Shown here piece by piece: positions 1 through 64,000 of a DNA stretch of 64,000 nucleotides. This DNA is from an uncultured Anaerolineae bacterium (GTDB lineage Bacteria; Chloroflexota; Anaerolineae; Aggregatilineales; Phototrophicaceae). Under the pieces are notes generated by a model that made no database searches, had not been told where the DNA came from, and saw nothing but the letters and a program-made list of their open reading frames with translations. The stretch is taken from NCBI GenBank assembly GCA_938022205.1, contig CALIEB010000005.1, positions 62,001 through 126,000 of the forward strand. The letters run 5' to 3'. The stretch's first letter is position 1; every line of letters starts with the position of its first letter. A program made the translations under genes and the position numbers.

Positions 1-1
1 A

Positions 2-472
2 GCGGCTTTTCTCAAAGACCCAGCGGCTGAGCTAGACTTATCTTGTGTGAAATCGATGGGCTTGCGTTTTGCTGTGAGCTTCGAGCTAAGCGAGCGCACA
101 GTTGGCACAGCAACCTTCCTCGTGCCGAATGACTGGACAGAGATCGAGCGCGGCGCGTTCGCTGATGCAATGATGGGCAGCTTCATGTTGGTGCAAGAGG
201 AACAAGGGCGCGTGCTAGAACAGCTGCTCAACGCGATGTTCGAAGGAGCAGATGAGCAGCAGCTTGGCACGCCGGCGCAGCGCATGCTAGGGCAATACAC
301 CTGGACAATCTACACACTACGCTTAGACAGTGAGAGCATGGTGATTTTTGCTGCCGGCGCAGAAACCAATGCCAACACCTACCTCGTGCTGTTACAAGGT
401 GACATCAACAACGCACAGCAGCTAGAAGAAGACTTGCTCGTGCCTACCCTAACAGCATTTCGCGGCAAATAG
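2..472 (+). CDS. Hypothetical protein, 5' end outside the window
   Basis: The reading frame is open from base 2 without a stop, so the GTG at 47 is probably internal and the true start lies upstream of the window. The visible C-terminal part is about 156 residues. It is mixed alpha/beta, with an alternating hydrophobic segment near its end (TYLVLLQG) and a final helix. Its style resembles small secreted proteins of the PsbP/DcrB-like type, but no diagnostic motif is present and I do not recognise the family. It runs towards the convergent monooxygenase gene, with a hairpin between the two. Confidence 0.6.
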   Translation, partial: AAFLKDPAAELDLSCVKSMGLRFAVSFELSERTVGTATFLVPNDWTEIERGAFADAMMGSFMLVQEEQGRVLEQLLNAMFEGADEQQLGTPAQRMLGQYTWTIYTLRLDSESMVIFAAGAETNANTYLVLLQGDINNAQQLEEDLLVPTLTAFRGK

Positions 473-483
473 CTGACAAGCAA

Positions 484-515
484 AGTCATGGGGGACGGGA
501 TAGTCTCCCATGACT
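484..515. terminator. Hairpin between convergent genes, possible bidirectional terminator
   Basis: Arms at 484-496 and 503-515 form a 13-bp stem with one G-U pair and a 6-nt loop. It lies between the end of the first gene and the end of the convergent monooxygenase gene. Neither side has a strong T tract (TTT on the minus side only), so intrinsic termination would be weak. Confidence 0.4.
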
Positions 516-525
516 TACGCCGCAC

Positions 526-1821
526 CTAAACCACCACCTTCTGCGGCAGCTCTTGACGCAGTGCTTTCAGATAACTGTGATACTCTACCTCGACTGTGTG
601 TCGTGCCGCACGCACATAGTGCTTGCGAATGGTCTCAACTTCCGCGCGCACACGCTCGCGCACGTCGCTCGGCAGCACATACCGCCCCAAAATGTGCTGC
701 GCGACCAGCTCTGACTGCGTGTCCGAAAGGGGCCAAATACAGCCCTGCGGCTGCACTAGCCCGATAAAATAAAGCGTGGGGTGATCGGGATGAAACACGC
801 GCAAATACAGCGGCACATCCCCCTCACTAAAGTCAATAAACGACTTGTCAAAGAACGGAAACGTAATTTTGTAGCCTGTGGCGGCGATAATCGCGTCGTA
901 CTCTTCGCTGCGACCGTCGACAAAATGCACGCGCTTGCCTTCAAAGCGGCGGACATCAGGACGCGGATGAATGTCACCGTGCCGAATGCGCGTCAGCAAG
1001 TCGCTGTTGGTCACAGGATGCGACTCTAAGATGTCGTGGTCAGGCTTAGGCAGCCCATAGCGTCGGTTGCCGCCCGTCACCAGCCACCACGTCGCGTACA
1101 GCGCACGCTTGCGCAGCCAACGCGGCAGCCACACGAAGCGCGCGTTGACAACATCGGGCGGGCTGCCAAACACAATCTTGGGGATGACGTAGTAGCCACG
1201 CCGCCAGCTAATCGCTGTAAAGGCCGCATGGCGCGCCACGTCCACCGCAATATCGCACGCGCTGTTGCCACCACCAATCACCAACACGCGCTTGCCCTGA
1301 TACGGCAAATTGGTGCGGTAGCTGTGCGAATGGGTCAGCTCGCCCGTGAAAGTGCCTTCATAGCTGGGCAACTGCGGATTCCAGTGATGCCCGTTTGCCA
1401 CCAGCAAATGGTCAAAAAGCTCGACGCGCCCATCCGCGAGTGTCACGCGCCACGTTTTGTCCGGTAGCTCTTCGCAGTGCTTCACTTCGGTGTTGAACTG
1501 AATGTAGGGTATCACACCAAAATGCTCGGCATAGCTCTGAAAGTACGCCTTGAGGAGCTTGTGGCTCGGATAGTCGGGGTAATCGTCGGGCATAGGATAG
1601 TCGTGATACTGCGAGAGTGCCTTAGAGGAGATGATGTGCGCCGTCTCATAAACGCTGGAATGCCCCACCTCCTCCGAATACACCCAGTTGCCGCCTACTT
1701 GGTCGTTTTTCTCGTAGACGACAACGTTCTTGATGCCCACTTGCAGCAAGTGTTTGGCGGCGGTAATACCGCTCGGTCCCGCGCCAATCACGCACACGCG
1801 CACGTCTTGCCCTGTCTTCAT
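526..1821 (-). CDS. Flavin-containing monooxygenase (class B)
   Basis: Predicted FAD- and NADPH-dependent oxygenase acting on a soft nucleophile or a ketone; the substrate is unknown. With the start at 1821 the protein has 431 residues. An FAD Rossmann motif GAGPSG is near residue 13, the FMO fingerprint FTGELTHSHSY (F-x-G-x3-H-x3-Y) is near 158-168, and an NADP motif GGGNSA is near 183. The open frame extends to a TTG at 1845, but a GGGAG Shine-Dalgarno lies 10 nt before the ATG at 1821; the ATG at 1830 is possible. It is the last gene of a minus-strand group after the MaoC and OsmC genes, with a gap of about 70 bases that could carry its own promoter. Confidence 0.9.
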   Translation of the reverse strand: MKTGQDVRVCVIGAGPSGITAAKHLLQVGIKNVVVYEKNDQVGGNWVYSEEVGHSSVYETAHIISSKALSQYHDYPMPDDYPDYPSHKLLKAYFQSYAEHFGVIPYIQFNTEVKHCEELPDKTWRVTLADGRVELFDHLLVANGHHWNPQLPSYEGTFTGELTHSHSYRTNLPYQGKRVLVIGGGNSACDIAVDVARHAAFTAISWRRGYYVIPKIVFGSPPDVVNARFVWLPRWLRKRALYATWWLVTGGNRRYGLPKPDHDILESHPVTNSDLLTRIRHGDIHPRPDVRRFEGKRVHFVDGRSEEYDAIIAATGYKITFPFFDKSFIDFSEGDVPLYLRVFHPDHPTLYFIGLVQPQGCIWPLSDTQSELVAQHILGRYVLPSDVRERVRAEVETIRKHYVRAARHTVEVEYHSYLKALRQELPQKVVV

Positions 1822-1890
1822 GGTAATCATGCTCCCGTTTAACAATCGTCTTTTTCACTGCCCATTATAACGCAGGAAAAGCGGTTCTTG

Positions 1891-2343
1891 TTAAACAGGC
1901 TTTTTGAGAAACAACGCGCTGCGGGTTACCTCAATGACAACTACGCCGTCTTGGTTGCGTCCGATGTGCTTCATGGTGATGATGCCCGCCTCCGGGCGCG
2001 ATTTGCTCTCGCGCTTTTCGACGATTTCGGTCTCAACGTACACCGTGTCGCCGTGAAACAGCGGGTTAGGATGCACCACGCGCTCGTAGCCTAGATTTGC
2101 CACAATCGTGCCTTCTGTCAGCTCCCCCACTGTAATGCCCACGACCAGCCCCAGCGTCAAAATACCGTTGACGATACGCCGCCCAAACGCCGTTTGGCTA
2201 GCGAAGTGTTCGTTAAGATGGAGCGGCTGCGTGTTCATCGTCAGCGCGTTGAACAGCACGTTGTCCGCTTCAGTAATGGTGCGCCCTAGCGTGTGTTTAA
2301 TCGTGTCGCCAACGTTCAGCTCATCAAAGTATTTGCCTGCCAT
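1891..2343 (-). CDS. MaoC-family hot-dog dehydratase
   Basis: A 150-residue single hot-dog protein of the MaoC/(R)-specific enoyl-CoA hydratase family, which adds water to or removes it from acyl-CoA thioesters. The active-site helix reads NTQPLHLNEHFA followed by FGRRIVNG. The usual GDxNPxH aspartate is an asparagine here, as in the subgroup that includes mesaconyl-CoA/beta-methylmalyl-CoA hydratases. That subgroup assignment comes from memory of the motif and is only suggestive. It sits 9 nt after the OsmC gene and is probably co-transcribed with it. Confidence 0.85.
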   Translation of the reverse strand: MAGKYFDELNVGDTIKHTLGRTITEADNVLFNALTMNTQPLHLNEHFASQTAFGRRIVNGILTLGLVVGITVGELTEGTIVANLGYERVVHPNPLFHGDTVYVETEIVEKRESKSRPEAGIITMKHIGRNQDGVVVIEVTRSALFLKKPV

Positions 2344-2352
2344 ACGGTCTCC

Positions 2353-2778
2353 TTAACTGATGGTTTCGCGCTTAAAGAACGTGGGCAGCTCAATCACACG
2401 GCTTACGGGGCATTTGGTGGCAATCTCAAGCAGCTTCTCACGCTTGCTGTCGTCAATCTCCACACCGACAAACTTAAGCTGTTCGCGGATTTCATAGACG
2501 AACTGCGCATCGCCGTCATAGTCAGGATAATCTTTGCCTGAGAAACGTTCAATATCCAGCGTAACCACCACTTCATCCAAGTGCCAGCCTTTGCGCTCGG
2601 CGTACATCTTGACCGTAATCGCAATGCACGACCCCAACGCGCCTAACAGCATCTCCGTTGGCGTAACGGCGGTGTCCGTGCCACCCGAATCGAGCGGTTC
2701 GTCCGCGTGATAGGTATGTTGGCGCGTGTGAATGTGTGTCTGATAGCCCTCTAACAAGCGAACGGTCGTACTTGCCAT
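2353..2778 (-). CDS. OsmC family peroxiredoxin-like protein
   Basis: A 141-residue OsmC/Ohr superfamily protein. These enzymes reduce organic hydroperoxides using two cysteines. Both are present: Cys51 in GALGSC, preceded by the conserved PTE, and Cys123 in TKCPVSRV. The length and spacing fit the YhfA-like OsmC subgroup rather than Ohr. A clear AAGGAG precedes the ATG. It is the first gene of the OsmC-MaoC-monooxygenase group. The 97 bases upstream, shared with the end of the PBP gene, must hold its promoter, but I could not pick a convincing -35/-10 pair. Confidence 0.9.
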   Translation of the reverse strand: MASTTVRLLEGYQTHIHTRQHTYHADEPLDSGGTDTAVTPTEMLLGALGSCIAITVKMYAERKGWHLDEVVVTLDIERFSGKDYPDYDGDAQFVYEIREQLKFVGVEIDDSKREKLLEIATKCPVSRVIELPTFFKRETIS

Positions 2779-2875
2779 GTCCTTGCTCCTTAACGGTGAT
2801 TTGTTGCGTTGATTTTAACATACTCACTATTCAAGAAGGGAGTAGAATGTCACGTCTTACCGCGCGGATTCACCC

Positions 2876-5401
2876 TCACTCGCCCAGCGTGTAGCTGCCA
2901 ATGAAAGGGTCGTCGCGCTCGGTCACGCTAAAAAAGAGCGGCGGCGTGCTTTGGCGCGTCCCGTCTTGCAGTTCCGCCTCTGCGGTCAACACATAGTCAC
3001 CCAACGCCAGCTGCCACCATGCGCTAAACGGCGCGCTTTCTAACGTGGCATAAGGCGCGTCATTTAGCCAGTACACAACGCGCACCGTGTCGGGAGGTGT
3101 CGCCACACGAAAACGAATGCGCTGCGCTTCAGCGGGCAGCAGCGGCGAAAGCTCAAAGACCGTGTAAGGGTCGGGCGAAAGCAGCCGCAGCGGCGCATCA
3201 GCATCCGGCGAACGAACTTGCGCGCCCTCTGGCGGCGGCAAAATACCCTTTCGCTTGCCCCACGCCTGCGCCTCTTGCGGCAACACAAGAAACGTCTGCG
3301 CTACAACATATTCTTGCGGCGTGTCCGCCGTCGCCAGCGCACCAGTGCGCCGGTCAATCGGAAACACCTGATAGAGGTTGTCATATTCAGTTGGCTCGGT
3401 GCCGACGATAAACCACTCAAGGCGGCGGTGCGGGCATTCGGGTGTGGGCAGCAAGCCGCTCAGCGCGCAAACCTCGCGCTGTACCAAGCCTTCGGGACGC
3501 TTAAACGGTGTCTCCGGTCGACCCACCAGCACGGTACGCATAAAGGCGTTGTAAATCGGGGCAGCCCCGCTTACGCCTGTTACCTGCACCATTGGGCTGT
3601 TGTCCGCGTTGCCTACCCACACGCCTACCACGATATCAGGCGTGTAGCCCACCACCCAGTTGTCCCTAAAATCGGTCGTTGTGCCGGTTTTGGCGGCGGC
3701 AATGCGCCCAATTTGCAGCGGACTGTTGCGCCCAAAAGACGGAATACGGGCTTGGTTATCGCTCAAGATGTCGTTAATTAAGAACGCGACGCGCTCGTCC
3801 AACACGCGGCGCGTCAGCGGCGGCGGCTCATAAGCATAGAGCAGCACGCCATCTTGGGTTTCTACACGCTTGATCAGTGTTGGTTTGATAGTATAGCCGC
3901 CGTTGGGGAAAATGCTGTAGGCGGCAACAAGGTCATACAAGCGCACTTCCCCACCGCCCAGCACCACCGATAAATCCACCGACGTGTTCATTGCCAAACT
4001 TTCTAAGCCAACGTCCACCATAAACTGCTTAAATGTCGGCACAGTCACCTTTTCCAACGCAATGACAGCGGGAATGTTATACGACGAGGCGAGTGCCTCG
4101 CGCACGCTGACCAACCCATGTTCAACCAGCGCAAAATTGGCAGGCGTATAGCTCTCTAAGCGGCTGGTGACAAAGGGAGTGCGCACATCTAGGAGGGCTG
4201 TCGCTGCTGTGTAGGGCGCGTCACTGTCGGGCTGCATCGCCAGCGCGTAGGCAAAAGGCTTGAGCGTGCTGCCCGGCTGGCGCAATGCTAGTGCGGCGTT
4301 TACCGCGCCGTCTATCGCCACGTCAAAGTAATTTGGGCTGCCCAGCATCACCAGCACTTCGCCGGTCACAGGGTGCAGCGCAACCAACGCGGCGTTGTGA
4401 GCGTTGGCAGGCACACGGCTTGGGTCTTTGGGATAGTTCAAGCTGTCGAGCTGCGAGCGCACGATGCGCTCGGCGTTGCGCTGCCACGTCAAATCCAGCG
4501 TGGTCGTCACTTCCAGCCCCTGCGTGTAGAGCGCGTCGGGAAAAGCGCGCTCAAGCTGCTTCCAGACCGCCATCACGGCGTGCGGAGCTTCGATAGGAAA
4601 AGGCGTGCTGGCGAAATGCAGTGGGTCACGCGCCGCCGCTTCAGCTTCCTTTGCGCTGATAAAGCCGTTTTGCGCCATCAGCCCAAGCACAATGCGCTGC
4701 CGCTGCTGCGCACGCTCTAGGTTGGTCAACGGGTCATAGAGCGCGGCATTCTGTATCATACCTGCCAAGAGCGCGCACTCCGCCAGCGACAACGCACTGG
4801 CAGGTTTCTGAAAATAGGCGCGCGCTGCTGCTTCCAACCCATATGCCATGTTGCCAAAGTACACTTGATTGAGATAGCGCGTCAGCACGCCCTCTTTGCC
4901 TAATGCCGCTTGCAAGCGCACCGCCAGCACCATCTCTTTGAGCTTGCGCTGCAGGGTACGCTCCGCCTGCTGCATGGGGTCAAGTAGCAGCAAGCGCGCC
5001 GTCTGCTGGGTAATGGTGCTGCCGCCCGCCAAAATCTCGCCGCCGCGCAGGTTAATCCACAGCGCACGCAAGATACCCCAAAGGTCAACGCCGGGATGCG
5101 ACCAGTAGTTTGCGTCTTCGGTGGCAATCACCGCGCTGAGGCAATGCGGCGGCACGTCTTCAAGCGCAATGGGCATGCTGCGCCCACTCTCGGGGTGCGA
5201 TATGGCGTAAAGTAGCGCGCCGTGTCGGTCATAGATGCGCGTGCTGGGCAGCACCATGCCCACTTCAAGGCGTTCTAGCGACGGCAAATCCGCAAAAATC
5301 CACACATACGCCGCCAGCGCGCCCGCCGCCAACAGCAGCGTGCCTACCGCCAAAAGCGCGCGCCAGTGCCGCCGCAGCACGCCACTCATGGCGTGACCCA
5401 T
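2876..5401 (-). CDS. pbpC: Penicillin-binding protein 1C (bifunctional)
   Basis: Class A PBP of 841 residues that would polymerise and cross-link peptidoglycan outside the membrane. In order: a cytoplasmic tail and one membrane anchor (about 13-35); a GT51 transglycosylase with ED at 95-96 in TEDANYWSHPG and GGSTITQQ near 127-133; a transpeptidase with the nucleophile in STLK (378-381), SYN (440-442) and KTG (571-573); and a C-terminal beta domain typical of the PbpC group. Its start overlaps the end of the SGNH hydrolase gene by 16 bases, so the two are translationally linked. All catalytic motifs are intact. Confidence 0.93.
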   Translation of the reverse strand: MGHAMSGVLRRHWRALLAVGTLLLAAGALAAYVWIFADLPSLERLEVGMVLPSTRIYDRHGALLYAISHPESGRSMPIALEDVPPHCLSAVIATEDANYWSHPGVDLWGILRALWINLRGGEILAGGSTITQQTARLLLLDPMQQAERTLQRKLKEMVLAVRLQAALGKEGVLTRYLNQVYFGNMAYGLEAAARAYFQKPASALSLAECALLAGMIQNAALYDPLTNLERAQQRQRIVLGLMAQNGFISAKEAEAAARDPLHFASTPFPIEAPHAVMAVWKQLERAFPDALYTQGLEVTTTLDLTWQRNAERIVRSQLDSLNYPKDPSRVPANAHNAALVALHPVTGEVLVMLGSPNYFDVAIDGAVNAALALRQPGSTLKPFAYALAMQPDSDAPYTAATALLDVRTPFVTSRLESYTPANFALVEHGLVSVREALASSYNIPAVIALEKVTVPTFKQFMVDVGLESLAMNTSVDLSVVLGGGEVRLYDLVAAYSIFPNGGYTIKPTLIKRVETQDGVLLYAYEPPPLTRRVLDERVAFLINDILSDNQARIPSFGRNSPLQIGRIAAAKTGTTTDFRDNWVVGYTPDIVVGVWVGNADNSPMVQVTGVSGAAPIYNAFMRTVLVGRPETPFKRPEGLVQREVCALSGLLPTPECPHRRLEWFIVGTEPTEYDNLYQVFPIDRRTGALATADTPQEYVVAQTFLVLPQEAQAWGKRKGILPPPEGAQVRSPDADAPLRLLSPDPYTVFELSPLLPAEAQRIRFRVATPPDTVRVVYWLNDAPYATLESAPFSAWWQLALGDYVLTAEAELQDGTRQSTPPLFFSVTERDDPFIGSYTLGE

Positions 5402-6528
5402 CCTAGCTTGGCGATAACTTCGCCAACCGCCCGCGCCGCCACCAAGTTGCCGTAGCTGTTCAAATGTCCGTCGCCAACGTAGCGCATGGTATACGCTGTA
5501 GGCGAGCTATCGTCATAAGGCGCGTCTAAATCATAGTGTTTCAGGTACACCCCTTGAATGTTGTCCGCCTTGCGCAGGACTGGCAGCAAGTCAACCAACG
5601 GCACGCCCAAATCCGCCGCAATACGCGCCGTCACCTCTTGAAACCTCGTGCCGTAGGGGCTATCCTGCGGAAGCTGCAAGTTATCGGGAAAGACAACAAT
5701 CACCATCGGCAAGTCGCCAATCTCCGCCACCAGAGTGCGTAAATCCGCTTCGTACTGCTCCCAATAGGAACGATATTCGGAATTATCGACATCGAAAAAC
5801 GTCATCTGTTCGTACAAGCCTTCTAAGCCCGGCACGTAAGGCGTGATGCGGTTGATGGTGTCCCTGATTTGCTGCTGCTGATATTCTTCACGCAGAGAGA
5901 GCAGCCAGCCCATTAACGCCGAATTGTCACGCAACGTTGCCAAAAGCGTTTGCTGCTGTGGGTCGGGCGGATAAGTCGCCGCCTTCAAAAACGCCTCGCG
6001 TGAGAAATATTCACGCATGCGCGGATGGTAGCCAAACACATCGTTGGTGTATACGCCGATAATCACGCCGTAAAGCGTGAGCTTGCTACCCTTGTCCCGC
6101 CAATAAGACAACATGTCCGCCACCGTGTAGCCGGGTATGCCGGCGTTTAAGACCTGTATGATTTGCTCGGTCTTCTCTTCTAGCACCTCTTCAAGTCGAG
6201 CGGGAAAAGTGTCAAGGTTATGCACGTAAAAGCCATAAATAAACGAATCGCCCAACGCCATCAGCTGCCACGCCTCGCCGCGAAACTCTTCGACGTTGCG
6301 CAGCCCTAAACTGTTGGTGCGCAGCCAATAAGGCGGGTTCGGGCGAATGTGTTCCACCACGTCAAGATAAGGAATGAGGTCACCATAGCCCACACGGCTG
6401 TAGCCAAAGCCTTGAGGCGGTGGCGGCGCGGTGTTACGCCAAAACACAACGCGCGCAATGCCTTCTGAAGCCAACAGCATCAGCACCGTGACAACGCCCA
6501 TAATCAGCAACTGGCGCACTAGTTTCAC
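5386..6528 (-). CDS. Membrane-anchored SGNH/GDSL hydrolase
   Basis: SGNH-fold esterase-like protein of about 380 residues with one N-terminal membrane anchor. The nucleophile is in the block I motif ALGDSFIYG (Ser near residue 95), and the catalytic Asp/His sit in GDGHLNSYGN near the C-terminus. I place the start at the GTG at 6528, not the GTG at 6594. An AAGGGGG Shine-Dalgarno lies 9 nt before it, and a plausible promoter occupies 6562-6590 inside the longer frame. It overlaps pbpC, which suggests a cell-envelope role such as glycan or peptidoglycan deacylation. The substrate is unknown. Confidence 0.85.
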   Translation of the reverse strand: MKLVRQLLIMGVVTVLMLLASEGIARVVFWRNTAPPPPQGFGYSRVGYGDLIPYLDVVEHIRPNPPYWLRTNSLGLRNVEEFRGEAWQLMALGDSFIYGFYVHNLDTFPARLEEVLEEKTEQIIQVLNAGIPGYTVADMLSYWRDKGSKLTLYGVIIGVYTNDVFGYHPRMREYFSREAFLKAATYPPDPQQQTLLATLRDNSALMGWLLSLREEYQQQQIRDTINRITPYVPGLEGLYEQMTFFDVDNSEYRSYWEQYEADLRTLVAEIGDLPMVIVVFPDNLQLPQDSPYGTRFQEVTARIAADLGVPLVDLLPVLRKADNIQGVYLKHYDLDAPYDDSSPTAYTMRYVGDGHLNSYGNLVAARAVGEVIAKLGWVTP

Positions 6529-6561
6529 AAGCTCTACCCCCTTACAACGCTCAATACGTTG

Positions 6562-6590
6562 ATAATAACAGCAGGCGTTCGTTTTTTCAC
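6562..6590 (-). promoter_or_regulatory. Probable promoter of the SGNH hydrolase-pbpC operon
   Basis: Read on the minus strand: GTGAAA, a 17-nt spacer, then TATTAT. This places the transcript start near 6555, upstream of the GTG at 6528, and supports that start codon. Confidence 0.5.
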
Positions 6591-6606
6591 GCACGTAAAT
6601 CGCCTT

Positions 6607-6634
6607 TTGACATACGCGCCCCGTGCTTTATCAT
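6607..6634 (+). promoter_or_regulatory. Sigma70-type promoter of the YfhO-like gene
   Basis: TTGACA at 6607-6612, a 16-nt spacer, then TATCAT at 6629-6634. It lies about 40 bases before the ATG at 6675 and back to back with the minus-strand promoter of the SGNH hydrolase gene. Confidence 0.65.
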
Positions 6635-6674
6635 TTGCGCCTAGCACAACATCACACACAAACGGACAAAGCGT

Positions 6675-9383
6675 ATGGCACGATGGGTTTACGGCATTCT
6701 CTTGGCGGGATTGATGAGCGTTTTCGCCGCGCAGTTTTTGCTCACCGACCACATTTTGGCGCGTGGCGACACCTTCACCTTCTTCTACCCGTATTGGGAG
6801 GCGCGCAACGCGGCACTGCGGGCGGGTGAGCTGCCGCTCTGGTCACCCTACCTGTTCATGGGGTCGCCGCTGCTCGCCGAGCCGCAGCTCGGCACGTACT
6901 ACCCGCTGAATTGGCTCACGTTGCCGTTTGCTAACGCGCCCGACGCTGTCGAGTTCAGCGTGCTGCTCCACTTGTTCTTGGGCGCAGCAGGCGTATTCGT
7001 GTTGTTTGCGCACCTGTTCCCCGCGCGGGGGCTTGCATGGGGCGCGCTGGCAGCCAGCGTCACGTACATGTTTAGCGGCAACCTACTCGGACACGTGGAA
7101 CAAGTCAATCAACTGCAGGGGTTAGCGTGGTTGGGCTGGCTGTTCTGGCTTTGGCACAAGGCTGTTGCCGCGCCGCGCCATTGGCTCATTCCGTTCGGCA
7201 TGGCGTGGGGCGCGCTTTTTTTCATCGGTCACACGCAAACCGTGTTCATTGCAGGCGTAGGCTTGGGAGTCTATGCGCTGACGCAGGCGTGGCAAGCGCG
7301 AAAGGCGCGTGCGCTTTTGGTCGGCTGGGGCGTGCTGGCGGGGGCGGGCGCGCTTGGGATACTGCTCGCGCTGCCCCAGTTCTATCCCACATTAGAGCTT
7401 ACCGGCATGTCCAATCGCGGCGGCAGCGGGCTAACGCCCCAGCAAGCCACCGCCTTCTCCTTGCCGATACACTACTTGGGGCGCGCGCTGCTGCCCAACT
7501 ACGACGGGCTGCTGTTCACCGAGTACATCGGCTACTTCGGCATCGTTGGCATGCTGCTCGCGCTCTACGCGCTGCGCACGCCGCAGCCGCAAGCGCGCCG
7601 CGTCCACGTTTGGGCGTGGGCGATTGTCGCGCTGCTGGGGCTGACCTTCGCCTTCGGTCGCTATAACCCGCTGTACCTGCTGCTGGCAAATTTTCCGCCC
7701 TTTAACCTGTTTCGCGTGCCAGCGCGCTGGTTGGCGTTGCTAGCTTTAGGCGGCGCAATCTTAGCAGGCACGGGCTTACAGGCTCTCACCGAACGCCCAC
7801 GACCCACGCTGCCTATGCTTGCAGTTTTAGCCCTGCCCATCGGCGCGCTAGCATTGTTGGCGTGGGGCTTGCCGACGCTTGCGCCCGAGTACGCTATTCC
7901 CTCCGTTGACATACGCGGCGCAAGTGTACCATCTTGGCGCACGCTCGGGCTATGGGCGGGTGCGCTTGCGCTAGGCTTGAGTGCGATGGGGCTTGCCGCC
8001 CGCTGGCGATACGCCGCGCCCACGCTGTTTTGCCTGCTCGTGCTAGAGCTTTGGGGTGCGTCGCTCGTGCTGCCGCTCAATGAGCTTGCCCCGCGTGAGA
8101 CTTATCTCACACCGCGTTTCACCGCTACCAGCTTGCAAACGCTGCAAGCCGAGCGCAGCGGGCGCGTGCTTGCCATCAGCAGCTGGTTGTTTGACGTGGG
8201 TGACAAAGACACGCTGCGAGCGCGCTACGAGGGACAAGGCTTCAGTGAAGCAGCCATCCAAACCGCCTTTACCGCCACTAAACGCCAAGAAATGCTCGCC
8301 CCTAATTTGCCGCAAACATGGCACATTGCCAGCGTGGACGGTTACGGCGGCGGACTGCTGCCAACGATGACCTACTCCCAGTTCACCTCGTTGGTCTTGC
8401 CGCCCGACACGCTGCGCACGGTGGATGGACGCATCGGCGAAGCATTGGCACGCGAGAGCTGTCGCGGCGCGTGCTTGCCAGAGGCGCGTTGGCTTGACTT
8501 AATGCACGTCGGCTACGTGATTACGGACAAGCGGCACGACGTATGGCACGAGGGCATCGCCTTTGACACCACCATACGGCGCGAACAGGCTGCCCTATGG
8601 TTTGCGCCGTCACCGCTCATCGCCAATCGTCTAGCAGTGTTGTACGCGGGTACAAACATCACAGCCTTCGCTGACGATACACCGCTAGCGTTGCTGCAAG
8701 CGCGCCCGCTTGCCGACAGCCTCATGCGCGCTGACTACGCCCTGCCGCAAGCAGATATCTTGTCGAGCGTGCGTCTTGTGCCAGAAGCTAACAGCGTCAT
8801 CTTAGGCGCAACGCTCTACCACAACACACACAACACGTTCGTTGAGCTTGCACCCGAAGGCTGGCAGCGCGTGCTTTCCAGCGACATCAAGGTCTACGCG
8901 CGCGAACAAGGCTTAGCGTACGCCCACGTCATAGGCGACGCGGTCACGCTGCCTGACACGTGGCAAGGCAGCGAGGACGCGCTCGCGCTCATGCAGCAGC
9001 CTGACTTTGACCCCGCGCGTCGCGTTATCCTTCATGGCAACGCACCCGCACTAGCCACCGCCGCCACAGGCAGCGCACAGCTTATCGCCGCCAGCAACAC
9101 AGGGCGCACCTTTGCCGTGCAAAGCGACCGCGAGGCGTATGTGCTGCTGCTCGAGAGCCACTACCCACACTGGCACGCCTTCGTTAACAACGCACCCGCC
9201 CCGCTCTACCGCGCCAACGTGCTGTTCATGGCGGTGCGCGTGCCAGCAGGCGACAGCACGCTCACGCTGCGCTTTCAGCCTGACACATGGTGGGGCGCGC
9301 TTGGGCTAGGAGCGGCAGCCTGGGGCGTGTTAGGGCTGCTAGCGATAGTCTTGTGGCGCGCTACGCCGACCAAAGTTCACTAG
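6675..9383 (+). CDS. YfhO-like polytopic membrane protein
   Basis: A 902-residue membrane protein. The N-terminal half has many hydrophobic helices with an early extracytoplasmic segment DTFTFFYPYWEARNAA and GELPLWSPYLFMGSPLL. The C-terminal half is a large extracytoplasmic beta-rich part followed by a final helix. This is the architecture of the YfhO family (GT-C-like fold, linked to sugar decoration of teichoic acids or other envelope glycans in Bacillus). The C-terminal block ending ...VPAGDSTLTLRF is typical. It is paralogous to the N-terminal part of the gene at 11990. The catalytic role and donor are unknown. Its end overlaps the convergent phosphatase gene by 23 bases. Confidence 0.8.
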   Translation: MARWVYGILLAGLMSVFAAQFLLTDHILARGDTFTFFYPYWEARNAALRAGELPLWSPYLFMGSPLLAEPQLGTYYPLNWLTLPFANAPDAVEFSVLLHLFLGAAGVFVLFAHLFPARGLAWGALAASVTYMFSGNLLGHVEQVNQLQGLAWLGWLFWLWHKAVAAPRHWLIPFGMAWGALFFIGHTQTVFIAGVGLGVYALTQAWQARKARALLVGWGVLAGAGALGILLALPQFYPTLELTGMSNRGGSGLTPQQATAFSLPIHYLGRALLPNYDGLLFTEYIGYFGIVGMLLALYALRTPQPQARRVHVWAWAIVALLGLTFAFGRYNPLYLLLANFPPFNLFRVPARWLALLALGGAILAGTGLQALTERPRPTLPMLAVLALPIGALALLAWGLPTLAPEYAIPSVDIRGASVPSWRTLGLWAGALALGLSAMGLAARWRYAAPTLFCLLVLELWGASLVLPLNELAPRETYLTPRFTATSLQTLQAERSGRVLAISSWLFDVGDKDTLRARYEGQGFSEAAIQTAFTATKRQEMLAPNLPQTWHIASVDGYGGGLLPTMTYSQFTSLVLPPDTLRTVDGRIGEALARESCRGACLPEARWLDLMHVGYVITDKRHDVWHEGIAFDTTIRREQAALWFAPSPLIANRLAVLYAGTNITAFADDTPLALLQARPLADSLMRADYALPQADILSSVRLVPEANSVILGATLYHNTHNTFVELAPEGWQRVLSSDIKVYAREQGLAYAHVIGDAVTLPDTWQGSEDALALMQQPDFDPARRVILHGNAPALATAATGSAQLIAASNTGRTFAVQSDREAYVLLLESHYPHWHAFVNNAPAPLYRANVLFMAVRVPAGDSTLTLRFQPDTWWGALGLGAAAWGVLGLLAIVLWRATPTKVH

Positions 9384-10047
9384 GAAGATGATCAACACGA
9401 TTGAGGAAGTGTATGCGCAGCGTGTCAGGATGTTCGTTAAAGTCAAGCCGCGACATGGCGGTGTTGTAGTGCAGATAAAACAACCCACGCGGCAAAGAGG
9501 GAAGTTGGTTGAAAAACGCCTTAATCAAGATGTCCAAGAACAGCCCGTGACTCACCAGCACGATGTGGTCGTCGCTTTCGGCGCGGCGCAGCAGTGCGCT
9601 CGCCACGCGAATGGCGCGCCCAAGCAGCTCTTCGTGGCTCTCCATGCCCCGCTCAGGCCGCCACCAGCCGTTTTCTGTGACGGCATCATCCATAGTGACC
9701 TCCGGAAAACGGGCAGCAATTTCGGCGCGAGTCATACCCGTGTACCCCTTCATTTGCTTGGTCTGCGGGTCTTCTAGGTAGATGCCGCCGCCCTCGTGAA
9801 TGTCAACCCACACTTGCAGCGGCATGTTTAACGCTTGTGCGAGCGGATACGCTGTTTGCAGGGCGCGCAGCATCGCGCTGCAATAGAGGTGCGTCGGAGT
9901 AAAATCCTTCAACACAGGTAAGTAAGCCGCTAGCCGCCGCGTCTGTTCTTCGCCCTTAGGGGTCAGCGCGGGGTCAGCAACGCGCTGCTTGAAATCTTCA
10001 AGAGCGTTGTTAGTCGATTGAGCGTGGCGAATAAGGTACAGTTGCAT
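9361..10047 (-). CDS. Histidine phosphatase family protein
   Basis: Branch 1 histidine phosphatase (phosphoglycerate mutase-like) of 228 residues. The phosphohistidine motif LIRHAQSTNN is at the extreme N-terminus, the second catalytic histidine is in VSHGLFLD, and the arginine is in SAMLRALQTA. The open frame runs up to 10293, but that extension is antisense to the TauE gene. Real starts are the ATG at 10047 or 10056, behind AGTAGGG. Substrate not predictable. It has a complete active site, unlike the relative in the trp operon. Confidence 0.88.
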   Translation of the reverse strand: MQLYLIRHAQSTNNALEDFKQRVADPALTPKGEEQTRRLAAYLPVLKDFTPTHLYCSAMLRALQTAYPLAQALNMPLQVWVDIHEGGGIYLEDPQTKQMKGYTGMTRAEIAARFPEVTMDDAVTENGWWRPERGMESHEELLGRAIRVASALLRRAESDDHIVLVSHGLFLDILIKAFFNQLPSLPRGLFYLHYNTAMSRLDFNEHPDTLRIHFLNRVDHLPSELWSA

Positions 10048-10153
10048 AGCGTTCATCCCTACTTGGTATGCTTGGTTAACTTGCTTATTATACGCAGCGG
10101 GCGGACAATCCCTAGCAGCGTTATTCACGAATTGAACAAGAGGGTTCAGACGC

Positions 10154-10945
10154 ATGGAGCAAGCGATTCTGCTTTTTGTTGTCGGCAGCGTGGCGGGTGT
10201 CGTCGCGGGCATGTTTGGCTTGGGCGGGGGCGCGATTATCGTGCCTGCGCTGGTGATTTTTTTGGGCTTCACGCAAACACAAGCCAACGGCACATCGCTG
10301 GCAGCCCTTGTGCTACCGGTCGGTATTTTCGCCTGTCTTGCTTACTACCGACAAGGCAAGCTGCACCCCGCACCCGCGCTGGCGGTCGCGTTGGGACTGG
10401 GTTTAGGGTCATGGTTTGGCGCGGGCATTGCGCTTGACTTGTCACGTGCCGCGTTGAGCATCGCCTATGCCCTGTTCTTGAGCTACATGGGTTGGCGATA
10501 CCTTGCACCCATTCAGTGGTATCAAGCCGCGCGCGGCGTGCCGCAGCCCCCTGTGCGCGACACCACCGAAACACCGCTCACTAGCCCGCGCACCCTGCTT
10601 ATCGGCTTTGGGATTGGCTTGTTCTCAGGCGTGTTCGCAGGCATGTTCGGCATCGGCGGCGGCGTGGTCATTGTTGCCGCGCTTATGGGTATCTTGGCGT
10701 TTGATCAGAAGCTCGCCACCGGCACGTCGCTGGGTGCGCTACTGCTGCCGGTCGGACTGCCCGCCGCCATACGCTACTATCAGGCTGGTGACCTTGACCT
10801 CAACGCCGTGCTGCCGCTAGTGTTAGGCTTGGTGATGTTTCAAATCATCGGTGCCAAGCTCACACTTGGACTGCCTGTCCACGTTGTTCGTCGTGCCTAT
10901 GGCGCGTTCTTGTGGCTGACAGCTATTCGCTTCTTTTTGGTCTAA
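10154..10945 (+). CDS. Sulfite exporter TauE/SafE family permease
   Basis: A 263-residue polytopic membrane protein with the internal duplication of the TauE/SafE (DUF81) family. The two halves each carry the glycine-rich motif GxxAGMFGxGGG (near residues 17-26 and 157-167). Family members export or import small anionic sulfur compounds such as sulfite or sulfoacetate. Nothing nearby identifies the substrate here. It is divergent from the histidine phosphatase gene. Confidence 0.88.
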   Translation: MEQAILLFVVGSVAGVVAGMFGLGGGAIIVPALVIFLGFTQTQANGTSLAALVLPVGIFACLAYYRQGKLHPAPALAVALGLGLGSWFGAGIALDLSRAALSIAYALFLSYMGWRYLAPIQWYQAARGVPQPPVRDTTETPLTSPRTLLIGFGIGLFSGVFAGMFGIGGGVVIVAALMGILAFDQKLATGTSLGALLLPVGLPAAIRYYQAGDLDLNAVLPLVLGLVMFQIIGAKLTLGLPVHVVRRAYGAFLWLTAIRFFLV

Positions 10946-11010
10946 GGTTTGCGCCATGTTTGCTTTACGCGCATAATAAGGCAAACACACTTCACAAGCT
11001 AGGAAAAACC

Positions 11011-11640
11011 ATGACGCAAGCGTATTACGACGAAGAACATCACGAAGAGGACACCGAAGGCTACTGCATGCGCTGCCGTGAGTCCGTAGTCATGGAAGAT
11101 CCCGTCGCGGTCTGGACGCGCAAAGGACAACCCGCCACGCGCGGCACATGCCCACTGTGCGGCGGCATGGTGTTTCGCATGGGCAAGACGAACGCCCACG
11201 ACGAACGCCAACGCCCCAGCGCGCTGCAAATTGGCGACAACAACGACAAGCGCACCCGCGCCAAGCTCACGCGTGACACGGTATACATCAATTATGCGCC
11301 CCAAGACGAGGAACGCGCTCAACAAATTGCCGATGATTTAGGCAAGTCGGGGTTAGCAGTGTGGTTGCACGAAAGCGAAGATGACACCGCGTGGGCTAGC
11401 GCAGTGCATCCTGCTCTAAAAGCGTGCGCGCGCATGGTGCTGATTTGGTCGGCGCATACACAAGACGACGCAAGCGTCCAAGCCGCGTGGCAGTTCTTCA
11501 AAGACCAGCGCAAGCCCATTGTGCTGGCGCATCTCGACGAAGATGCCCCGCCTGACCCCTTACGCCGTGCGCCGCGCTTTGTTTTCTACACAGACTACAA
11601 GCCCGCGCTGCGCCAGATGCTCGACAGCTTAAGCAGCTAA
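11011..11640 (+). CDS. DUF5679 zinc ribbon fused to a TIR-like domain
   Basis: A 209-residue protein in two parts. Residues 17-60 match the DUF5679 zinc ribbon: Cys19/Cys22 in YCMRC and Cys47/Cys50 in CPLC, with PATRGTC between. Residues 90-205 look like a TIR_2 domain: VYINYAPQDEERA, then VWLHE near 118, WASAV near 128, a hydrophobic strand MVLIWS, and KPIVLAHLD. In catalytic TIR domains a glutamate lies a few residues after the Ser of this last region. Here the stretch reads ASVQAAWQ, with alanine or tryptophan at that place, so NADase activity is doubtful. Start chosen at the ATG at 11011 behind AGGAA; the longer frame from 10912 overlaps tauE. Confidence 0.75.
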   Translation: MTQAYYDEEHHEEDTEGYCMRCRESVVMEDPVAVWTRKGQPATRGTCPLCGGMVFRMGKTNAHDERQRPSALQIGDNNDKRTRAKLTRDTVYINYAPQDEERAQQIADDLGKSGLAVWLHESEDDTAWASAVHPALKACARMVLIWSAHTQDDASVQAAWQFFKDQRKPIVLAHLDEDAPPDPLRRAPRFVFYTDYKPALRQMLDSLSS

Positions 11641-11840
11641 TCAGGCGCGTCTTGGTCACGGGCAGCGGTGTCATCATGCGGCTTCTCCGCCACAATGCGC
11701 ATCACGCCCGTTGACGAATTAATCACTAGCCCCGCCTCCGAAAGGTCGCTGGGGTCTGTGATTTCTGGGCGCAGCGGCGGCTCGGCGGCAACGCGACGCA
11801 CTTCACCAGTGCGCGAGTTATGTTGGGCTTTATCAGGCAT
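11637..11840 (-). CDS. Small protein with two tandem 13-residue repeats
   Basis: A 67-residue hydrophilic protein that I do not recognise. It has two copies of the motif NSxTGxxRxVAxxP: NSRTGEVRRVAAEPP near residues 8-22 and NSSTGVMRIVAEKP near 41-54. A GAGAGGG Shine-Dalgarno lies about 8 nt before the ATG, and a possible promoter sits further upstream, so it is likely a real gene. Its last codons overlap the end of the convergent TIR gene by 4 bases. There is no signal peptide, cysteine or membrane segment. Confidence 0.6.
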   Translation of the reverse strand: MPDKAQHNSRTGEVRRVAAEPPLRPEITDPSDLSEAGLVINSSTGVMRIVAEKPHDDTAARDQDAPD

Positions 11841-11867
11841 AGCTTAATCCCTCTCGGCTCATACGTT

Positions 11868-11896
11868 CTTTTATGCTTTCTTAAGTATACCGACAA
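11868..11896 (-). promoter_or_regulatory. Possible promoter of the small repeat protein gene
   Basis: On the minus strand: TTGTCG, a 17-nt spacer, then TAAAAG, followed by a leader of about 20 nt and a GAGAGGG ribosome binding site. The match to consensus is only moderate. Confidence 0.4.
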
Positions 11897-11989
11897 ATTG
11901 CTATTTTGTGCTACTCAAAGGTTATAAACGGTAGTATGCTTGCGCCTTGCACGCACATTTTTACCCTTGTGCCTTTGAAGGACTGGCTC

Positions 11990-14900
11990 ATGAAGCGCGC
12001 TTTTCCCGACTTGCTAGCGATTGCGACGCTCTTTTTGCTGCCACTGGCGTTTTTTTTCGCGCAAACACTGGGCGGCAAGACGCTCATCCCCGCCGAAAAC
12101 CTCTATCAGTATGAGCCTTTCGCCACTGATGCGCAAGCCGTTGCTGCGCCCGCACCGCATAATCACCTGCTCTCAGACTTGGTGCTACAAAACTTTCAGT
12201 GGAAACACTTCGCTAAGTCGCAGCTTTTGCAAGGCGAAGTGCCGCTGTGGAATCCGCATCAATTCAGCGGCATCCCCTTCCTAGCAGCTGGGCAGCACAG
12301 TGCGCTCTATCCGCTAAGCGTCGTGTACTACCTGCTCGAGCTGCCTCACGCCTATGGATGGTACACCGTGCTGAACGTGTGGCTGGCGGGTGTGCTGGCA
12401 ATGGGGTTTGTGCGCGCGCTTGGCGTGGGGCGCGTAGCGAGCGTACTAGCAGGCGTGGTCTATCAACTCAACGGCTTTGTGCTTGCCAGCGTCGTGTTCC
12501 AGATGATGATTGGCGGCTTCGTCTGGCTGCCGCTGCTGCTGTGGATGTGCGAGCGCGTGCTGCGCGGGCAAACCACCCTCTTAAGCGTGGCGATTGGCGC
12601 AGGCGCGTTAGGCATGAACGTGCTGGCGGGGCATGCCGAAATTACGCTCTACACGCTGCTCATCGCGGGCTATTACTGCGCGTTTCGCCTGCTTTGGGAA
12701 GCGTGGCAAACGCGCGCATGGTCGGCACTGCTGCGCAAAGCGGCGTGGCTGCTGCTTATTGTCGGCATTGGCATGGCATTGGGCGCGGTGCAAGCCTTGC
12801 CGTTGTTCGAGTTTGCCCAAAGCAATTGGCGTGCCGAACGCAGCGACCTAGCCACCGTGCTGAGCTACGCGCATCCCCCGCGTGACCTCTTGCAGTTCGT
12901 CATGCCCAACTTTTACGGAAATCCCGCGCATCACCACATCTTCGACGTGTTCAGCATGCGCTGGGTGTCACTAGAGGGCGCGCCGCAACCACACACCGAA
13001 TGGGGCATCAAAAACTACGTGGAAGGCGCGCTCTATGTGGGTATCTTGCCGCTGCTGCTCAGCGGCTATGCGCTTTGGGCAGGCTGGCGTGACCGCAACA
13101 CACACCGCCAACAGCCGCCCTATCGCGTTCTGTTCGCGCTTTTGGGCGTAGCTGCGTTAGCATTCATGTTCGGCACGCCGCTCTACGCGCTACTTTACAA
13201 CCTGCCTGCGATGAACCAACTGAACTCGCCGTTTCGTTGGATTTACGCGCTGACGCTGTGCGTGGCAGTCTTGAGCGCGTTCGGCTTAGACGCACTGGCA
13301 CACCGTCCCGCCCGCCGCTGGGGGCTAGCAGCCGTAGGCAGTGGCACGTTGCTGCTAGTGGGGCTGCTGCTCTCACGCTTGCTTTACGACGCGCTTGCGC
13401 CCACACTGGAGCGCGTTTTCTTGGGGCTAACCAACGCGCCGAACGCTTTTCCTTCGCTCGCGCTTTTCTACAGCTACCAAGTCGCCAATGCACTAATCCT
13501 CGCGCTAGTGCTGGTGATTGGTGGCACGCTGTGGGCGTGGCGCGGGCGCGGCTGGCGGCTCGCCTTGCTCGCACTAGTGGCAGTCGACTTGGCGATTGCG
13601 TCTTGGGGCTTTAACCCCGCCAGCGAACCCAACCTGTTGACGTTTACGCCGCCATCGGTGACGTGGTTGCAAGCGCAGCAGGCAAAAGGCGAACGCTTCC
13701 GCATTATCAGCGTCGACGACCCCGCCCAACGCCCGCTCTTCAACGCCAACAGCATGTGGCGATATGGGCTAGACGACGTGCGCGGCTATGACAGCATCAT
13801 CCCCAAACCCTACGTCGATTACATGCGCGCCGTCGCGCCGCAAGTGCAGCTAGACTTTAACCGCATTGCGCCGCTGTACACCGTTTATCCACCAAGCGCG
13901 CCGCACGACTATCGCGCCACGCTGGATAACCCACGCTTTGCCCTGCTCAACGTGCGCTATCTTGTCAGCCACCGCAGCACACAGCTTGACCACCCCCAAG
14001 TTAGTCTTGCCTATGAGGACGAGAGCGTGCGCATCTGGGCGTATGCCGCCGCTTTCCCACGTGCGTTTGTGCTGCCCGTTGATGTTGTCACGTGGGACAT
14101 CGCCGACGTTTGGGACGCGCAAGCAGCCGAACAGGCACGCGCTGCGCTTGCCCCCGCCACTATCCATCGTGACAGCGGACGCGAGAAGTTCTTGCACGTC
14201 ACGCTCGCCGAACCAAGTTGGCTGGTCATCAGCGAGAACATGGCAAGCGGCTGGCGTGCCTTCCTTACGCCTTTAGACGCGCTCGGAAGTGACGAAACCG
14301 CGTTAGACATGGCACACGTTAACGGCATTTTGCAGGGCGTGATGCTGCCCGCAGGTGCGTGGCAAGTGCGCCTCATCTACAGCCCCGCCTCGTTCCAAAT
14401 CGGCTTGTTCGGCAGCATTAGCGGCGCGGCGATTGTGGTGCTGCTGTTAGGCATGTGGTTGTGGGGCGCACTCGTCGGCAGCGCAGACGCAAGCGTGTCG
14501 ACAACAGCGCGAGTGGCACGCAACAGCATCGCGCCGATTGTCCTCAACCTGTTCAATCGCGGCATCGACTTCGCCTTCTTGCTCGTTATGCTGCGCCTGC
14601 TCACGCCCGACGATGTCGGCACGTACTATTACTTGGTCGTTATCTTTGTCTGGTTCGACATCTTCACCAACTTCGGGCTAGACTTGTTCTTCATCCGCGA
14701 GGTGAGCCGCGACAAAAGCCGCGCAGGGCATTACTTCTATAACGTGAGCCTGCTGCGGTTGCTGCTGGCGTTCGTCGGCGTGCCGCTGCTTTGGGGCTAC
14801 CTTGCCGCGCGGCAAAGCCTCGTCAGCCCGCCCTTAAGCGATACCGCCCTGCTCACCGTCGCGTTGCTCTATGTAGGCTTGTTCCCCGCCAGCTTGAGCA

Positions 14901-15973
14901 AGGGCATGAGTTCGGTCTTCTATGCGTTTGAACAGGTGGAAAAACCGGCAACGATTGCCACTATCACCACGCTCAACAAAGCCATTTTTGGCGTAATTGT
15001 GCTGGTGCTAGGTTGGGGGATTATCGGGCTGGCGGTCGTAAGTATCTTCAATAACTTGCTCACGCTGGGCGTACTTATGGCAAGCGGGCGCAAGCTCATC
15101 GCCGGCATCACGCGCTGGCTGCCGGACACGGCACTGCTCAGGCAAATGATACGCGGCAGCTGGGCATTGCTGCTCAATCACTTCTTGGCGACCATCTTCT
15201 TTCAAAGCGACGTTGTGCTGCTAGAGGGCATCAAGGGCGCGGTCACGGTCGCACAGTACAGCGTCGCCTATCGCTGGATTCTCGCCATTAACATCGTTCC
15301 GTCGTTCTTCACGCAAGCCCTGCTGCCCGTCATGTCACGACAAGCGCAAGAGAACCGCGACGCGCTGCGCCGCACTTATACCTTTGGCATCAAGCTCATG
15401 GTCGCGCTGGCAGTACCGACGGCGGTGCTGTTCACGCTTCTCGCTGAGCCGCTGACTTATCTCATGGGCGGGCAGCAATATTTGCCCGACGGCGCGATTG
15501 CGATTCAGCTCATGATTTGGAGCATTCCACTGGGGTGGATGAACAGCCTCACACAGTACGCGCTAGTGGCATTAGACCTGCAAAAGCGCATTACGGGCGC
15601 GTTTACGCTGGCAGTCGCGTTCAACATCGTCAGCAACGCGCTGCTCATTCCCACCTTCAGCTACCAAGCCGCCGCGCTAACTACCATCGCCAGCGAGTTC
15701 GTGCTGTTCGTGCCGTTCGCGCTGCTGATGGAGCGTGGGCTTGGCGAGCGCATCGCGTGGCACAAGCTGCTGTGGCGACCGTTCACTGCCGCCGGCGCAA
15801 TGCTGCTGGCGGCATGGGCGTTGAGCGGGGTGTCGTTGCTGCTAGCGTTAGGTGTAGCGAGCGTCGTGTACGTGGTCGTGTTAGGGTTGCTGCGCCCGCT
15901 GGATGCCGAAGAGCGCGCACGCTTCGCACAGATGCTGCCGCAACGCGCGCGACGGCTGGCACGCCTAGCCTAG
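11990..15973 (+). CDS. Fusion: YfhO-like membrane domain plus polysaccharide flippase
   Basis: A continuous 1327-residue frame starting at the ATG at 11990 (GAAGGA 8 nt upstream). Residues 1 to about 830 repeat the architecture of the YfhO-like protein at 6675: early motif GEVPLWNPHQFSGIPFL, many helices, then an extracytoplasmic domain ending ...LPAGAWQVRLIYSP and one helix. After a short linker, residues about 845-1327 form a second polytopic unit of the RfbX/MATE-like oligosaccharide flippase type (SIAPIVLNLFNRGIDFAFLL). The join shows no stop or frame change. It would couple a GT-C-like envelope protein to lipid-linked sugar export; this role is inference. Confidence 0.8.
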   Translation: MKRAFPDLLAIATLFLLPLAFFFAQTLGGKTLIPAENLYQYEPFATDAQAVAAPAPHNHLLSDLVLQNFQWKHFAKSQLLQGEVPLWNPHQFSGIPFLAAGQHSALYPLSVVYYLLELPHAYGWYTVLNVWLAGVLAMGFVRALGVGRVASVLAGVVYQLNGFVLASVVFQMMIGGFVWLPLLLWMCERVLRGQTTLLSVAIGAGALGMNVLAGHAEITLYTLLIAGYYCAFRLLWEAWQTRAWSALLRKAAWLLLIVGIGMALGAVQALPLFEFAQSNWRAERSDLATVLSYAHPPRDLLQFVMPNFYGNPAHHHIFDVFSMRWVSLEGAPQPHTEWGIKNYVEGALYVGILPLLLSGYALWAGWRDRNTHRQQPPYRVLFALLGVAALAFMFGTPLYALLYNLPAMNQLNSPFRWIYALTLCVAVLSAFGLDALAHRPARRWGLAAVGSGTLLLVGLLLSRLLYDALAPTLERVFLGLTNAPNAFPSLALFYSYQVANALILALVLVIGGTLWAWRGRGWRLALLALVAVDLAIASWGFNPASEPNLLTFTPPSVTWLQAQQAKGERFRIISVDDPAQRPLFNANSMWRYGLDDVRGYDSIIPKPYVDYMRAVAPQVQLDFNRIAPLYTVYPPSAPHDYRATLDNPRFALLNVRYLVSHRSTQLDHPQVSLAYEDESVRIWAYAAAFPRAFVLPVDVVTWDIADVWDAQAAEQARAALAPATIHRDSGREKFLHVTLAEPSWLVISENMASGWRAFLTPLDALGSDETALDMAHVNGILQGVMLPAGAWQVRLIYSPASFQIGLFGSISGAAIVVLLLGMWLWGALVGSADASVSTTARVARNSIAPIVLNLFNRGIDFAFLLVMLRLLTPDDVGTYYYLVVIFVWFDIFTNFGLDLFFIREVSRDKSRAGHYFYNVSLLRLLLAFVGVPLLWGYLAARQSLVSPPLSDTALLTVALLYVGLFPASLSKGMSSVFYAFEQVEKPATIATITTLNKAIFGVIVLVLGWGIIGLAVVSIFNNLLTLGVLMASGRKLIAGITRWLPDTALLRQMIRGSWALLLNHFLATIFFQSDVVLLEGIKGAVTVAQYSVAYRWILAINIVPSFFTQALLPVMSRQAQENRDALRRTYTFGIKLMVALAVPTAVLFTLLAEPLTYLMGGQQYLPDGAIAIQLMIWSIPLGWMNSLTQYALVALDLQKRITGAFTLAVAFNIVSNALLIPTFSYQAAALTTIASEFVLFVPFALLMERGLGERIAWHKLLWRPFTAAGAMLLAAWALSGVSLLLALGVASVVYVVVLGLLRPLDAEERARFAQMLPQRARRLARLA

Positions 15974-16792
15974 CGCGCGCTCGACCGCCGCGAACATCAC
16001 ATCGAGCGGCGCGGGCTGCCCCGTCCAGAGTGTAAACGCTAGCGCGCCCTGCCGCACGAGCATGCCCAAGCCGCCAACAGCCCGTCCGCCCGCCGCCTCT
16101 GCTTGACGCATGAGGCGCGTCACGCGCGGACGATACACCATGTCGTAAACCGTCACGCCCGACGGGAATGGTACGTCATTCTCCCAAGGGCTTGCGTCCG
16201 TGTCGGGATACATGCCAACCGATGTACAGTTCACCACAAGCGTGGGCTGCCACGCCAGCGCATCCGCTAGCGTCAACACTTGCGCACCCTGCAAACCCGC
16301 CGAAAGCGCAAGCTGAGCGAGCATGTCGTGGGCGCGCTGCGGCGTGCGGTTGACCACCGCGACCTGCGCGCCTTGTTGCCACACGCCGTAGACCGCTGCG
16401 CGCGCCGCGCCACCCGCACCTAACACCAACACCCGCGCCTCCTGAAGCGGCACAGCGTGCGCCTGTAAGTCCTGTAAGAAGCCGTCCACGTCGGTGTTCG
16501 TGCCTATGTTCGTGCGAAAGTCAATCGTGTTGACCGCGCCGACCGCTCGCGCCTTGTCGTCAGGGCGCACGTAGCGCATCACCACCTCTTTGAAGGGAAT
16601 GGTCACGTTCAGCCCGATAAAACCGTGACGGCGCGGCTCTTCTACCGCGTGGCGGGGAATATCAGGCGGCACTGCCATCGCTGTGTACTCCCAATCGTCT
16701 AAGCCCAATGCCGCAAACGCCGCGTTGTGCATAGCAGGGCTAAGCGTGTGCGAGAGCGGAAACCCGATGATGCCAACGCGCTTGGATTTCAT
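15965..16792 (-). CDS. aroE: Shikimate dehydrogenase
   Basis: NADP-dependent reduction of 3-dehydroshikimate to shikimate. A 275-residue AroE with a shikimate-binding N-terminus PLSHTLSPAMHN (Ser14 and Ser18), catalytic Lys68 in NVTIPFKE, Asp101 in TNTDVDGF, NADP loop GAGGAAR at 125-131, and NCTSVGM. It is the last gene of the minus-strand aromatic block, starting 3 nt after the aroA stop. Its end overlaps the convergent flippase fusion gene by 9 bases. Confidence 0.95.
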   Translation of the reverse strand: MKSKRVGIIGFPLSHTLSPAMHNAAFAALGLDDWEYTAMAVPPDIPRHAVEEPRRHGFIGLNVTIPFKEVVMRYVRPDDKARAVGAVNTIDFRTNIGTNTDVDGFLQDLQAHAVPLQEARVLVLGAGGAARAAVYGVWQQGAQVAVVNRTPQRAHDMLAQLALSAGLQGAQVLTLADALAWQPTLVVNCTSVGMYPDTDASPWENDVPFPSGVTVYDMVYRPRVTRLMRQAEAAGGRAVGGLGMLVRQGALAFTLWTGQPAPLDVMFAAVERALG

Positions 16793-16795
16793 GCG

Positions 16796-18109
16796 CTATG
16801 CCTCGTGCGTGATGCCCGCGCCGAGCAGCTGCAGCGTTTCGGCGAAGCGCGGGAAAGAGTCATTGGCGCAGTCGGCATCTTCTACAACCGTCTCGCCTTC
16901 CGCCACCATGCCCGCCACGGCCATGCTCATGGCAACGCGGTGGTCATCGTGACCGTCTACGACCGCGCCCTTAAGCGTCTGTTTGCCGACAATGCGGAAG
17001 CCGTCCTCGCGCTCTTCAACTTGTGCGCCTAGCTTGCGCAGCTCCGCTGCCATTACCGCGATGCGGTCGGTCTCTTTGACGCGCAGCTCTTGCGCGTCGC
17101 GCACCAGCGTTTCGCCCTCAGCACACAGCGCGGCAATCATGAAGATGGGAAACTCGTCAATCATGCGCACGACCAGCGCACCGCTAATTTCGATGCCGCG
17201 CAGGGCAGCAGGCTTAATGCGAATGTCGCCCACCGGCTCGCCGCCCTCTAGCCCCGTTTCAGTTACCGTGATGTCCGCGCCCATCGCCTTAAGCGCGTCG
17301 AGCAAGCCCGTGCGCGTGGGGTTGAGGTTCACGCCCGTCAGGGTGACATTGCTCGACGGCACGATGCTGCTCGCCACGATGAGAAACGCCGCCGACGAGA
17401 AATCGCTCGGCACGGTCATATCAAGCGGCTTAAGCGGCATTCCCGTCGGCGTAAGCGTGATGCGCCCGCCTTCGCTGACAACGTTCGCGCCCATCGCCCG
17501 CAGCATGCGCTCGGTGTGGTCGCGCGCGTCGGCGGGCTCAATCACAGTGGTTGCGCCGTCGGCGTACAAGCCCGCCAGCAGCAGCGCGCTCTTGACCTGT
17601 GCGCTGGCAACGCTCATCTCGTAGGTGATGCCCTTGAGCGGCGCAGGTTGAATGGTGAGCGGGGCTTTGTCGTCCACGCCGCTGATGTTTGCGCCCATCA
17701 AACGCAGCGGCTCAATCACACGCTTCATCGGGCGGCGGCGCAGCTGCGCGCTGCCGTCCAACACGCTGGCGAAAGGCTGTCCCGCCAGCAAGCCCGCCGC
17801 AAGGCGAATGCCCGTGCCTGCGTTGACGAAGTTGAGCGGCTGTGTGGGCGCGTGCAGCGTGCCGCCGTAGATGGTCAGCGTTTGCGCGTCGTGGCGTTCT
17901 ACGCGCACGCCCAACGCCTGCACACACGCCAGTGTTGCTTCGGTGTCGCCGGCGGGCAAGAAGCCGCGCACCTGCGAGATGCCGTCTGCGATAGCCCCCA
18001 GCAACACAGCGCGATGCGAGAGCGATTTATCCCCCGCTACCCGCACCATGCCCCGCAGCGGGCGGCGTGATTGTACGATGAACTTGCCCATTTTGCCGCT
18101 TTTGCTCAT
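16796..18109 (-). CDS. aroA: 3-phosphoshikimate 1-carboxyvinyltransferase (EPSP synthase)
   Basis: Transfers enolpyruvyl from PEP to shikimate-3-phosphate. The 437-residue protein has the expected two-domain repeat, with GDKSLSHRA at the N-terminus (phosphate-binding Lys/Ser/Arg), NAGTGIR and FLPAGDTEAT. The ATG at 18109 has GGTGGAG a few bases upstream. This start lies 83 bases inside the end of tyrA in another frame, an unusually long overlap. An internal ATG at 18091 would shorten it to 65. Confidence 0.95.
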   Translation of the reverse strand: MSKSGKMGKFIVQSRRPLRGMVRVAGDKSLSHRAVLLGAIADGISQVRGFLPAGDTEATLACVQALGVRVERHDAQTLTIYGGTLHAPTQPLNFVNAGTGIRLAAGLLAGQPFASVLDGSAQLRRRPMKRVIEPLRLMGANISGVDDKAPLTIQPAPLKGITYEMSVASAQVKSALLLAGLYADGATTVIEPADARDHTERMLRAMGANVVSEGGRITLTPTGMPLKPLDMTVPSDFSSAAFLIVASSIVPSSNVTLTGVNLNPTRTGLLDALKAMGADITVTETGLEGGEPVGDIRIKPAALRGIEISGALVVRMIDEFPIFMIAALCAEGETLVRDAQELRVKETDRIAVMAAELRKLGAQVEEREDGFRIVGKQTLKGAVVDGHDDHRVAMSMAVAGMVAEGETVVEDADCANDSFPRFAETLQLLGAGITHEA

Positions 18110-18980
18110 ACTTCTCCACCCAGTCTAAACGTGCTTGACGCACAGGAAATAAAGACTCCACGAGTTTATCATATTCACCGCCCAGCAGCATGGTTTCCAT
18201 AATGGCAAGCTGCACGCGAAAGCGCGCCAGCAGCACCGCAACGGCGCGACTGTTGGTGCTGATAATGTCGCCCATCATCTTAATGTCGCTGGCGGCAAGG
18301 CGCGACATATCACGAAAGCCACCCGCCGCTAGCTCCCAAAACGCCTCGTCGCGGCGCGCCTCGTTGGCAATCGTCGCCACCAACGACGCGCTGAGAATAT
18401 AGGGCAAGTGGCTAATGCCCGCCACAATGCTGTCATGGCGTTCTGCGTCCATCTCAACGGCCTGCGCGCCCAACGCCTCAACCAGCGACAAGGCGCGTAG
18501 GCGCGTAGCGGGCGTAGTACGGCGCGTGGCGCACAGCACAAAGGGTCTGCCGACGTAGAGTGTGCCGTCTGCCGCTGCAATACCGTTGGTCTCTTTGCCC
18601 GTCATGGGATGTCCGCCGATGGCGTGAATGCCAATCGGCAGCCGCCCCATCGCCTCGCAGATGTCATGCTTGGTGCTGCCAATGTCAATCAGCAGCGTGT
18701 TGGAGCGCAGAAAACTGCCAATCTGCAGCGACACAATGTCGCGGATGACGCGCACTGGTGCCGCCAACACCACCGTCTCCGCGTCCATCACGCCCGCTTT
18801 GAGGTCATCCGTCACGCGGTCAACAATGCCGTGCTGAATAGCGTAGGCGCGCGTTTCTGCCGAGCTATCAACGCCTGTGATGATGTCGGCGCGGTCACGC
18901 AGAGCCAGCGCAAACGACGCGCCCATCAATCCCAAGCCAACGACCGCCAAATGCTTGGTACGAAAGCCGCTTTGTGTCAT
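18027..18980 (-). CDS. tyrA: Prephenate dehydrogenase
   Basis: Oxidative decarboxylation of prephenate (or arogenate) on the tyrosine branch. 317 residues from the ATG at 18980. The N-terminal Rossmann motif is VGLGLMGASFALAL, followed by STKHDI and GGHPMTGKE, the conserved prephenate-site histidine region, and the helical C-terminal domain. No ACT domain follows, so there is no obvious built-in feedback site. The upstream frame to 19163 is antisense read-through in the chorismate mutase gene and is rejected. Its C-terminal end overlaps aroA. It follows the chorismate mutase gene, which supplies prephenate, by 13 nt. Confidence 0.93.
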   Translation of the reverse strand: MTQSGFRTKHLAVVGLGLMGASFALALRDRADIITGVDSSAETRAYAIQHGIVDRVTDDLKAGVMDAETVVLAAPVRVIRDIVSLQIGSFLRSNTLLIDIGSTKHDICEAMGRLPIGIHAIGGHPMTGKETNGIAAADGTLYVGRPFVLCATRRTTPATRLRALSLVEALGAQAVEMDAERHDSIVAGISHLPYILSASLVATIANEARRDEAFWELAAGGFRDMSRLAASDIKMMGDIISTNSRAVAVLLARFRVQLAIMETMLLGGEYDKLVESLFPVRQARLDWVEKYEQKRQNGQVHRTITPPAAGHGAGSGG

Positions 18981-18993
18981 ACCGTCACCGTTC

Positions 18994-19371
18994 CTAGCCT
19001 TGTTTGTGTTGTTGAGTAAGGTCAGGGCGCAGCACCGCCGCGCCACGCAAGAAGACGTGCTGCAAGCTGCTTGCGGGTTTATCCGTGTTCCAATGAATAA
19101 GCACACGCACGCACATGGGCAACCCGTTCGGCACCGCCATCTCTTGAAAGCCCATGAGCGCAACGTTGTGCCAGCCCATGTCCCGCGCCGCTTTGGCAGG
19201 ATAGCACGCCGTCAGGTCGGGCGTGGTCGTGAAGAGAATGCTCGCCACGTCCTCCTCTTCAATGCCGTTGCGTTCAATCATTGCCAGCAACAGCTCTTTC
19301 GTCGCGCTCAAGATGGCTTCGCTGGTGTCTGCGTCTGTCGTGGTTGCGCCGCGCACGCCTCGCACTGTCAT
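18994..19371 (-). CDS. aroH: Chorismate mutase, AroH type
   Basis: A 125-residue monofunctional chorismate mutase of the Bacillus AroH trimeric class, converting chorismate to prephenate. Diagnostic blocks are VRGVRGATTTD at the start, TTTPDLTACYPAKAARD, and the C-terminal HVFLRGAAVLRPDLT. AGGGGAAG precedes the ATG. It is the first gene after the trp terminator and leads the aroH-tyrA-aroA-aroE group. No separate strong promoter is evident in the 30 bases before it, so some read-through of the terminator is likely. Confidence 0.94.
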   Translation of the reverse strand: MTVRGVRGATTTDADTSEAILSATKELLLAMIERNGIEEEDVASILFTTTPDLTACYPAKAARDMGWHNVALMGFQEMAVPNGLPMCVRVLIHWNTDKPASSLQHVFLRGAAVLRPDLTQQHKQG

Positions 19372-19400
19372 TGGTCTTCCCCTGTGATATAGATTGGCAC

Positions 19401-19432
19401 AAAAAAAGCGCAGGGCAGGCTGCCTTGCGCTT
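19401..19432 (-). terminator. Intrinsic terminator at the end of the trp operon
   Basis: On the minus strand a near-perfect GC-rich stem (about 12 bp with one G-U pair; the plus-strand arms are AGCGCAGGGCAG and CTGCCTTGCGCT) is followed by seven T residues. It lies between trpA and the aroH gene. Confidence 0.85.
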
Positions 19433-19453
19433 CTGTATCACGTTGCTATCTTG

Positions 19454-19537
19454 CTAGTGACCAAACCAAAGCAAACCGCCTGTGCGAAGAGCGTGCTTGC
19501 CACAATAATAATAGGTCTTGAACGTGTGTTTGGTCAT
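19454..19537 (-). CDS. Possible 27-residue peptide after trpA
   Basis: A short ATG-to-TAG frame in the 218-base gap between trpA and the aroH gene, wholly upstream of the terminator. It begins MTKHTFKTYYYCGKH and ends GGLLWFGH, so it has Cys, His and aromatic residues. An AAGG lies about 12 nt before the ATG, which is too far for a good ribosome site. No family is recognised. It may be chance; conservation in related genomes would decide. Confidence 0.3.
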   Translation of the reverse strand: MTKHTFKTYYYCGKHALRTGGLLWFGH

Positions 19538-19588
19538 TGTGCAAACTGCCTTATTTGTGCATGAGAATAGCGCGCTTTTGCGCGTCTG

Positions 19589-20395
19589 TCAAGCGAGTGC
19601 CGCGCGCAGACTTTGCGCTAGCGCACGCACTGCGTCGACACCTTGCGCGCCCGCCCGCACCAACGCGCTGCCGACAATAAAACCCTCGACCAAGCCGTTC
19701 ATCTGACGCGCATGGTCGGGCGTGCTGATGCCAAACCCTAGCACCAGTGGCGTTTGCACGCGCTGGCGGATGCGGGCAATGAACTCCATCAAGTCGCTGG
19801 GAAGTTCGGCGCGCGCACCCGTGATACCTGTCAGCGACACGACGTAGATAAACCCTGTCGCGTTGCTCGCCACCAAGTCCATGCGCTCGGCATTGCTCGT
19901 GGGCGCGAGAAAGAACACCAACGCCAATCCAGCAGCGCGACAGCTCTCGGCAAAATAGTGCGCTTCCTCCGGCGGCAAATCTGGCACAATCAGCCCGTCC
20001 ACGCCAACTTGCGCCGCGTCCGCGACAAAGCGCGCCGCCCCATACGCCAGCAGCGGGTTGGCGTAGCTCATCATCAGCATGGGCTGTGTCACGCCACGCG
20101 CCCGCAGCGTGCGCACCGCTTCAAGGCAGCGGCGCACGGTCACGCCCTGCTGCAAGGCGTGGTAGGTGGCGGATTGAATGACCGCGCCATCAGCGATAGG
20201 GTCGCTGAACGGCACACCAATCTCAAAGCCGTCCGCGCCGACCTGCGCCATTGCCTCAATCGCCGCCAACGATGTCTCGTAATCGGGATAGCCTATCGGA
20301 TAGTACGGCAAAAACGCGGCGCGCCCTTGCGCCTTTGCCGTCGCAAACATAGCCTCAATGGCTGCTAAACCATGCGTGGTTCGTGTTTCGCTCAT
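19589..20395 (-). CDS. trpA: Tryptophan synthase alpha chain
   Basis: Cleaves indole-3-glycerol phosphate to indole, which is channelled to TrpB. A 268-residue TIM barrel with the catalytic glutamate in FEIGVPFSDP and aspartate in PIADGAVIQS, and LVFFLAPTS and GFGISTPDHA in the phosphate-binding part. Full length. It is separated from trpB by the DUF429 gene, whereas trpB and trpA are usually adjacent. Confidence 0.96.
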   Translation of the reverse strand: MSETRTTHGLAAIEAMFATAKAQGRAAFLPYYPIGYPDYETSLAAIEAMAQVGADGFEIGVPFSDPIADGAVIQSATYHALQQGVTVRRCLEAVRTLRARGVTQPMLMMSYANPLLAYGAARFVADAAQVGVDGLIVPDLPPEEAHYFAESCRAAGLALVFFLAPTSNAERMDLVASNATGFIYVVSLTGITGARAELPSDLMEFIARIRQRVQTPLVLGFGISTPDHARQMNGLVEGFIVGSALVRAGAQGVDAVRALAQSLRAALA

Positions 20396-20462
20396 GCGTT
20401 CGTGCCTCTCTTGGCGTGCGCCGTCGCGCCGCCGTTTAGGTCATCCCAATCAGTCCGCGCAA

Positions 20463-21254
20463 TCAAACGGTTAACCGCTTTTTCAAGCGGTAAATAAAGC
20501 CCTCTTGTGCTGCATGCGTGCGTTCGGCTTCGGTCGCATAAGGCGGGAGCTTGTCACTGGCATCGAAGAACTGCGCGTTATAGCCCGCTATCAAGCAGGC
20601 TGCCACGCTATCCGCCTCATCTTGCGACGTGATGTTTTGTTTAGGAAACCAAACACCACACCGCCAAAATGACCGAAGACGAAAATTAAATTCGACGGAG
20701 CGCGACACATTCAGCCCGTGCCAAACTTGCGAGGGATAGACCTCTATCACTATAGCTTGCGCGCCCTCTATCGGCAAGTGTGGGTAAATGGCCACGCCCG
20801 CTCGATGTAGCATCGCCAAGAGCTTGCCGCCGCTGTAAAGCATGGGCAACAACGCGGGATTGACGCGTTTGCAACCGCTGTATGCCTGCGCAGCGACATC
20901 GGTGGCGCGACAAAACAGGTCATGCTGCGTGCATTTGCGCTCGCTACGCCCTACTTTTGCCTCTATCCAAGCATAAAACTCACGGCGCGACATCGCCAAG
21001 CATACCTCGTAAAGCTGCAAGGGTGAGGCAAGCTCCAACGCCGCTAGTGCTTGCGTGGACAAGCTAAACGGAAAATCCAGTCCCCACACGCCTTGCGAGC
21101 GCACAATAGCCGCGAATAAGTCCATGCGGTCGTCGCATGGCACAATCTCGCTGATAGTCAGGTGCGTAAAATCAGCGTGGCCTTTGGCATAAGCGAGGCG
21201 CGGCGTGCGTGCGCCGCTAAAATCCGCACCGTAAACAGGCGTAAAAAGCAACAT
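20463..21254 (-). CDS. DUF429 protein (predicted RNase H-like) inside the trp operon
   Basis: A 263-residue DUF429-family protein, related to a predicted RNase H-fold nuclease group. Acidic positions fit the family: GADFSGA at the N-terminus, GLDFPFSL near residue 59, EVYPSQ near 170 and SQDEADSVAA near 205. The molecular function of the family is not established. Its start codon shares one base with the trpB stop and trpA follows 67 bases later, so it is transcribed with trp. I know of no role for this family in tryptophan synthesis. Confidence 0.8.
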   Translation of the reverse strand: MLLFTPVYGADFSGARTPRLAYAKGHADFTHLTISEIVPCDDRMDLFAAIVRSQGVWGLDFPFSLSTQALAALELASPLQLYEVCLAMSRREFYAWIEAKVGRSERKCTQHDLFCRATDVAAQAYSGCKRVNPALLPMLYSGGKLLAMLHRAGVAIYPHLPIEGAQAIVIEVYPSQVWHGLNVSRSVEFNFRLRSFWRCGVWFPKQNITSQDEADSVAACLIAGYNAQFFDASDKLPPYATEAERTHAAQEGFIYRLKKRLTV

Positions 21255-22477
21255 TATGCACTCCCTAGCAAGCCTATCACCGTGTCGAGGTCTTTGTCGC
21301 CGCGCCCGCTCAGGTTGACCAGCAGGACACTGTCTTTAGGCATAGTCGGCGCGCGCTTGATAACTTCGGCAATGGCGTGCGCGCTCTCCAACGCGGGAAT
21401 GATGCCCTCATATTGGCTCAGCGTTTGAAAGGCACGCATGGTTTCTTCGTCAGTGGCAAAGGTGTAGTGCGCCCGCTCGAGCGAGCGCAAGTAGGCGTGT
21501 TCGGGTCCGACAGACGGGTAATCCAGCCCCGCGCTGATGCTATGCGTTTCGCGCACCTGTCCATCTTCGTCTTGCATCACAAACGAGCGCGTGCCGTGCA
21601 AGATGCCAACGCGGCTCACGTCTGGGTTGGCGAAGCGCGCGGCGTGCTTGTCGGTGTTGATGCCGTATCCGCCTGCTTCGACACCGACGAGTTCGACGCT
21701 CTCGTCGTCGCGGAAGGCGTGGAACAAACCAATGGCGTTGCTGCCACCGCCCACGCAGGCAACGCACACGTCAGGCAGCTGCCCCGTCGCTGCGAGAATT
21801 TGCTGGCGCGCCTCCATGCCAATGACGCTTTGAAAGTCACGCACCATCATTGGATACGGGTGGGGTCCCAACGCCGACCCCAGCAGGTAGAACGTCGTGC
21901 GCACGTTGGTGACCCAATCGCGCATGGCTTCGTTAATCGCATCTTTCAGCGTCTTGCTGCCGCTCTCGACGGGCAGCACCTCTGCGCCCATCAAGCGCAT
22001 GCGAAAGACGTTGGGCTTTTGTCGCGCCATGTCGACGCTGCCCATATAGACGTGGCAGTCCAGCCCCAAAAGCGCGGCGGCGGTCGCACTGGCAACGCCG
22101 TGCTGCCCCGCGCCGGTCTCGGCAATCACGCGCCGCTTGCCCATGCGTTTTGCCAGCAACGCTTGCCCCAGCGCGTTGTTGATTTTGTGCGCGCCCGTGT
22201 GTGCAAGGTCTTCGCGCTTGAGATAAATGCGCGCGCCGCCCAAAAGCTCGGTTAACCGCTTGGCGTAAGTCAAGGGCGTGGGTCTGCCCACGTACGTTGC
22301 TTGCAAGTGGGCTAGCTCGGCATGAAAAGCAGGGTCTTGCAGTGCTTCGTCATACGCTGCTGTCAGTTCGTCCAACGCGGGCATAATTGTTTCCGGCACA
22401 AAGCGACCGCCAAATTCACCATAGTAGCCGCGTGCGTTTGGCACGTTGGGCGTTGTCTTGCGGATATACCGTTCCAT
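21254..22477 (-). CDS. trpB: Tryptophan synthase beta chain
   Basis: PLP enzyme joining indole and serine. 407 residues from the ATG at 22477, chosen because AAGGTGA lies 6 nt before it; the frame also has an ATG at 22510. The PLP lysine is Lys98 in [13 protein letters not shown], with [20 protein letters not shown] for phosphate binding, and [13 protein letters not shown]. This is the TrpB1 type, which pairs with TrpA. All active-site motifs are present. Confidence 0.96.
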
Positions 22478-22530
22478 CGCTTCACCTTTTTGTTGTCGTC
22501 TCGTTTTCATTTGTCACAAGCGTGTTTCTA

Positions 22531-23190
22531 TCACGCCCCGTAAACCGCCTGCATGAAAGCGTGCAGCTTGGCGTGGTCTTTCACGCCGGCTTGCCCGCTC
22601 TCTACGCCGCTGGCAACATCCACGCCCCAAGGGCGCAGCAGCGCGATGCGCTCGCCCACGTTCTCGGGGGTAAGTCCCCCCGCCAGCATGACGCGCGGCA
22701 CAACGTGCAGTACCGCCTGCGCCACGTCCAACGTGGTGGTCTCGCCGGTGCCACCGCGCAGCGTAGGGTGATAGGCATCGAGCAAAATTTGCGGCACGCG
22801 CTCGTCGTGCGGGAAAAATGGTTCGAAATAGCGACAGTCCTCATAGGCTTGCGCAGTGTTCATCGGTTGGATAGCTTTGTAGGCTTTGGGAAACAGCTCT
22901 TTAAGCGTGGCATCACTCTCGTCACCGCTCAGCTGGGCAAAATCCAGACCAACCTTGTCGACAACCGCCGTGATGTTGCTAACCGCCTCGTTGACGAACA
23001 CACCCACCAGCACGGGGCAGCTCGTGCCGTACTGTCGCCACAGCCCATCGCAAATTGCCGCCGCGTCTTCAGGGGCAATATAGCGCGGGCTGCGCTTGAA
23101 AAAGTTGAACCCGAGCAAATTCACGCCTAGTTCCACACACGCTTGCGCGTCTTCCCAGCGCGTTATGCCGCACACCTTCACGTAAGTCAT
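22531..23190 (-). CDS. trpF: Phosphoribosylanthranilate isomerase
   Basis: Amadori rearrangement of phosphoribosyl-anthranilate. 219 residues from the ATG at 23190, which overlaps the trpC stop by 4 bases. VKVCGITRWEDA carries the catalytic Cys, followed by GFNFFKRSPRYI; the catalytic Asp is in LLDAYHPTLRGGTG, and LAGGLTPENV is in the phosphate loop. The longer frame up to 23352 lies in antisense to trpC and is rejected. Confidence 0.95.
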   Translation of the reverse strand: MTYVKVCGITRWEDAQACVELGVNLLGFNFFKRSPRYIAPEDAAAICDGLWRQYGTSCPVLVGVFVNEAVSNITAVVDKVGLDFAQLSGDESDATLKELFPKAYKAIQPMNTAQAYEDCRYFEPFFPHDERVPQILLDAYHPTLRGGTGETTTLDVAQAVLHVVPRVMLAGGLTPENVGERIALLRPWGVDVASGVESGQAGVKDHAKLHAFMQAVYGA

Positions 23191-23999
23191 CGTCTCACCT
23201 CGCTGAACGCTCGCACAGTTTCGTCTATATGAGACGATTTTACCAAAGTTTCGCCCACCAGCACGGCGGACGCGCCCCACGCCGCCATTTGCGCAATGTC
23301 TGCGGGGGTGGCGATGCCGCTCTCTGCCACTAGTGTCACATCGGGCGGGCAAAGACGCGCCACGCGCTGCGTCGTCGCCAAATCCACCGCAAAAGTCTTG
23401 AGATTGCGATTGTTCACGCCCACCACGCGCGCACCCGCCGCCAATGCCCGCGCTAGCTCTGGCTCGTCATGCACTTCAACCAACGCCGTCATGCCAAGCT
23501 CGGCAATCAGCTGGATAAAGTCGCGCAGCTGCGCATCTGCCAACGCCATCACAATTAGCAGCAGGGCATCCGCGCCCGCCGCTCGCGCTTGGTACACTTG
23601 GTAAGGGTCAATCACAAATTCTTTGCGCAAACACGGCACAGGCACAGCGGCGCGCACGGCACGCAAGTCGTCCAAATGCCCCTGAAAGAACGTCTCATCG
23701 GTCAGCACCGAAATCGCGCTCGCGCCGTTCGCCGCGTAGTTGCGCGCCAACGCTAGCGGGTCAAAGTTCTCTAGCAGCACGCCCTTGCTCGGCGAGGCTT
23801 TTTTGACCTCAGCAATCAGGGCAACGGTTGGCTTGTGCAGTGCCGCCGCAAAGTCGCGCAGGTCAGCGCGGCGCGCCTCTGCTTCAGCGCGTACCTGCGC
23901 CAGCGGCACAGCCGCCGCGTCGCGCGCCACGTCCTGCAGCTTCTGTGCCAAAATGCGGTCGAGATAGGTTTGCGTCGTGATATAGCGCGCTGTTGTCAT
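23187..23999 (-). CDS. trpC: Indole-3-glycerol phosphate synthase
   Basis: Ring closure of CdRP to indole-3-glycerol phosphate. A 270-residue TIM barrel with LIAEVKKASPSKG (catalytic Glu and Lys), RKEFVIDPYQVYQA, LVEVHDEPEL, VVGVNNRNLKTF and VAESGI. It overlaps trpD upstream and trpF downstream by 4 bases each, so trpD-trpC-trpF are translationally coupled. Confidence 0.96.
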   Translation of the reverse strand: MTTARYITTQTYLDRILAQKLQDVARDAAAVPLAQVRAEAEARRADLRDFAAALHKPTVALIAEVKKASPSKGVLLENFDPLALARNYAANGASAISVLTDETFFQGHLDDLRAVRAAVPVPCLRKEFVIDPYQVYQARAAGADALLLIVMALADAQLRDFIQLIAELGMTALVEVHDEPELARALAAGARVVGVNNRNLKTFAVDLATTQRVARLCPPDVTLVAESGIATPADIAQMAAWGASAVLVGETLVKSSHIDETVRAFSEVRR

Positions 24000-25039
24000 G
24001 CCACCACACTCTGGCTATATTCAATGAGTGCGTCGAGTTTTTGCAGAGCCGCTCCGCTTGCTAACGTGTCTTGCGCAAGCGCAATGCCTTCGCGCAAGTC
24101 CACCACCACACCCGCCGCCAGCAACGCCGCCGCCGCGTTCAACAGCACGACATCGCGCTTTGCCCCCGTCTCGCTGCCGTCCAGCACAGCGCGCAAGATA
24201 GCAGCGTTCACGTCGGGCGTGCCGCCGCGCAGCTCGTTCACGTTCGCGCCCTCAAAGCCGTACTCGCGGGGGTCAAGCTCGTAGGTCTCAACGCTGCCGT
24301 CATCGTAAAGCCGGCTGATTTGGTTAGAGCCTGTGACCGTCAGCTCATCGAGATTGCCGTAGCCGCTGACGACCAACGCGCTCTTCGTCCCTAAGCCCTT
24401 CAGCACGTGCGCCAGCAAATCGGTGAGGTCAGGCGCGAACACGCCTAAGAGTTGACGGTTTGCGCCGGCCGGGTTGGTCAAAGGTCCCAAGATGTTAAAG
24501 ATGGTACGTACTCCCATCTCACGACGCGGATTGATAGCATACTTCATAGCAGGGTGCAGTTTGGCGGCGAAGAGAAAGCCAATGCCAACCTCATCAACAC
24601 ACTTGCCCACTTGTTCAGGCGTGAGGTCAAGGTTCACGCCAAGCGCACCCAACACGTCCGCGCTGCCGGCTTGGCTAGTGGCGGCGCGGTTGCCGTGCTT
24701 GGCGACGCGCACGCCCGCGCCCGCCGCCACAAACGCCACCGTCGTGCTGATGTTGAAGGTGTGCGACTTGTCGCCACCAGTGCCGCAGGTGTCCAGCAAA
24801 TCGCCGTTAGCTTGCACCGGCACTTTTTGCGCCTTGTCGCGCATGGCACGCGCGCTGCCAATAATCTCTTCAGGCGTTTCGCCCTTCATGCGCAGCCCCA
24901 TCAGATACGCGCCAATTTGGGCTTCTGTGGCTTCGCCGCTCATGATTTGCAGCATCACCTGTTCCGCCTCTTGCTCTTGCAGATGCCCAAAACGGCTGAT
25001 GAGGTCAATTGCACGCTGAATGGTCATTGTTGAAGTCAT
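23996..25039 (-). CDS. trpD: Anthranilate phosphoribosyltransferase
   Basis: Transfers phosphoribose from PRPP to anthranilate. 347 residues; the PRPP loop is DTCGTGGDKSHTFNIST, followed by KHGNRAATSQAGSADVLEALG-like sequence and HPAMKYAINPRREMG. Two in-frame ATGs lie at the N-terminus (25039 and 25027). Downstream overlap with trpC is 4 bases. Confidence 0.96.
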   Translation of the reverse strand: MTSTMTIQRAIDLISRFGHLQEQEAEQVMLQIMSGEATEAQIGAYLMGLRMKGETPEEIIGSARAMRDKAQKVPVQANGDLLDTCGTGGDKSHTFNISTTVAFVAAGAGVRVAKHGNRAATSQAGSADVLGALGVNLDLTPEQVGKCVDEVGIGFLFAAKLHPAMKYAINPRREMGVRTIFNILGPLTNPAGANRQLLGVFAPDLTDLLAHVLKGLGTKSALVVSGYGNLDELTVTGSNQISRLYDDGSVETYELDPREYGFEGANVNELRGGTPDVNAAILRAVLDGSETGAKRDVVLLNAAAALLAAGVVVDLREGIALAQDTLASGAALQKLDALIEYSQSVVA

Positions 25040-25051
25040 GCGCTGCCCTTT

Positions 25052-25633
25052 CTATGCCTGCGCCAAAACGGGCATGGTCAAGAAGTTTTGCAAAATGCGA
25101 ATACCGTTTAACGTCAAGATGCTTTCGGGGTGAAACTGCACGCCGACGACGGGGTAACGCTTGTGGCGCAAGCCCATAATCTCGCCGTCGTCCGTCCACG
25201 CTGTGACGACTAGCTCATCGGGCAAGGTCTCCTGCTCGACAATGAGGCTGTGGTAGCGTGTGGCTTGAAAGGGATTGCCCAGCCCGCGAAACAGCGGGTC
25301 ATCGTCGTGCTGAATCATGCTCACCTTGCCGTGCATTTGCTGCTTAGCATGCTTGACCACACCGCCGTAAACTTCGCCAATGGCTTGATGCCCAAGGCAC
25401 ACGCCCAAAATCGGCGTGGTCGCACCAAACGCGCGAATCACCGCGCAGGAAATGCCCGCGTCCTTAGGAAACCCAGGTCCAGGAGAGATGACGATGTGGG
25501 AGGGCGCAAGCGCAGCAATCTCATCGAGCGTGATTTGGTCGTTGCGCACCACGCGCAGTTGTGCGCCAAGCTCGCCCATTTCTTGCACAATGTTGTAGGT
25601 AAAGCTGTCGTAGTTGTCGATAATCAACATCAT
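25052..25633 (-). CDS. trpG: Anthranilate synthase component II (glutamine amidotransferase)
   Basis: Supplies ammonia from glutamine to TrpE. A 193-residue class I amidotransferase with the triad Cys79 in GVCLGHQAIG and His168/Glu170 in VQFHPES, plus the oxyanion loop SPGPGFP. It is stand-alone, not fused to trpE or trpD. It starts 2 nt after the stop of the phosphatase-like gene. Confidence 0.95.
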   Translation of the reverse strand: MMLIIDNYDSFTYNIVQEMGELGAQLRVVRNDQITLDEIAALAPSHIVISPGPGFPKDAGISCAVIRAFGATTPILGVCLGHQAIGEVYGGVVKHAKQQMHGKVSMIQHDDDPLFRGLGNPFQATRYHSLIVEQETLPDELVVTAWTDDGEIMGLRHKRYPVVGVQFHPESILTLNGIRILQNFLTMPVLAQA

Positions 25634-25635
25634 GA

Positions 25636-26286
25636 TTAAGACATCCTCTTTTCCATTTCGTCCATTGAAAACGTTTCCATTTTGTCGAGATGCGAGATGT
25701 CATCCAAAAGCCCAATCCGCCACACGTTGTCCCATTGGCGTTCAATGGTCGTCACTGACGAGTTCGAATAAGCATGCGAATTGGGGTTGTAGTCCGGCAC
25801 AAGGTCGGTGAGCAGCGTGCGAATGGCTGTCGAGTGCGTGATGATGCCGACAATCTCGCCACCGCCGCGCTGCATGATGTCCTCAAAGCACGCGCGCACG
25901 CGATCCACGACCTGGCGGCGCGACTCCCCCCCGGCGATTTGATAGTCGATAGGGTTAGCTTGCAGGCGCGCGTACTCTTCTGGATACCACGCAATAACCT
26001 CTTCCTGCGTCAAGCCCTGCCATTCGCCGATGTGCCGCTCGCGCAGACGACGGTCAGGAATGGGCGTGATACCCATCGCCTCCGCCAAGATGTTGGCAGT
26101 GTCCATCGCCCGCCGCAAATCGCTGGTATACAACGCTTTGATGCCCAGCGGCTGGATAAATTTGGCGAGACGCTGCACCTGCTCGCGCCCGTGTGCGTTC
26201 AGCGGCACAGCGACTTGACCTTGCCAGCGACGCATTCTGTTCCAATCCGTTTCGCCCGGTCGGATAAAGACAACCCGTTTAATCAT
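25636..26286 (-). CDS. Histidine phosphatase-like protein lacking the nucleophilic histidine
   Basis: A 216-residue protein with the fold motifs of the phosphoglycerate mutase-like histidine phosphatases, lying between trpE and trpG. The canonical RHGET motif reads IRPGETDWN: the codon after Arg9 is CCG, so the phosphorylated histidine is Pro10. The rest is kept: Arg58 in SDLRRAMDTA, Glu83 in RERHIGEWQG and His151 in ITHSTAIRT. A pseudo-enzyme or a binding role is therefore likely. AGAGGA precedes the ATG, and gaps to its neighbours are 30 and 2 nt, so it belongs to the operon. Confidence 0.85.
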   Translation of the reverse strand: MIKRVVFIRPGETDWNRMRRWQGQVAVPLNAHGREQVQRLAKFIQPLGIKALYTSDLRRAMDTANILAEAMGITPIPDRRLRERHIGEWQGLTQEEVIAWYPEEYARLQANPIDYQIAGGESRRQVVDRVRACFEDIMQRGGGEIVGIITHSTAIRTLLTDLVPDYNPNSHAYSNSSVTTIERQWDNVWRIGLLDDISHLDKMETFSMDEMEKRMS

Positions 26287-26316
26287 GACAAATCCTCTTC
26301 GTTAATTTTTTTTCTA

Positions 26317-27831
26317 CTATAGTAACCCATTTTCAGCGTAACGGATGGCTTCTGCAACTGCCTTTGCTTTGTTAATGCACTCTTGATGTTCGCTCGTTGG
26401 GTTGCTGTCGGCGACAATGCCCGCGCCGGCTTGCAAATAGACGCGCCTGCCCTGCATCAGCAGCGCACGAATGGTGATGCACATGTCCATTGAGCCGTCA
26501 AAGCTAAAGTAGCCCACCGCGCCACCATATACCCCACGCCGCGTGCCTTCTAGCTCTTCGATGATTTCCATTGCCCGCACTTTAGGCGCGCCGCTCAACG
26601 TGCCGGCGGGAAACGTCGCACGCAGCAGGTCAAAAGCGTCTAGCTCCGGGCGCAGCTTGCCCTCAACGTGGCTGACGATGTGCATAACGTGCGAGTAACG
26701 CTCGATAAACATCATGTGCGGCACGTGAACGCTGCCATAGGTACACACGCGCCCCAAGTCGTTGCGCCCCAAGTCGACCAGCATGACATGCTCAGCACGC
26801 TCTTTGGGGTCATGCAGCAACTCATCCGCCAACGCCTTATCCTCGTCTTCGGTCGCGCCGCGCTTGCGCGTGCCGGCAATTGGGCGGTTGCTGGCGATGC
26901 CGTCCTCGAGCCGCACCATCATTTCGGGGGATGCCCCCACCAGCGTCAGCTCGGGCGAGAACTGCAGCAAAAACATATAGGGCGAGGGATTGAGCGCACG
27001 CAGCGCGCGGTAAATCATCAGCGGGCTGGCGGTCGTCTCGCGGGTGAACCGCTGGGAAAGCACAACTTGAAAAGCATCGCCGTTGCGAATGTACGCCTTA
27101 GCACGCTCGACGTTCGCCTCAAACTGCGCCTGCGTCACGTTAGAAGTCAGCTCTTGGTGCGGATTTGGTTCGGCGACAGCAATCGGCGGCAGCGGCTGCC
27201 CTAGCGTGACGACAAGGCGGTCGATGCGCTGCACCGCCTCTTTGTAGGCAGCAAGCGGATTGTTGTTGGCGTTATGCGCGTTAGCGAGGATGATGAGCTG
27301 ATGTTTGGCGTGGTCAAAGATAATCAGCGTGTCGGGGAACATAAACGCCGCCTCCGGCACGTCAAGCTCGCGCCGCGCAGTGGTGGGCAGCCGCTCAAAA
27401 TAGCGCACCACGTCATAGCTTAAGTAGCCTACCGCACCACCAACAAAGCGCGGCAGCCCCGCCACTTTGACAGGATGATACTGCGATAAGATATTCTTAA
27501 GCGCGTGGAGCGGGTCTTGTCCGTCAGGCAGCGCGTATTGTGTGCGGCTGCCGTTCTGGGTGTGCGTGACCACGCCTTGATTGACGAACAGCGTTTGCGA
27601 GGGGTTCACGCCGATAAACGAATAGCGTCCGACTTTTTCGCCACCTTCGACGCTTTCCAGCAGGAACGCCACTTCGCCCGCCTGTGTCAGCTTCATGAAC
27701 ACCGACACAGGCGTTTCGAGGTCTGCCAGCAGCACGCGATACACTGGCACGAGGTCGCCTTTTTCAAACAACGCCAACACCTCCTCGCGGCTGGGTTTGA
27801 TGTCGGCGCGCACACGTTCGGAAAACACCAT
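26317..27831 (-). CDS. trpE: Anthranilate synthase component I
   Basis: Makes anthranilate from chorismate with TrpG. 504 residues from the ATG at 27831, 9 nt after AAGGAG; the GTG at 27840 is too close to that site. The N-terminal AFLLESVEGGEKVGRYSF contains the tryptophan feedback site (LLES). The C-terminal chorismate-binding domain has PSPYMFLLQF, GASPEMMVRL, RPIAGTRKRG and GTLSGAPKVRAMEII. It is the first gene of the operon, directly behind the T-box leader. Confidence 0.96.
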   Translation of the reverse strand: MVFSERVRADIKPSREEVLALFEKGDLVPVYRVLLADLETPVSVFMKLTQAGEVAFLLESVEGGEKVGRYSFIGVNPSQTLFVNQGVVTHTQNGSRTQYALPDGQDPLHALKNILSQYHPVKVAGLPRFVGGAVGYLSYDVVRYFERLPTTARRELDVPEAAFMFPDTLIIFDHAKHQLIILANAHNANNNPLAAYKEAVQRIDRLVVTLGQPLPPIAVAEPNPHQELTSNVTQAQFEANVERAKAYIRNGDAFQVVLSQRFTRETTASPLMIYRALRALNPSPYMFLLQFSPELTLVGASPEMMVRLEDGIASNRPIAGTRKRGATEDEDKALADELLHDPKERAEHVMLVDLGRNDLGRVCTYGSVHVPHMMFIERYSHVMHIVSHVEGKLRPELDAFDLLRATFPAGTLSGAPKVRAMEIIEELEGTRRGVYGGAVGYFSFDGSMDMCITIRALLMQGRRVYLQAGAGIVADSNPTSEHQECINKAKAVAEAIRYAENGLL

Positions 27832-27856
27832 AAGGGACACTCCTTCGCAAGCAAAT

Positions 27857-27892
27857 AAAAAATCCTCTCATCCACACAAGGACGAGGAGGAT
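27857..27892 (-). terminator. T-box-controlled terminator before trpE
   Basis: On the minus strand, arms at 27892-27880 and 27873-27862 (right arm GGATGAGAGGAT) form an imperfect stem followed by six T residues, ending about 25 bases before the trpE ATG. The upstream arm borders the T-box sequence, as expected for mutually exclusive structures. Confidence 0.85.
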
Positions 27893-28152
27893 TATCGCTC
27901 GCGGTGCCACCTTGTTTGAGGCAAACAATGCCCCCACTCTGTCGGTACAGGGCGCGCTGCCCGATACCGTGCGCTGTGATAACGGTGCGCCTCCGTCACG
28001 GACTACTGTGCGTGTGCGGTTTGCCCGTGCAACTCCCCAGCCCATTCGGTTTTGTCGTGCGTACCGCCTTCACACCCGCTAGCGGCTCTCTGAACGTCGG
28101 TGCAAAACGTACTCTTCTGGTTCAACGTCTTTGCTTGAGATATGCGGTTGTT
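27857..28152 (-). ncRNA. Tryptophan T-box riboswitch leader
   Basis: The trpE leader read on the minus strand has T-box landmarks in order: AGAGAG of the stem I distal loop (28091-28086), a candidate specifier GAA-TGG with the Trp codon TGG at 28044-28042, CCGTTA (27985-27980), and the T-box itself AAGGTGGCACCGCG at 27913-27900 (consensus AGGGTGGNACCGCG). A terminator hairpin and T tract follow. Uncharged tRNA-Trp is expected to stabilise the antiterminator and turn on the trp genes. The overall class is firm; the specifier assignment is by position and motif, not by full folding. Confidence 0.9.
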
Positions 28153-28158
28153 GCTATG

Positions 28159-28187
28159 ACTTTAGCGCGCTTTGCCCGCGCTGTCAA
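28159..28187 (-). promoter_or_regulatory. Promoter of the trp operon
   Basis: On the minus strand: TTGACA (28187-28182), a 17-nt spacer, then TAAAGT (28164-28159). The transcript start is predicted near 28152, giving a leader of about 320 nt. No terminator is visible between this promoter and the end of the upstream catabolic operon at 28214, so read-through into the T-box is possible. Confidence 0.8.
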
Positions 28188-28213
28188 TAGGGTGGCAAGA
28201 TGTCCAAGTCAAC

Positions 28214-30883
28214 TTAGCTCAGCACGCGACCACGCGCCAAATCCAGCGTAAGCGTGTCGCCCGCGTGCTGGATGTGCATAAGCGTGTCACCAATGCGCGT
28301 CTGCGTGTAGGCGTTCTCGTAGTGCGGGAAGTTCTCCCAATCCTGCGGCTGCCCATCGACTGTGAGTGCGCCCTCCCACGCAAACGCGACGTGTTCGCCT
28401 TCGAGCGTTTGCCAGCGCAGCCCTAAGCCGTGTTTTTCGGGCGCACGCGCCTCTACTTTTGCGATAAAGCTACCAAAGTCACCGTCTTCGCGCGCGCTGC
28501 CGATGACACATAGCCACGCTGTGCCTTCGCCGCTGCTGCGCAGCTCTTGCATGGCGTGCCGCCCTTTTTGCGTGAGAACCAGCGCGCCATCGCCCCACAG
28601 CGCAACGTAGCCCTGCCCCACACGCCCAAACGCCCACTGACCACGCAGCGCGTAATCGTCAAACGCCGCCGTAGGAAAGTAAGCGTGCGTGAAGCCCATG
28701 CCCACGCGCGCCTCAAGACGGTACAAGCAAATAACGGCGCGCCCGTGCATACCAACACGCGGCAGCCGCGCCGACCCCGACCAAAAGTTGGGACGCGCGT
28801 TGCCGTGTTCTTGGCTGTTGCCGGCATAGGTGGTGAAAACGACCGCTTCTGGGCTGAGCGTGGCTTGCCACAAGTGTTCCTGAATGCCCATGCCGCCTGC
28901 GTCGTAATCTAACGCCGCTGCAAGCATCGCGTCAGGCGTGCGGCGTGTCAGCGTGCGTACGTCCCACTTACCACGCTTAAAGTCGTAATCAGGGCGAAAC
29001 GCCGCTTGCGCGCGCGCGCGGGTCGTCAAGACGGTGTCCACGTCCGCGCCGATGCGCTGGATAACCTCTGGCACGCGATAACGACGCGCCAACGCCAACA
29101 GCCCAGTGGCACGCGTCTCGCCGTTAAAGATGCCCATGCCCCACGCGATGCGCTGCAAGCTCGACGTGTTCTCAACCCGCGCGGACTTTAAGCCCGTCAC
29201 ATAGCAGCGACCATGTGTGCTGCCGTGTACGCCGCGAAATGACTGGGCGGCAATCATAAAGAAAATCTTGTGCAGCAACGTCTCCGCCATCTGGCGCAGG
29301 CGCGCGCTTTGGGCAAATTCCACCAACGCCAGCATAGCGAAAGCGTCCAACGTCATGTAGGCGTTAGAGTCCCACTCGGAGAAGCTGCCGCGCAGCCGCC
29401 GCAAAATCCAGTTTTCGATGCGCGGGCGCGCTTTGGCTTGGTGTTGCTTGCCTGTCATACCGCTGTTGCTGAACACCCAATCGCCCCAAAGCTGCCCCGC
29501 CAAATACTGCGTGACGTGGAACAAAATTTGGTGGTTTTCGGTGAAGTAGCACATTGCATCGATGCCCGGCTCGTCAATCCAGAACTTAAAATTTCGGAAC
29601 GCTTCTTCAATGCGCGCCTTGTCTTCGGGTAAAAGCGCGGGGCTGTCGCCGAAGCGATACATGAGCGCGAGCAACCCAACCGCATAAAAGTCGGCGCAGT
29701 CGTAACGGTTGTTCATGAAGTGGCAGGCGATGTTAACCGCGTCAGAAGCAATGTGCTGCGCCAAGCCAAGCTCCACCGCCACCATCGACGTAGGCACGTC
29801 GTAGGGCATGCGCGCTAAGTGCTGGCGCGCCTCTTGCAGGCGTTCGTCGTAGCTGCCATAGGGTGCATGGCTGAACGCGACCGAGCTTGCCCATACTTCG
29901 CGGTGCAACGCAAGCGGCGTGCCATCGGCAGGGCGAATGGTCAGCGTGAGCGTGTTCTCGCCGGGCAGCCGCGCGAATGCATCCGCCACGTCGGGCGTGA
30001 TGACCAGCTCGGCTTTTTCAGCGGGCTGCAGCGTTAAGCGCGCCGTACACTTGGGCAAATCAAGGTGGGTCAGCGTCGCCCAAGGGCTTTCAGGAATAAC
30101 CATGCTCACTTCGGCGATAACGTCAGCTGCGTGCGGCGCGTCTTCAGCCAGCGCAAGCTCGCCCTTGAGCGTTGGGAAGGCAAATTGCGGCATGCGCAAA
30201 TGCGCGAGCATGGTTTCAGCGCGCTGCCATTGGTCGGCTGGCACGTCGCCAAGCGGCACCGCCACCGTCACAGAGGGCGTGCCACACAAGCGTAAGCCTA
30301 AGGCAAGGCGCGCCTCACGCCAGCCTAGCATTGAACCTTGCAAGAACAGGTCGTTCGCACCCGCTTGCAGCGTCAGCGTAAGCGGAATGTACTGTGCCGC
30401 CACATAGCTGAATTGCTCGCGGTAGTGCGTGTGCAGCGTGCCGTTGAGCCACAGGCGGGCGGGACCAATCGTCAACAGCTCGGCTTCGATAGTCTGCGCC
30501 TGCGCGCTCTCAAGCCGTGCGTAAAGCCAGCCCTGCATGTGCGTCGGCGTGAAGTTAAAACGGCTGAAGTCTATCATGCCGTCCTCTTCAGCGGCGATAT
30601 ATGCCCACGTCTTGCCGCCTAACGCTGGCGCGCCCAACACGGGCAGCGGCGGCGGCGCGGCAATGTCGGGCAGCAGGTCATACACGCGCAGCTTGAGCAA
30701 CTTTGAGGCAGGGTCAAACGCCCAAAAGTTCAAAATCCAACGCCCGCCCTCGCCGTGCGACGGGCTGTCTGGCTTCATCACCGTTTCTAGCTCGGGCAGC
30801 GGCGCGGTCAGCGTGCCACACGCCAGCCAATTCATCACCTTGCCGTCTGCCGCCAGTGCGTAACGCGCCCAGTTTGCGCTCAT
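28214..30883 (-). CDS. Large protein with predicted alpha/alpha-toroid, carbohydrate-active-like
   Basis: An 889-residue soluble protein without a signal peptide. Its N-terminal third is beta-rich and could be a carbohydrate-binding or jelly-roll part. The middle is helical, with YFTENHQILF near residue 448 and SEWDSNAYMTLDAFAMLAL near 500, followed by GVHGSTHGRCY. The C-terminal part is beta-rich again. This order (beta, alpha-toroid, beta) is that of heparinase II/III-like polysaccharide lyases and related hydrolases, but I cannot name a family. It is last in the catabolic operon, 3 nt after a Gfo/Idh/MocA gene. A cytoplasmic role on an imported oligosaccharide is inference. Confidence 0.65.
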   Translation of the reverse strand: MSANWARYALAADGKVMNWLACGTLTAPLPELETVMKPDSPSHGEGGRWILNFWAFDPASKLLKLRVYDLLPDIAAPPPLPVLGAPALGGKTWAYIAAEEDGMIDFSRFNFTPTHMQGWLYARLESAQAQTIEAELLTIGPARLWLNGTLHTHYREQFSYVAAQYIPLTLTLQAGANDLFLQGSMLGWREARLALGLRLCGTPSVTVAVPLGDVPADQWQRAETMLAHLRMPQFAFPTLKGELALAEDAPHAADVIAEVSMVIPESPWATLTHLDLPKCTARLTLQPAEKAELVITPDVADAFARLPGENTLTLTIRPADGTPLALHREVWASSVAFSHAPYGSYDERLQEARQHLARMPYDVPTSMVAVELGLAQHIASDAVNIACHFMNNRYDCADFYAVGLLALMYRFGDSPALLPEDKARIEEAFRNFKFWIDEPGIDAMCYFTENHQILFHVTQYLAGQLWGDWVFSNSGMTGKQHQAKARPRIENWILRRLRGSFSEWDSNAYMTLDAFAMLALVEFAQSARLRQMAETLLHKIFFMIAAQSFRGVHGSTHGRCYVTGLKSARVENTSSLQRIAWGMGIFNGETRATGLLALARRYRVPEVIQRIGADVDTVLTTRARAQAAFRPDYDFKRGKWDVRTLTRRTPDAMLAAALDYDAGGMGIQEHLWQATLSPEAVVFTTYAGNSQEHGNARPNFWSGSARLPRVGMHGRAVICLYRLEARVGMGFTHAYFPTAAFDDYALRGQWAFGRVGQGYVALWGDGALVLTQKGRHAMQELRSSGEGTAWLCVIGSAREDGDFGSFIAKVEARAPEKHGLGLRWQTLEGEHVAFAWEGALTVDGQPQDWENFPHYENAYTQTRIGDTLMHIQHAGDTLTLDLARGRVLS

Positions 30884-30886
30884 GTG

Positions 30887-31900
30887 TCATGCTCCTTGTG
30901 TGTGCTGTTGGTTTGCCATGTGCTGCGCTTGAAGTGCCAGCTCGCTCACAGTAAAACAGTGGTCTTGCCTCAGCGCGCGCTGTGTGCGCTGCTGTACATC
31001 GGCGACCACCTGCTGCCCGAATGCCAGCGGCGTGCTGCTGCCGTCGATATAGCGCACGCCTTGCTTGTCGACAAGAAAGAGGTGCGCGCCGCCCTTGCGC
31101 CCCGCCAGATCGCAGTTTTTGCGCACTTCCAGCGTGCCGTCCTCGCCCATCAGAAACAGTCGCCCGTCGCCCCACGTCGGCAGACCGTCGGGCGTGTGCC
31201 AATCAACACGCGCGTAGCCTGTACAGCCGTCGCCCTGTAGCAGAAGCTCGCCAAAGTCTTCCAGCTCCGGATAGTGGGCGTGAGCGTAGTTTGCCGTGCG
31301 CGCGCTGACGACCTGCGCGGTGCTGCTACCTGTGAACAAAAGAAACTGGTCAATCTGGTGCGAGGCAAGGTCGTTGAGGATACCACCAACGTGCTGCCGC
31401 TGAAAAAACCAAGCAGAACGCGCGGGCAAATTCAAGCGGTGCGGTCCCATGCCCAAGACATGGCGCACACGCCCAATCGCGCCCGCCTGCACCAACGCCA
31501 GCGCGTGCGTTGTGCCTTTATCCGCCAGCCGCTCGCTAAAGTAAATCCAGTAGAAACGTCCCGTTTCTGCTTGCACGCGACGCGCCTCTTCCAGCTGCGC
31601 CAGCGTAGTAAAGCCCGGCTTGTCGCTGAGATAATCCTTGCCGTGCTGCATGACACGCATGCCAAGCGGCGCGTGTGCGCTGGGGATGCCTGCGCTGATG
31701 ACAAGCTGAACTTGCGCGTCTTCTAGCACCTCCGCTTCGCTGCGAGCGAGCTGCGCCTGCGGATACTTGGCACAGTAAGCTGCCAGCAACTCCGCCTCCT
31801 GCGCATAGACCCACTTGAGCGTTGCGCCCGCCGCCAACAGCTGGTCGGTCAGGCTGTAGATGTGGTTATGATTTAGCCCCACTGCGGCAAAGGAAATCAT
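30887..31900 (-). CDS. Gfo/Idh/MocA family oxidoreductase (first)
   Basis: A 337-residue NAD(P)-dependent sugar oxidoreductase-like protein. The Rossmann N-terminus reads AVGLNHNHIYS instead of the usual GxGxxG, a variant seen in a subgroup of the family. The catalytic KP motif is SDKPGF (Lys94), and a conserved His is in LASHQIDQFLL. Family members oxidise or reduce a hydroxyl of sugars, inositols or sugar acids. It is flanked by 3-nt gaps on both sides, hence co-translated with its neighbours. Confidence 0.85.
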   Translation of the reverse strand: MISFAAVGLNHNHIYSLTDQLLAAGATLKWVYAQEAELLAAYCAKYPQAQLARSEAEVLEDAQVQLVISAGIPSAHAPLGMRVMQHGKDYLSDKPGFTTLAQLEEARRVQAETGRFYWIYFSERLADKGTTHALALVQAGAIGRVRHVLGMGPHRLNLPARSAWFFQRQHVGGILNDLASHQIDQFLLFTGSSTAQVVSARTANYAHAHYPELEDFGELLLQGDGCTGYARVDWHTPDGLPTWGDGRLFLMGEDGTLEVRKNCDLAGRKGGAHLFLVDKQGVRYIDGSSTPLAFGQQVVADVQQRTQRALRQDHCFTVSELALQAQHMANQQHTQGA

Positions 31901-31903
31901 AGG

Positions 31904-32980
31904 TTAAGGCTCTCCGTTCATGGCGTAGTAAAAGGGGTCATCGGGTGTAATGCTGTCGCGCTGCACGGGCTGGCGCGTTATCGCCGCCTTATAAAGAGCA
32001 GCCGTAAACGCCATAACGCGCCGCGTCTCTTCAAGCGAAATCGGTGGGCGTTCGCCGCGCTGCATGTGTTGCAACAACTGTAAAAGCTGCGACACGTGGT
32101 TGCCGCCATGCGCAGCGTTGGGTGTGCGCGCCGCTATCACCGCTGGGTCGTCGGGCGCGCCGTCGGTCGGCGTGAGCTGCCAGTGTGTGTTATCGTACTG
32201 ATAGAGCGCGCGCACCTCCGCTGTTGCCTTTTGAAAGTCGAGGCGCAAGTAGCTCTCTTGGCGCGGCGACACGGCACTGCTGACGATGTTCGCCAGCGCG
32301 CCGTTGGCAAACACCACAGTTGCAACAGCGACGTTTTCCACTTCAATGTCACGGTCAAGCGTGGCAATGCGTGCCGTCACCTCCTGCCAAACGTCGGCAA
32401 CCAGCCACAAGAACAGGTCGATGAGATGCGTGCCATGCGTCGCCACCGTACCACCCGTCTCGCTGCGCCAAGTGCCGCGCCACGCCACCTGATGATAGGC
32501 AGCGTCACGATACCACAACGTCAGGCATGTGCCGAGCAAAAATTGCCCCAATGCACCGCTGGCAATTTGCGCCTTAAGGTGCTGTGCCATCGCGCCCGAA
32601 CGCCACTGCAGCACCGTGCTAACAAAACGCCCTGTGTGTGCTTCTGCTGCTTGCAGCGCGTCCAGCTCCGCCAGCGAGGCACACAACGGCTTCTCACAGT
32701 TGACCCAAGCACCAGCCTCTAAGCTGGCGATAATTAGCTCTTTGTGCGGCGCAGGCGGCGTACAAATCACGACGAGGTCGGGCTGCTCGCGCGTGAGCAT
32801 CGCACGGTAGTCCGTGTAAGCGCGCGGAATGGCGTGTTCTGTGCAAAAGGCTTGCGTGCGCGCCGCATCCATGCCAACTGCTGCGCACAACGCGACCTGC
32901 TCGCCCGCATGCCGCAGCGCAGCAACGTGCGTCGTGGCAATCGCGCCCGTGCCAATTAATGCGGCTTTGAAGGTGGTCAT
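31904..32980 (-). CDS. Gfo/Idh/MocA family oxidoreductase (second)
   Basis: A 358-residue protein with a canonical Rossmann motif GTGAIATTH, the EKP motif at 96-98 (NCEKPL), and the active-site histidine region THGTHLIDLFLWL. It differs clearly from its neighbour, so the two are not a recent duplication. Its start overlaps the end of the cupin gene by 4 bases. Two such enzymes in one operon often carry out sequential oxidation and reduction at one sugar carbon; that is inference here. Confidence 0.88.
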   Translation of the reverse strand: MTTFKAALIGTGAIATTHVAALRHAGEQVALCAAVGMDAARTQAFCTEHAIPRAYTDYRAMLTREQPDLVVICTPPAPHKELIIASLEAGAWVNCEKPLCASLAELDALQAAEAHTGRFVSTVLQWRSGAMAQHLKAQIASGALGQFLLGTCLTLWYRDAAYHQVAWRGTWRSETGGTVATHGTHLIDLFLWLVADVWQEVTARIATLDRDIEVENVAVATVVFANGALANIVSSAVSPRQESYLRLDFQKATAEVRALYQYDNTHWQLTPTDGAPDDPAVIAARTPNAAHGGNHVSQLLQLLQHMQRGERPPISLEETRRVMAFTAALYKAAITRQPVQRDSITPDDPFYYAMNGEP

Positions 32981-33711
32981 CCTTGCACAACCCCTTCAGG
33001 CACATAGTCGAGATAACGGTTGAGGTGTCCACAAAAACCCAGCGTTTGATAGGGCGCGGCGTGGGTAAGCTGGTGCTGTGCCTGCGCTAAGTAGCTGGTG
33101 TCCGCTGCTGCCAGTGCGTCGAGCCGTGCCAGCGTGGCTTGTACTTCGGCTTGTGCGCCCGCCGCGACGACTTCGCGCCACTGGGCGTGCAAGTGCGCGG
33201 TGCGCGCGTGCGCCGCCGCATAGAAGGCATGCAGCGCGGCACGACCTTCTTCGATATTGGCAGCAAACAAGGCTTTCAAACGCAAAAAACCCTCCACGCC
33301 CCTATCGCGGCGTTGCACGGCTTCGGCAGGGGTCTGCGCGCGCATTGCCGCCGCAAACGCCGCGTCATCCTGCAAGTGTTCAGGCGCAAAGCACACGACG
33401 TTGTCACCACGTTCGGGCAACCCACTGTTTTGCATGATGACCAAAATCTCAAGGTCGCCATGTGGGTTGATGAGGCGGTGGATCGTTCCCGCGCTAAAGA
33501 CCAGCGCGGCGTGCGGCAGCAAGTCCACACGGGCAAAGCCGTTATGGTCGATGATTTCGACCGCGCCGCTGCCGTTCAACACAAAGTACATTTCGGTGCA
33601 TAGAAAGTGCATGTGCGGCGTGCCGCCGCGCTGCCCGTCGGGTGCGACGCTGTCATAGACCTTGAGGCGCGTGATGAGCGTGGCGGCGGGCATGCGTAAG
33701 GGGTGAGGCAT
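32977..33711 (-). CDS. Cupin domain protein
   Basis: A 244-residue protein with an N-terminal cupin barrel. The metal-site motif is PHMHFLCTEMYFVLNG (His33, His35, Glu40), with a second-motif His78 in FSAGTIHRL. The C-terminal 120 residues are helical and Ala-rich, without a known motif. Sugar isomerases, epimerases and sensor proteins all use this fold, so the reaction is open. The gene lies in the operon 23 nt after the OYE gene and overlaps the second Gfo/Idh/MocA gene. Confidence 0.8.
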   Translation of the reverse strand: MPHPLRMPAATLITRLKVYDSVAPDGQRGGTPHMHFLCTEMYFVLNGSGAVEIIDHNGFARVDLLPHAALVFSAGTIHRLINPHGDLEILVIMQNSGLPERGDNVVCFAPEHLQDDAAFAAAMRAQTPAEAVQRRDRGVEGFLRLKALFAANIEEGRAALHAFYAAAHARTAHLHAQWREVVAAGAQAEVQATLARLDALAAADTSYLAQAQHQLTHAAPYQTLGFCGHLNRYLDYVPEGVVQG

Positions 33712-33734
33712 GTAAGGCTACTCCTTCGGGCCGG

Positions 33735-35165
33735 TTATTGTTGTTTAAGCGCGACGAGAGCCTGCGCTTCGGGTCGCTGCTTATAAAATGGGTCAAGCGG
33801 ATAGCAGCCCGACACCATGCCGTTGCGCGGCGCGGTAGTACAGTCGCTAAACGTGCGGCAGATGCGCTTGCGCTGCAGCTCCGCGCCCGCCAACACGTCA
33901 GCAGGCAGGTCGGGATAAGACAGTACCATGCGCCCGAGACCGACAAAGTCCGCCATGCCGTCGCGCACGACGCGCTGTGCCACGTGAGGCAGCCACTCCT
34001 GCAAGTAAGAGTACCCTGACCCAACCAGCGTTAGGTCAGGGAAACGCGCTTTAAGCTGCGCCACCACGTCGATTTGCCGCGCCACACCGACCAACGGGTC
34101 TTCAGGCGGTTGGTAACCGTCCGATGGCGGAAAGAGCGCGGGACGCTGAATGTGCGGGTTATAATAGGGGCTGCCCGCCGTCACACAGACCAGCTGAACG
34201 TCAAGACTGCGCAGCAGCTCCATCAAGGCGAAGGTCTCACGCAAGTCAACGCTCACGCCGTCACGCCCGCCGCCAAACGCGAAGGGATAGCCACCTTCAG
34301 GCATAGGCTCTGGTTCGCCAACGTCACCCGCGCCCTTGCGAAACGGCAGCCAATCAAACGCGCTGACGCGCACGCCAACGCGCAGCGCGGGCGCAGCAGC
34401 GCGGATACCCGTCACGACGGCGCGCAAGAAGCGCGTGCGATTTTCAAAGCTGCCGCCGTAGCGTCCTTCGCGGGTGACTGCGCTTAGAAACTCATGCCCC
34501 AAATAGCCATGGCAGTGCTTGATGTCGACGAATTGGAAGCCGGCACGCTGTGCCAGCACGGCGGCGCGCACGAAGTCCTCAACAAGCGCGTCAATCTCAT
34601 CGTCGCGCAGTACAGGGTAATCGTCAGGCAAGCCAAACCTGCGATTGAGAATGGGGTGCGCGTAAAGAATTTTCGGGTCAAGCCGCTTTTTGTCCAGCGG
34701 ACGCGCGAAACGCCCGGAATGCGTGAGCTGCAAGCCCACGTACAAATCTTCTGCCGTGCCGAAGCGTTCGGCGTGGGCGCGCACGAGCGTGTCGCGCAGC
34801 GCGCTCAACGCGGGCAAGGTGTCGGCGTTGAGCATGAGCTGATTAGGGTTAGCGCGACCGTCGGGGCGCACTGCTACCGCTTCGCAGCCCCAAATGAGCT
34901 TCGCGCCGCTGATGCCGAAGTTTGTCCAGCGGCGGCGCACGAGGTCAGTGGGCATGCCGTCCGTCGTGCCGTCCCAGCCTTCCATCGGCAAAATAGCGAA
35001 ACGGTTGCCAATGGTCACGTCATAGACGCGGTGCGGCTGTGCCAGCGGCGCGCCCGCACCGCTTTCCAGCGTGTCGTCAAAGGGAAGCGCGATGCCCAAT
35101 TGGTCAAGGTAAGCGCGCAGGTCGGCGGCGGTGCGCAGCTGCGCGATGCGGCGGTAGGTCGTCAT
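33735..35165 (-). CDS. Old yellow enzyme family NADH:flavin oxidoreductase
   Basis: 476 residues from the ATG at 35165. FMN TIM barrel with [14 protein letters not shown], the [13 protein letters not shown] loop and [11 protein letters not shown], typical of the 2,4-dienoyl-CoA reductase-like branch. The C-terminal cysteines that ligate a 4Fe-4S cluster in that branch are only partly kept (ICRTFSDC, then Cys 12 residues later), and no second flavin domain follows. The upstream frame to 35219 overlaps the aldolase-family gene and is rejected. It presumably reduces or oxidises a sugar-derived enone; the substrate is unknown. Confidence 0.85.
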
Positions 35166-35175
35166 AACAGCTCTT

Positions 35176-36123
35176 TCATAAGGCGTTGAAGCGGTCAAGG
35201 ATGTCTTGCAGCAGCGCAATGTCGCTGTCTGGGCGGGTTGGGCTTTGCGGGTGTGTGCGGTTACTGCTTATCCAACCACGCAAGAAGAGAAATTGCGCCG
35301 CACTGTGCTTATAGGCGGGAACAGGCGCGCGAAACGCCAAAAAGCCCAAATACTGTAGCAGGTCGTTAAGCGCGTAAAACTTTGGGTCGCCTGCCAACCA
35401 ATAGGCATCGCGGCGAGCAAACCAATCAGGCGCAAACGTGCTTAACCCCAGCAAGTAGTCGCTGCCGTACATCACCATGTCAATGGCGAGGTCATTGCCG
35501 GTAAACACCCTGAAATCAGGGCGTTGCGCGTCACGCAGCTGTAGCCGCTGCCACTCTTGCACGCGGTCAAGCGAAGAGTGCTTTGCGCCCCAGCACGCCT
35601 CAATCGCCATCAGCCCCGCGTAGGTTTCAAGGTCGTAAATCTTGCCGAAGGGCGCGAACATCGTGCCAAGCTCAAAGGCGATGTAGCGCGGACAGTCTTT
35701 CGCTAGGGCGCGATACGCCGCCAACATGCCGTCGCGGTCTAGCTTGGTCAGCCCATAAGACGGAAAAATCACCGGAATGCCGCCGTGCGCTTGAATGGTT
35801 GCCACCTGTTCCTGATAGGCAGCTTCGTTCCAACGGTCGCTTGCCCCATCGGCGACAAACGCACCTGCTACAAAGGGCGCACCGCCCAACGTGGCTTGTG
35901 TTTGGCGCAGCACCTCGCGGCGCGTTGTTTCGTCCAACAAATTGACGTAACCTGTGTCCATATTGACAGCAGGCATCAACCCTGCGTCGTGCGTGCGCGC
36001 CACATGCGCACAAAAGCTCACCCAATCGACAGCACCATCAGGCGTGAAGGGGAGCAAAATCGCCGAGATGCCAATAATCTGGCGGCGCGGCTTCAGCATG
36101 GCTATTGGGTCAAGCAATGTCAT
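35176..36123 (-). CDS. Dihydrodipicolinate synthase/N-acetylneuraminate lyase family protein
   Basis: Class I aldolase-like TIM barrel of 315 residues. The Schiff-base lysine is probably Lys181 in GAKHSSLDR. The usual YNxP tyrosine site reads AFELG (Phe150), so the proton relay differs from standard DapA or KDG aldolase. In sugar-acid operons such proteins cleave or dehydrate 2-keto-3-deoxy acids. GGAGGAG lies 5 nt before the ATG at 36123, 14 bases inside the end of gntR. Confidence 0.82.
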
Positions 36124-36784
36124 GCTGCTCCTCCGCACGTTGAATATGTTGCCAATACGCCGCCAATGCCGAGCGGTTGTGCTGGCGCACGATTTGCTCG
36201 GCGGCATCAGCATCTCGACGTTTGAACGCCTCAAGAAGCTGCCAATGTTCAGCCTGAACGGCTGCTACGCGGCTAGCGAAAACCTCGCGGAAGTAGTGCA
36301 TCTGCAAGCGTTCCCAATGCGCTAGCGTCTTGTCCATCATCTTGCGCATGAGCGGCATTTGCGCAAGGTCACAGATGAGCTGATGGAAGGCTTTGTTATC
36401 ACTTGACCACTGCGTGCGGTCGTGAGCGTTTGCATCCATCTGACGTATCATCGTCTCCAATGTCACAAAGTCCGCATCGGTCATGTGCTGACAAGCCGCC
36501 CGCGATGTCACGACTTCCATTGCCTCTAACAGCGTGAACACCTCGACGATAAGGTTGGGATAAATGGGCGTAATCGTCGCGCCTACGTGCGGTGCGAACG
36601 TGACAAAGCCCTCCGCTTCCAGCTGGCGCACGGCTTCGCGCACAGGGATAGAACTCACGCCTAAGCGGCTGGCGATGTCGTCAATCACGAGGCGCGTGGC
36701 GGGTGCTAGCTCCCCTTGCAAGATAGCCTCGCGCAAAATGCTGTAGACCTGTTCGTTCTTGCTTTTGAATGTTGGTGGTCGCAT
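36110..36784 (-). CDS. GntR family regulator, FadR/FCD type
   Basis: A 224-residue regulator. The N-terminal winged helix has IASRLGVSSIPVREAVRQLEAEGFV, and the C-terminal all-helical FCD domain carries a metal/ligand site pattern (D, then H in FHQLICDLA, later H). FCD regulators usually sense sugar acids or organic acids. Start at the ATG at 36784 with AAAGGGGG 9 nt upstream; the frame to 36805 begins with TTG. First gene of the minus-strand catabolic operon and divergent from the ABC transporter operon, so it likely controls both. Confidence 0.9.
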   Translation of the reverse strand: MRPPTFKSKNEQVYSILREAILQGELAPATRLVIDDIASRLGVSSIPVREAVRQLEAEGFVTFAPHVGATITPIYPNLIVEVFTLLEAMEVVTSRAACQHMTDADFVTLETMIRQMDANAHDRTQWSSDNKAFHQLICDLAQMPLMRKMMDKTLAHWERLQMHYFREVFASRVAAVQAEHWQLLEAFKRRDADAAEQIVRQHNRSALAAYWQHIQRAEEQHDIA

Positions 36785-36815
36785 CACGCAAAACCCCCTT
36801 TGCAATTCGGCAAAA

Positions 36816-36842
36816 ATTGTATATCATGTATCATATAGGATA
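36816..36842. promoter_or_regulatory. Putative GntR operator overlapping the gntR promoter
   Basis: AT-rich block TTGTATATCATGTATCATAT contains two near copies of TGTATxTCA and an imperfect dyad. It covers the -10 of the predicted gntR promoter (36830-36835), as expected for autoregulation. Confidence 0.4.
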
Positions 36843-36858
36843 GAGGGCAAACAAGCAA
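36830..36858 (-). promoter_or_regulatory. Probable gntR operon promoter
   Basis: On the minus strand: TTGCTT (36858-36853), a 17-nt spacer, then TATGAT (36835-36830). It would drive gntR and the six catabolic genes behind it. Confidence 0.55.
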
Positions 36859-36863
36859 GCCCC

Positions 36864-36892
36864 TTGACAGTGCGACAAGAATGCACTGTAAT
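36864..36892 (+). promoter_or_regulatory. Promoter of the sugar ABC transporter operon
   Basis: TTGACA at 36864-36869, a 17-nt spacer, then TGTAAT at 36887-36892. The -10 is embedded in the perfect palindrome TGTAATTACA (36887-36896), a candidate repressor half-site for the divergent GntR. AAGGAG at 36969-36974 is the ribosome site of the first gene. Confidence 0.7.
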
Positions 36893-36981
36893 TACAACAA
36901 AGGCGGCGTAAAGTGTGCGTTTACCCCCTATAAAGCCGTACTTTTTGCTACTAAGGCATACTATTTTTAAGGAGCATTGTA

Positions 36982-38271
36982 ATGAAGAGATTAAACTTGC
37001 TGCTAGTGTTTGTCCTGCTGCTGTCGTTGGCGAGCGTGAGCGTTCAAGCACAGAACGTGATTGAACTGCGCATGACGTGGTACACCGACGGCAACGAAGA
37101 CCAAGTGATGCGCGACCTGCTCGATCGCTTTGAAGCCGCCAATCCGGACATCAAAGTGGTCATGGACGTTGTGCCTTACAGCGCAATCCTCGAAACGCTG
37201 CCTGTGCAGCTCGCTGCTGGCGAAGGGCCCGACATGGCGCGCGTAACCGACTTGGGCGGTCTAGCAAAATACTACCTCGACATGTCGCCCTACCTATCTG
37301 ACACGGCGTACTGGGAAGAAAACATGGGCCCCTTCCTGAAGTGGATGCGCACGCCCGACAACGACACCGCTATCAGCGGCTTCATGACCCAACTGACCGT
37401 AACCGGTCCCTACATTAACCGCACACTGTTTGAACAAGCGGGCATCGAAGTTCCCAGCGACACGCGCGCCGACGTGACGTGGGAAGAGTGGGCAGAAGTG
37501 ACCCGCGCGGTCGCCGAAGCCACTGGCACCCAGTTCGCCATGGCCATGGATCGCACTGGGCATCGCTTTGCTGGTCCCGCTATCAGCATGGGCGCAAAAT
37601 ACTTCAACGACGAAGGCAAGCCCATGGTCGTAGGCGATGAGGGCTTCCGCGCTATGGCGCAGATGCTGCTTGACTGGCACGCCGACGGCACGATGCCGCT
37701 CGAGGTGTGGGCAGGCTCCAGCGGCAGCTACGTTGCCGCCAACGAAGAGTTCATTAACGTCAAGACCGTTCTGTACATGAGCGGCAGCTGGCAAATTGGG
37801 CAGTTCGCCAAGAACATCGGCGATGCCTTCGACTGGGAAGCCGTACCCAATCCTTGCGGGCCTGCGGCGTGTACCGGTATGCCCGGCGGCGCGGCGTTGG
37901 TTGCGATTGGCACGACCAAACACCCCGAAGCAGTCGCCCGCGTGATGGAATTCTTAGCGAGTGAAGAGATTTTGGGCGAGTTCTACGCGCGCACGCTGTT
38001 CATCCCCGGTCATCTTGGGCTGGCAGAAAAAGGCGTTGACTTCGTCACCGACGTTGAACAAGCCAAACAAGCCCTTTCGGTCTTCGCCTCGCAGGTGGGC
38101 AAGCTCGACCCCATCGCTTATGCCCTGCAAGCCTATCCGTTTAACCGCGTCATCTTCAACGCCACCCGCGACCGCCTGACCCAAGCCATCGTAGGCGAGC
38201 TGACGCTGGACGAAGCGATTACCCGCATTCAAGAAGACATTGACGCAGCTTTGGCTGAAGCTGGTCGATAA
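36982..38271 (+). CDS. Carbohydrate ABC transporter substrate-binding protein
   Basis: A 429-residue family 1 extracellular solute-binding protein (MalE-like). A Sec signal peptide of about 23 residues ends SVSVQA-Q; there is no lipobox cysteine, so it is not an obvious lipoprotein. The mature part starts ELRMTWYTDGNEDQ and has AAGEGPDMARV, the usual ligand-lobe motif. It binds an oligosaccharide or sugar-acid ligand in the periplasm-like space and delivers it to the two permeases downstream. It sits behind a strong promoter and before a hairpin that could lower permease expression. Confidence 0.92.
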   Translation: MKRLNLLLVFVLLLSLASVSVQAQNVIELRMTWYTDGNEDQVMRDLLDRFEAANPDIKVVMDVVPYSAILETLPVQLAAGEGPDMARVTDLGGLAKYYLDMSPYLSDTAYWEENMGPFLKWMRTPDNDTAISGFMTQLTVTGPYINRTLFEQAGIEVPSDTRADVTWEEWAEVTRAVAEATGTQFAMAMDRTGHRFAGPAISMGAKYFNDEGKPMVVGDEGFRAMAQMLLDWHADGTMPLEVWAGSSGSYVAANEEFINVKTVLYMSGSWQIGQFAKNIGDAFDWEAVPNPCGPAACTGMPGGAALVAIGTTKHPEAVARVMEFLASEEILGEFYARTLFIPGHLGLAEKGVDFVTDVEQAKQALSVFASQVGKLDPIAYALQAYPFNRVIFNATRDRLTQAIVGELTLDEAITRIQEDIDAALAEAGR

Positions 38272-38293
38272 TCGGCAACGTTTCATGTAAGAA

Positions 38294-38331
38294 ATGGCTA
38301 CCGCTGCTTTTGGCACGGTAGCCATTTTTTT
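38294..38331 (+). terminator. Hairpin with T tract between binding protein and permease genes
   Basis: Perfect 10-bp arms ATGGCTACCG (38294-38303) and CGGTAGCCAT (38316-38325), a 12-nt loop, then seven T residues. Intrinsic terminator form; leaky termination here would give more binding protein than permease. Confidence 0.85.
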
Positions 38332-38381
38332 CTAGGCATTCGCCTTTTTGCCCGCGTAAACGACTTTAATTGGACTGACTT

Positions 38382-39374
38382 ATGCCTAAAAACATGTTCA
38401 ACACGCTGTTCTCAACCGTTTACAGCGCGATTATGGAAACCGTCGGGCTGCTGGCTGAGCCTATCCAACGTTGGCTCGGCACACAGCGCATGGGTTACTT
38501 CTTTGTGCTGCCCAACATGCTAATTTTTGGCGTTTTCATCCTCTTCCCTATGCTGCTCAACTTTTACTACGCTATGACAGGCGGCACGCAGCTGTTCCCA
38601 CAAGACCGCCCTTTTGTCGGGCTGAGCAACTTTGAGCGGTTGTTTACCTGCGGCGACTTCCTCAATCCCAATACCTGCGTAGAAGACCGCTTTTGGCGCG
38701 CCGTGTTTAACACGATTGTTTTCGTGGTGTTTCAGGTCGGCGGCATGGTGCTGCTGGCGTTGATTACCGCGTTGATTCTCAACCGCAAAATTGTCGGACG
38801 CGGCTTCTTTCGCAGCGTTTTCTTCTACCCTGTGCTGCTCTCACCGGTGGTAGTCGCGCTCATTTGGAAATGGATTTTGCAGCGCGACGGGCTGCTTAAC
38901 GCGCTAATTGTCAGCTTGGGCGGCGAGCGCACGCTTTTCTTGCTCAACAGCAACTGGGCAACATTTTGGGCGATTGTCGTCAGCATCTGGGCGCAAATGG
39001 GCTTTTACATGCTCATCTTGCTGGCGGGTCTGCAAGCCATTCCCAAAGAGCTTTACGAGGCAGCAGACATCGACGGCGCGAACTCATGGCAGAGCTTCCA
39101 ATACGTCACCATGCCGCTGCTGATGCCCACCATGCTGGTCGTACTGGTCTTGTCGCTCATCCGCGCCGTGCAAGTCTTCGACCAAATCTTTGTGCTAACG
39201 GGCGGCGGTCCCGGCACAAGCACGTTCTATATGGTGCAGTACATTTACGTCACGGGCTTTTCTAACCAAATTCAACAGTTCGGTTTGGCTTCCGCCGCGT
39301 CTGTGGTGCTGGGGCTAACATTGCTCGTGTTCACGCTCATTCAGCTGCGGCTCGGTCGCACCAACGCTTACTAG
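38382..39374 (+). CDS. Sugar ABC transporter permease (MalF-like)
   Basis: A 330-residue permease with six predicted helices and a cytoplasmic N-terminal tail of about 40 residues. The EAA loop that docks on the ATPase reads ELYEAADIDGANSWQSFQ, then MPLLMPT. A periplasmic loop follows the first helix (TGGTQLFPQDRPFVGLSNFERLF), as in the MalF/UgpA group. It pairs with the next gene, which starts 15 nt later. Confidence 0.92.
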   Translation: MPKNMFNTLFSTVYSAIMETVGLLAEPIQRWLGTQRMGYFFVLPNMLIFGVFILFPMLLNFYYAMTGGTQLFPQDRPFVGLSNFERLFTCGDFLNPNTCVEDRFWRAVFNTIVFVVFQVGGMVLLALITALILNRKIVGRGFFRSVFFYPVLLSPVVVALIWKWILQRDGLLNALIVSLGGERTLFLLNSNWATFWAIVVSIWAQMGFYMLILLAGLQAIPKELYEAADIDGANSWQSFQYVTMPLLMPTMLVVLVLSLIRAVQVFDQIFVLTGGGPGTSTFYMVQYIYVTGFSNQIQQFGLASAASVVLGLTLLVFTLIQLRLGRTNAY

Positions 39375-39389
39375 CCAAAGGGGGGAGAG

Positions 39390-40442
39390 ATGTCCTATAT
39401 CATGGAGTTCTTACTGGCACGACAGGGGCGCAAACTGCCCACCGTTGGGGACTTGCTGACCTATCTCTACCTTCTGGTTGGCACTGTGCTGATGTTCGGT
39501 CCGGTTGTGTGGTTGGTGCTGTCCTCGTTCAAAACACAGGCGGCTCTGGTCGAGTTCCCACCCCAGCTGTTGCCTTACAACCAAATCAGCGTGGCGGTCG
39601 AAGGCTACAAAGACCCGCTGCCGCTATTTGAGGTCACGCTCGAGGACGGCAGCGTCAAGCGCATGGCACAAGTGCGGCGTGTGGGCATTGAGGCGCAAAT
39701 GGTCGACCCCGACGCACCCGAAGACATTGTTAAAGTGCGCACCACTGACCGTCAGCCTGTGCGCGAGATTGCGTTTGCGTGGGAAAACTATACCGACCCA
39801 CTAGAACGCTTTAACTTCTGGACATATTTTCGCAATAGCGTCGTGGTCACAGTCGCTGCCACTGTCGTGACGCTAATCATCAACAGCATGGCGGCATTTG
39901 CGCTGAGCAAGTATGTCTTCGCTGGACGCGACGTAATTTTTGTGGTGATTATCAGCACGCTGATGATTCCGATTAGCGTCATTCTCGTGCCGGTGTTCTT
40001 GGTCATCACCCAAGTAGGCTGGAACAACAACTTGCTAGGGGTGATTATTCCGGGTGCCGCTACACCAACAGGCGTGTTCTTGCTGCGGCAGTACATGCTC
40101 ACCATTCCCGATGAGCTGCTGGATTCAGCGCGCATCGACGGCGCGAGCGAATGGCGCATCTACTGGCAAATTATCCTGCCACTAGCACGTCCCGCCCTTG
40201 CCGTGCTGGCAATTTTCTCGGTGATGTGGCGTTGGAACGACTTCTTGTGGCCACTTATCGTGCTGTCACGCAGCGAGCTGTTCACGCTGCAAGTGGGCTT
40301 GAACTCGTTTCAAGGCGAGCTAAACGTGCAGTGGCACTATGTGCTGGCGATGACCGTGCTAACGCTGCTGCCTGTGTCGCTGGTGTTCGCCATGCTGCAG
40401 CAGTTTATCACGTCAGGCATTGCCACGACAGGGATGAAGTAG
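39390..40442 (+). CDS. Sugar ABC transporter permease (MalG-like) with enlarged periplasmic insert
   Basis: A 350-residue permease, longer than the usual 270-290. After the first helix an extracytoplasmic insert of about 90 residues (including VAVEGYKDPLPLFEV and PDAPEDIVKV) precedes the normal FWTYFRNSVVVTV core. The EAA loop is ELLDSARIDGASEWRIYW, then LPLARPALAV. AAGGGGGGAG precedes the ATG. The insert may contact the binding protein. No ATPase gene is found nearby, so a shared MsmX-type ATPase elsewhere is probably used. Confidence 0.9.
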   Translation: MSYIMEFLLARQGRKLPTVGDLLTYLYLLVGTVLMFGPVVWLVLSSFKTQAALVEFPPQLLPYNQISVAVEGYKDPLPLFEVTLEDGSVKRMAQVRRVGIEAQMVDPDAPEDIVKVRTTDRQPVREIAFAWENYTDPLERFNFWTYFRNSVVVTVAATVVTLIINSMAAFALSKYVFAGRDVIFVVIISTLMIPISVILVPVFLVITQVGWNNNLLGVIIPGAATPTGVFLLRQYMLTIPDELLDSARIDGASEWRIYWQIILPLARPALAVLAIFSVMWRWNDFLWPLIVLSRSELFTLQVGLNSFQGELNVQWHYVLAMTVLTLLPVSLVFAMLQQFITSGIATTGMK

Positions 40443-40444
40443 TC

Positions 40445-41422
40445 ATGCCGCAGCGCGTTGTCGTGCTTGAACCCAACGTTGTCGCTTTAGAAACCATGCC
40501 TATGCCCCAAGCGGGGCATGGGCAGCTGCTCATCGAAACGACGCACAGCCTCGTCAGTCCGGGCACCGAGCGTGCCTTCTTCATGGGGCTGCCCAACACC
40601 AACGCCAGCTACCCGCTCTACCCGGGCTACAGCAACATCGGGCGCGTCCTCGCGCTTGGCGAAGGCGTAACAGGTTTTTGCGTCGGCGACCGCGTAGCTT
40701 CAACCGCCGCGCACGCTTCGCATGTGGTCGTGGACGCGCAGAAATGCCTGCCGCTGCCCGACGGCTTGGATGAAGCGCACGCCGTGTTCTTCAACCTCAT
40801 CGCCATCGCTATGCAAGCCGTGCGCAAAACCCGCATTGAACTCGGCGAGTCCGTGCTGGTGCTGGGCATGGGATTGATTGGCTTGTTTGCCCTGCAGCTT
40901 GCCAAGCTCAACGGCGGCTTGCCCGTCGCTGCGCTTGACCAAGACCCCAAGCGGCTAGACGTGGCGCGCGCTTGCGGCGCAGACCAGACCTACACGCCAA
41001 GTGACACGTTGGCAGAGGAATTAGCCGCGCAAGGCACGCGCCCGCAGGTCGTCATCGAGGCAACAGGCGCGCCCGCGCCCATCTTGCAAGCGTTTCAGCT
41101 GGCTGCGCCGCGTGGGCGTGTCGCGCTCTTAGGCAGTGCGCGCGGCGAAACCGAGCGCGTCAACTTCTACCGCGACATCCACCGCAAAGGCTTAACAGTG
41201 ATTGGCGCACACGAAATCACGCGCCCACAGCACGAGTCCTTTGCCGGGTGGTGGACGCAGCACGACGAACACCGCGTGGCGTTGTCGCTGTTGGCGCACC
41301 AACGCCTCACCGTACAACCGCTCATCACACACCGCTTTGCGGCAACAGACTTTGCCCAAGCCTACCACCTGCTCAAGGCATGGGACACACAAGCAATGGG
41401 CATGGTCATCACGTGGACATGA
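40445..41422 (+). CDS. Medium-chain dehydrogenase, zinc-free type
   Basis: A 325-residue MDR-superfamily oxidoreductase starting 2 nt after the permease stop. The position of the catalytic zinc cysteine is replaced by the SPGTER motif, as in BchC-like and bi-domain oxidoreductases. The NAD fold is VLVLGMGLIGLFALQLAK with ALDQDPKR after it. It likely oxidises a hydroxyl of the imported sugar or its derivative and complements the two Gfo/Idh/MocA enzymes on the other strand. The longer frame starting at 40151 lies inside the permease gene and is rejected. Confidence 0.85.
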   Translation: MPQRVVVLEPNVVALETMPMPQAGHGQLLIETTHSLVSPGTERAFFMGLPNTNASYPLYPGYSNIGRVLALGEGVTGFCVGDRVASTAAHASHVVVDAQKCLPLPDGLDEAHAVFFNLIAIAMQAVRKTRIELGESVLVLGMGLIGLFALQLAKLNGGLPVAALDQDPKRLDVARACGADQTYTPSDTLAEELAAQGTRPQVVIEATGAPAPILQAFQLAAPRGRVALLGSARGETERVNFYRDIHRKGLTVIGAHEITRPQHESFAGWWTQHDEHRVALSLLAHQRLTVQPLITHRFAATDFAQAYHLLKAWDTQAMGMVITWT

Positions 41423-41470
41423 GCGCACTGTCGTTCGTTTGCACAGCTATTCAGCCCGACAAAATTTAAC

Positions 41471-41499
41471 TTGCGGGTTTGCTGTTTTTCTGTTACGCT
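41471..41499 (+). promoter_or_regulatory. Promoter of the tRNA-Arg gene
   Basis: TTGCGG at 41471-41476, a 17-nt spacer, then TACGCT at 41494-41499, 11 bases before the tRNA 5' end. Confidence 0.55.
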
Positions 41500-41510
41500 T
41501 GTCTGTGTAA

Positions 41511-41582
41511 GCCCCCGTAGCTCAGCGGATAGAGCGTTGCCCTCCGGAGGCAAAGGCACAGGTTCGATTCCTGTCGGGGGTA
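41511..41582 (+). tRNA. tRNA-Arg (anticodon CCG)
   Basis: Complete cloverleaf: acceptor GCCCCCG/CGGGGGT with a G-U first pair, D stem GCTC/GAGC, anticodon stem TTGCC/GGCAA with loop CTCCGGA (anticodon CCG, reads CGG), variable loop AGGC, T arm ACAGG-TTCGATT-CCTGT, and discriminator A. The 3' CCA is not encoded. A strong terminator follows. Confidence 0.96.
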
Positions 41583-41590
41583 TGTTTGCC

Positions 41591-41618
41591 AAAAAGCGAG
41601 ACGATGCGCTCGCTTTTT
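41591..41618. terminator. Terminator after tRNA-Arg
   Basis: Perfect inverted repeat AAAAAGCGAG / CTCGCTTTTT with an 8-nt loop and a T tract. Symmetric, so active on both strands in principle. Confidence 0.88.
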
Positions 41619-41718
41619 CGTGTTTTACGCGCTTTGCCACAGGATATTCTCACCCATACAAGCCTTTCTAAACGTGTCACTTGCAACTACATCCGCCCTG
41701 CCACAATGGAGTTTGACA

Positions 41719-42975
41719 ATGAACGAAGTCGCAGAAACACCGCTTGAAACAGCAGCCTCATCGGAAAAATGGCTCAACAGCACGGTCGGCGGGGTTGGTC
41801 TCACCAGTGCTTTGGGCGATTTTTGCTACGAAACCACCACCGTCATTCTGCCCGGCTTTCTTGCCGTGCTGGGAATTCCTGCCGCCGCGTTAGGAACTAT
41901 CGAAGGCATCGCCGATGCTATCGCCAGCTTCACAAAGATGGCCTCAGGCTTCATCGCCGACAAGCTCGGTCATCGCAAACTGCTGGTGCTGGTTGGCTAC
42001 GGGTTAACCCCACTGGGACAGGCACTCATCGCGCTAGCGGCTGGCTGGCCGCTTCTGCTGTTGGGGCGCGCGGTGTCATGGTTCGGCAAAGGCTTACGCG
42101 GTCCCCTGCGCGATGCTATCGTCGTGCAAGCGGTCACGCCGCAAACGCGCGGGCGAGCTTTCGGCTTTCATCGCGCGATGGACACCGTCGGCGCGGTTGT
42201 CGGTCCCCTGCTCGGTGTCACGTTGCTAGGCTGGGCGCAAACGCTCGGTTGGGATGACGCAAGCGCGCCCTTTCGCGTCGTTTTCTGGCTTAGCCTCATC
42301 CCCGGCCTGCTAGCAGTGCTGTCTTTCCTAACGTTAGTTAAAGACCCCGAACACACACCCAACCCCTCGCTGCGCTTTTTTAGCGCGCTGCGCGAGCTGC
42401 CTGCTCGCTTCAAGCGTTATCTGCGCGCGGTCGGCATCTTTGGCAGCGGCGACTTCTCACACAGCCTGCTCATCTTAGCGGCAACACAGCTGCTGACTCC
42501 TGCGATGGGTATCGTGCAGGCGGCACAAGTGGCGGGCTTGCTCTACGTCTGGCGTAACGTCGTGCAAGTCATCACGTCCTATCCCGTCGGTGTGCTAGCA
42601 GATCGCTTCGGACCTAAGCGCGTCCTTATAGCAGGCTACGGTCTCGGCGTGCTGACAGCCGTTTTGACACTCATTGCCTTTGTGCTAGAAGTCAACACCA
42701 TAGCCTTGTTGGTCATCGTCTTTTTCATCGCAGGGCTGTATGTCGCAGTACAAGAGGCACTAGAAGCGACGGTGACCGCTGACATTGTCAGCGACACCCA
42801 GCTGGGCGTAAGCTACGGCGCGTTGGGAACAGTCAACGGCACGACCAAATTCGTCTCAAGCGCGTTGCTCGGCACACTTTGGACGGCGTTTTCGCCTGCC
42901 ATCGGCTTTGGTGCCGCAGCCTTGCTGATGCTGGTGGGAACAGTCGATTTAACGCGAGCAATCGACAATGCGTAA
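41719..42975 (+). CDS. MFS transporter
   Basis: A 418-residue, 12-helix-type major facilitator protein. The loop 2-3 motif is GFIADKLGHRKLLVLVGYGL, and GKGLRGPLRDAIV plus RGRAFGFHRAMDTVGAVVGP resemble the subgroup of drug or small-molecule antiporters with helix 5 motif C. GGAG lies 8 nt before the ATG at 41719; the frame before it covers the tRNA terminator region and is rejected. Substrate unknown. Confidence 0.9.
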   Translation: MNEVAETPLETAASSEKWLNSTVGGVGLTSALGDFCYETTTVILPGFLAVLGIPAAALGTIEGIADAIASFTKMASGFIADKLGHRKLLVLVGYGLTPLGQALIALAAGWPLLLLGRAVSWFGKGLRGPLRDAIVVQAVTPQTRGRAFGFHRAMDTVGAVVGPLLGVTLLGWAQTLGWDDASAPFRVVFWLSLIPGLLAVLSFLTLVKDPEHTPNPSLRFFSALRELPARFKRYLRAVGIFGSGDFSHSLLILAATQLLTPAMGIVQAAQVAGLLYVWRNVVQVITSYPVGVLADRFGPKRVLIAGYGLGVLTAVLTLIAFVLEVNTIALLVIVFFIAGLYVAVQEALEATVTADIVSDTQLGVSYGALGTVNGTTKFVSSALLGTLWTAFSPAIGFGAAALLMLVGTVDLTRAIDNA

Positions 42976-43022
42976 CTGAAAGACAATGCCATCATTGCCA
43001 ACACACGTTGAGGGGACGTTTT

Positions 43023-43367
43023 ATGTCAGCTGCTACATCGTTACTCCAAGCGGTCATTCTGTTCGCGGTTACGGCGGTCGCGGAGATTACCGGCTCCTAT
43101 CTGGCTTACGGTGTCGTCAAACACGGTCGTCCCGTTTGGTGGCTTTTGCCAGCCGCACTCAGCATCGCGCTTTTCGTCTTTTTGCTCACGCTACATCCCG
43201 GCGCGGCTGGACGAACGTACGCCGCCTACGGTGGCATGTACGTTGCCATCGCGTTTGTCTGGCTCTGGCTGGTTGAACAGCAGCAGCCTAACGTGTGGGA
43301 AACGGTCGGCGTTGTCGTGACCTTAATCGGCATGGGCATTATCGTGCTAGCTCCACAGCCAAAGTAG
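43023..43367 (+). CDS. YnfA/UPF0060 family small membrane protein
   Basis: A 114-residue protein with four helices. AEITGSYLAYGVVKHGRPVWW and GRTYAAYGGMYVAIAFVWLW are hallmark sequences of the YnfA family, small transporters related to SMR multidrug pumps. Start at the ATG at 43023, 47 nt after the MFS gene and probably co-transcribed with it. Confidence 0.9.
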   Translation: MSAATSLLQAVILFAVTAVAEITGSYLAYGVVKHGRPVWWLLPAALSIALFVFLLTLHPGAAGRTYAAYGGMYVAIAFVWLWLVEQQQPNVWETVGVVVTLIGMGIIVLAPQPK

Positions 43368-43433
43368 CGCAGCCGCTTTACCAAAGCACCGCACAATCAG
43401 CGTTACCCTAAAGGCAGCCCTTGCGCACCCAAG

Positions 43434-44024
43434 CTAATGCAGCACGCGCTTGAGGTCTTCGGCGATGTCGACAAAGTCCACAGCGTATTCGTAGATACGC
43501 ATCAGCTGTCCCTCACGATTCAGCAAGAACATTGACGCGGTGTGATCGACTGTGTAATTCTTGCGCAAGCCGCCGTAGTCTTTGACCAAGTAGCGACCAC
43601 CGTATTCTTCTATCATGCGCTGTAGGTCAGCGTCTGTACCGGTAACGCCGATGAACGTGGGGTCAAACATGCCTAAGTATTCTTTCAAACGCTGCGGCGT
43701 GTCACGTTTTACGTCCACACCGACGAAGACAAAGCGCAGCTTGTTGGCTTGTTCGCCCAAAAGCCGCTTAATCTGCTTGTAGTTTGCCAGTGTCAGCGGA
43801 CAAATATCCGGGCAGTGCGTATAGCCAAACGCCAGCAGCACGTATGAGCCTTTGAGCTGATTGAGATGAAATTCTACGCCTTCGTGGCTCACCAGCGTGA
43901 AGTCGCTCAGGGTGCGCGGTGGGTCGTTGCGCAAGATACCCTCTACCGTAGGCGACGGGTTGCTTTCCGCGCACCCCACCAGCCCTAGCAATAAGACCAA
44001 CCACAAGATGCCCCATACCCTCAT
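43434..44024 (-). CDS. SCO1/SenC/PrrC family copper-binding lipoprotein
   Basis: A 196-residue thioredoxin-fold protein anchored by a lipobox (LVGC, Cys18). The copper ligands are Cys71 and Cys75 in THCPDICP and His161 in TVDHTASMF. SCO proteins deliver copper to the CuA site of cytochrome oxidase or act as thiol-disulfide proteins. No oxidase genes are nearby; the copper operon lies 11 kb further on. Confidence 0.93.
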   Translation of the reverse strand: MRVWGILWLVLLLGLVGCAESNPSPTVEGILRNDPPRTLSDFTLVSHEGVEFHLNQLKGSYVLLAFGYTHCPDICPLTLANYKQIKRLLGEQANKLRFVFVGVDVKRDTPQRLKEYLGMFDPTFIGVTGTDADLQRMIEEYGGRYLVKDYGGLRKNYTVDHTASMFLLNREGQLMRIYEYAVDFVDIAEDLKRVLH

Positions 44025-44131
44025 GAGCCTTTATCCTCTTCAGTTAGCGACGAGTATTCTCTTTTTTTATCGTTGATTTGGGGTACATGCGTAGTGTAGA
44101 ACATCACATGCCCCTGTGACGTTTATCCCCA

Positions 44132-44989
44132 TTACTCGCGCTGAAACCCCTTGCCATAGGCGCGATGTCCCTGACCAACCACCAAGAAAGCCTGCGGGTC
44201 AATTTGCATCACCATGCGCTTGAGGTCGGGCATTTGCGAGCGCGAAATCGTCACGTAGAGCATGGAACGCTTTTGCTGGGTGTACATGCCCACCGCGTCC
44301 CAGCCTGTCACACCGCGCCCAAGCGTGTGCATAATCACGTTCGCTACTTCTTGCGGCTTGTCCGTGATAATCACAACGGTGCGAATGACGCTCGGTCCCT
44401 CGAGGATATAATCGGTCGCCAAGCCGCTGATGAAAATCACCACAGTAGCATAGAGCGCGCCCTCCCAACCGTACACAAAACCCGCCAAGAACACCGTCGA
44501 AACGTCCGTGTACAAGTAGGTCGTACTCATAGGCGTGCCGGTGTGCCGCTGCAGCAGCAACGCGAGCGTGCTGGTGCCGCCGAACGTTGACCCGACGCGG
44601 TAGATAAGCCCCGACGCAATACCCAGCACCACGCCACCGAAGACAGCATTTAACAGGCGGTCTTGGCTGATGCCGCCAATGGGAACAAAGGGCGTGAGCC
44701 AATCAATCAGCAGTGAATATAACACCACCGTCGCAGCGGTGCGCCAGACCACGCGAAAGCCGTTAGGCAGCACCCGCAGCGCAAAAATTTGGATAGGGAT
44801 GTTGAGCAGGATAATCATGATGCCAATAGGCGTGCCTACCAGCGTGTTGAGAATGACCGCCACACCCGCCACGCCGCTGGGGGCAATCTCAAACGGCGCG
44901 AGAAACAACACCACGGCGATGGCTTCAAGAAGTGAGGCGACCACCAGCCAGAACCAATCTAACACAAGACTGCGCCACTGCTTTTGCAT
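44132..44989 (-). CDS. YitT family membrane protein
   Basis: A 285-residue protein with about five or six N-terminal helices (YitT/DUF161) and a C-terminal soluble DUF2179 domain (VVIITDKPQEVANVIMHTLGRGVTGWDAVGMYTQ). The family is widespread, with no settled transport function. AGAGGG precedes the ATG, and a TATAAT box lies at 45036-45041 on the minus strand. Confidence 0.9.
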   Translation of the reverse strand: MQKQWRSLVLDWFWLVVASLLEAIAVVLFLAPFEIAPSGVAGVAVILNTLVGTPIGIMIILLNIPIQIFALRVLPNGFRVVWRTAATVVLYSLLIDWLTPFVPIGGISQDRLLNAVFGGVVLGIASGLIYRVGSTFGGTSTLALLLQRHTGTPMSTTYLYTDVSTVFLAGFVYGWEGALYATVVIFISGLATDYILEGPSVIRTVVIITDKPQEVANVIMHTLGRGVTGWDAVGMYTQQKRSMLYVTISRSQMPDLKRMVMQIDPQAFLVVGQGHRAYGKGFQRE

Positions 44990-45105
44990 GACAAACCCTC
45001 TTGTCGCTTAAGCTAGATAAAAAGTGACTACTATGATTATACGTGCCAGGTGTCGCAGCGCATTCACCATAGGAGGCAGCCACGCAAGGTGCTAGACAAG
45101 CGCGA

Positions 45106-45678
45106 CTAATCCGTCTGAACGCGCACTGCTATCGCTTGGTTAGCGGCGTTGGCAATAAAGACCCAAAACGGGCGCAACAGCTCGTAAGGACACGTGCCGT
45201 CAACGCCAAACGTCAGCTCAAGCGACAGCGTGCCAGCTTCCATTGTGACAGCGCGCACGTCGTGGCGAGCGGTGCAGCCAAAGCCATAGCTCCAAAGCCC
45301 CACCAGCACCGCGTTGTCAGGAAACGCCACCTCAGGGCGCGTTATCGGGCGACGGCACGCCTTAAGGTCGTCGATACGCGCCCAAAACGCCTCAAGCTCA
45401 GCCTGTGAGCGCAGCACAAACACCTCATCGCGCAGCACAAGAGCCGCCTCAAAGCACACGCTGCGCATCACGTTGCGAGCATCCTGCCAGCCAGCGGGCA
45501 GCGCAGGCGTGGGGGTGGGTGCGTCGGGCGTAGGCAGCGGTGTCACCGATGGCACAACCACGTTTGGCAGCGGCGTAGGACGCGGCATGTTGTCTAACAG
45601 CACACAACCCGCCAGCAGCCACAGCAGGCTCACCCAATGCCAATTCTGCCAGCTCGTTATACTTTTCTTAGGTAGCAT
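45106..45678 (-). CDS. Hypothetical lipoprotein with Pro/Thr linker
   Basis: 190 residues from the ATG at 45678. The N-terminal signal ends at LLAGC, so it is a predicted lipoprotein. A Pro/Thr-rich spacer (PTPLPNVVVPSVTPLPTPDAP) follows, then a small globular domain with four or five cysteines (RSVCFE, LKACRRP, FGCTAR, TCPY) that could form disulfides outside the membrane. The family is unknown to me. It is divergent from the phosphoesterase gene. Confidence 0.65.
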   Translation of the reverse strand: MLPKKSITSWQNWHWVSLLWLLAGCVLLDNMPRPTPLPNVVVPSVTPLPTPDAPTPTPALPAGWQDARNVMRSVCFEAALVLRDEVFVLRSQAELEAFWARIDDLKACRRPITRPEVAFPDNAVLVGLWSYGFGCTARHDVRAVTMEAGTLSLELTFGVDGTCPYELLRPFWVFIANAANQAIAVRVQTD

Positions 45679-45751
45679 GTCGCATCTATTTTCAAGACGT
45701 GGTATGATGAAGGGTATTATAGAGTTTATCGACAAAGAAGCGTAGGCACTC

Positions 45752-46483
45752 ATGCGAATTTTAGTCATCTCTGACATTCACGCTAATCTAACTGCTTTTG
45801 AAACTGTCCTTGCCGATGCAAAGGGTGAGTGGGATTTTGTGTGGTGCTTAGGCGACGTTGTAGGATACGGTCCGGACCCCAACGAATGCGTCGAGCTGCT
45901 CAACACCCTGCCGCACCTTTGCCTTGCTGGCAATCATGACTGGGCGGCACTTGGGCGTTTAGACATTCGCACGTTTAACCCGGACGCGCGGCGCGCTGTC
46001 GAATGGACACAAGAAACACTTAAGCCACAAAACGTAGCCTATCTTGAGGCACTGCCGGTGACATTTGTCATTGGCGACTACACGCTGGTTCACGCCAGCC
46101 CCCGTGAACCCGTTTGGGAGTACATCCTCGAGCCATTAGTGGCGGCGTTGAATTTCCCACACTTCGAAACGCCCTACTGTTTTGTGGGTCACACGCATCA
46201 ACCCGTTATCTACGAGCTCTACAGCGACAACGGCGACACCCGCACTCGTGAGCCGCACTACCGTCAGGCGTTTGCGCTGGACAAGAAACGCCAAATTGTC
46301 AACCCGGGCAGCGTTGGGCAGCCGCGTGACCAAAACCCTGATGCCGCTTACGCTATCGTTGACCTTGAGAAAGAAACTTTTGAGCATCGCCGCATTCCCT
46401 ACGCCATTCCTGAAGTGCAAAAGCGGATGCGCCAGTACAAGCTGCCCGAACGGCTCGTCACGCGCTTAGAGCATGGGTGGTAG
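45752..46483 (+). CDS. Metallophosphoesterase (calcineurin-like)
   Basis: A 243-residue YfcE/MJ0936-like phosphodiesterase. Metal-binding blocks in order: VISDIHANL, CLGDVVGYGPDP, AGNHDWAALG, LVHASP and FVGHTHQP, then NPGSVGQPRD. All five blocks of the family are intact. Substrate unpredictable (cyclic nucleotides or phosphodiesters). The DtxR-like gene begins at or inside its end, so the two are coupled. Confidence 0.92.
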   Translation: MRILVISDIHANLTAFETVLADAKGEWDFVWCLGDVVGYGPDPNECVELLNTLPHLCLAGNHDWAALGRLDIRTFNPDARRAVEWTQETLKPQNVAYLEALPVTFVIGDYTLVHASPREPVWEYILEPLVAALNFPHFETPYCFVGHTHQPVIYELYSDNGDTRTREPHYRQAFALDKKRQIVNPGSVGQPRDQNPDAAYAIVDLEKETFEHRRIPYAIPEVQKRMRQYKLPERLVTRLEHGW

Positions 46484-46490
46484 CGTCAGC

Positions 46491-47195
46491 ATGACCAAAG
46501 AAACGCAAGAAGAACTTACCCTAAAGATGAGGCGATACCTAGCGCGCATTCATCAACTGGCGGATTTTTCTGGCTCAGCGGGCTTTATCAGCACTGCCGA
46601 GCTAGCGGAGACATTTTTGGTGACCGCGCCCGCTGTCAACCGTATGGTTAATCGTCTCCGCGAGCTGGAGCTTATTGAGCATGCGCCTTACAAAGGCATT
46701 CGCCTCACGGAGCAAGGGCGTACGGAAGCCTTGAAATACTTGCGCCAGCATCGCATCATCGAATGTTTTCTGGTCGAAGTCTTGAAAGTGCCTTGGACCG
46801 AAGCGCACGAAGAAGCCACCAGTATGAGCAGCATCAACCTTAGCGAAGCGTTAATCGACCGCATGTTTGAGATGGCGGGCAGACCGCAGTTTTGCCCGCA
46901 CGGCGAGCCAATTCCAAACAAAGCGGGTGAACTACCGCCGCTAGAAGACATTCCCCTCTCGGAAACCCAAAAAGGACAAAAGGTCGTCGTCACGCGGCTG
47001 CGCACCCGCGACAAAGACCGTTTGCAGTATATCGGCGCGCTGGGCATTTTGCCCAACACCCTCTTGACCATTCACAGCGTCGCGCCCTTTAACGGTCCAC
47101 TGCAAATTCGGCTGAACACGCACACGTATCGCATCGTTGGACACAACCTCGCCGAACTTATCCGCGTGCGCGTGTTAGAAAACGAACAAGCATGA
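46491..47195 (+). CDS. DtxR/MntR-like regulator with changed metal ligands
   Basis: A 234-residue protein. It has an N-terminal winged helix (STAELAETFLVTAPAVNRMVNRL), a dimerisation/metal domain with HRIIECFL and CPHGEPIP, and a C-terminal FeoA/SH3-like domain. The usual metal-site segment of DtxR (HxEAC, then EH) reads HEEATSMSSINLS, so the Cys and the Glu-His pair are replaced by Thr/Ser. Metal response may be altered or lost. Start at the ATG at 46491; the ATG at 46473 lies within the phosphoesterase gene. Confidence 0.82.
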   Translation: MTKETQEELTLKMRRYLARIHQLADFSGSAGFISTAELAETFLVTAPAVNRMVNRLRELELIEHAPYKGIRLTEQGRTEALKYLRQHRIIECFLVEVLKVPWTEAHEEATSMSSINLSEALIDRMFEMAGRPQFCPHGEPIPNKAGELPPLEDIPLSETQKGQKVVVTRLRTRDKDRLQYIGALGILPNTLLTIHSVAPFNGPLQIRLNTHTYRIVGHNLAELIRVRVLENEQA

Positions 47196-47243
47196 GCGCA
47201 ACACAGCGCAAACATGCCAAACCGAGCAGATGAGGGAGACCAC

Positions 47244-48488
47244 ATGAGACGATGGCTGCTTCTGGCACTGATACTCGGCATGATGGCAGGCTGCGCGGCA
47301 CAGCAACGCGAGATTGCGCTCGCGCCGACCGCGACGCTGCTGCCTATTCCTAGCCAACTTCCACGCTACACGGCAACCCCCGTGCCGTCGCGTACGCCGC
47401 TGCCAACGTTCACCTTCACGCCGACGGAAACGCCTATTCCGCCGACCCCCACGCTCTCGCCCACGCCCACGATGACACCGACGATTGTGGGCATCATTCA
47501 ATCGCTGCAGCGCGTCAACGTGCGCGAGGGTCCCGGCACCGAGTTCCGCGAGCTAGCCGCTTTAGCTCCCGGCACGGGGGTACAAGTCATCGGGCAAAAC
47601 CCGGACGCGACGTGGTATAACGTGCGCCTTGAAGATGGGCGCGAGGGCTGGGTAGCGGCGCGCTTGCTGTTCTTGCAAGCCACGTCGACACCTTTTCCGT
47701 CGCCAACGCCTTCGCCAGACCTCACGGCGTTGTTTAGTAGCGTGCCTTTGCCCACCGCCATTTTAGGCGGCGGCACGATAACGCCCACGCCGCCTGTGGG
47801 CATCGCTGTGACCGCCACACCATTTACGCTTGTCGCTAGCCCAACGCAAACCGCCACGCCACAGCCGCTTGTGCCGGTCATTAACCTCGACACCATCAAC
47901 ATGACGGCAACAGCATTGGCGGGCGGCGCAGCCACCGCCACCGCCAGCTTTACGCCCACTAGTTTGCCTACCAGCACCCAATCGCGCACGATTAGCATTA
48001 CCGCAACCGATGGGGCAATCATCACGACCACCCCCGTGCCAACCGCCCTCTCGTCGTCAGGTGGGCTTTCCGATGAGCAGGTGAACGCCCAACAAGGCGT
48101 GAAAGTCTTCGCTTTCTGTGACGACCGCCAGTTTGGCATTGCTGCCCCGACTAACCTGCGCGACGGCACGTTCATCCAAGTCTGGTGGGCATGGTTTGCC
48201 AAAGAAGAACAGCAAGTGCGCGACCACATCGACGCGGTAAGCTACGACATCCGCGTGAATGGTCAGCCGCTGCCGTCGAACATCAACGACTATCGCACGT
48301 CTATTCGCCGCCAAAACAACGATTTCGTCGCCTATTGGTACGTGCCTTTTGGTCCACTGAGTGCAGGCAACTATGAAATTACGTTTGTCATGAGCTGGTC
48401 ACGCACCATCACCGATGGCTACGAGTTCTTTGGACCGAACACGCGCAAGCCATTTGAACAACACACCTGCAGCTTTACAGTGCGCTAG
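47244..48488 (+). CDS. Lipoprotein with bacterial SH3 domain
   Basis: 414 residues from the ATG at 47244 (AGGGAG 6 nt upstream). The lipobox is GMMAGC, followed by a long Thr/Pro linker and an SH3_3 domain near residues 88-145 (RVNVREGPGTEFREL ... DGREGWVAARLL). A second Thr/Pro-rich spacer comes next, then a C-terminal beta domain with two cysteines. SH3_3 domains bind peptidoglycan or related wall material, suggesting an envelope-attached protein. Role of the C-terminal domain unknown. Its last 4 bases overlap the convergent HNH gene. Confidence 0.85.
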   Translation: MRRWLLLALILGMMAGCAAQQREIALAPTATLLPIPSQLPRYTATPVPSRTPLPTFTFTPTETPIPPTPTLSPTPTMTPTIVGIIQSLQRVNVREGPGTEFRELAALAPGTGVQVIGQNPDATWYNVRLEDGREGWVAARLLFLQATSTPFPSPTPSPDLTALFSSVPLPTAILGGGTITPTPPVGIAVTATPFTLVASPTQTATPQPLVPVINLDTINMTATALAGGAATATASFTPTSLPTSTQSRTISITATDGAIITTTPVPTALSSSGGLSDEQVNAQQGVKVFAFCDDRQFGIAAPTNLRDGTFIQVWWAWFAKEEQQVRDHIDAVSYDIRVNGQPLPSNINDYRTSIRRQNNDFVAYWYVPFGPLSAGNYEITFVMSWSRTITDGYEFFGPNTRKPFEQHTCSFTVR

Positions 48489-48931
48489 GGTGACCACGTG
48501 TACCCGTCGCTGGCTGGGGGCGGTGGACTGTCGTCGTCAAACAGGCTCTTTTGGCGCAAAGGCGCAATGCCATAGTAATCTAGAATACGTTGGATGAGCG
48601 GTGTGACGCTGCCGCGCCGTGCGATGAGCATGCTGGCGAACTGTGCGGGACTGCGCGTGGCTTTGTGGCGATTGCAGCTTGGACAAGCGACAACGAGGTT
48701 TTCAGGCGCGTGTTTGCCGCCTGTTGCCAGCGAAATGACATGGTCAAGCTCGAACGGTTGATTGACCACCGATGCGCCGCACCACGCGCATTGTCCACCA
48801 CTGGACAAAATCAGGTCTTGCAACTCAGCAGCCGCGAGCTGGCGTGTTACGCCGTGCTTGCGGGCGCGTTGGTTTAAGGCGCGGGCATAACGAGCTAGTT
48901 CGTCTTGGTCCAAAAAGTCATCGTAGCGCAT
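48485..48931 (-). CDS. HNH endonuclease
   Basis: A 148-residue protein with a compact HNH domain: CAWCG, the catalytic ELDHVISLATGG, the Asn in APENLVVAC, and CPSCNRHK. The two CxxC pairs form the structural zinc site. N- and C-terminal tails are short, so it is a stand-alone nuclease with no partner gene visible and no intron or element borders around it. A role in restriction or DNA repair is possible but not shown. Confidence 0.88.
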   Translation of the reverse strand: MRYDDFLDQDELARYARALNQRARKHGVTRQLAAAELQDLILSSGGQCAWCGASVVNQPFELDHVISLATGGKHAPENLVVACPSCNRHKATRSPAQFASMLIARRGSVTPLIQRILDYYGIAPLRQKSLFDDDSPPPPASDGYTWSP

Positions 48932-49003
48932 GATGTCTCGCTGTGTACATTTCGTGTTTCTATTCTACAATATTTTAACGCGGTTGCACGACGATAGGTC
49001 ATT

Positions 49004-50140
49004 ATGACAGACGAAAAGCCTCCCATCACGCCAGAAGAAAGCATGCCGCCTGACATTGCTCCCAGCACCATTTTTGTGGAGATGATGCGGCAGGCAGCTT
49101 CACGACGTAGCCAAAGCGAACGTCCTACGTCATCACCTGATACGGCAGCAGCGCAGCAGCCCGTCGCGCCTTCACAACCCCAGCCCTTGCGTCTTAATGC
49201 CGCCGACAGCGCGCCGCTGAGCGTGCCGTCTACCCCGCTGCCACACGAGCCGCTTGCTGCCCCTGCTGTGCCGCCTACTCGTCTTGACGAGGCACAACGC
49301 GAAGCCCAGCGCATCCAACGCATACGCAGGCGAGAAGCGCGCAAGCGGCAGCGACGTGCTGGGTTTATCGGCGGCTTAGTGCGCACGCTGTTTGTGCTGC
49401 TGATGACGGCGGGTTTAGCCAGCACCCTGCTCACGTGGTTTACATCGCCCGACTTTCTCAATCGCCGTGTGATTAGCGGGCTAGTCGTGGCAGAAGCAAC
49501 GCTTGCCGTCACGGGACAGCCCACGCAGCTGCCCACACCCAACTATTTGCGCAAGATAGGCATTGTCAGCGGGCATCGCGGACCCGAGAACGACCCCGGC
49601 GCGGTATGTCCCGACGGGCTGACAGAAGCCAGCATCAACTTCGACGTGGCAACCCGCGTGGTGGTCGCCCTACGCGCGCAAGGCTACAGCGTTGACTTGC
49701 TGGACGAGTTTGACGCGCGCCTTAACAACTACCAAGCGGTGTCACTGGTCTCAATCCACGCCAACACGTGCCAAGACTTTGGTGAGCGCGTCTCAGGGTT
49801 CTTGGTCGCCAAAGCCGCCGCTCGCCCAGAAGGCGGTCCCGACACGCTGCTGGCGGAGTGCATCGCGCAGCATTACGGGCGTGCCACCCAGCTCGAACGC
49901 CGTTTTACGCTGACGTTAGACATGACCAATTACCACACCTTCCGCGAAATTCATCCGCTCACCCCCGCTGCCATCATCGAGTTAGGCTTCATGAAGGACG
50001 ACCGCGAGCTGCTGACCACCCAACAAGATGTGTTAGCGCAAGGCATTGTTGAGGGCATCCTCTGCTTTTTGAACCCTGTGCCAAACAACCCGAACGCGAC
50101 GTTTGTGACCCCAGAAGCCGCGCCGCCGACTTCACCCTAA
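49004..50140 (+). CDS. N-acetylmuramoyl-L-alanine amidase (Amidase_3)
   Basis: A 378-residue protein with a long disordered Pro/Ala-rich cytoplasmic N-terminus (about 110 residues), one membrane helix near 125-145, and an extracytoplasmic zinc amidase. Zinc ligands are in IVSGHRG, DGLTEASIN and VSIHANTC; the catalytic glutamate is in IIELGFM. It cleaves the amide between MurNAc and the stem peptide. The membrane-anchored form with a long inner tail is unusual compared with secreted AmiC-type enzymes. A TACAAT box at 48966-48971 is a possible -10. Confidence 0.9.
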   Translation: MTDEKPPITPEESMPPDIAPSTIFVEMMRQAASRRSQSERPTSSPDTAAAQQPVAPSQPQPLRLNAADSAPLSVPSTPLPHEPLAAPAVPPTRLDEAQREAQRIQRIRRREARKRQRRAGFIGGLVRTLFVLLMTAGLASTLLTWFTSPDFLNRRVISGLVVAEATLAVTGQPTQLPTPNYLRKIGIVSGHRGPENDPGAVCPDGLTEASINFDVATRVVVALRAQGYSVDLLDEFDARLNNYQAVSLVSIHANTCQDFGERVSGFLVAKAAARPEGGPDTLLAECIAQHYGRATQLERRFTLTLDMTNYHTFREIHPLTPAAIIELGFMKDDRELLTTQQDVLAQGIVEGILCFLNPVPNNPNATFVTPEAAPPTSP

Positions 50141-50145
50141 GCCTA

Positions 50146-50565
50146 ATGCCTATGCTTAAGAAACTGCTGCGTCTCTTCAGAAACCCCACCTATCATCCTG
50201 TGGAAGTGCCTATGTATGACCTGATTATGTACACACGCACAGCTGGCTGCCCGTTCGTCACGCTAGCCAAGCGCGTGCTGCACGACTACAACGTGCCATA
50301 CCGCGAAATTTTTATTGACGAAGACCCGCAAGCCTATGCGCGCGTGCTAGCCTGGACAGGCTTCGCGTCGGTGCCAACGCTGGTTGCTGCCCCGCGTGGC
50401 GACGTGCTGCCCTACGCGCCCGTTGCACCGTTGCCAGCAGGCGCAAGCCCACGCGGCGTGCATCGCGGCGCAATGATTACCGAGCCGAACGTGCAAGAGC
50501 TTTGCGCGTGGCTGCTAGAACATGGTTTTATCAGCGAAGGAGACTTGCATGAAACGTTTAACTGA
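50146..50565 (+). CDS. Glutaredoxin-like protein with single active-site cysteine
   Basis: A 139-residue frame; an ATG at 50212 with GGAAG 6 nt upstream would give 117 residues. Thioredoxin fold: YTRTAGCPFVTLAKRVL, IDEDPQA and the cis-proline SVPTLV. The active site is C-P-F-V, one cysteine instead of C-P-Y-C. A Pro/Ala-rich loop (APVAPLPAGASPRG) is inserted before the last helix. It starts 5 nt after the amidase gene and overlaps the next gene by 17 bases. Confidence 0.8.
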   Translation: MPMLKKLLRLFRNPTYHPVEVPMYDLIMYTRTAGCPFVTLAKRVLHDYNVPYREIFIDEDPQAYARVLAWTGFASVPTLVAAPRGDVLPYAPVAPLPAGASPRGVHRGAMITEPNVQELCAWLLEHGFISEGDLHETFN

Positions 50566-51262
50566 ACGGGTGTACGGCATTCTCACCGCCGCCAGCTTCA
50601 TCAATGCCTACGTTGTCCTGCAAGCCGACGCAGGGATTACACTGGTGGACACCGGCATGAACGCGGCGTTTGCACAGACCATCACACACAGCCTTGCGCA
50701 AATCGGTAAAACGCTGGCAGACGTGCGCCACATCTTCATCACGCACTGCCATTACGACCATATCGGCGGGCTGGCGGCTGTGCAAGCGCAAACGAACGCG
50801 GTTACCTACGCACACGCGGCGGACGCGCCCGTGATACGCGGCGAGATGCCTGCCCCTATGCCCCCTCTCGAAAGCCTCACCGGCATCAATCGTTTCATTC
50901 GCACGCGCTACCAGCCTGTGAAGACCGCGCCCGCCCGCGTTGATGTGCTTGTCGAAGACGGGCAAGCCTTGCCGGAGATTGCGGCGGACGCGCGCGTGAT
51001 GTTTCTGGGCGGTCACAGCTTGGGACAGTGTGGGCTTTGGCTTGCCGACGAACAAACGCTCATCGGCGGCGACGTGCTAATCAACACGCCCTTCGGGCTG
51101 CGCATGCCTATCCGCGTCTTCTCGCCCGATTGGCAAATGGCGCAGGCTTCGGCGCGGCGTGTGAACGAGCTGGGCATCAAGACGCTGTGCTTAGGACACG
51201 GCGCGCCTCTCGTTGGCAACGCTGGGGAAGCTGTGGCGCGTTTTATCCGCCGACTCGGTTGA
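50549..51262 (+). CDS. Metallo-beta-lactamase fold hydrolase
   Basis: 237 residues from the ATG at 50549 (GAAGGAG upstream). Zinc motif THCHYDHIGG (HxHxDH), LVDTGMN before it, GHSLGQCGLW for the third histidine, and GDVLIN with LGHGAP near the end. Glyoxalase II-like or lactonase-like group; substrate unknown. It overlaps the glutaredoxin-like gene, so a shared thiol-related role is possible but unproven. Confidence 0.88.
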   Translation: MKRLTERVYGILTAASFINAYVVLQADAGITLVDTGMNAAFAQTITHSLAQIGKTLADVRHIFITHCHYDHIGGLAAVQAQTNAVTYAHAADAPVIRGEMPAPMPPLESLTGINRFIRTRYQPVKTAPARVDVLVEDGQALPEIAADARVMFLGGHSLGQCGLWLADEQTLIGGDVLINTPFGLRMPIRVFSPDWQMAQASARRVNELGIKTLCLGHGAPLVGNAGEAVARFIRRLG

Positions 51263-51349
51263 AACACGACATCAGCTGCAGAGCAGAAACGCTGAAAGTA
51301 GGCTATAATCGCCTTAGGGCATTAGAAGCTATAGAAAGAGGGTAGGCTT

Positions 51350-52816
51350 ATGGCACAGGCAGCAGTCAGCGTGGAGAACCCTTATTTGGCGACCGCCACG
51401 CAGTCTAGCAGCAAACGCGCTCGCACTGAAAATGACATCTCCCAAAAAGACGACCCCGCTTTGCTGGCGGCGTGGCGGCGTTTTCTCGATTATGACCGCG
51501 TGTCATCCGAACAGAAACGCAGCAACCAACGCATCCGCGAGTGGATTATTCTTTTAGGGCTTGTCACCAGCGTTGCAGCGGTGTTTAGCACGCTCATTCA
51601 AGATGTGCCTGTGCTGCGCGACGTGGTGCGCATGATACTGGTCATCTTGCCCATCGTCAGCGTGGGTTTGATGAACTACTCTTCGCAGTTTGCTAGCAGC
51701 ACCGCGTGGATTGAGTACCGCGTCGGCGCGGAGACCATCCGCCAGCACATCTACTTATATCGCATGCGGGCGGGCGACTATTACGGCTTGAGCGACCGCG
51801 AACGCCAGCACAAGCTGCTCGACGTGATTAACGCAGCGGATGAGCGCATTGACAAAGCAGGGGCAACGCTGCCTTACATGCAGCCTTTAGATGAGAGCAA
51901 CGTCCCCGAAGAGCAAAAGCTCAAGTATCGCATTAAGCTCAAGACGGACACGCCATATGACCCTAGCAAGCCCGACCAAACGGCGGATGTCGACTACGAC
52001 AGCGGGCTGTCACCTTTGCCAATTGAACGCTACATTGATTTGCGCGTGCGCAAGCAAGTCGATTGGTACAGCGGCCGCATTGACCGCGACTACCGTGAGC
52101 TGCGCAAATACCGCCGCAACGCGCTCATCATCGCAGGCTTGGGGTCGGTGCTAGCAGCACTTGGGCAAAACCTTGAGGCACTTGTGGCGATTACCACCGC
52201 TGTCGGCGTAGCCTACAGCATGACCGCTGAGTCGCGCATGTACGGCGCAACCTATGCCTTGTTCCACTGGACAGCCAGCAAGCTGCGCATCCTCATCAAC
52301 CAATGGGACATTCTTTCGGAAAAAGAACGCCGCAACGCGGAAATTGGCGCGCGCTTTGTGGGGTCGCTGGAGAACGTGTTCATGCAAGAGCGTGAAATTT
52401 GGCGCGAATCTGCCATTGAATCGCAAATGCGCAACGATAACTCCATCGCTGGCTCGCTCAAGTCAAGTGGCAGAGCGATGCTAGAACGCCTGAGCAAGCC
52501 TATCGACATGAACGAAATCAATGCTAGTGACGACGGCAAGGCGTTGGAGCGCATCACCACCGCCGAAATGCAAGCTATCATCACAGGCAAACCGCTGCCT
52601 GCCGAAAGCAAGCCGCACGCCAGCACGCCGACCAACGGCTTTAGGCAAGCAAGCAGCGCGAATTTGTTAGACGTTCTCGAAGAGAGCGCGCCGCCGCCGA
52701 TGAACATCCCAAGCGAAGTTATCCCACTCGCAGAGCTTGGTGACCTGAGTTATCCTGACGTGCCGCAAGCCGCCGAGCCAATATTGGCAGACGATGACGA
52801 GCCAGCGAAGGGCTAG
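51350..52816 (+). CDS. Tandem SLATT (DUF4231) membrane protein
   Basis: A 488-residue protein with two copies of a two-helix unit: helices near 65-84 and 91-111, then near 258-273 and 277-292. Each unit is followed by an amphipathic helix (EYRVGAETIRQHIYLYRMR; TASKLRILINQWD). This is the layout of SLATT domains, described by comparative genomics as pore-forming effectors linked to nucleotide-second-messenger conflict systems. A tail of about 130 polar residues (LERLSKPIDMNEINAS, then Pro-rich) follows. No SMODS cyclase, SLOG or nuclease gene is next to it. AGAGGG precedes the ATG; TATAAT is at 51304-51309. Confidence 0.72.
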   Translation: MAQAAVSVENPYLATATQSSSKRARTENDISQKDDPALLAAWRRFLDYDRVSSEQKRSNQRIREWIILLGLVTSVAAVFSTLIQDVPVLRDVVRMILVILPIVSVGLMNYSSQFASSTAWIEYRVGAETIRQHIYLYRMRAGDYYGLSDRERQHKLLDVINAADERIDKAGATLPYMQPLDESNVPEEQKLKYRIKLKTDTPYDPSKPDQTADVDYDSGLSPLPIERYIDLRVRKQVDWYSGRIDRDYRELRKYRRNALIIAGLGSVLAALGQNLEALVAITTAVGVAYSMTAESRMYGATYALFHWTASKLRILINQWDILSEKERRNAEIGARFVGSLENVFMQEREIWRESAIESQMRNDNSIAGSLKSSGRAMLERLSKPIDMNEINASDDGKALERITTAEMQAIITGKPLPAESKPHASTPTNGFRQASSANLLDVLEESAPPPMNIPSEVIPLAELGDLSYPDVPQAAEPILADDDEPAKG

Positions 52817-52828
52817 CGCAAGACAGAC

Positions 52829-52863
52829 GAGCGCACCTGCTGCATAGGGGTGCGCTCTTTTTA
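52829..52863 (+). terminator. Terminator after the SLATT gene
   Basis: Arms GAGCGCACC (52829-52837) and GGTGCGCTC (52849-52857) with an 11-nt loop and a T tract. It ends at the stop of the convergent gene. Confidence 0.88.
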
Positions 52864-53379
52864 TGGTGTTTCGAACATCATCCCTGTAATAGCTGACAAG
52901 CGCGCAAGTGCCTTTTGCAGCAGCGGCATAATCAGCATCGGGCGCACCAGCTTTATCATCTCGCGCAGGAAATCGAGCAACATCGCCGTCGCACGGTAGT
53001 CAGGTGTGCGGTCGTACAGCCAAAAGACCAACACCATGAAGTGCAGCGACTGCAGTAAGTTCGCCAACGCTTGCGTTTCGTCTTCGCGCAACGTGGCATC
53101 GCTCGCGCCGCGCACAAGCTGCTTAAACACCTCCGGCAAGCGCGTATGCGCACGAAAAGGGTTAGGTGCGCTCGCGTCGCTCAGCGCAGCGGCGAACAGG
53201 CTCGCTAACGCGGTGCGATGTGGCGCGACTTGGCGCAGCTTGGCTAGCATCAGCGCATGAAAGCGGGTGGCGATGGGTGCGGCTTCATCTTCTGACAGCA
53301 AGGCGAGCGTGTCGTTCGCCAAGCTGACGTAAAGGTCAAGCGCGCAGTCAAGTTGAAGGGTTAACGTTAAGTCGTTCAT
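52861..53379 (-). CDS. Helical protein resembling a TetR C-terminal domain, no DNA-binding part
   Basis: A 172-residue all-helical protein. The pattern of amphipathic helices (LDLYVSLANDTLALL, FHALMLAKLRQVAPHR, VFWLYDRTPDYRATAMLLDFL) resembles the ligand/dimer domain of TetR-family regulators, but no N-terminal helix-turn-helix is present and none fits upstream. The frame has its own promoter and a perfect inverted repeat around it. Either a TetR relative that lost its HTH or an unrelated helical family; low certainty on fold. Confidence 0.6.
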   Translation of the reverse strand: MNDLTLTLQLDCALDLYVSLANDTLALLSEDEAAPIATRFHALMLAKLRQVAPHRTALASLFAAALSDASAPNPFRAHTRLPEVFKQLVRGASDATLREDETQALANLLQSLHFMVLVFWLYDRTPDYRATAMLLDFLREMIKLVRPMLIMPLLQKALARLSAITGMMFETP

Positions 53380-53383
53380 ATTT

Positions 53384-53439
53384 CACTCTTATTTAACGTT
53401 TAGTATATCTTGAACAAGACTATCCGTCAAATAAGAGTG
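53384..53439. repeat. Perfect 11-bp inverted repeat bracketing a promoter
   Basis: CACTCTTATTT at 53384-53394 and AAATAAGAGTG at 53429-53439, 34 bases apart (45 bases centre to centre). The pair encloses the whole -35/-10 of the gene starting at 53379. Candidate paired operator sites. Confidence 0.75.
53402..53430 (-). promoter_or_regulatory. Promoter of the TetR-C-like gene
   Basis: On the minus strand: TTGACG (53430-53425), a 17-nt spacer, then TATACT (53407-53402). Transcript start near 53396, 17 bases before the ATG at 53379. Confidence 0.75.
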
Positions 53440-53448
53440 TGCTGAACG

Positions 53449-54300
53449 CTAGCTTGCCTTGAGGATATTCAAGCGGCGCGCTTCGACCACAAAGAAGAAC
53501 CAAAACGCCGTGTAAAGCGCGAAGGCGGCACGCGGATAACGGCATGCCAGCAGCGCGAACAGCGGCGTAAGGCTGTAGGGCGCGAAATACGGCGCAAAGA
53601 ACGGCGTGCCAGCCGCCGCTAGCACCTCATCGTCCTCCCGATAACCGCGATAGAGCAGGTAAATTCCAATTGGCACGCCCAGCGGAAAAGGCGAAAAGTT
53701 CCAAAAAGTGTTGACTAGCCCAGCGGACAAGCGCAGCGATACCGCCAGCCAATTGCCCCACACCACAAACGACAGCAGCACAATCGCCAAAGATGGCAGC
53801 AGCCACCGCCAGCCGAAGCCGCCGCGTTTCCACCACAGCAGCGCGACCCCGCCAACGATTTGGGGCTTTGCCAACAGCAGCGGCAGCCCCCAAGCCGGCG
53901 GTAGCACCAACGCAAGCGTAGGAATCCAATCCACGTTGTTGGTGCGAATGAGGTCGATGAAGAAGAACGACGTAAACACCATTGCGTAAGCCTGCCAGCC
54001 ACCACGATAACGGCGCAGCAGCAAGATGAGTGCCGTCAGGTGCAGTAGGAAGTTAAGCGCGTTGCCCGCTTCAAGCGGCAGCAGCCCATGCGGCAGCAAA
54101 AACAGCACCCAAGGGAAGCCGACAAACTTTTGCTGGGGGATGTCGTAGGGCGTGAGAAAGTTTTGCATGGCGGGATAGAATGCTGTTTCCCAATCGACAC
54201 CCACTGGATAGAACGCCAACAGGGCGACAAACAACGCGCCCCATGCTGTTGCTATCAACGCGCCCACGCCCAAACGACCGCGCCAATCCAATCGCCGCAT
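53449..54300 (-). CDS. Polytopic membrane protein, GT87/DUF2029-like
   Basis: A 283-residue protein with about eight hydrophobic helices. Early extracytoplasmic GVDWETAFYPAMQNFL, later LLAKPQIVGGVALLWW, and NVDWIPTL resemble the DUF2029/GT87 GT-C glycosyltransferase group, which uses polyprenyl-phosphate sugars. It is shorter than typical members (about 400), and the assignment is tentative. Divergent from the SCP2 gene. Confidence 0.6.
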   Translation of the reverse strand: MRRLDWRGRLGVGALIATAWGALFVALLAFYPVGVDWETAFYPAMQNFLTPYDIPQQKFVGFPWVLFLLPHGLLPLEAGNALNFLLHLTALILLLRRYRGGWQAYAMVFTSFFFIDLIRTNNVDWIPTLALVLPPAWGLPLLLAKPQIVGGVALLWWKRGGFGWRWLLPSLAIVLLSFVVWGNWLAVSLRLSAGLVNTFWNFSPFPLGVPIGIYLLYRGYREDDEVLAAAGTPFFAPYFAPYSLTPLFALLACRYPRAAFALYTAFWFFFVVEARRLNILKAS

Positions 54301-54381
54301 TGTCAGCTCCTTGCTGCTGTGTTATTGTCTTATGTAGGATACAATAGCTATATAAAGCTACCAAGACAAGGAGTGACTCTC

Positions 54382-54780
54382 ATGCACGTGTTTTCAACAG
54401 AGTGGGCGCAAGCCTATAAAGAAGCCATCAACGCCAATCCCAAGTATGAAGCCTCTTCGAAAAATTGGGAGGAAGGCTCAGTTGCGCTCATCCTTACTGA
54501 CGGTGAGCGCAGCGAGGGCGTGCTGCTTGAGCTGCTGCGTGGCAAGTGCCTAAGTGCCACAAGAATGGATGGTGCAGCGGCGCGAGAAGCTGCGGCGTTC
54601 GCCATCGAGGGAGACCAAGCAACTTGGCAAGAAGTCTTGGGCGGCAAGCTCGCGCCGCTAATGGGCATCATGCGCGGGCGACTGAAGCTCAGCAAGGGCA
54701 ACATCGCCAAGCTGCTGCCTTACACGCAAGGTGCTGCGGAGCTGGTTGCCAGCGCGCAAACGCTCGACACAGAGTTTTAG
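54382..54780 (+). CDS. SCP2 sterol-binding domain protein
   Basis: 132 residues from the ATG at 54382 (AAGGAG 8 nt upstream). The fold pattern matches small stand-alone SCP2-like lipid carriers: an N-terminal helix (FSTEWAQAYKEAINAN), a beta sheet, ATWQEVLGGKLAPLMGIMRGRLKLSKG, and a final helix. The GKL..M.G..K.G segment is the family signature. It binds a hydrophobic ligand or lipid. Its stop abuts the stop of the convergent copA gene with no gap. Confidence 0.85.
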   Translation: MHVFSTEWAQAYKEAINANPKYEASSKNWEEGSVALILTDGERSEGVLLELLRGKCLSATRMDGAAAREAAAFAIEGDQATWQEVLGGKLAPLMGIMRGRLKLSKGNIAKLLPYTQGAAELVASAQTLDTEF

Positions 54781-57033
54781 CTACAGCCGCTTGCCTCGCA
54801 GCCTCAAGCTGTTCATGACAACAAAGAACGAGCTTGATGCCATAGCCGCAGCGGCAAACATGGGAATGAGACCACCCAACATCGCCACTGGGATGAGGAC
54901 AACGTTATAGATAAATGCCCAAAATAGATTTTGGTAAATGGTCTGCATCGTCGCCTTCGAGAGCCTAAGCGCGTCCGCCACGCCGCGCAAGTCACCGCGA
55001 ATAAGCGTTACGTCGCTGGCTTCGATGGCGATGTCTGTTCCCGTGCCGATGGCGATGCCTACATCAGCTTGCGCCAGCGCGGGCGCGTCGTTTACACCGT
55101 CGCCGACCATGCCCACGCGCCGCCCTTCTGCTTGCAAGCGCGCTACTTCGTGGGCTTTGTCGGCGGGCAGCACTTCGGCAATCGTGCGCGTAATGCCCGC
55201 CGCTTGCGCGATAGCATGGGCGGTTTGCGCGTTGTCGCCCGTCAGCATCACCACTTCTAGCCCCAGCTGACGCATTTGGGCTACCGCCTCGCGCGCGCCT
55301 TCTTTAAGCGTGTCAGCAATGCCCAACACACCCGCCGCTTGACCATCGACCGCCACCGCCACAACCGTGCGCGCCTTGCGTTGCAGCGTGTCGATATGCG
55401 CGTCCAGCGCGACAAGGTCAACGCCTTCTTCACGCAGCCAGCGCGGGCTGCCCGCCAAAACCGTGCGACCGTCAGCAAGCCGCGCCCGCACGCCATGCCC
55501 GTCCACGCTCACAAACGTCTCAAGAGGCAGTGTTGGCAAGTCAAACGCGCGCGCTTGCGCCACAATCGCCCGCGCTAAGGGGTGTTCGCTGCCTGCTTCC
55601 GCGCTAGCAACCAGTTGCAAGAATGCCTCTTCGTGGGTGTCATCCACAGGCAAAACGTCCGTTACGGCGGGCTTACCCCGCGTAAGCGTGCCTGTCTTGT
55701 CCAGCACGAGCGTATTGAGCTTATGCGTTGTTTCCAGCGCGCTGCTGTTCTTGAACAGCACGCCCATCTCTGCGCCGCGCCCTGTTCCCACCATAATCGC
55801 CGTCGGGGTTGCCAAGCCAAGCGCGCACGGACAAGCAATCACCAGCACCGCAATTGCGTTCAGCGTTGCTTGTGGTAGTGTCGCGCCACCCAACGTCAGC
55901 CAGCCTACGAACGTCACCACCGCCAGCACCAGCACAATCGGCACGAACACCGCCGACACTTGGTCAGCCACGCGTTGAATAGGAGCTTTGGCAAGTTGCG
56001 CCTGCTCGACAAGGCGAATGATTTGCGACAGCGCGGTTTGCTCGCCCACGCGCTTCGCCTCAACAATGAGCCGTCCGTTTAGGTTCACCGTGCCACCGAT
56101 GACTTCGTCGCCAGCGCGCTTGTCGACAGGCATGCTCTCCCCGGTGAGCATCGCCTCGTCGACGCTAGACACGCCGTCGCGCACCACGCCGTCGACAGGC
56201 ACGCGCATGCCCGCTTTCACCACGAGCTTGTTACCAACCAGCACGTCGCGCACCGCCACTTCGACCTCTTGTCCATCGCGCAAAAGAACAGCTTTTTGCG
56301 GTTGAAGCTGCATGAGCTTCTTAATCGCGTCGCTAGTACGCCCTTTAGCACGCGCTTCCAGCAGCTTGCCCAGCGTGATGAGCGTCAAAATGACCGCCGC
56401 CGACTCAAAGTAGTCGTCTGTACCGACGATGTGCGTAAAGTCAAAAACTATGCCTAGCAGCACGATGACCCCGTAGAGATACGCTGCCGTGCTGCCCAGC
56501 GCGACCAGCACGTCCATGTTGGCTGTGCCGCTGCGCACTGCTTTATATCCGCCGACGACATACTGCCAGCCCAGCACCCAGAACACCGGCGTTGCCAGCG
56601 CGCCAAAGACAAACAGCCACCAATCTTCCATCAGAATTGGCACAACTTCCATCAGCACGTCAAACGGCGGCGTATGCATAAAATGGCGCGTCATGCTTAA
56701 GACCGTGAGCGGCACGGTGAAAAGCGCGCCCCACAGCACGAGCCGCTGCTGTTTGCGGATTTCGGCAGCGCGCGCCTGTGCCTCAGTGTCGGCAGCGTTC
56801 TCGGCGTGTGTGGTGTCAATCACCCCGTAGCCAGCGCGTGTCACCGCCTCGACAAGGTCATGTCGCCCGACAAGGTTAGGGTCATAGGTGATAAGAGCGC
56901 GCTCGGTAGCAAGGTTGACCTGCACATCCAGCACGCCGGTCGGCTTCTTCAGCGCGCGTGCCACGTTGCGCTCGCAGGCAGCGCACGTCATGCCTGTGAT
57001 GGGGAGGGTAAGCTGTTGCGCTTGTGTTTCCAT
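54781..57033 (-). CDS. copA: Copper-exporting P1B-type ATPase
   Basis: A 750-residue heavy-metal ATPase. A single N-terminal HMA domain has GMTCAAC (Cys17, Cys20). Eight helices include the ion-channel motif [12 protein letters not shown]; the phosphorylation site is DKTGTLTRG, the nucleotide domain has the HP motif ([10 protein letters not shown]), and the hinge is [11 protein letters not shown]-terminal helices have VVLIPVAM and [16 protein letters not shown], as in CopA Cu(I) pumps. It exports Cu(I) from the cytoplasm. Third gene after csoR and the DUF305 gene, 2 nt from the latter. Confidence 0.96.
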
Positions 57034-57035
57034 CG

Positions 57036-57647
57036 CTAGCGTAACCGTGTAAGCAAGGCTTCCATCAGGTCGATTTCAGCAGTTTGGTCGGCGATAATCG
57101 CCTCAGCAAGGGCGCGCAAGTCGGCATGTTCGGCGCGCTGCAAGACACGCGCCGCCATGTGCAGCGCGTCGTCGTGATGGTCAATCATGTTTTCTAGCCA
57201 GACCATGTCATAGTCCAAGCCCTGCGCGCGACCCAAACCCGCAAACATGCCCATTGTCATGGCGGGGTCGGTCAGCGGCTGCGCTGTGCCATGCCCTGCA
57301 TGTCCCGCATGCCCATTGCTAGGCGCGGGTACATCCGTTAAGGCTGCGAGCATCGACACAGGCGCGTACGCGATGTTATACCAGTCACGCAGCCAGCCAA
57401 CCATCAACGCAATCTCTGCGGTTTGTGCCGCGATAACATTGTCGCAAATGGTCTTGACTGCTTGTGTCCGTGCTTTTGCTAGGCAATGCTGCGCCATGTC
57501 TACCGCCATTTGGTGGTGGTCAATCATACCTTGCAAGAAGCGCACTTCAGCGCGACCGGCGCGCCCTTCGACAGGCGCATCTGCACTTACCCAAGTCACA
57601 ACCAGCAACAGCCCTAAAATGTTTACGAAGCGCAAAAGGTGTTGCAT
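57036..57647 (-). CDS. DUF305 protein, secreted
   Basis: 203 residues from the ATG at 57647. An N-terminal signal peptide ([19 protein letters not shown]) is followed by two ferritin-like DUF305 helix pairs, [14 protein letters not shown] and [16 protein letters not shown], each with the His/Asp/Met metal-ligand pattern. DUF305 proteins are frequent in copper and silver resistance operons and probably bind metal outside the cytoplasm. A His-rich linker GHAGHAGHG lies between the repeats. Co-transcribed with csoR and copA. Confidence 0.92.
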
Positions 57648-57657
57648 TTCCTTGCTC

Positions 57658-57954
57658 CTATTTGTGCAACAGCTCAATCAAGCGGTTAATATCCTGAATC
57701 ACTTTGTCAGGGTTATCCACCATCTCATAGCGAGCCGTGTTCTCAAGATAGCAAGCCACAAGGTGATTGATAAGGCTTGCGGTTGCCTTTTCAATCGTGC
57801 GCGCCCGTATCACGCGCTCTTCACACGTGCCTTCGTCCGCCTCAATCATGCGCTCAAGGGACTCTAGTTGCCCCTTGATGCGGCGAATGCGGTTGAGACT
57901 TTGCTTATTGTGCGCGCTGCGTTCGCCTAAACAGTGGCACTTTCCTTCGCTCAT
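57658..57954 (-). CDS. csoR: CsoR-type copper-sensing repressor
   Basis: A 98-residue CsoR/RcnR family repressor, a helical tetramer without an HTH. The Cu(I) ligand set Cys44, His64 and Cys68 (GTC ... NHLVAC) matches the Cys-His-Cys triad of CsoR rather than the nickel or formaldehyde members. The N-terminal stretch KCHCLGERSAH adds extra Cys/His. It releases DNA on binding Cu(I). First gene of csoR-DUF305-copA, with its predicted operator directly upstream. Confidence 0.93.
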   Translation of the reverse strand: MSEGKCHCLGERSAHNKQSLNRIRRIKGQLESLERMIEADEGTCEERVIRARTIEKATASLINHLVACYLENTARYEMVDNPDKVIQDINRLIELLHK

Positions 57955-57990
57955 GATGGTTCTCCTGACAACCTTATATTATACGTTAGT

Positions 57991-58006
57991 ATACCCATTA
58001 GGGTAT
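57991..58006. promoter_or_regulatory. CsoR operator at the csoR-copA operon
   Basis: Palindrome ATACCCATTAGGGTAT lies directly downstream of a TTGACA -35 (58012-58007, minus strand). The ATACCC-N4-GGGTAT layout matches the known GC-core dyads of CsoR sites and recurs at 60920. Confidence 0.85.
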
Positions 58007-58013
58007 TGTCAAG

Positions 58014-58042
58014 TTGAAAAACCCGACAGGCAGCCGTATACT
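58014..58042 (+). promoter_or_regulatory. Promoter of the O-antigen ligase gene, probably leaderless
   Basis: TTGAAA at 58014-58019, a 17-nt spacer, then TATACT at 58037-58042. The expected transcript start is about 58049, the A of an in-frame ATG. Its -35 is one base from the oppositely oriented csoR -35. Confidence 0.7.
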
Positions 58043-58048
58043 ATGCCA

Positions 58049-59377
58049 ATGACATACACCCGCCGTGTCATTATTGTACAAACGTCGGTTGCGCTCACGC
58101 TAGGCTTGCTGCCGCTGTGGCTCAAGTTTTCTGGCGCGCTGCCGCCCTTCACCGCCACCTACGTGCTAGGGTTCGTCGCTGCGCTGTGCATCGTGGGCAG
58201 CGTTGGCGTATGGCTGCTGCTTGGCGCGCCCAACGCTCGTGCCTTGTGGAGAGACTCACCACGCGCGCTGTGGACATTAAGCCTACTAGCGTTCGTCAGC
58301 TGGGCATGGTTAAGCCAATTTTGGGCGTATGAGCGCACCGCAAACGCGGGCGTAGCACAAAACGCCGCCCTCACGCTGGCGATAAGTGCCGCGTTCGCGC
58401 TAGTGTGTGCTTGCTGCCCGCCGCCGCCGCGCGTCTTGTGGGGTATCGCTGGCGCGTGGCTGCTGCTCAACAGCGTAATCGGTGGCGCGCAAGTCGCGCT
58501 GCAAGGCAGCATCGGCTTGAGCGCGCTCAGCGAGTTCGCCCTAGACCCCGCTCGCAGTGGCACGAGCGTCATCGCCGCCGAAGGGGTGCGCTGGCTACGC
58601 GCTTATGGGTTGCTGCCACATCCCAACATATTCGCAGGATTTTTGCTGGTCAGCTTGTTGGTCACGTTGCCAGTATGGCGCGAGCGCGCGCCACTTTGGC
58701 ACGACGCGCTTTGGGGCGCAGGCGTGTGGGTGCTAGGGCTCACGTTCTCACGAGGCGCGTGGCTAGGCTTCAGCGCAGGCTTAGGGCTACTGCTTTGGGC
58801 AAATCGGGCGCGCAAGCGGCAGGTACTGCGCATTTTCGGGCTACTGCTGTGTTTAGGACTTGCCTTTTTCGCCGCTTATCGTCCGCTGCTGTTGGCACGC
58901 GCCGGCATAGGGCAAGAAGCCACCGAGCAACAGTCCATCGCCGAGCGCGCGCTGCTGAACCACATTGCTTCGCGCGCCATCACGGCGCATCCCTTACAAG
59001 GCGTAGGCGCGGGCAACTTCGCCTGGTATGCCCACCGCACCATTCGCCAACACACGACCTATCGCATTCGCGGCAAAGAAGTTCACAACGTGCCGCTGTT
59101 GGTCACAAGCGAGCTGGGCATCATAGGCTTGTGCCTGTTTATCGCCATGATGGGCAGCGGTATGTGGTCGGCTTGGCGCGTGGCCAAGCAAACGCCACAC
59201 CCTGCGCCACGTGTGGGCATCGCCGTTGTGCTTGCATGGGGCATCGTCGGCATGGTCGACCACTATCCCTACACCCTGGTGATGTGCTTACCGCTGTGGT
59301 GGGGCGCGCTGGCGTTAGCGTCTAGCGTAGGGCTGGCACAGGTACAAGCGGCACAGACACACAATCTCCACCCGTGA
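58049..59377 (+). CDS. O-antigen ligase (Wzy_C) family membrane protein
   Basis: 442 residues from the ATG at 58049. About 12 helices; the large extracytoplasmic loop typical of WaaL/Wzy ligases contains HPLQGVGAGNFAWYA and GKEVHNVPLLVTSELGIIG, the conserved family block. It joins or ligates lipid-linked glycans to an acceptor outside the membrane. An ATG at 58043 is also in frame, but it overlaps the predicted transcription start region. The end overlaps the convergent SH3 gene by 56 bases. Confidence 0.88.
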   Translation: MTYTRRVIIVQTSVALTLGLLPLWLKFSGALPPFTATYVLGFVAALCIVGSVGVWLLLGAPNARALWRDSPRALWTLSLLAFVSWAWLSQFWAYERTANAGVAQNAALTLAISAAFALVCACCPPPPRVLWGIAGAWLLLNSVIGGAQVALQGSIGLSALSEFALDPARSGTSVIAAEGVRWLRAYGLLPHPNIFAGFLLVSLLVTLPVWRERAPLWHDALWGAGVWVLGLTFSRGAWLGFSAGLGLLLWANRARKRQVLRIFGLLLCLGLAFFAAYRPLLLARAGIGQEATEQQSIAERALLNHIASRAITAHPLQGVGAGNFAWYAHRTIRQHTTYRIRGKEVHNVPLLVTSELGIIGLCLFIAMMGSGMWSAWRVAKQTPHPAPRVGIAVVLAWGIVGMVDHYPYTLVMCLPLWWGALALASSVGLAQVQAAQTHNLHP

Positions 59378-60668
59378 CCGTTGTCATCCCGCTCACCCAC
59401 ACGTAGGGCGCGATTTGCCACCAATTGCTGCCGTCTGTACCAATGGCACGCCCGGTTACTCGTGCGCTCTCACGGAAGCCCAGCACGCCCATGATGGGGT
59501 ACTCGCGACCCGCACCTGCGCGCAAGTTTGCGCCGCCCTCGCCCGTTGTCAAGCGGCACGGCTCGCTGACGAGCATCCCCGCCAGCGGGCTAACGTCTTC
59601 GCGTGGACGCGGCTGAACAAACTGTGCCAAATCAACCGCCACAAAAAAGCCTTTGAGCAACAATGGCGTGGGCAGCATATACAGCCGCTGGTACAAGTAA
59701 GACAGGGGCGCGGTCGGTTTGTCAAGCGGTGTGCGCGCGTCAGGCTGGCGCATGTCGACGTTGACGCTGGTGTAAGCAGTGGGCGCGAGGTCAACGCTGC
59801 CTTGCGGCGTGCGCACACGCGCTTTGCCACGCAGCAGCGACACACGTAGCTGCGCCATCTCAGGGTTCACGAGCAAACTTTCTAGAAACAGCGCGCCGCT
59901 CACGCGCAAGTCTACGCCGTTAACGCGCAAGTCTACGGTGGCGTTATCGGGCGTTTGCAACAGCGCGCCCGAAGGCGACGCGCCTTGACAAGGTGAATCC
60001 CCACCTGTGTTCAAAAACACGTCGGTAAACGCGGTAAACAGGCGCGGCACATCCGTGTCGTTAGCAGCAGCGACAGGTAGCACGTCCGTGCGCCCAGAGA
60101 GCGTGCTGCTCGCCACCCAGCCGTTGCGACCATCGGGAAGCTGCACGCGCACCCACGCGCCGTCCGCTAGCCGCCCGGTGCCACGCACAACCGTGCCTTG
60201 TGCTAGCGGCGCAAGCACGCGAAAGTTATCGCCGCCGCCTGCCCGCAGATTGACACCTCGTACGGGCGTTACCGTAAGTTCAGGGGTTTGCAGCTGTGGG
60301 CTTTGGTCAATCAGCGCGGCTTCCTGCACCAGCACCCAAGCCAGCGGCACAAGCTGCCCGCTTTCAAGCGCGTAGGCTTGCGCAAGCAGACGCAGCAAGC
60401 TGTTGTTGTCATCAGTGCGATAGCTGGCGAAGGCTTGCGCGTTGCGTATCAACACCCTATCCGCCGGCGCAGCGAACGCGCTTGCCAAGCCTTCATAGAA
60501 GAAAGCACGCACCTGCCCGCTGCCATAGCACGCCTGCCCTACCTGCTGGTCAGCACACACGGTGGCTGTTTGCGCCACCGCCGCCTGCTCTGCCAACACA
60601 CACGCTTCTTGCGCCACCGCTTGTATTGCCAACAATAGCACGCCAACCATCAGCACCAAACGCTTCAT
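59322..60668 (-). CDS. Secreted protein with two SH3 domains
   Basis: 448 residues from the ATG at 60668. Signal peptide LVLMVGVLLLAIQAVAQ. A first SH3_3 domain (GVNLRAGGGDNFRVL ... GRNGWVASSTL) is near 140-190 and a second (GANLRAGAGREYPIMG ... WQIAPYVWVSG) near 388-435. Between them is a beta-rich part with RVSLLRGKARVRTPQGSVDLAP, which resembles the FecR-like barrel. Probably wall-associated; ligand unknown. Cysteines at the N-terminus (EACVL, ATVCAD, QACYG) could be disulfide-linked. Confidence 0.85.
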   Translation of the reverse strand: MKRLVLMVGVLLLAIQAVAQEACVLAEQAAVAQTATVCADQQVGQACYGSGQVRAFFYEGLASAFAAPADRVLIRNAQAFASYRTDDNNSLLRLLAQAYALESGQLVPLAWVLVQEAALIDQSPQLQTPELTVTPVRGVNLRAGGGDNFRVLAPLAQGTVVRGTGRLADGAWVRVQLPDGRNGWVASSTLSGRTDVLPVAAANDTDVPRLFTAFTDVFLNTGGDSPCQGASPSGALLQTPDNATVDLRVNGVDLRVSGALFLESLLVNPEMAQLRVSLLRGKARVRTPQGSVDLAPTAYTSVNVDMRQPDARTPLDKPTAPLSYLYQRLYMLPTPLLLKGFFVAVDLAQFVQPRPREDVSPLAGMLVSEPCRLTTGEGGANLRAGAGREYPIMGVLGFRESARVTGRAIGTDGSNWWQIAPYVWVSGMTTVTGGDCVSVPLVPVPALR

Positions 60669-60680
60669 GCCCATCCTCTA

Positions 60681-60890
60681 TCAATTGTTTTTCGGCGGAT
60701 AATCAATCTCAATGAGCTTCGCCACAATCGCTTCCCACGTGACAGGTGCTTCAAATGTCACCGTGATTTCTTTGGTGGCGAGACTACCGCTCACGCTCTG
60801 CACGCCTTCCAGCGTCTTAAGCTCATTTTCGATGGTGCGCACACAGCCGCCGCACCCGATGTTCGGCACTTCAAACGTCTTCGTTGCCAT
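60681..60890 (-). CDS. Heavy-metal-associated domain protein, CopZ-like
   Basis: 69 residues from the ATG at 60890. A single HMA (ferredoxin-like) domain with the metal site GCGGC (Cys13, Cys16) and the VTFEAPVTWEAIVAKLIEIDY tail. The loop has Gly-Cys-Gly-Gly-Cys rather than the common MTCxxC, but both cysteines are present. It likely ferries Cu(I) to CopA. AAGGAG precedes it, and a CsoR-type palindrome lies upstream. Confidence 0.9.
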   Translation of the reverse strand: MATKTFEVPNIGCGGCVRTIENELKTLEGVQSVSGSLATKEITVTFEAPVTWEAIVAKLIEIDYPPKNN

Positions 60891-60919
60891 AGTCTCTCGC
60901 TCCTTATCTAGTGTCAAAT

Positions 60920-60935
60920 ATACCCACTTGGGTAT
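60920..60935. promoter_or_regulatory. CsoR operator at the copZ-like gene
   Basis: Palindrome ATACCCACTTGGGTAT, sharing both half-sites exactly with the site at 57991. It lies 30 bases before the ATG of the copper chaperone gene. Confidence 0.83.
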
Positions 60936-60948
60936 AAAAGCAGTTTAG

Positions 60949-61713
60949 TCATGACATGTGAGCGTTGTCAACAGGTTTTGCACGCTGCAGGATATAGTTG
61001 CGCGTCCCCCACGCTTTCGAATAGGCATCTTGATAGGTAATGCCCAACTCGTTTAGCCACAATTCCAGCTCTAGCCAACGCTCGAGATAGGCTTGTTTGT
61101 GCGCTTCTGGGATGATTTTGTAAATGCCCTTGAGCGACGTGTTAAACATTTTTGCCTCTCGAATAGTCAGCCCTGCTTGCTGCACCCATCGCTTAAAGTC
61201 CGCCTCTCGCACAAACGCCTGATAGTAGGCTTGATTGCCCAAACGCGCCAAAAATCCACCGATGACAGTCTTGGCGCGTTCCTTCCAGTGCGTGCTGTGG
61301 AAATGCCCCGCATCATAGTTCATCAGACAAAAACCATCCTCACTTAGGCAATCATACACAAACCGTAAGTAAGCAAGGCGTTCGTACACATGCTCCAACA
61401 CGCTAAACGACAACACGATGTCATAACTTTCGTAGGGCAACTGCGGGTGAATGGCGGCATAGGCATATCCCTGAACAATCGTCGCGTCGAAATGGCGCAA
61501 GTTTTGCCGCGCCTGCTCAGCATCCCGCGCTAAAGGCTCAATGCCCACAAATGTGACATTAGGGCAGCGCGTTAGCAATTCCACCGCATAGCGTGCCGCA
61601 CCGCAACCTAAGTCTAGAAGCCTGATAGGACGTGCTGCCGCTTGTGCATAGCGTTCTACCCACGCTAAACAGTACTGTTTGGCGGCATTGCCGACATGAA
61701 CATCGTAAGCCAT
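60949..61713 (-). CDS. Class I SAM-dependent methyltransferase
   Basis: 254 residues from the ATG at 61713, behind AAAGGG at 6 nt; the open frame extends to 61854. SAM motif I LLDLGCGAARYAVEL, motif II acidic residue in FVGIEP, and motif IV VLSFSVLEHVYERL. The C-terminal half has Trp/Tyr-rich helices (LERWLELELWLNEL). Substrate unknown; related proteins methylate small molecules or glycans. It converges with no gene and ends 59 bases before the copper chaperone start. Confidence 0.85.
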   Translation of the reverse strand: MAYDVHVGNAAKQYCLAWVERYAQAAARPIRLLDLGCGAARYAVELLTRCPNVTFVGIEPLARDAEQARQNLRHFDATIVQGYAYAAIHPQLPYESYDIVLSFSVLEHVYERLAYLRFVYDCLSEDGFCLMNYDAGHFHSTHWKERAKTVIGGFLARLGNQAYYQAFVREADFKRWVQQAGLTIREAKMFNTSLKGIYKIIPEAHKQAYLERWLELELWLNELGITYQDAYSKAWGTRNYILQRAKPVDNAHMS

Positions 61714-61892
61714 GAAAACCCTTTCACGTTGGTCAATTGCATTCATCATAGCGGCTAGCCAATCATCTGAATAGAGAGCGCGGGAACGCTGTGACACTAA
61801 CCTACACATCAAAGCCAGATAAACGGTGTTATAGGTTATGGCAATTTTTACCAAACCGAGCCAATTCCCTGCCCTAGATTGGATTTATTGGG

Positions 61893-61898
61893 TATAAT
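61893..61898 (+). promoter_or_regulatory. Possible -10 box of the acyl-CoA carboxylase operon
   Basis: TATAAT at 61893-61898, about 60 bases before the ATG at 61961. No good -35 at 16-18 nt was found. The leader holds a tiny ATG-TTT-TTT-TAA frame at 61904. Confidence 0.4.
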
Positions 61899-61960
61899 CC
61901 ACTCATGTTTTTTTAAGGGAGTTGTTCTCCTAAAGTGGCTTAAGGAAATGAGGTCATCAT

Positions 61961-63511
61961 ATGGCAAAGAATCAGAAGATAGAGCTTTTGCACCAAAAAC
62001 GCGCCGAAAGCCGTGCAGGCGGCGGGGAAGAACGCATCAAACGCCAGCACGCCGCCAAGCGCAACACAGCTTATGAGCGTCTAGAAATTTTGCTCGACCC
62101 GGGCAGCTTTCACGAGATAGACGCTTTCGTTGAACACCGTTCTAGCAACTTTGGCTTAGACAAACAGAAGTTTCTTGGCGACAGCGTGGTAACGGGCTGG
62201 GGAACGATTGACGGGCGTTTGGTCTATGTCTACAGTCAAGACTTTACCGTGCTAGGCGGCAGCTTGTCAGAAGCCCACGCCGCCAAGATTTGCAAAATCA
62301 TGGACATGGCGATGCGCACCGGCGCGCCAGTTATCGGGCTAAACGACAGCGGTGGCGCGCGCATTCAAGAGGGTGTAGAGAGTCTCGCTGGTTACGCCGA
62401 GATTTTCTTGCGCAACACGCTTGCCAGCGGGGTCATCCCACAAATCAGCGTCATCATGGGACCTTGCGCGGGCGGCGCGGTCTACAGCCCTGCCCTCACG
62501 GACTATGTCATCATGGTGCGCGACACTAGCTACATGTTCATCACGGGACCCAACGTCGTCAAGCAAGTGTTGAACGAAGACATCACGTCCGATGAACTGG
62601 GCGGCGCAGACATTCACGCCACTAAGAGCGGCGTGTGCCACTTGGTCGGTGACGATGAGACGCAAGCACTGATGATGGTGCGCGAGCTGCTCGGCTTCCT
62701 GCCCCAGAACAACATGGAAGATGCGCCCGTCGAACCCAGCACTGATGACCCGCTGCGCGAAGAAGAGAGCCTAAACAGCATCATCCCCGACAACCCCAAC
62801 AAGCCCTATGACATGAAAGAAGTCATCGAAAAGATCGTAGACGATGGCTACTTCTTTGAAATCCAGCCTGACTACGCCGCCAACATCGTGGTGGGTTTTG
62901 CGCGTTTGGGTGGACAAAGCGTGGGCATCGTCGCCAATCAACCGATGGTGTTGGCAGGCGTGTTAGACATCAAGGCAAGCGAAAAAGCCGCGCGCTTTAT
63001 CCGCACCTGCGACGCTTTTAACATCCCCATCATCACCTTTGTCGACGTGCCCGGCTACTTGCCCGGCTCTGACCAAGAGCATGGTGGTGTCATTCGCAGC
63101 GGCGCGAAGCTGCTCTACGCTTACTGCGAAGCGACCGTACCTAAGCTCACCGTGACGACGCGCAAATCTTATGGCGGCGCGTACTGCGTGATGAGCAGTA
63201 AGCACATTCGCGGTGACCTCAACCTTGCTTGGCCCACTGCCGAAATTGCTGTGATGGGACCGGAAGGCGCGGTCGAAATTATCAACCGCCGTGAGCTTGC
63301 CGAAGCCGCCGACCCTGTCGCCAAGAAAGCGGAGCTAGCGGCGGAATATCGTGAGAAATTCGCCCATCCCTACATTGCCGCAGCGCGCGGCTTTCTCGAC
63401 GATGTCATCGAGCCAAAAGAGACCCGTCCACGCCTTATCAACGCGCTGCAGGTCTTCCAGAACAAGCGCGACGAAAACCCACCCAAGAAACACGGCAACA
63501 TGCCGCTTTAA
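61961..63511 (+). CDS. Propionyl/acetyl-CoA carboxylase beta chain (carboxyltransferase)
   Basis: 516 residues, full length for the AccD5/PccB carboxyltransferase family. N-terminal half: [35 protein letters not shown] and [19 protein letters not shown], plus the glycine pair of the oxyanion hole [14 protein letters not shown]-terminal half: [23 protein letters not shown] and [10 protein letters not shown]. It transfers carboxyl from carboxybiotin to propionyl- or acetyl-CoA. AAGGAAATGAGG lies upstream, and the biotin carboxylase gene follows 12 nt later. Propionyl-CoA is the more likely substrate by family, but this is not proven. Confidence 0.92.
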
Positions 63512-63523
63512 GGAGCGCGAACG

Positions 63524-64000
63524 ATGAAAACACCCGAAACGCGCAACATTCAAAAGGTGCTGGTTGCCAATCGCGGCGAGATCGCCGTGCGCATTATCCG
63601 CGCCTGCCGTGACGTGGGCATTGCCACCGTTGCCGTCTACAGCGACGCAGACCGCACTGCCCTACACACGCGCCACGCCGATGAAGCGGTCTATATCGGC
63701 ACGCCACCGCCGCGCGAGAGCTACTTGCGCATGGACAAAATTATCGAAGCCGCCAAGAAAACAGGTGCCGATGCCATTCATCCGGGCTATGGCTTTTTGG
63801 CGGAAAACGCCGACTTCGCGCAGCAAGTAGCGGACGAGGGTTTGGTGTTTATCGGACCCTCGCCGCAAGCCATCGCCACAATGGGCGACAAACAGTCGGC
63901 ACGCGCCGCTGTCGCCAAGTACGGTGTGCGGCTTATTCCGGGCACCGAAGCTGGCTTGCACGATGACGACATCATCGCCGCTGCCGACAAAATTGGCTAT
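63524..64000 (+). CDS. Acyl-CoA carboxylase biotin carboxylase subunit, 3' end outside window
   Basis: The first 159 residues of a biotin carboxylase-type alpha chain, open to the window edge. N-terminal domain VLVANRGEIAVRIIRACRDVGI, YSDADR, HPGYGFLAENADFA, and FIGPSPQAIATMGDK leading into the ATP-grasp part. AAGGAG lies 12 nt upstream of the ATG. It forms with the beta chain a PCC/ACC-type carboxylase. Whether a BCCP domain is fused cannot be seen. Confidence 0.95.
   Translation, partial: MKTPETRNIQKVLVANRGEIAVRIIRACRDVGIATVAVYSDADRTALHTRHADEAVYIGTPPPRESYLRMDKIIEAAKKTGADAIHPGYGFLAENADFAQQVADEGLVFIGPSPQAIATMGDKQSARAAVAKYGVRLIPGTEAGLHDDDIIAAADKIGY

Follow-up and report, generated by a model that had tools for sequence, protein, structure and literature searches.

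A single-chain fusion of a YfhO-type GT-C protein and a MOP-type flippase in Anaerolineae, with a proposed role in transmembrane glycosylation

An open reading frame of an uncultured Anaerolineae bacterium raised the question of whether one polypeptide could both flip a lipid-linked sugar across the membrane and use it on the other side. In multi-component transmembrane glycosylation, a polyprenyl phosphate carrier is loaded with a sugar inside the cell and flipped, and the sugar is transferred outside by a GT-C enzyme (PMC8035078); the flippase in such systems is of the GtrA or Wzx type (PMC8035078) or belongs to the MATE family (PMC11127046). MOP flippases are often assigned to their GT-C enzymes on the strength of neighbouring genes, and in the closest precedent flipping was not directly demonstrated (PMC11127046). 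A natural fusion binds one flippase to one enzyme in the same chain, and both steps could be tested with a single purified protein.

The gene, its domains and their predicted folds

The gene lies in a stretch of 64,000 nucleotides (contig CALIEB010000005.1), which was analysed as a whole and is referred to here as the window. A preliminary description of this DNA had read the gene as a 1327-residue in-frame union of a YfhO-like protein with a flippase, and this was borne out by a single open frame on the plus strand (ATG at 11990, stop at 15971-15973; 1,327 codons), by Pfam domains in both halves and by full-length relatives (Table 1). The YfhO domain (PF09586) exceeded its Pfam cut-off over residues 58-275 only (36.7 bits vs 28.5). 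In the flippase half, Polysacc_synt (PF01943; residues 843-1117, 83.6 bits vs 28.2) and Polysacc_synt_3 (PF13440; residues 866-1166) were both over their cut-offs, and the Pfam MurJ match was sub-threshold. The two halves join at about 14387-14515. The free-standing YfhO-like paralogue placed 2.6 kb upstream by the same description was also found (6675-9383, 902 aa), with a YfhO score of 27.9, slightly below the Pfam cut-off (28.5).

Table 1. Coordinates of the fusion gene and its parts in the window
Feature	Position	Strand	Basis
Shine-Dalgarno-like AAGGA, 7 nt 5' of the ATG	11978..11982	+	sequence
Entire fusion gene, 1,327 aa	11990..15973	+	open reading frame and full-length homologues
YfhO/GT-C half, residues 1-829: 13 predicted membrane helices, outer C-terminal domain, 14th helix	11990..14476	+	PF09586, AlphaFold2 model, GT-C matches
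D63 codon: invariant, first outer loop, candidate GT-C catalytic Asp	12176..12178	+	conservation, alignment with Asp32 of paralogue 6675-9383
K341-N-Y-V-E345 motif: near-invariant, in a large outer loop beside low-confidence stretch 331-338	13010..13024	+	conservation, model
Outer soluble domain, residues 539-799, beta-rich at its end	13604..14386	+	DSSP of model
Final helix of YfhO half, residues 800-829, predicted to run from outside to inside	14387..14476	+	AlphaFold2 models
Short linker, residues 830-842, predicted cytosolic	14477..14515	+	AlphaFold2 models, topology
MOP-superfamily flippase half, residues 836-1327	14495..15970	+	PF01943/PF13440, AlphaFold2, MurJ/WzxE fold matches

Export of a peptidoglycan precursor as a default function was unsupported. 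The sole NCBIfam match of the flippase half, the MurJ equivalog TIGR01695, reached 31.9 bits against a cut-off of 235.55, and three other proteins of the genome exceeded that cut-off. With three separate MurJ proteins in the genome, the fusion is not the sole candidate for lipid II export.

Structure prediction, suggested as a check in the preliminary description, gave a GT-C fold for the N-terminal half (best Z 22) and a MurJ/Wzx fold for the C-terminal half (best Z 31). AlphaFold2 was run separately on residues 1-842 (pLDDT 88.8, pTM 0.91) and residues 560-1327 (pLDDT 90.6, pTM 0.82), with 58-sequence alignments. The N-terminal model matched yeast STT3 best (VIA Z 22.4, rmsd 4.2, 443 aligned), followed by AftD (Z 21.7; Foldseek E 6.6e-7), PglB (Z 18.9) and ArnT (Z 16.5; Foldseek E 3.8e-6), at sequence identities of 8-15% to the matched STT3/AglB/PglB, AftD and ArnT structures. 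The C-terminal model matched MurJ (VIA Z 30.9, rmsd 3.2, 447 aligned) and WzxE (Z 29.6). A PDB sequence search with profiles of both halves returned no meaningful match. The YfhO half is thus predicted to have the GT-C membrane fold, and the C-terminal half, from its Pfam Polysacc_synt match together with its modelled MOP fold, was assigned to the MOP superfamily as a polysaccharide transporter of the Wzx type.

Topology read from the model helices placed the N-terminus of the YfhO half inside, followed by 13 helices, the outer domain and a 14th helix leading back to the cytosol; on this model-assigned topology the inner loops are rich in Arg and Lys. The 14th helix is predicted to end in the cytosol, where the MOP-type fold begins, so neither half would need reorienting at the join.

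The N-terminal matches also allowed another reading, in which the YfhO half acts in the manner of an oligosaccharyltransferase or ligase. Like Wzx and MurJ, the flippase half would then export a diphosphate-linked oligosaccharide, which the GT-C half would transfer in one block to a protein or polymer. Its top VIA matches were STT3, AglB and PglB (Z 18-22), a similarity of fold only, known MurJ and Wzx proteins carry diphosphate-linked substrates, and the conserved K341-E345 motif adjoins a poorly ordered outer loop. This motif and loop may loosely resemble EL5 of PglB. However, AftD, an enzyme that uses a lipid-phosphate sugar, ties with these matches in Z (21.7), and the YfhO proteins of known role add single sugars (PMC8035078). 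We therefore regard en bloc transfer as rather unlikely.

Conservation and selection were consistent with a working enzyme in the YfhO half. In an alignment of 63 sequences, 208 columns showed at least 97% identity; D63 was invariant in all 63, and position 36 was acidic in every one. Both D63 and Asp32 of the upstream paralogue stand 24 residues ahead of the Trp of a shared PLW, and D63 lies in the first outer loop, where an acidic residue is conserved in GT-C enzymes. The position of D63 fits that of the catalytic Asp of these enzymes, making it a candidate catalytic residue. Invariant residues in the membrane portion of this half gathered on the outer side: outer loops held 44 of the 64 and inner loops none, although outer loops, as assigned from the model, make up 233 of 581 residues (40%; hypergeometric P 9e-7). 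Between close pairs, dN/dS ranged from 0.08 to 0.18 in the YfhO half and from 0.03 to 0.26 in the flippase half; both halves are under purifying selection and thus maintained.

Distribution in Chloroflexota and history of the fusion

The preliminary description had pointed to relatives as the place to look for the same fusion and had named two separate genes there, together with an assembly error at the join, as the outcome that would undo it. Instead, the fusion was found at full length across the order and the class. A match was present in each of the 41 genomes sampled from the order, in most of them as a single open frame of 1,320-1,490 codons that spanned the query (45-62% identity); full-length copies were 62% identical within the genus and 45-61% identical in most of the order. 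Of the 298 genomes sampled from the class, 272 matched at E <=1e-20, about 258 of them (counted by hand) with a best E <=1e-59. The fusion was almost or entirely absent from two families of the class (f34 and f58), in which many near-complete genomes were sampled. With the class taken from record titles, the fusion is nearly universal in Anaerolineae. The two families lacking it are natural knock-outs for the comparison of envelope glycans.

Across the phylum, 151 of 301 sampled genomes matched. The fusion also occurred in several families outside Anaerolineae (e.g., genomes G478, G429, G394, G408, G562 and G364), and other families of the phylum carried a stand-alone flippase of ~530 aa that was 30-40% identical. 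Relatives thus did not show the combination of two separate genes and an assembly error at the join; where some other families have a stand-alone flippase, this is at least partly because the YfhO half was lost later. Fusions outside the phylum were covered by one scan of a named contig collection only, in which 79 loci matched and 63 had a full-length single-frame copy. The titles of these 79 loci read Anaerolineae, Anaerolineaceae, Aggregatilineales or Chloroflexi, except for one bin titled Bacteroidetes (L091). The fusion in that bin was 48% identical to the one in the window and had neighbours in common with Anaerolineae loci; it is probably a Chloroflexota contig that was wrongly binned.

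The same survey made it hardly credible that two adjacent genes had been merged by an assembly error, frameshift or missed stop. A few relatives do have a stop or frameshift, but wherever an interrupted copy was examined, its stop lay within the YfhO half (query positions 373, 622 and 657), and no relative examined had a stop or frame break at the join. Full-length single-frame copies occurred in dozens of independent assemblies, including three single-contig genomes (G050, G257 and G264), and purifying selection acts on either side of the join. From the recurrent single-frame copies, the one-contig genomes and the breaks lying elsewhere, an artefact at the join was rejected for the family.

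The history of the two halves was compared in quick trees with some long branches and an assumed root. Fused YfhO halves formed one clade that excluded every stand-alone YfhO tested (support 100), whereas fused flippase halves did not: stand-alone flippases nested among them, and the AU test rejected their monophyly (p 7e-5). In one family (f66), two fused and two stand-alone flippases grouped together (support 99). Because the YfhO halves form one clade while the flippase halves do not, the simplest reading of the trees is that the halves were fused once, long ago, and that some lineages later lost the YfhO half; independent origins of the fusion are not favoured. YfhO paralogues in genomes with a stand-alone flippase were at best about 30-35% identical, and many stand-alone flippases retain an extra N-terminal helix resembling the one with which the YfhO half ends. 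The flippase of genome G578 (L146, 6094-8781) is preceded by an eroded YfhO-like remnant of about 400 aa, which matches the profile at both ends of the YfhO half but lacks the middle.

These losses bear on a reading in which the flippase is the working part and the YfhO half a tether or regulator, its transferase activity lost or never present. The survival of the flippase alone in several families speaks for this, as does G578, where only an eroded half is left. However, D63 and the large outer-face cluster are invariant in fused lineages and the dN/dS of the YfhO half is low (0.08-0.18), and we consider a mere tether or regulator improbable.

Proposed mechanism and comparison with known systems

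The fusion, its two predicted folds, their matched topology, and the conservation of and selection on both halves were established by computation; flipping, transfer, coupling, sugar and acceptor are inferred. At a probability of roughly 60%, one polypeptide performs two successive steps of transmembrane glycosylation, flip and then transfer. A cytosolic enzyme would load a sugar onto the polyprenyl phosphate carrier, and the C-terminal MOP-type half would flip the lipid-sugar outward. The N-terminal GT-C half, with D63 as the candidate catalytic residue, would then transfer the sugar to an envelope acceptor, which the outer domain (residues 539-799) may hold. By means of the 14th helix and the short cytosolic linker, the producer and the user of the flipped donor would be kept adjacent.

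The preliminary description had proposed that such a chain couples lipid-sugar export to its use. The anatomy it assumed was recovered, with a GT-C fold and a MurJ/Wzx fold fused in one chain; the proposed coupling fits the topology, the conserved residues and the precedents in which Wzx or MATE flippases and GT-C enzymes act as separate proteins (PMC8035078, PMC11127046). Counting against the mechanism, the persistence of the flippase without the YfhO half in some lineages indicated that it does not strictly depend on that half, and no conserved operon surrounds the fusion across about 70 loci to point to a sugar or acceptor.

We suggest, more tentatively and at less than even odds, that the halves fused once early in Chloroflexota, and that the product is a core envelope protein passing a lipid-linked sugar between active sites in one chain, for an undescribed Anaerolineae envelope glycan. 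That nearly all members of this little-studied class carry the protein suggests a core envelope glycan that is as yet uncharacterised.

Both protein families and both steps are already known from separate proteins, and what sets this protein apart is their union in one chain. CsbB-GtcA-YfhO and related three-component systems of Firmicutes likewise use a YfhO-family GT-C enzyme on a flipped polyprenyl-phosphate sugar outside the membrane, but they consist of separate proteins and their flippase is of the small GtrA type rather than the MOP type (PMC8035078). GacK (Wzx-type) and GacL (GT-C) of Streptococcus pyogenes likewise pair a MOP-type flippase with a GT-C enzyme; they too are separate, and the domain given for GacL is PMT-2 instead of YfhO (PMC8035078). 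In the pentofuranose three-component system, a MATE-family flippase and a GT-C enzyme (GT136) belong to one pathway, but as separate proteins, with a GT-C of another family and with MATE flippase activity not directly shown (PMC11127046). MurJ and WzxE resemble the C-terminal half in fold (VIA Z 29-31) but have no attached enzyme, and STT3/AglB/PglB, AftD and ArnT resemble the N-terminal half in fold (VIA Z 16-22) but have no attached flippase. Among the papers searched, none described the fusion, although its architecture may be recorded in automatic domain databases.

Genomic surroundings

Of the parts of such a system, the flippase-type and GT-C-type halves were seen in one chain, and the window's genome encodes a GT2 protein with a 62% match to the synthase-like GT2, located elsewhere and unlinked to the fusion gene. 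At 20 loci, which belong to two lineages, a GT2 of the polyprenyl-phosphate sugar synthase type lay within about 8 kb of the fusion, and at 8 loci a DUF2304 gene was nearby. Both neighbours were set aside as functional clues because they are too lineage-bound. Just upstream of the fusion in the window (11008-11640, plus strand), a 210-residue protein carries DUF5679 (residues 19-58) and TIR_2 (residues 92-201), both over the Pfam cut-offs. Downstream, on the minus strand (15965-22510), a run of genes resembles aromatic amino acid biosynthesis, with aroE-, aroA-, prephenate dehydrogenase-, trpA- and trpB-like translations as read by eye.

Follow-up and report, generated by a model that had tools for sequence, protein, structure and literature searches.

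A putative pseudo-histidine-phosphatase encoded between trpE and trpG in the Phototrophicaceae

Catalysis in the histidine phosphatase superfamily passes through a phosphohistidine, formed at the histidine of the family motif RHG. Among the listed structural matches to the protein described here, the best solved one is the novel-type phosphoserine phosphatase PspA of Hydrogenobacter thermophilus (4ij5), which carries His9 as nucleophile. PspB, a branch-1 paralogue said to be inactive alone, is reportedly the non-catalytic partner of PspA. To our knowledge, PspB has no link to a trp operon. PhoE/YhfR (1h2e) and other branch-1 histidine phosphatases are RHG proteins as well. A small residue in place of the nucleophile, with the pocket left intact, is found in the laboratory mutants H9A (4ij6, 5zr2), H11A of TIGAR (3e9e) and H256A of PFK-2/FBPase-2 (2bif). 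According to the structure titles of 5zr2 and 2bif, and to the available part of the 4ij6 record, such His-to-Ala relatives were crystallised with substrate or product. The Hydrogenobacter phosphoserine phosphatases are cited in PMC3590821.

The window analysed here is a stretch of 64,000 nucleotides from an uncultured Anaerolineae bacterium of the family Phototrophicaceae. It contains a trp operon with all genes on one strand, in the order trpE, a histidine phosphatase-like gene (termed trp-type HP), trpG, trpD, trpC, trpF and trpB:

27875..28134, minus strand: T-box leader preceding trpE, with the specifier UGG (Trp) read by eye
26317..27840, minus strand: trpE, anthranilate synthase component I, directly upstream of trp-type HP (profile match)
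25636..26286, minus strand: trp-type HP, putative pseudo-histidine-phosphatase of 216 residues (Pfam match, orthologue comparison)
25052..25633, minus strand: trpG, anthranilate synthase component II, directly downstream of trp-type HP (profile match)
23996..25039, minus strand: trpD, anthranilate phosphoribosyltransferase (profile match)
23187..23999, minus strand: trpC (translation; named by sequence and gene order)
22531..23190, minus strand: trpF, start set at the internal ATG 23190 (named by sequence and gene order)
21254..22510, minus strand: trpB (named by sequence and gene order)

The trp-type HP gene begins with ATG. It is separated from trpE, which ends at 26317, by 30 nt and from trpG, which starts at 25633, by 2 nt; both gaps had been given in the initial annotation and agree with the reading-frame coordinates. 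A second histidine phosphatase domain lies elsewhere in the window, at 9424-10041 on the minus strand (G000:C5:71424-72041), within a longer open frame of 326 residues.

Residues 5–186 of trp-type HP match the branch-1 profile His_Phos_1 (PF00300) with 172 bits (cut-off 21.7). The AlphaFold2 model, calculated from a 12-row alignment, has a pLDDT of 92.8 and matches structures of the family with Z-scores of 22–29 (50 matches listed), which assigns it to the family fold. The alignment with 4ij5 (Z 29.1) comprises 209 residues with a deviation of 2.1 Å and 27% identity. The H9A mutant 4ij6 (Z 28.3) and PhoE (1h2e, Z 26.9) come next. The fold and the phosphate-pocket residues are shared with PspA, as is a Thr or Ser after the second pocket histidine. 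Against the PspA profile NF045917, trp-type HP scores 106 bits, below the curated cut-off of 350. It differs from PspA in its operon place, in the residue at the position of the nucleophile (Pro, Ser, Ala or Thr instead of His9) and at two further positions, where PspA has Ile and Lys and trp-type HP has Arg84 and Trp100. From PhoE/YhfR and the other branch-1 enzymes, with which it shares family and fold, it is set apart by RPG in place of RHG.

The positions that define the active site are located as follows:

26254..26262, minus strand: codons of residues 9–11, Arg-Pro-Gly replacing Arg-His-Gly (sequence, orthologue alignment)
26110..26112, minus strand: codon of Arg59, the catalytic, phosphate-binding arginine, kept in 58/58 orthologues (orthologue alignment)
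26035..26040, minus strand: codons of Glu83 (general acid position) and Arg84, each kept in 58/58 (orthologue alignment)
25834..25836, minus strand: codon of His151, the second pocket histidine, kept in 58/58 (orthologue alignment)

Residues 9–11 are encoded by CGA CCG GGC, as first annotated, and the nucleophilic histidine is replaced by Pro10. The remainder of the pocket, consisting of two arginines, the second histidine and an acidic residue, is present as Arg9, Arg59, His151 and Glu83. The initial annotation had listed Arg58, Glu83 and His151 as retained. The latter two were identified properly, whereas the catalytic arginine is Arg59; residue 58 is variable among the orthologues (Arg 38, Lys 14, Val 4, Gln 1, Cys 1). 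This placement relies on the motif S-x-L-x-R-A, which we take to mark the catalytic arginine.

A seven-member profile was searched against 98 genomes of the window's family. The scores split the set, with 58 genomes at 265 bits or more and the next matches at 223 bits or less. According to the table of this search, the 58 genomes span 20 of 24 genera. L003 and G249/L086, which by length and position are one contig, were counted once. In all 58 loci the next trp gene upstream is trpE on the same strand, at a distance below 200 nt except in L104 (740 nt), and trpG is the next gene downstream in 57/57; in L141 the contig ends inside the trp-type HP gene before trpG is reached. The distances to trpE and trpG were measured from the ends of tblastn matches. 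Stop and start codons of trp-type HP and trpG overlap by exactly 4 nt in 32 of these 57 loci, and this frequent overlap favours coupled translation of both genes. In L113 (G212:C13) trpE has a stop or frameshift at about residue 418 next to an intact trp-type HP gene, possibly an assembly error.

As far as sampled, the insertion is restricted to the window's family. Outside of it, a single-sequence query found no match above 134 bits in 199 genomes of the class, and none was seen in a set of 154 genomes of the order, in which the 58 orthologues of the window's family score at least 265 bits and all listed out-of-family matches 189 bits or less. All 13 out-of-family matches inspected have RHG. 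A strict DNA pattern for the RPG motif gave eight matches in 400 genomes of the phylum, and the reading frames of the seven beyond the window do not encode histidine phosphatases; this pattern misses true orthologues too, so the scan bounds little.

None of the 58 orthologues has a histidine at residue 10 (Pro 51, Ser 5, Ala 1, Thr 1). An isolated substitution or a sequencing error at this position is thereby ruled out. The histidine is present in all 21 aligned RHG paralogues from the same bacterial family, a non-random set of 20 fetched sequences and L014, taken mostly from the stronger-scoring rows of the profile search. On the tree, residue 10 changed at least six times, always among Pro, Ser, Ala and Thr. 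The proline codon is one base away from a histidine codon in 23 of the 51 cases (CCC 16, CCT 7), yet none has become His. Arg9, Arg59, Glu83 and His151, on the other hand, are invariant in 58/58, Asn16 is kept in 57/58 and Gly11 is replaced by Ala in one orthologue (L104). An orthologue with RHG in the same context, which would have spoken for a chance substitution, was sought among the 58 and does not occur. The suggestion of a conserved pseudophosphatase at the trp locus thus holds across 58 genomes: the fold is conserved, and so is the absence of a residue needed for catalysis.

The four pocket residues are conserved throughout the superfamily, and structural demands could account for some of this conservation. 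Other residues distinguish the trp-type HP clade from the paralogues. Arg84 is invariant (58/58), whereas Phe, Leu, Ile, Val and Met are the commonest residues of the paralogues; it presumably corresponds to the substrate-binding arginine beside the catalytic glutamate of phosphoglycerate mutase (R90 of human BPGM). Trp100 (58/58) likewise sets the clade apart. Residue 152, following His151, is Thr or Ser in 58/58 and Gly in 21/21 paralogues, and Glu12 (58/58) corresponds to Gln in 13 and Glu in eight paralogues. These invariants point to a pocket that may be changed but still used. Conservation in at least 57 of the 58 orthologues extends to 36 of the 216 positions, and the pocket thus falls within the most conserved sixth of the protein.

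The 58 orthologues occupy one side of a single branch against the 21 paralogues (support 100/99). A sample of 20 orthologues again forms one clade in a tree with 18 further proteins, of which 17 come from beyond the family (support 100/100). On the TrpE tree, built from 77 of 78 sequences with one too-short row excluded, presence and absence of the gene require four changes. From these trees, the distribution is best read as an old single gain followed by about four losses (g7, g145, g137 and g6). In genus g7 all genomes but one are without the gene; G255 retains it. A trpE match is present in 36 of the 40 family genomes without trp-type HP, and in all 20 of these 36 loci that were fetched, trpE and trpG are adjacent (16–181 nt apart) with no histidine phosphatase match between them. 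For other families of the order, trpE was matched in 15 of 20 genomes, with no histidine phosphatase match near it (0/15 loci); trpG follows directly in 14 loci, and in the remaining one a trpS gene lies between trpE and trpG. The gene is under purifying selection. In 11 of 13 close pairs with a finite Ks (Nei-Gojobori; two pairs are saturated), omega is 0.026–0.213; TrpG gives 0.023–0.127 over the 13 pairs used.

Other genes were observed in the trp loci of relatives. Many contain trpS (tryptophanyl-tRNA synthetase, named from sequence), located between trpG and trpD in L097, L098, L103, L108 and others and between trpE and trpG in L188. In several, the gene between trpG and trpD encodes a conserved protein of the HNH type, about 290 residues long and with GDVLW or GDILW near its N-terminus:

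L086, 8026-8913: HNH-type protein
L087, 9484-10428: HNH-type protein
L117, 7676-8542: HNH-type protein
L130, 8311-9234: HNH-type protein
L136, 8870-9784: HNH-type protein

Loss of the nucleophile and about four apparent gene losses are what a decaying or isolated mutant gene would leave behind. However, the presence of orthologues in 58 genomes and 20 of 24 genera, an omega well below 1 and the lack of His at residue 10 in every one of them contradict decay and make it extremely improbable. Most likely, trp-type HP has a role other than classical hydrolysis, because the nucleophile is lost in every orthologue while the pocket is kept under strong selection; judged from these sequences, it is very probably not a classical phosphatase. 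It may still be an enzyme, using water, another side chain or His151, or performing a different reaction on a phosphorylated trp intermediate. The pocket apart from the nucleophile is invariant, including the general acid Glu83, and a pure scaffold would need none of it. Nevertheless, residue 10 varies among four residues, so that no new nucleophile has been fixed there, relatives keep the trp operon without the gene, and the His-to-Ala mutants of related enzymes were crystallised with their substrate (5zr2 and, from the available part of its record, 4ij6). Continued catalysis of this kind is thus unlikely.

Alternatively, trp-type HP could assist an active histidine phosphatase without catalysing anything itself, as PspB reportedly does with PspA, and perhaps tune how much serine is available to TrpB as co-substrate. 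The closest solved structure and the shared Thr/Ser after the second pocket histidine would fit, and the profile search lists a paralogue match of at least 138 bits for 47 of the 58 gene-bearing genomes. For the other 11 it lists no such close paralogue, among them G019 (97% complete) and G237 (96%), whereas genus g7, nearly devoid of trp-type HP, retains it. The partner role also leaves the place between trpE and trpG without explanation, and little probability is assigned to it. This place, together with the overlap with trpG, would be accounted for if the protein served as a factor in the structure or assembly of TrpE-TrpG and made no use of its pocket. The invariant phosphate-binding residues, and likewise Arg84 beside Glu83, disagree with an unused pocket, and such a factor appears improbable as well. 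A search for linked changes in TrpE and TrpG after gene loss gave no interface signal; there is one weak site, TrpG 117, with a difference in three of the four lineages that lost the gene. Since TrpE and TrpG are little affected by gene loss, a large, obligatory interface with them is disfavoured, and since about four lineages maintain a trp operon that lacks the gene, trp-type HP is dispensable.

Ligand-gated regulation of TrpE-TrpG is the most likely of the explanations, because the gene lies between those of anthranilate synthase and frequently overlaps trpG. With Pro at residue 10 (Ser, Ala or Thr in relatives), no phosphohistidine intermediate would form and trp-type HP would be a pseudoenzyme. 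By analogy, the natural replacement of His by a small residue may copy the substrate-trapping H9A mutants, which were made in the laboratory. Arg9, Arg59 and His151, which hold the phosphate, and the acid Glu83 would allow a phosphorylated, probably also carboxylated, metabolite to be bound without hydrolysis; binding of a phosphorylated ligand is somewhat more probable than not. The ligand state would then be relayed to the anthranilate synthase encoded by the flanking genes. That the protein could regulate this enzyme or bind a phosphorylated intermediate had been proposed at the outset. Both the kept pocket and the stop/start overlap with trpG speak for it, whereas the absence of linked changes in TrpE and TrpG after gene loss lends it no support. 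Taken as a whole, a ligand-binding pseudophosphatase that regulates anthranilate synthase is a serious candidate with somewhat less than an even chance of being correct.

The proposed metabolite input would be added to an operon already controlled by a T-box. T-boxes were found in 5/5 gene-bearing and 3/4 gene-less trp loci scanned. In the family, such leaders are seen in the window (27875-28134, minus strand) and in L085, L087, L089, L104, L130, L162, L166 and L174. The TrpE motif FLLES, presumably the usual motif of feedback by Trp, is found in 52/58 sequences with trp-type HP and 17/20 without it. Because the motif is kept in both groups, no feedback role is visibly missing. For Dehalococcoides, T-boxes associated with trpE are noted in PMC2494555.

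A more specific reading is tentative and rather doubtful. The nucleophile might have been lost on entry into the trp operon, leaving a natural substrate-trap that now serves anthranilate synthase as a dedicated subunit. It would set the flux from chorismate to tryptophan by sensing a metabolite that bears a phosphate and a second acidic group, such as phosphoribosyl-anthranilate, CdRP, PRPP, phosphoserine or 3-phosphoglycerate. No description of such a protein, or of such control of the first committed step at the protein level, was found in the open-access literature searched. The regulation of tryptophan biosynthesis is textbook material, and trp-type HP, if the reading is true, would add a new layer of control to it. 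It would also be a clear example of an enzyme turned into a sensor by the loss of one residue. The gene is present in some members of the family and cleanly absent from other close relatives, which provides a ready-made comparison.
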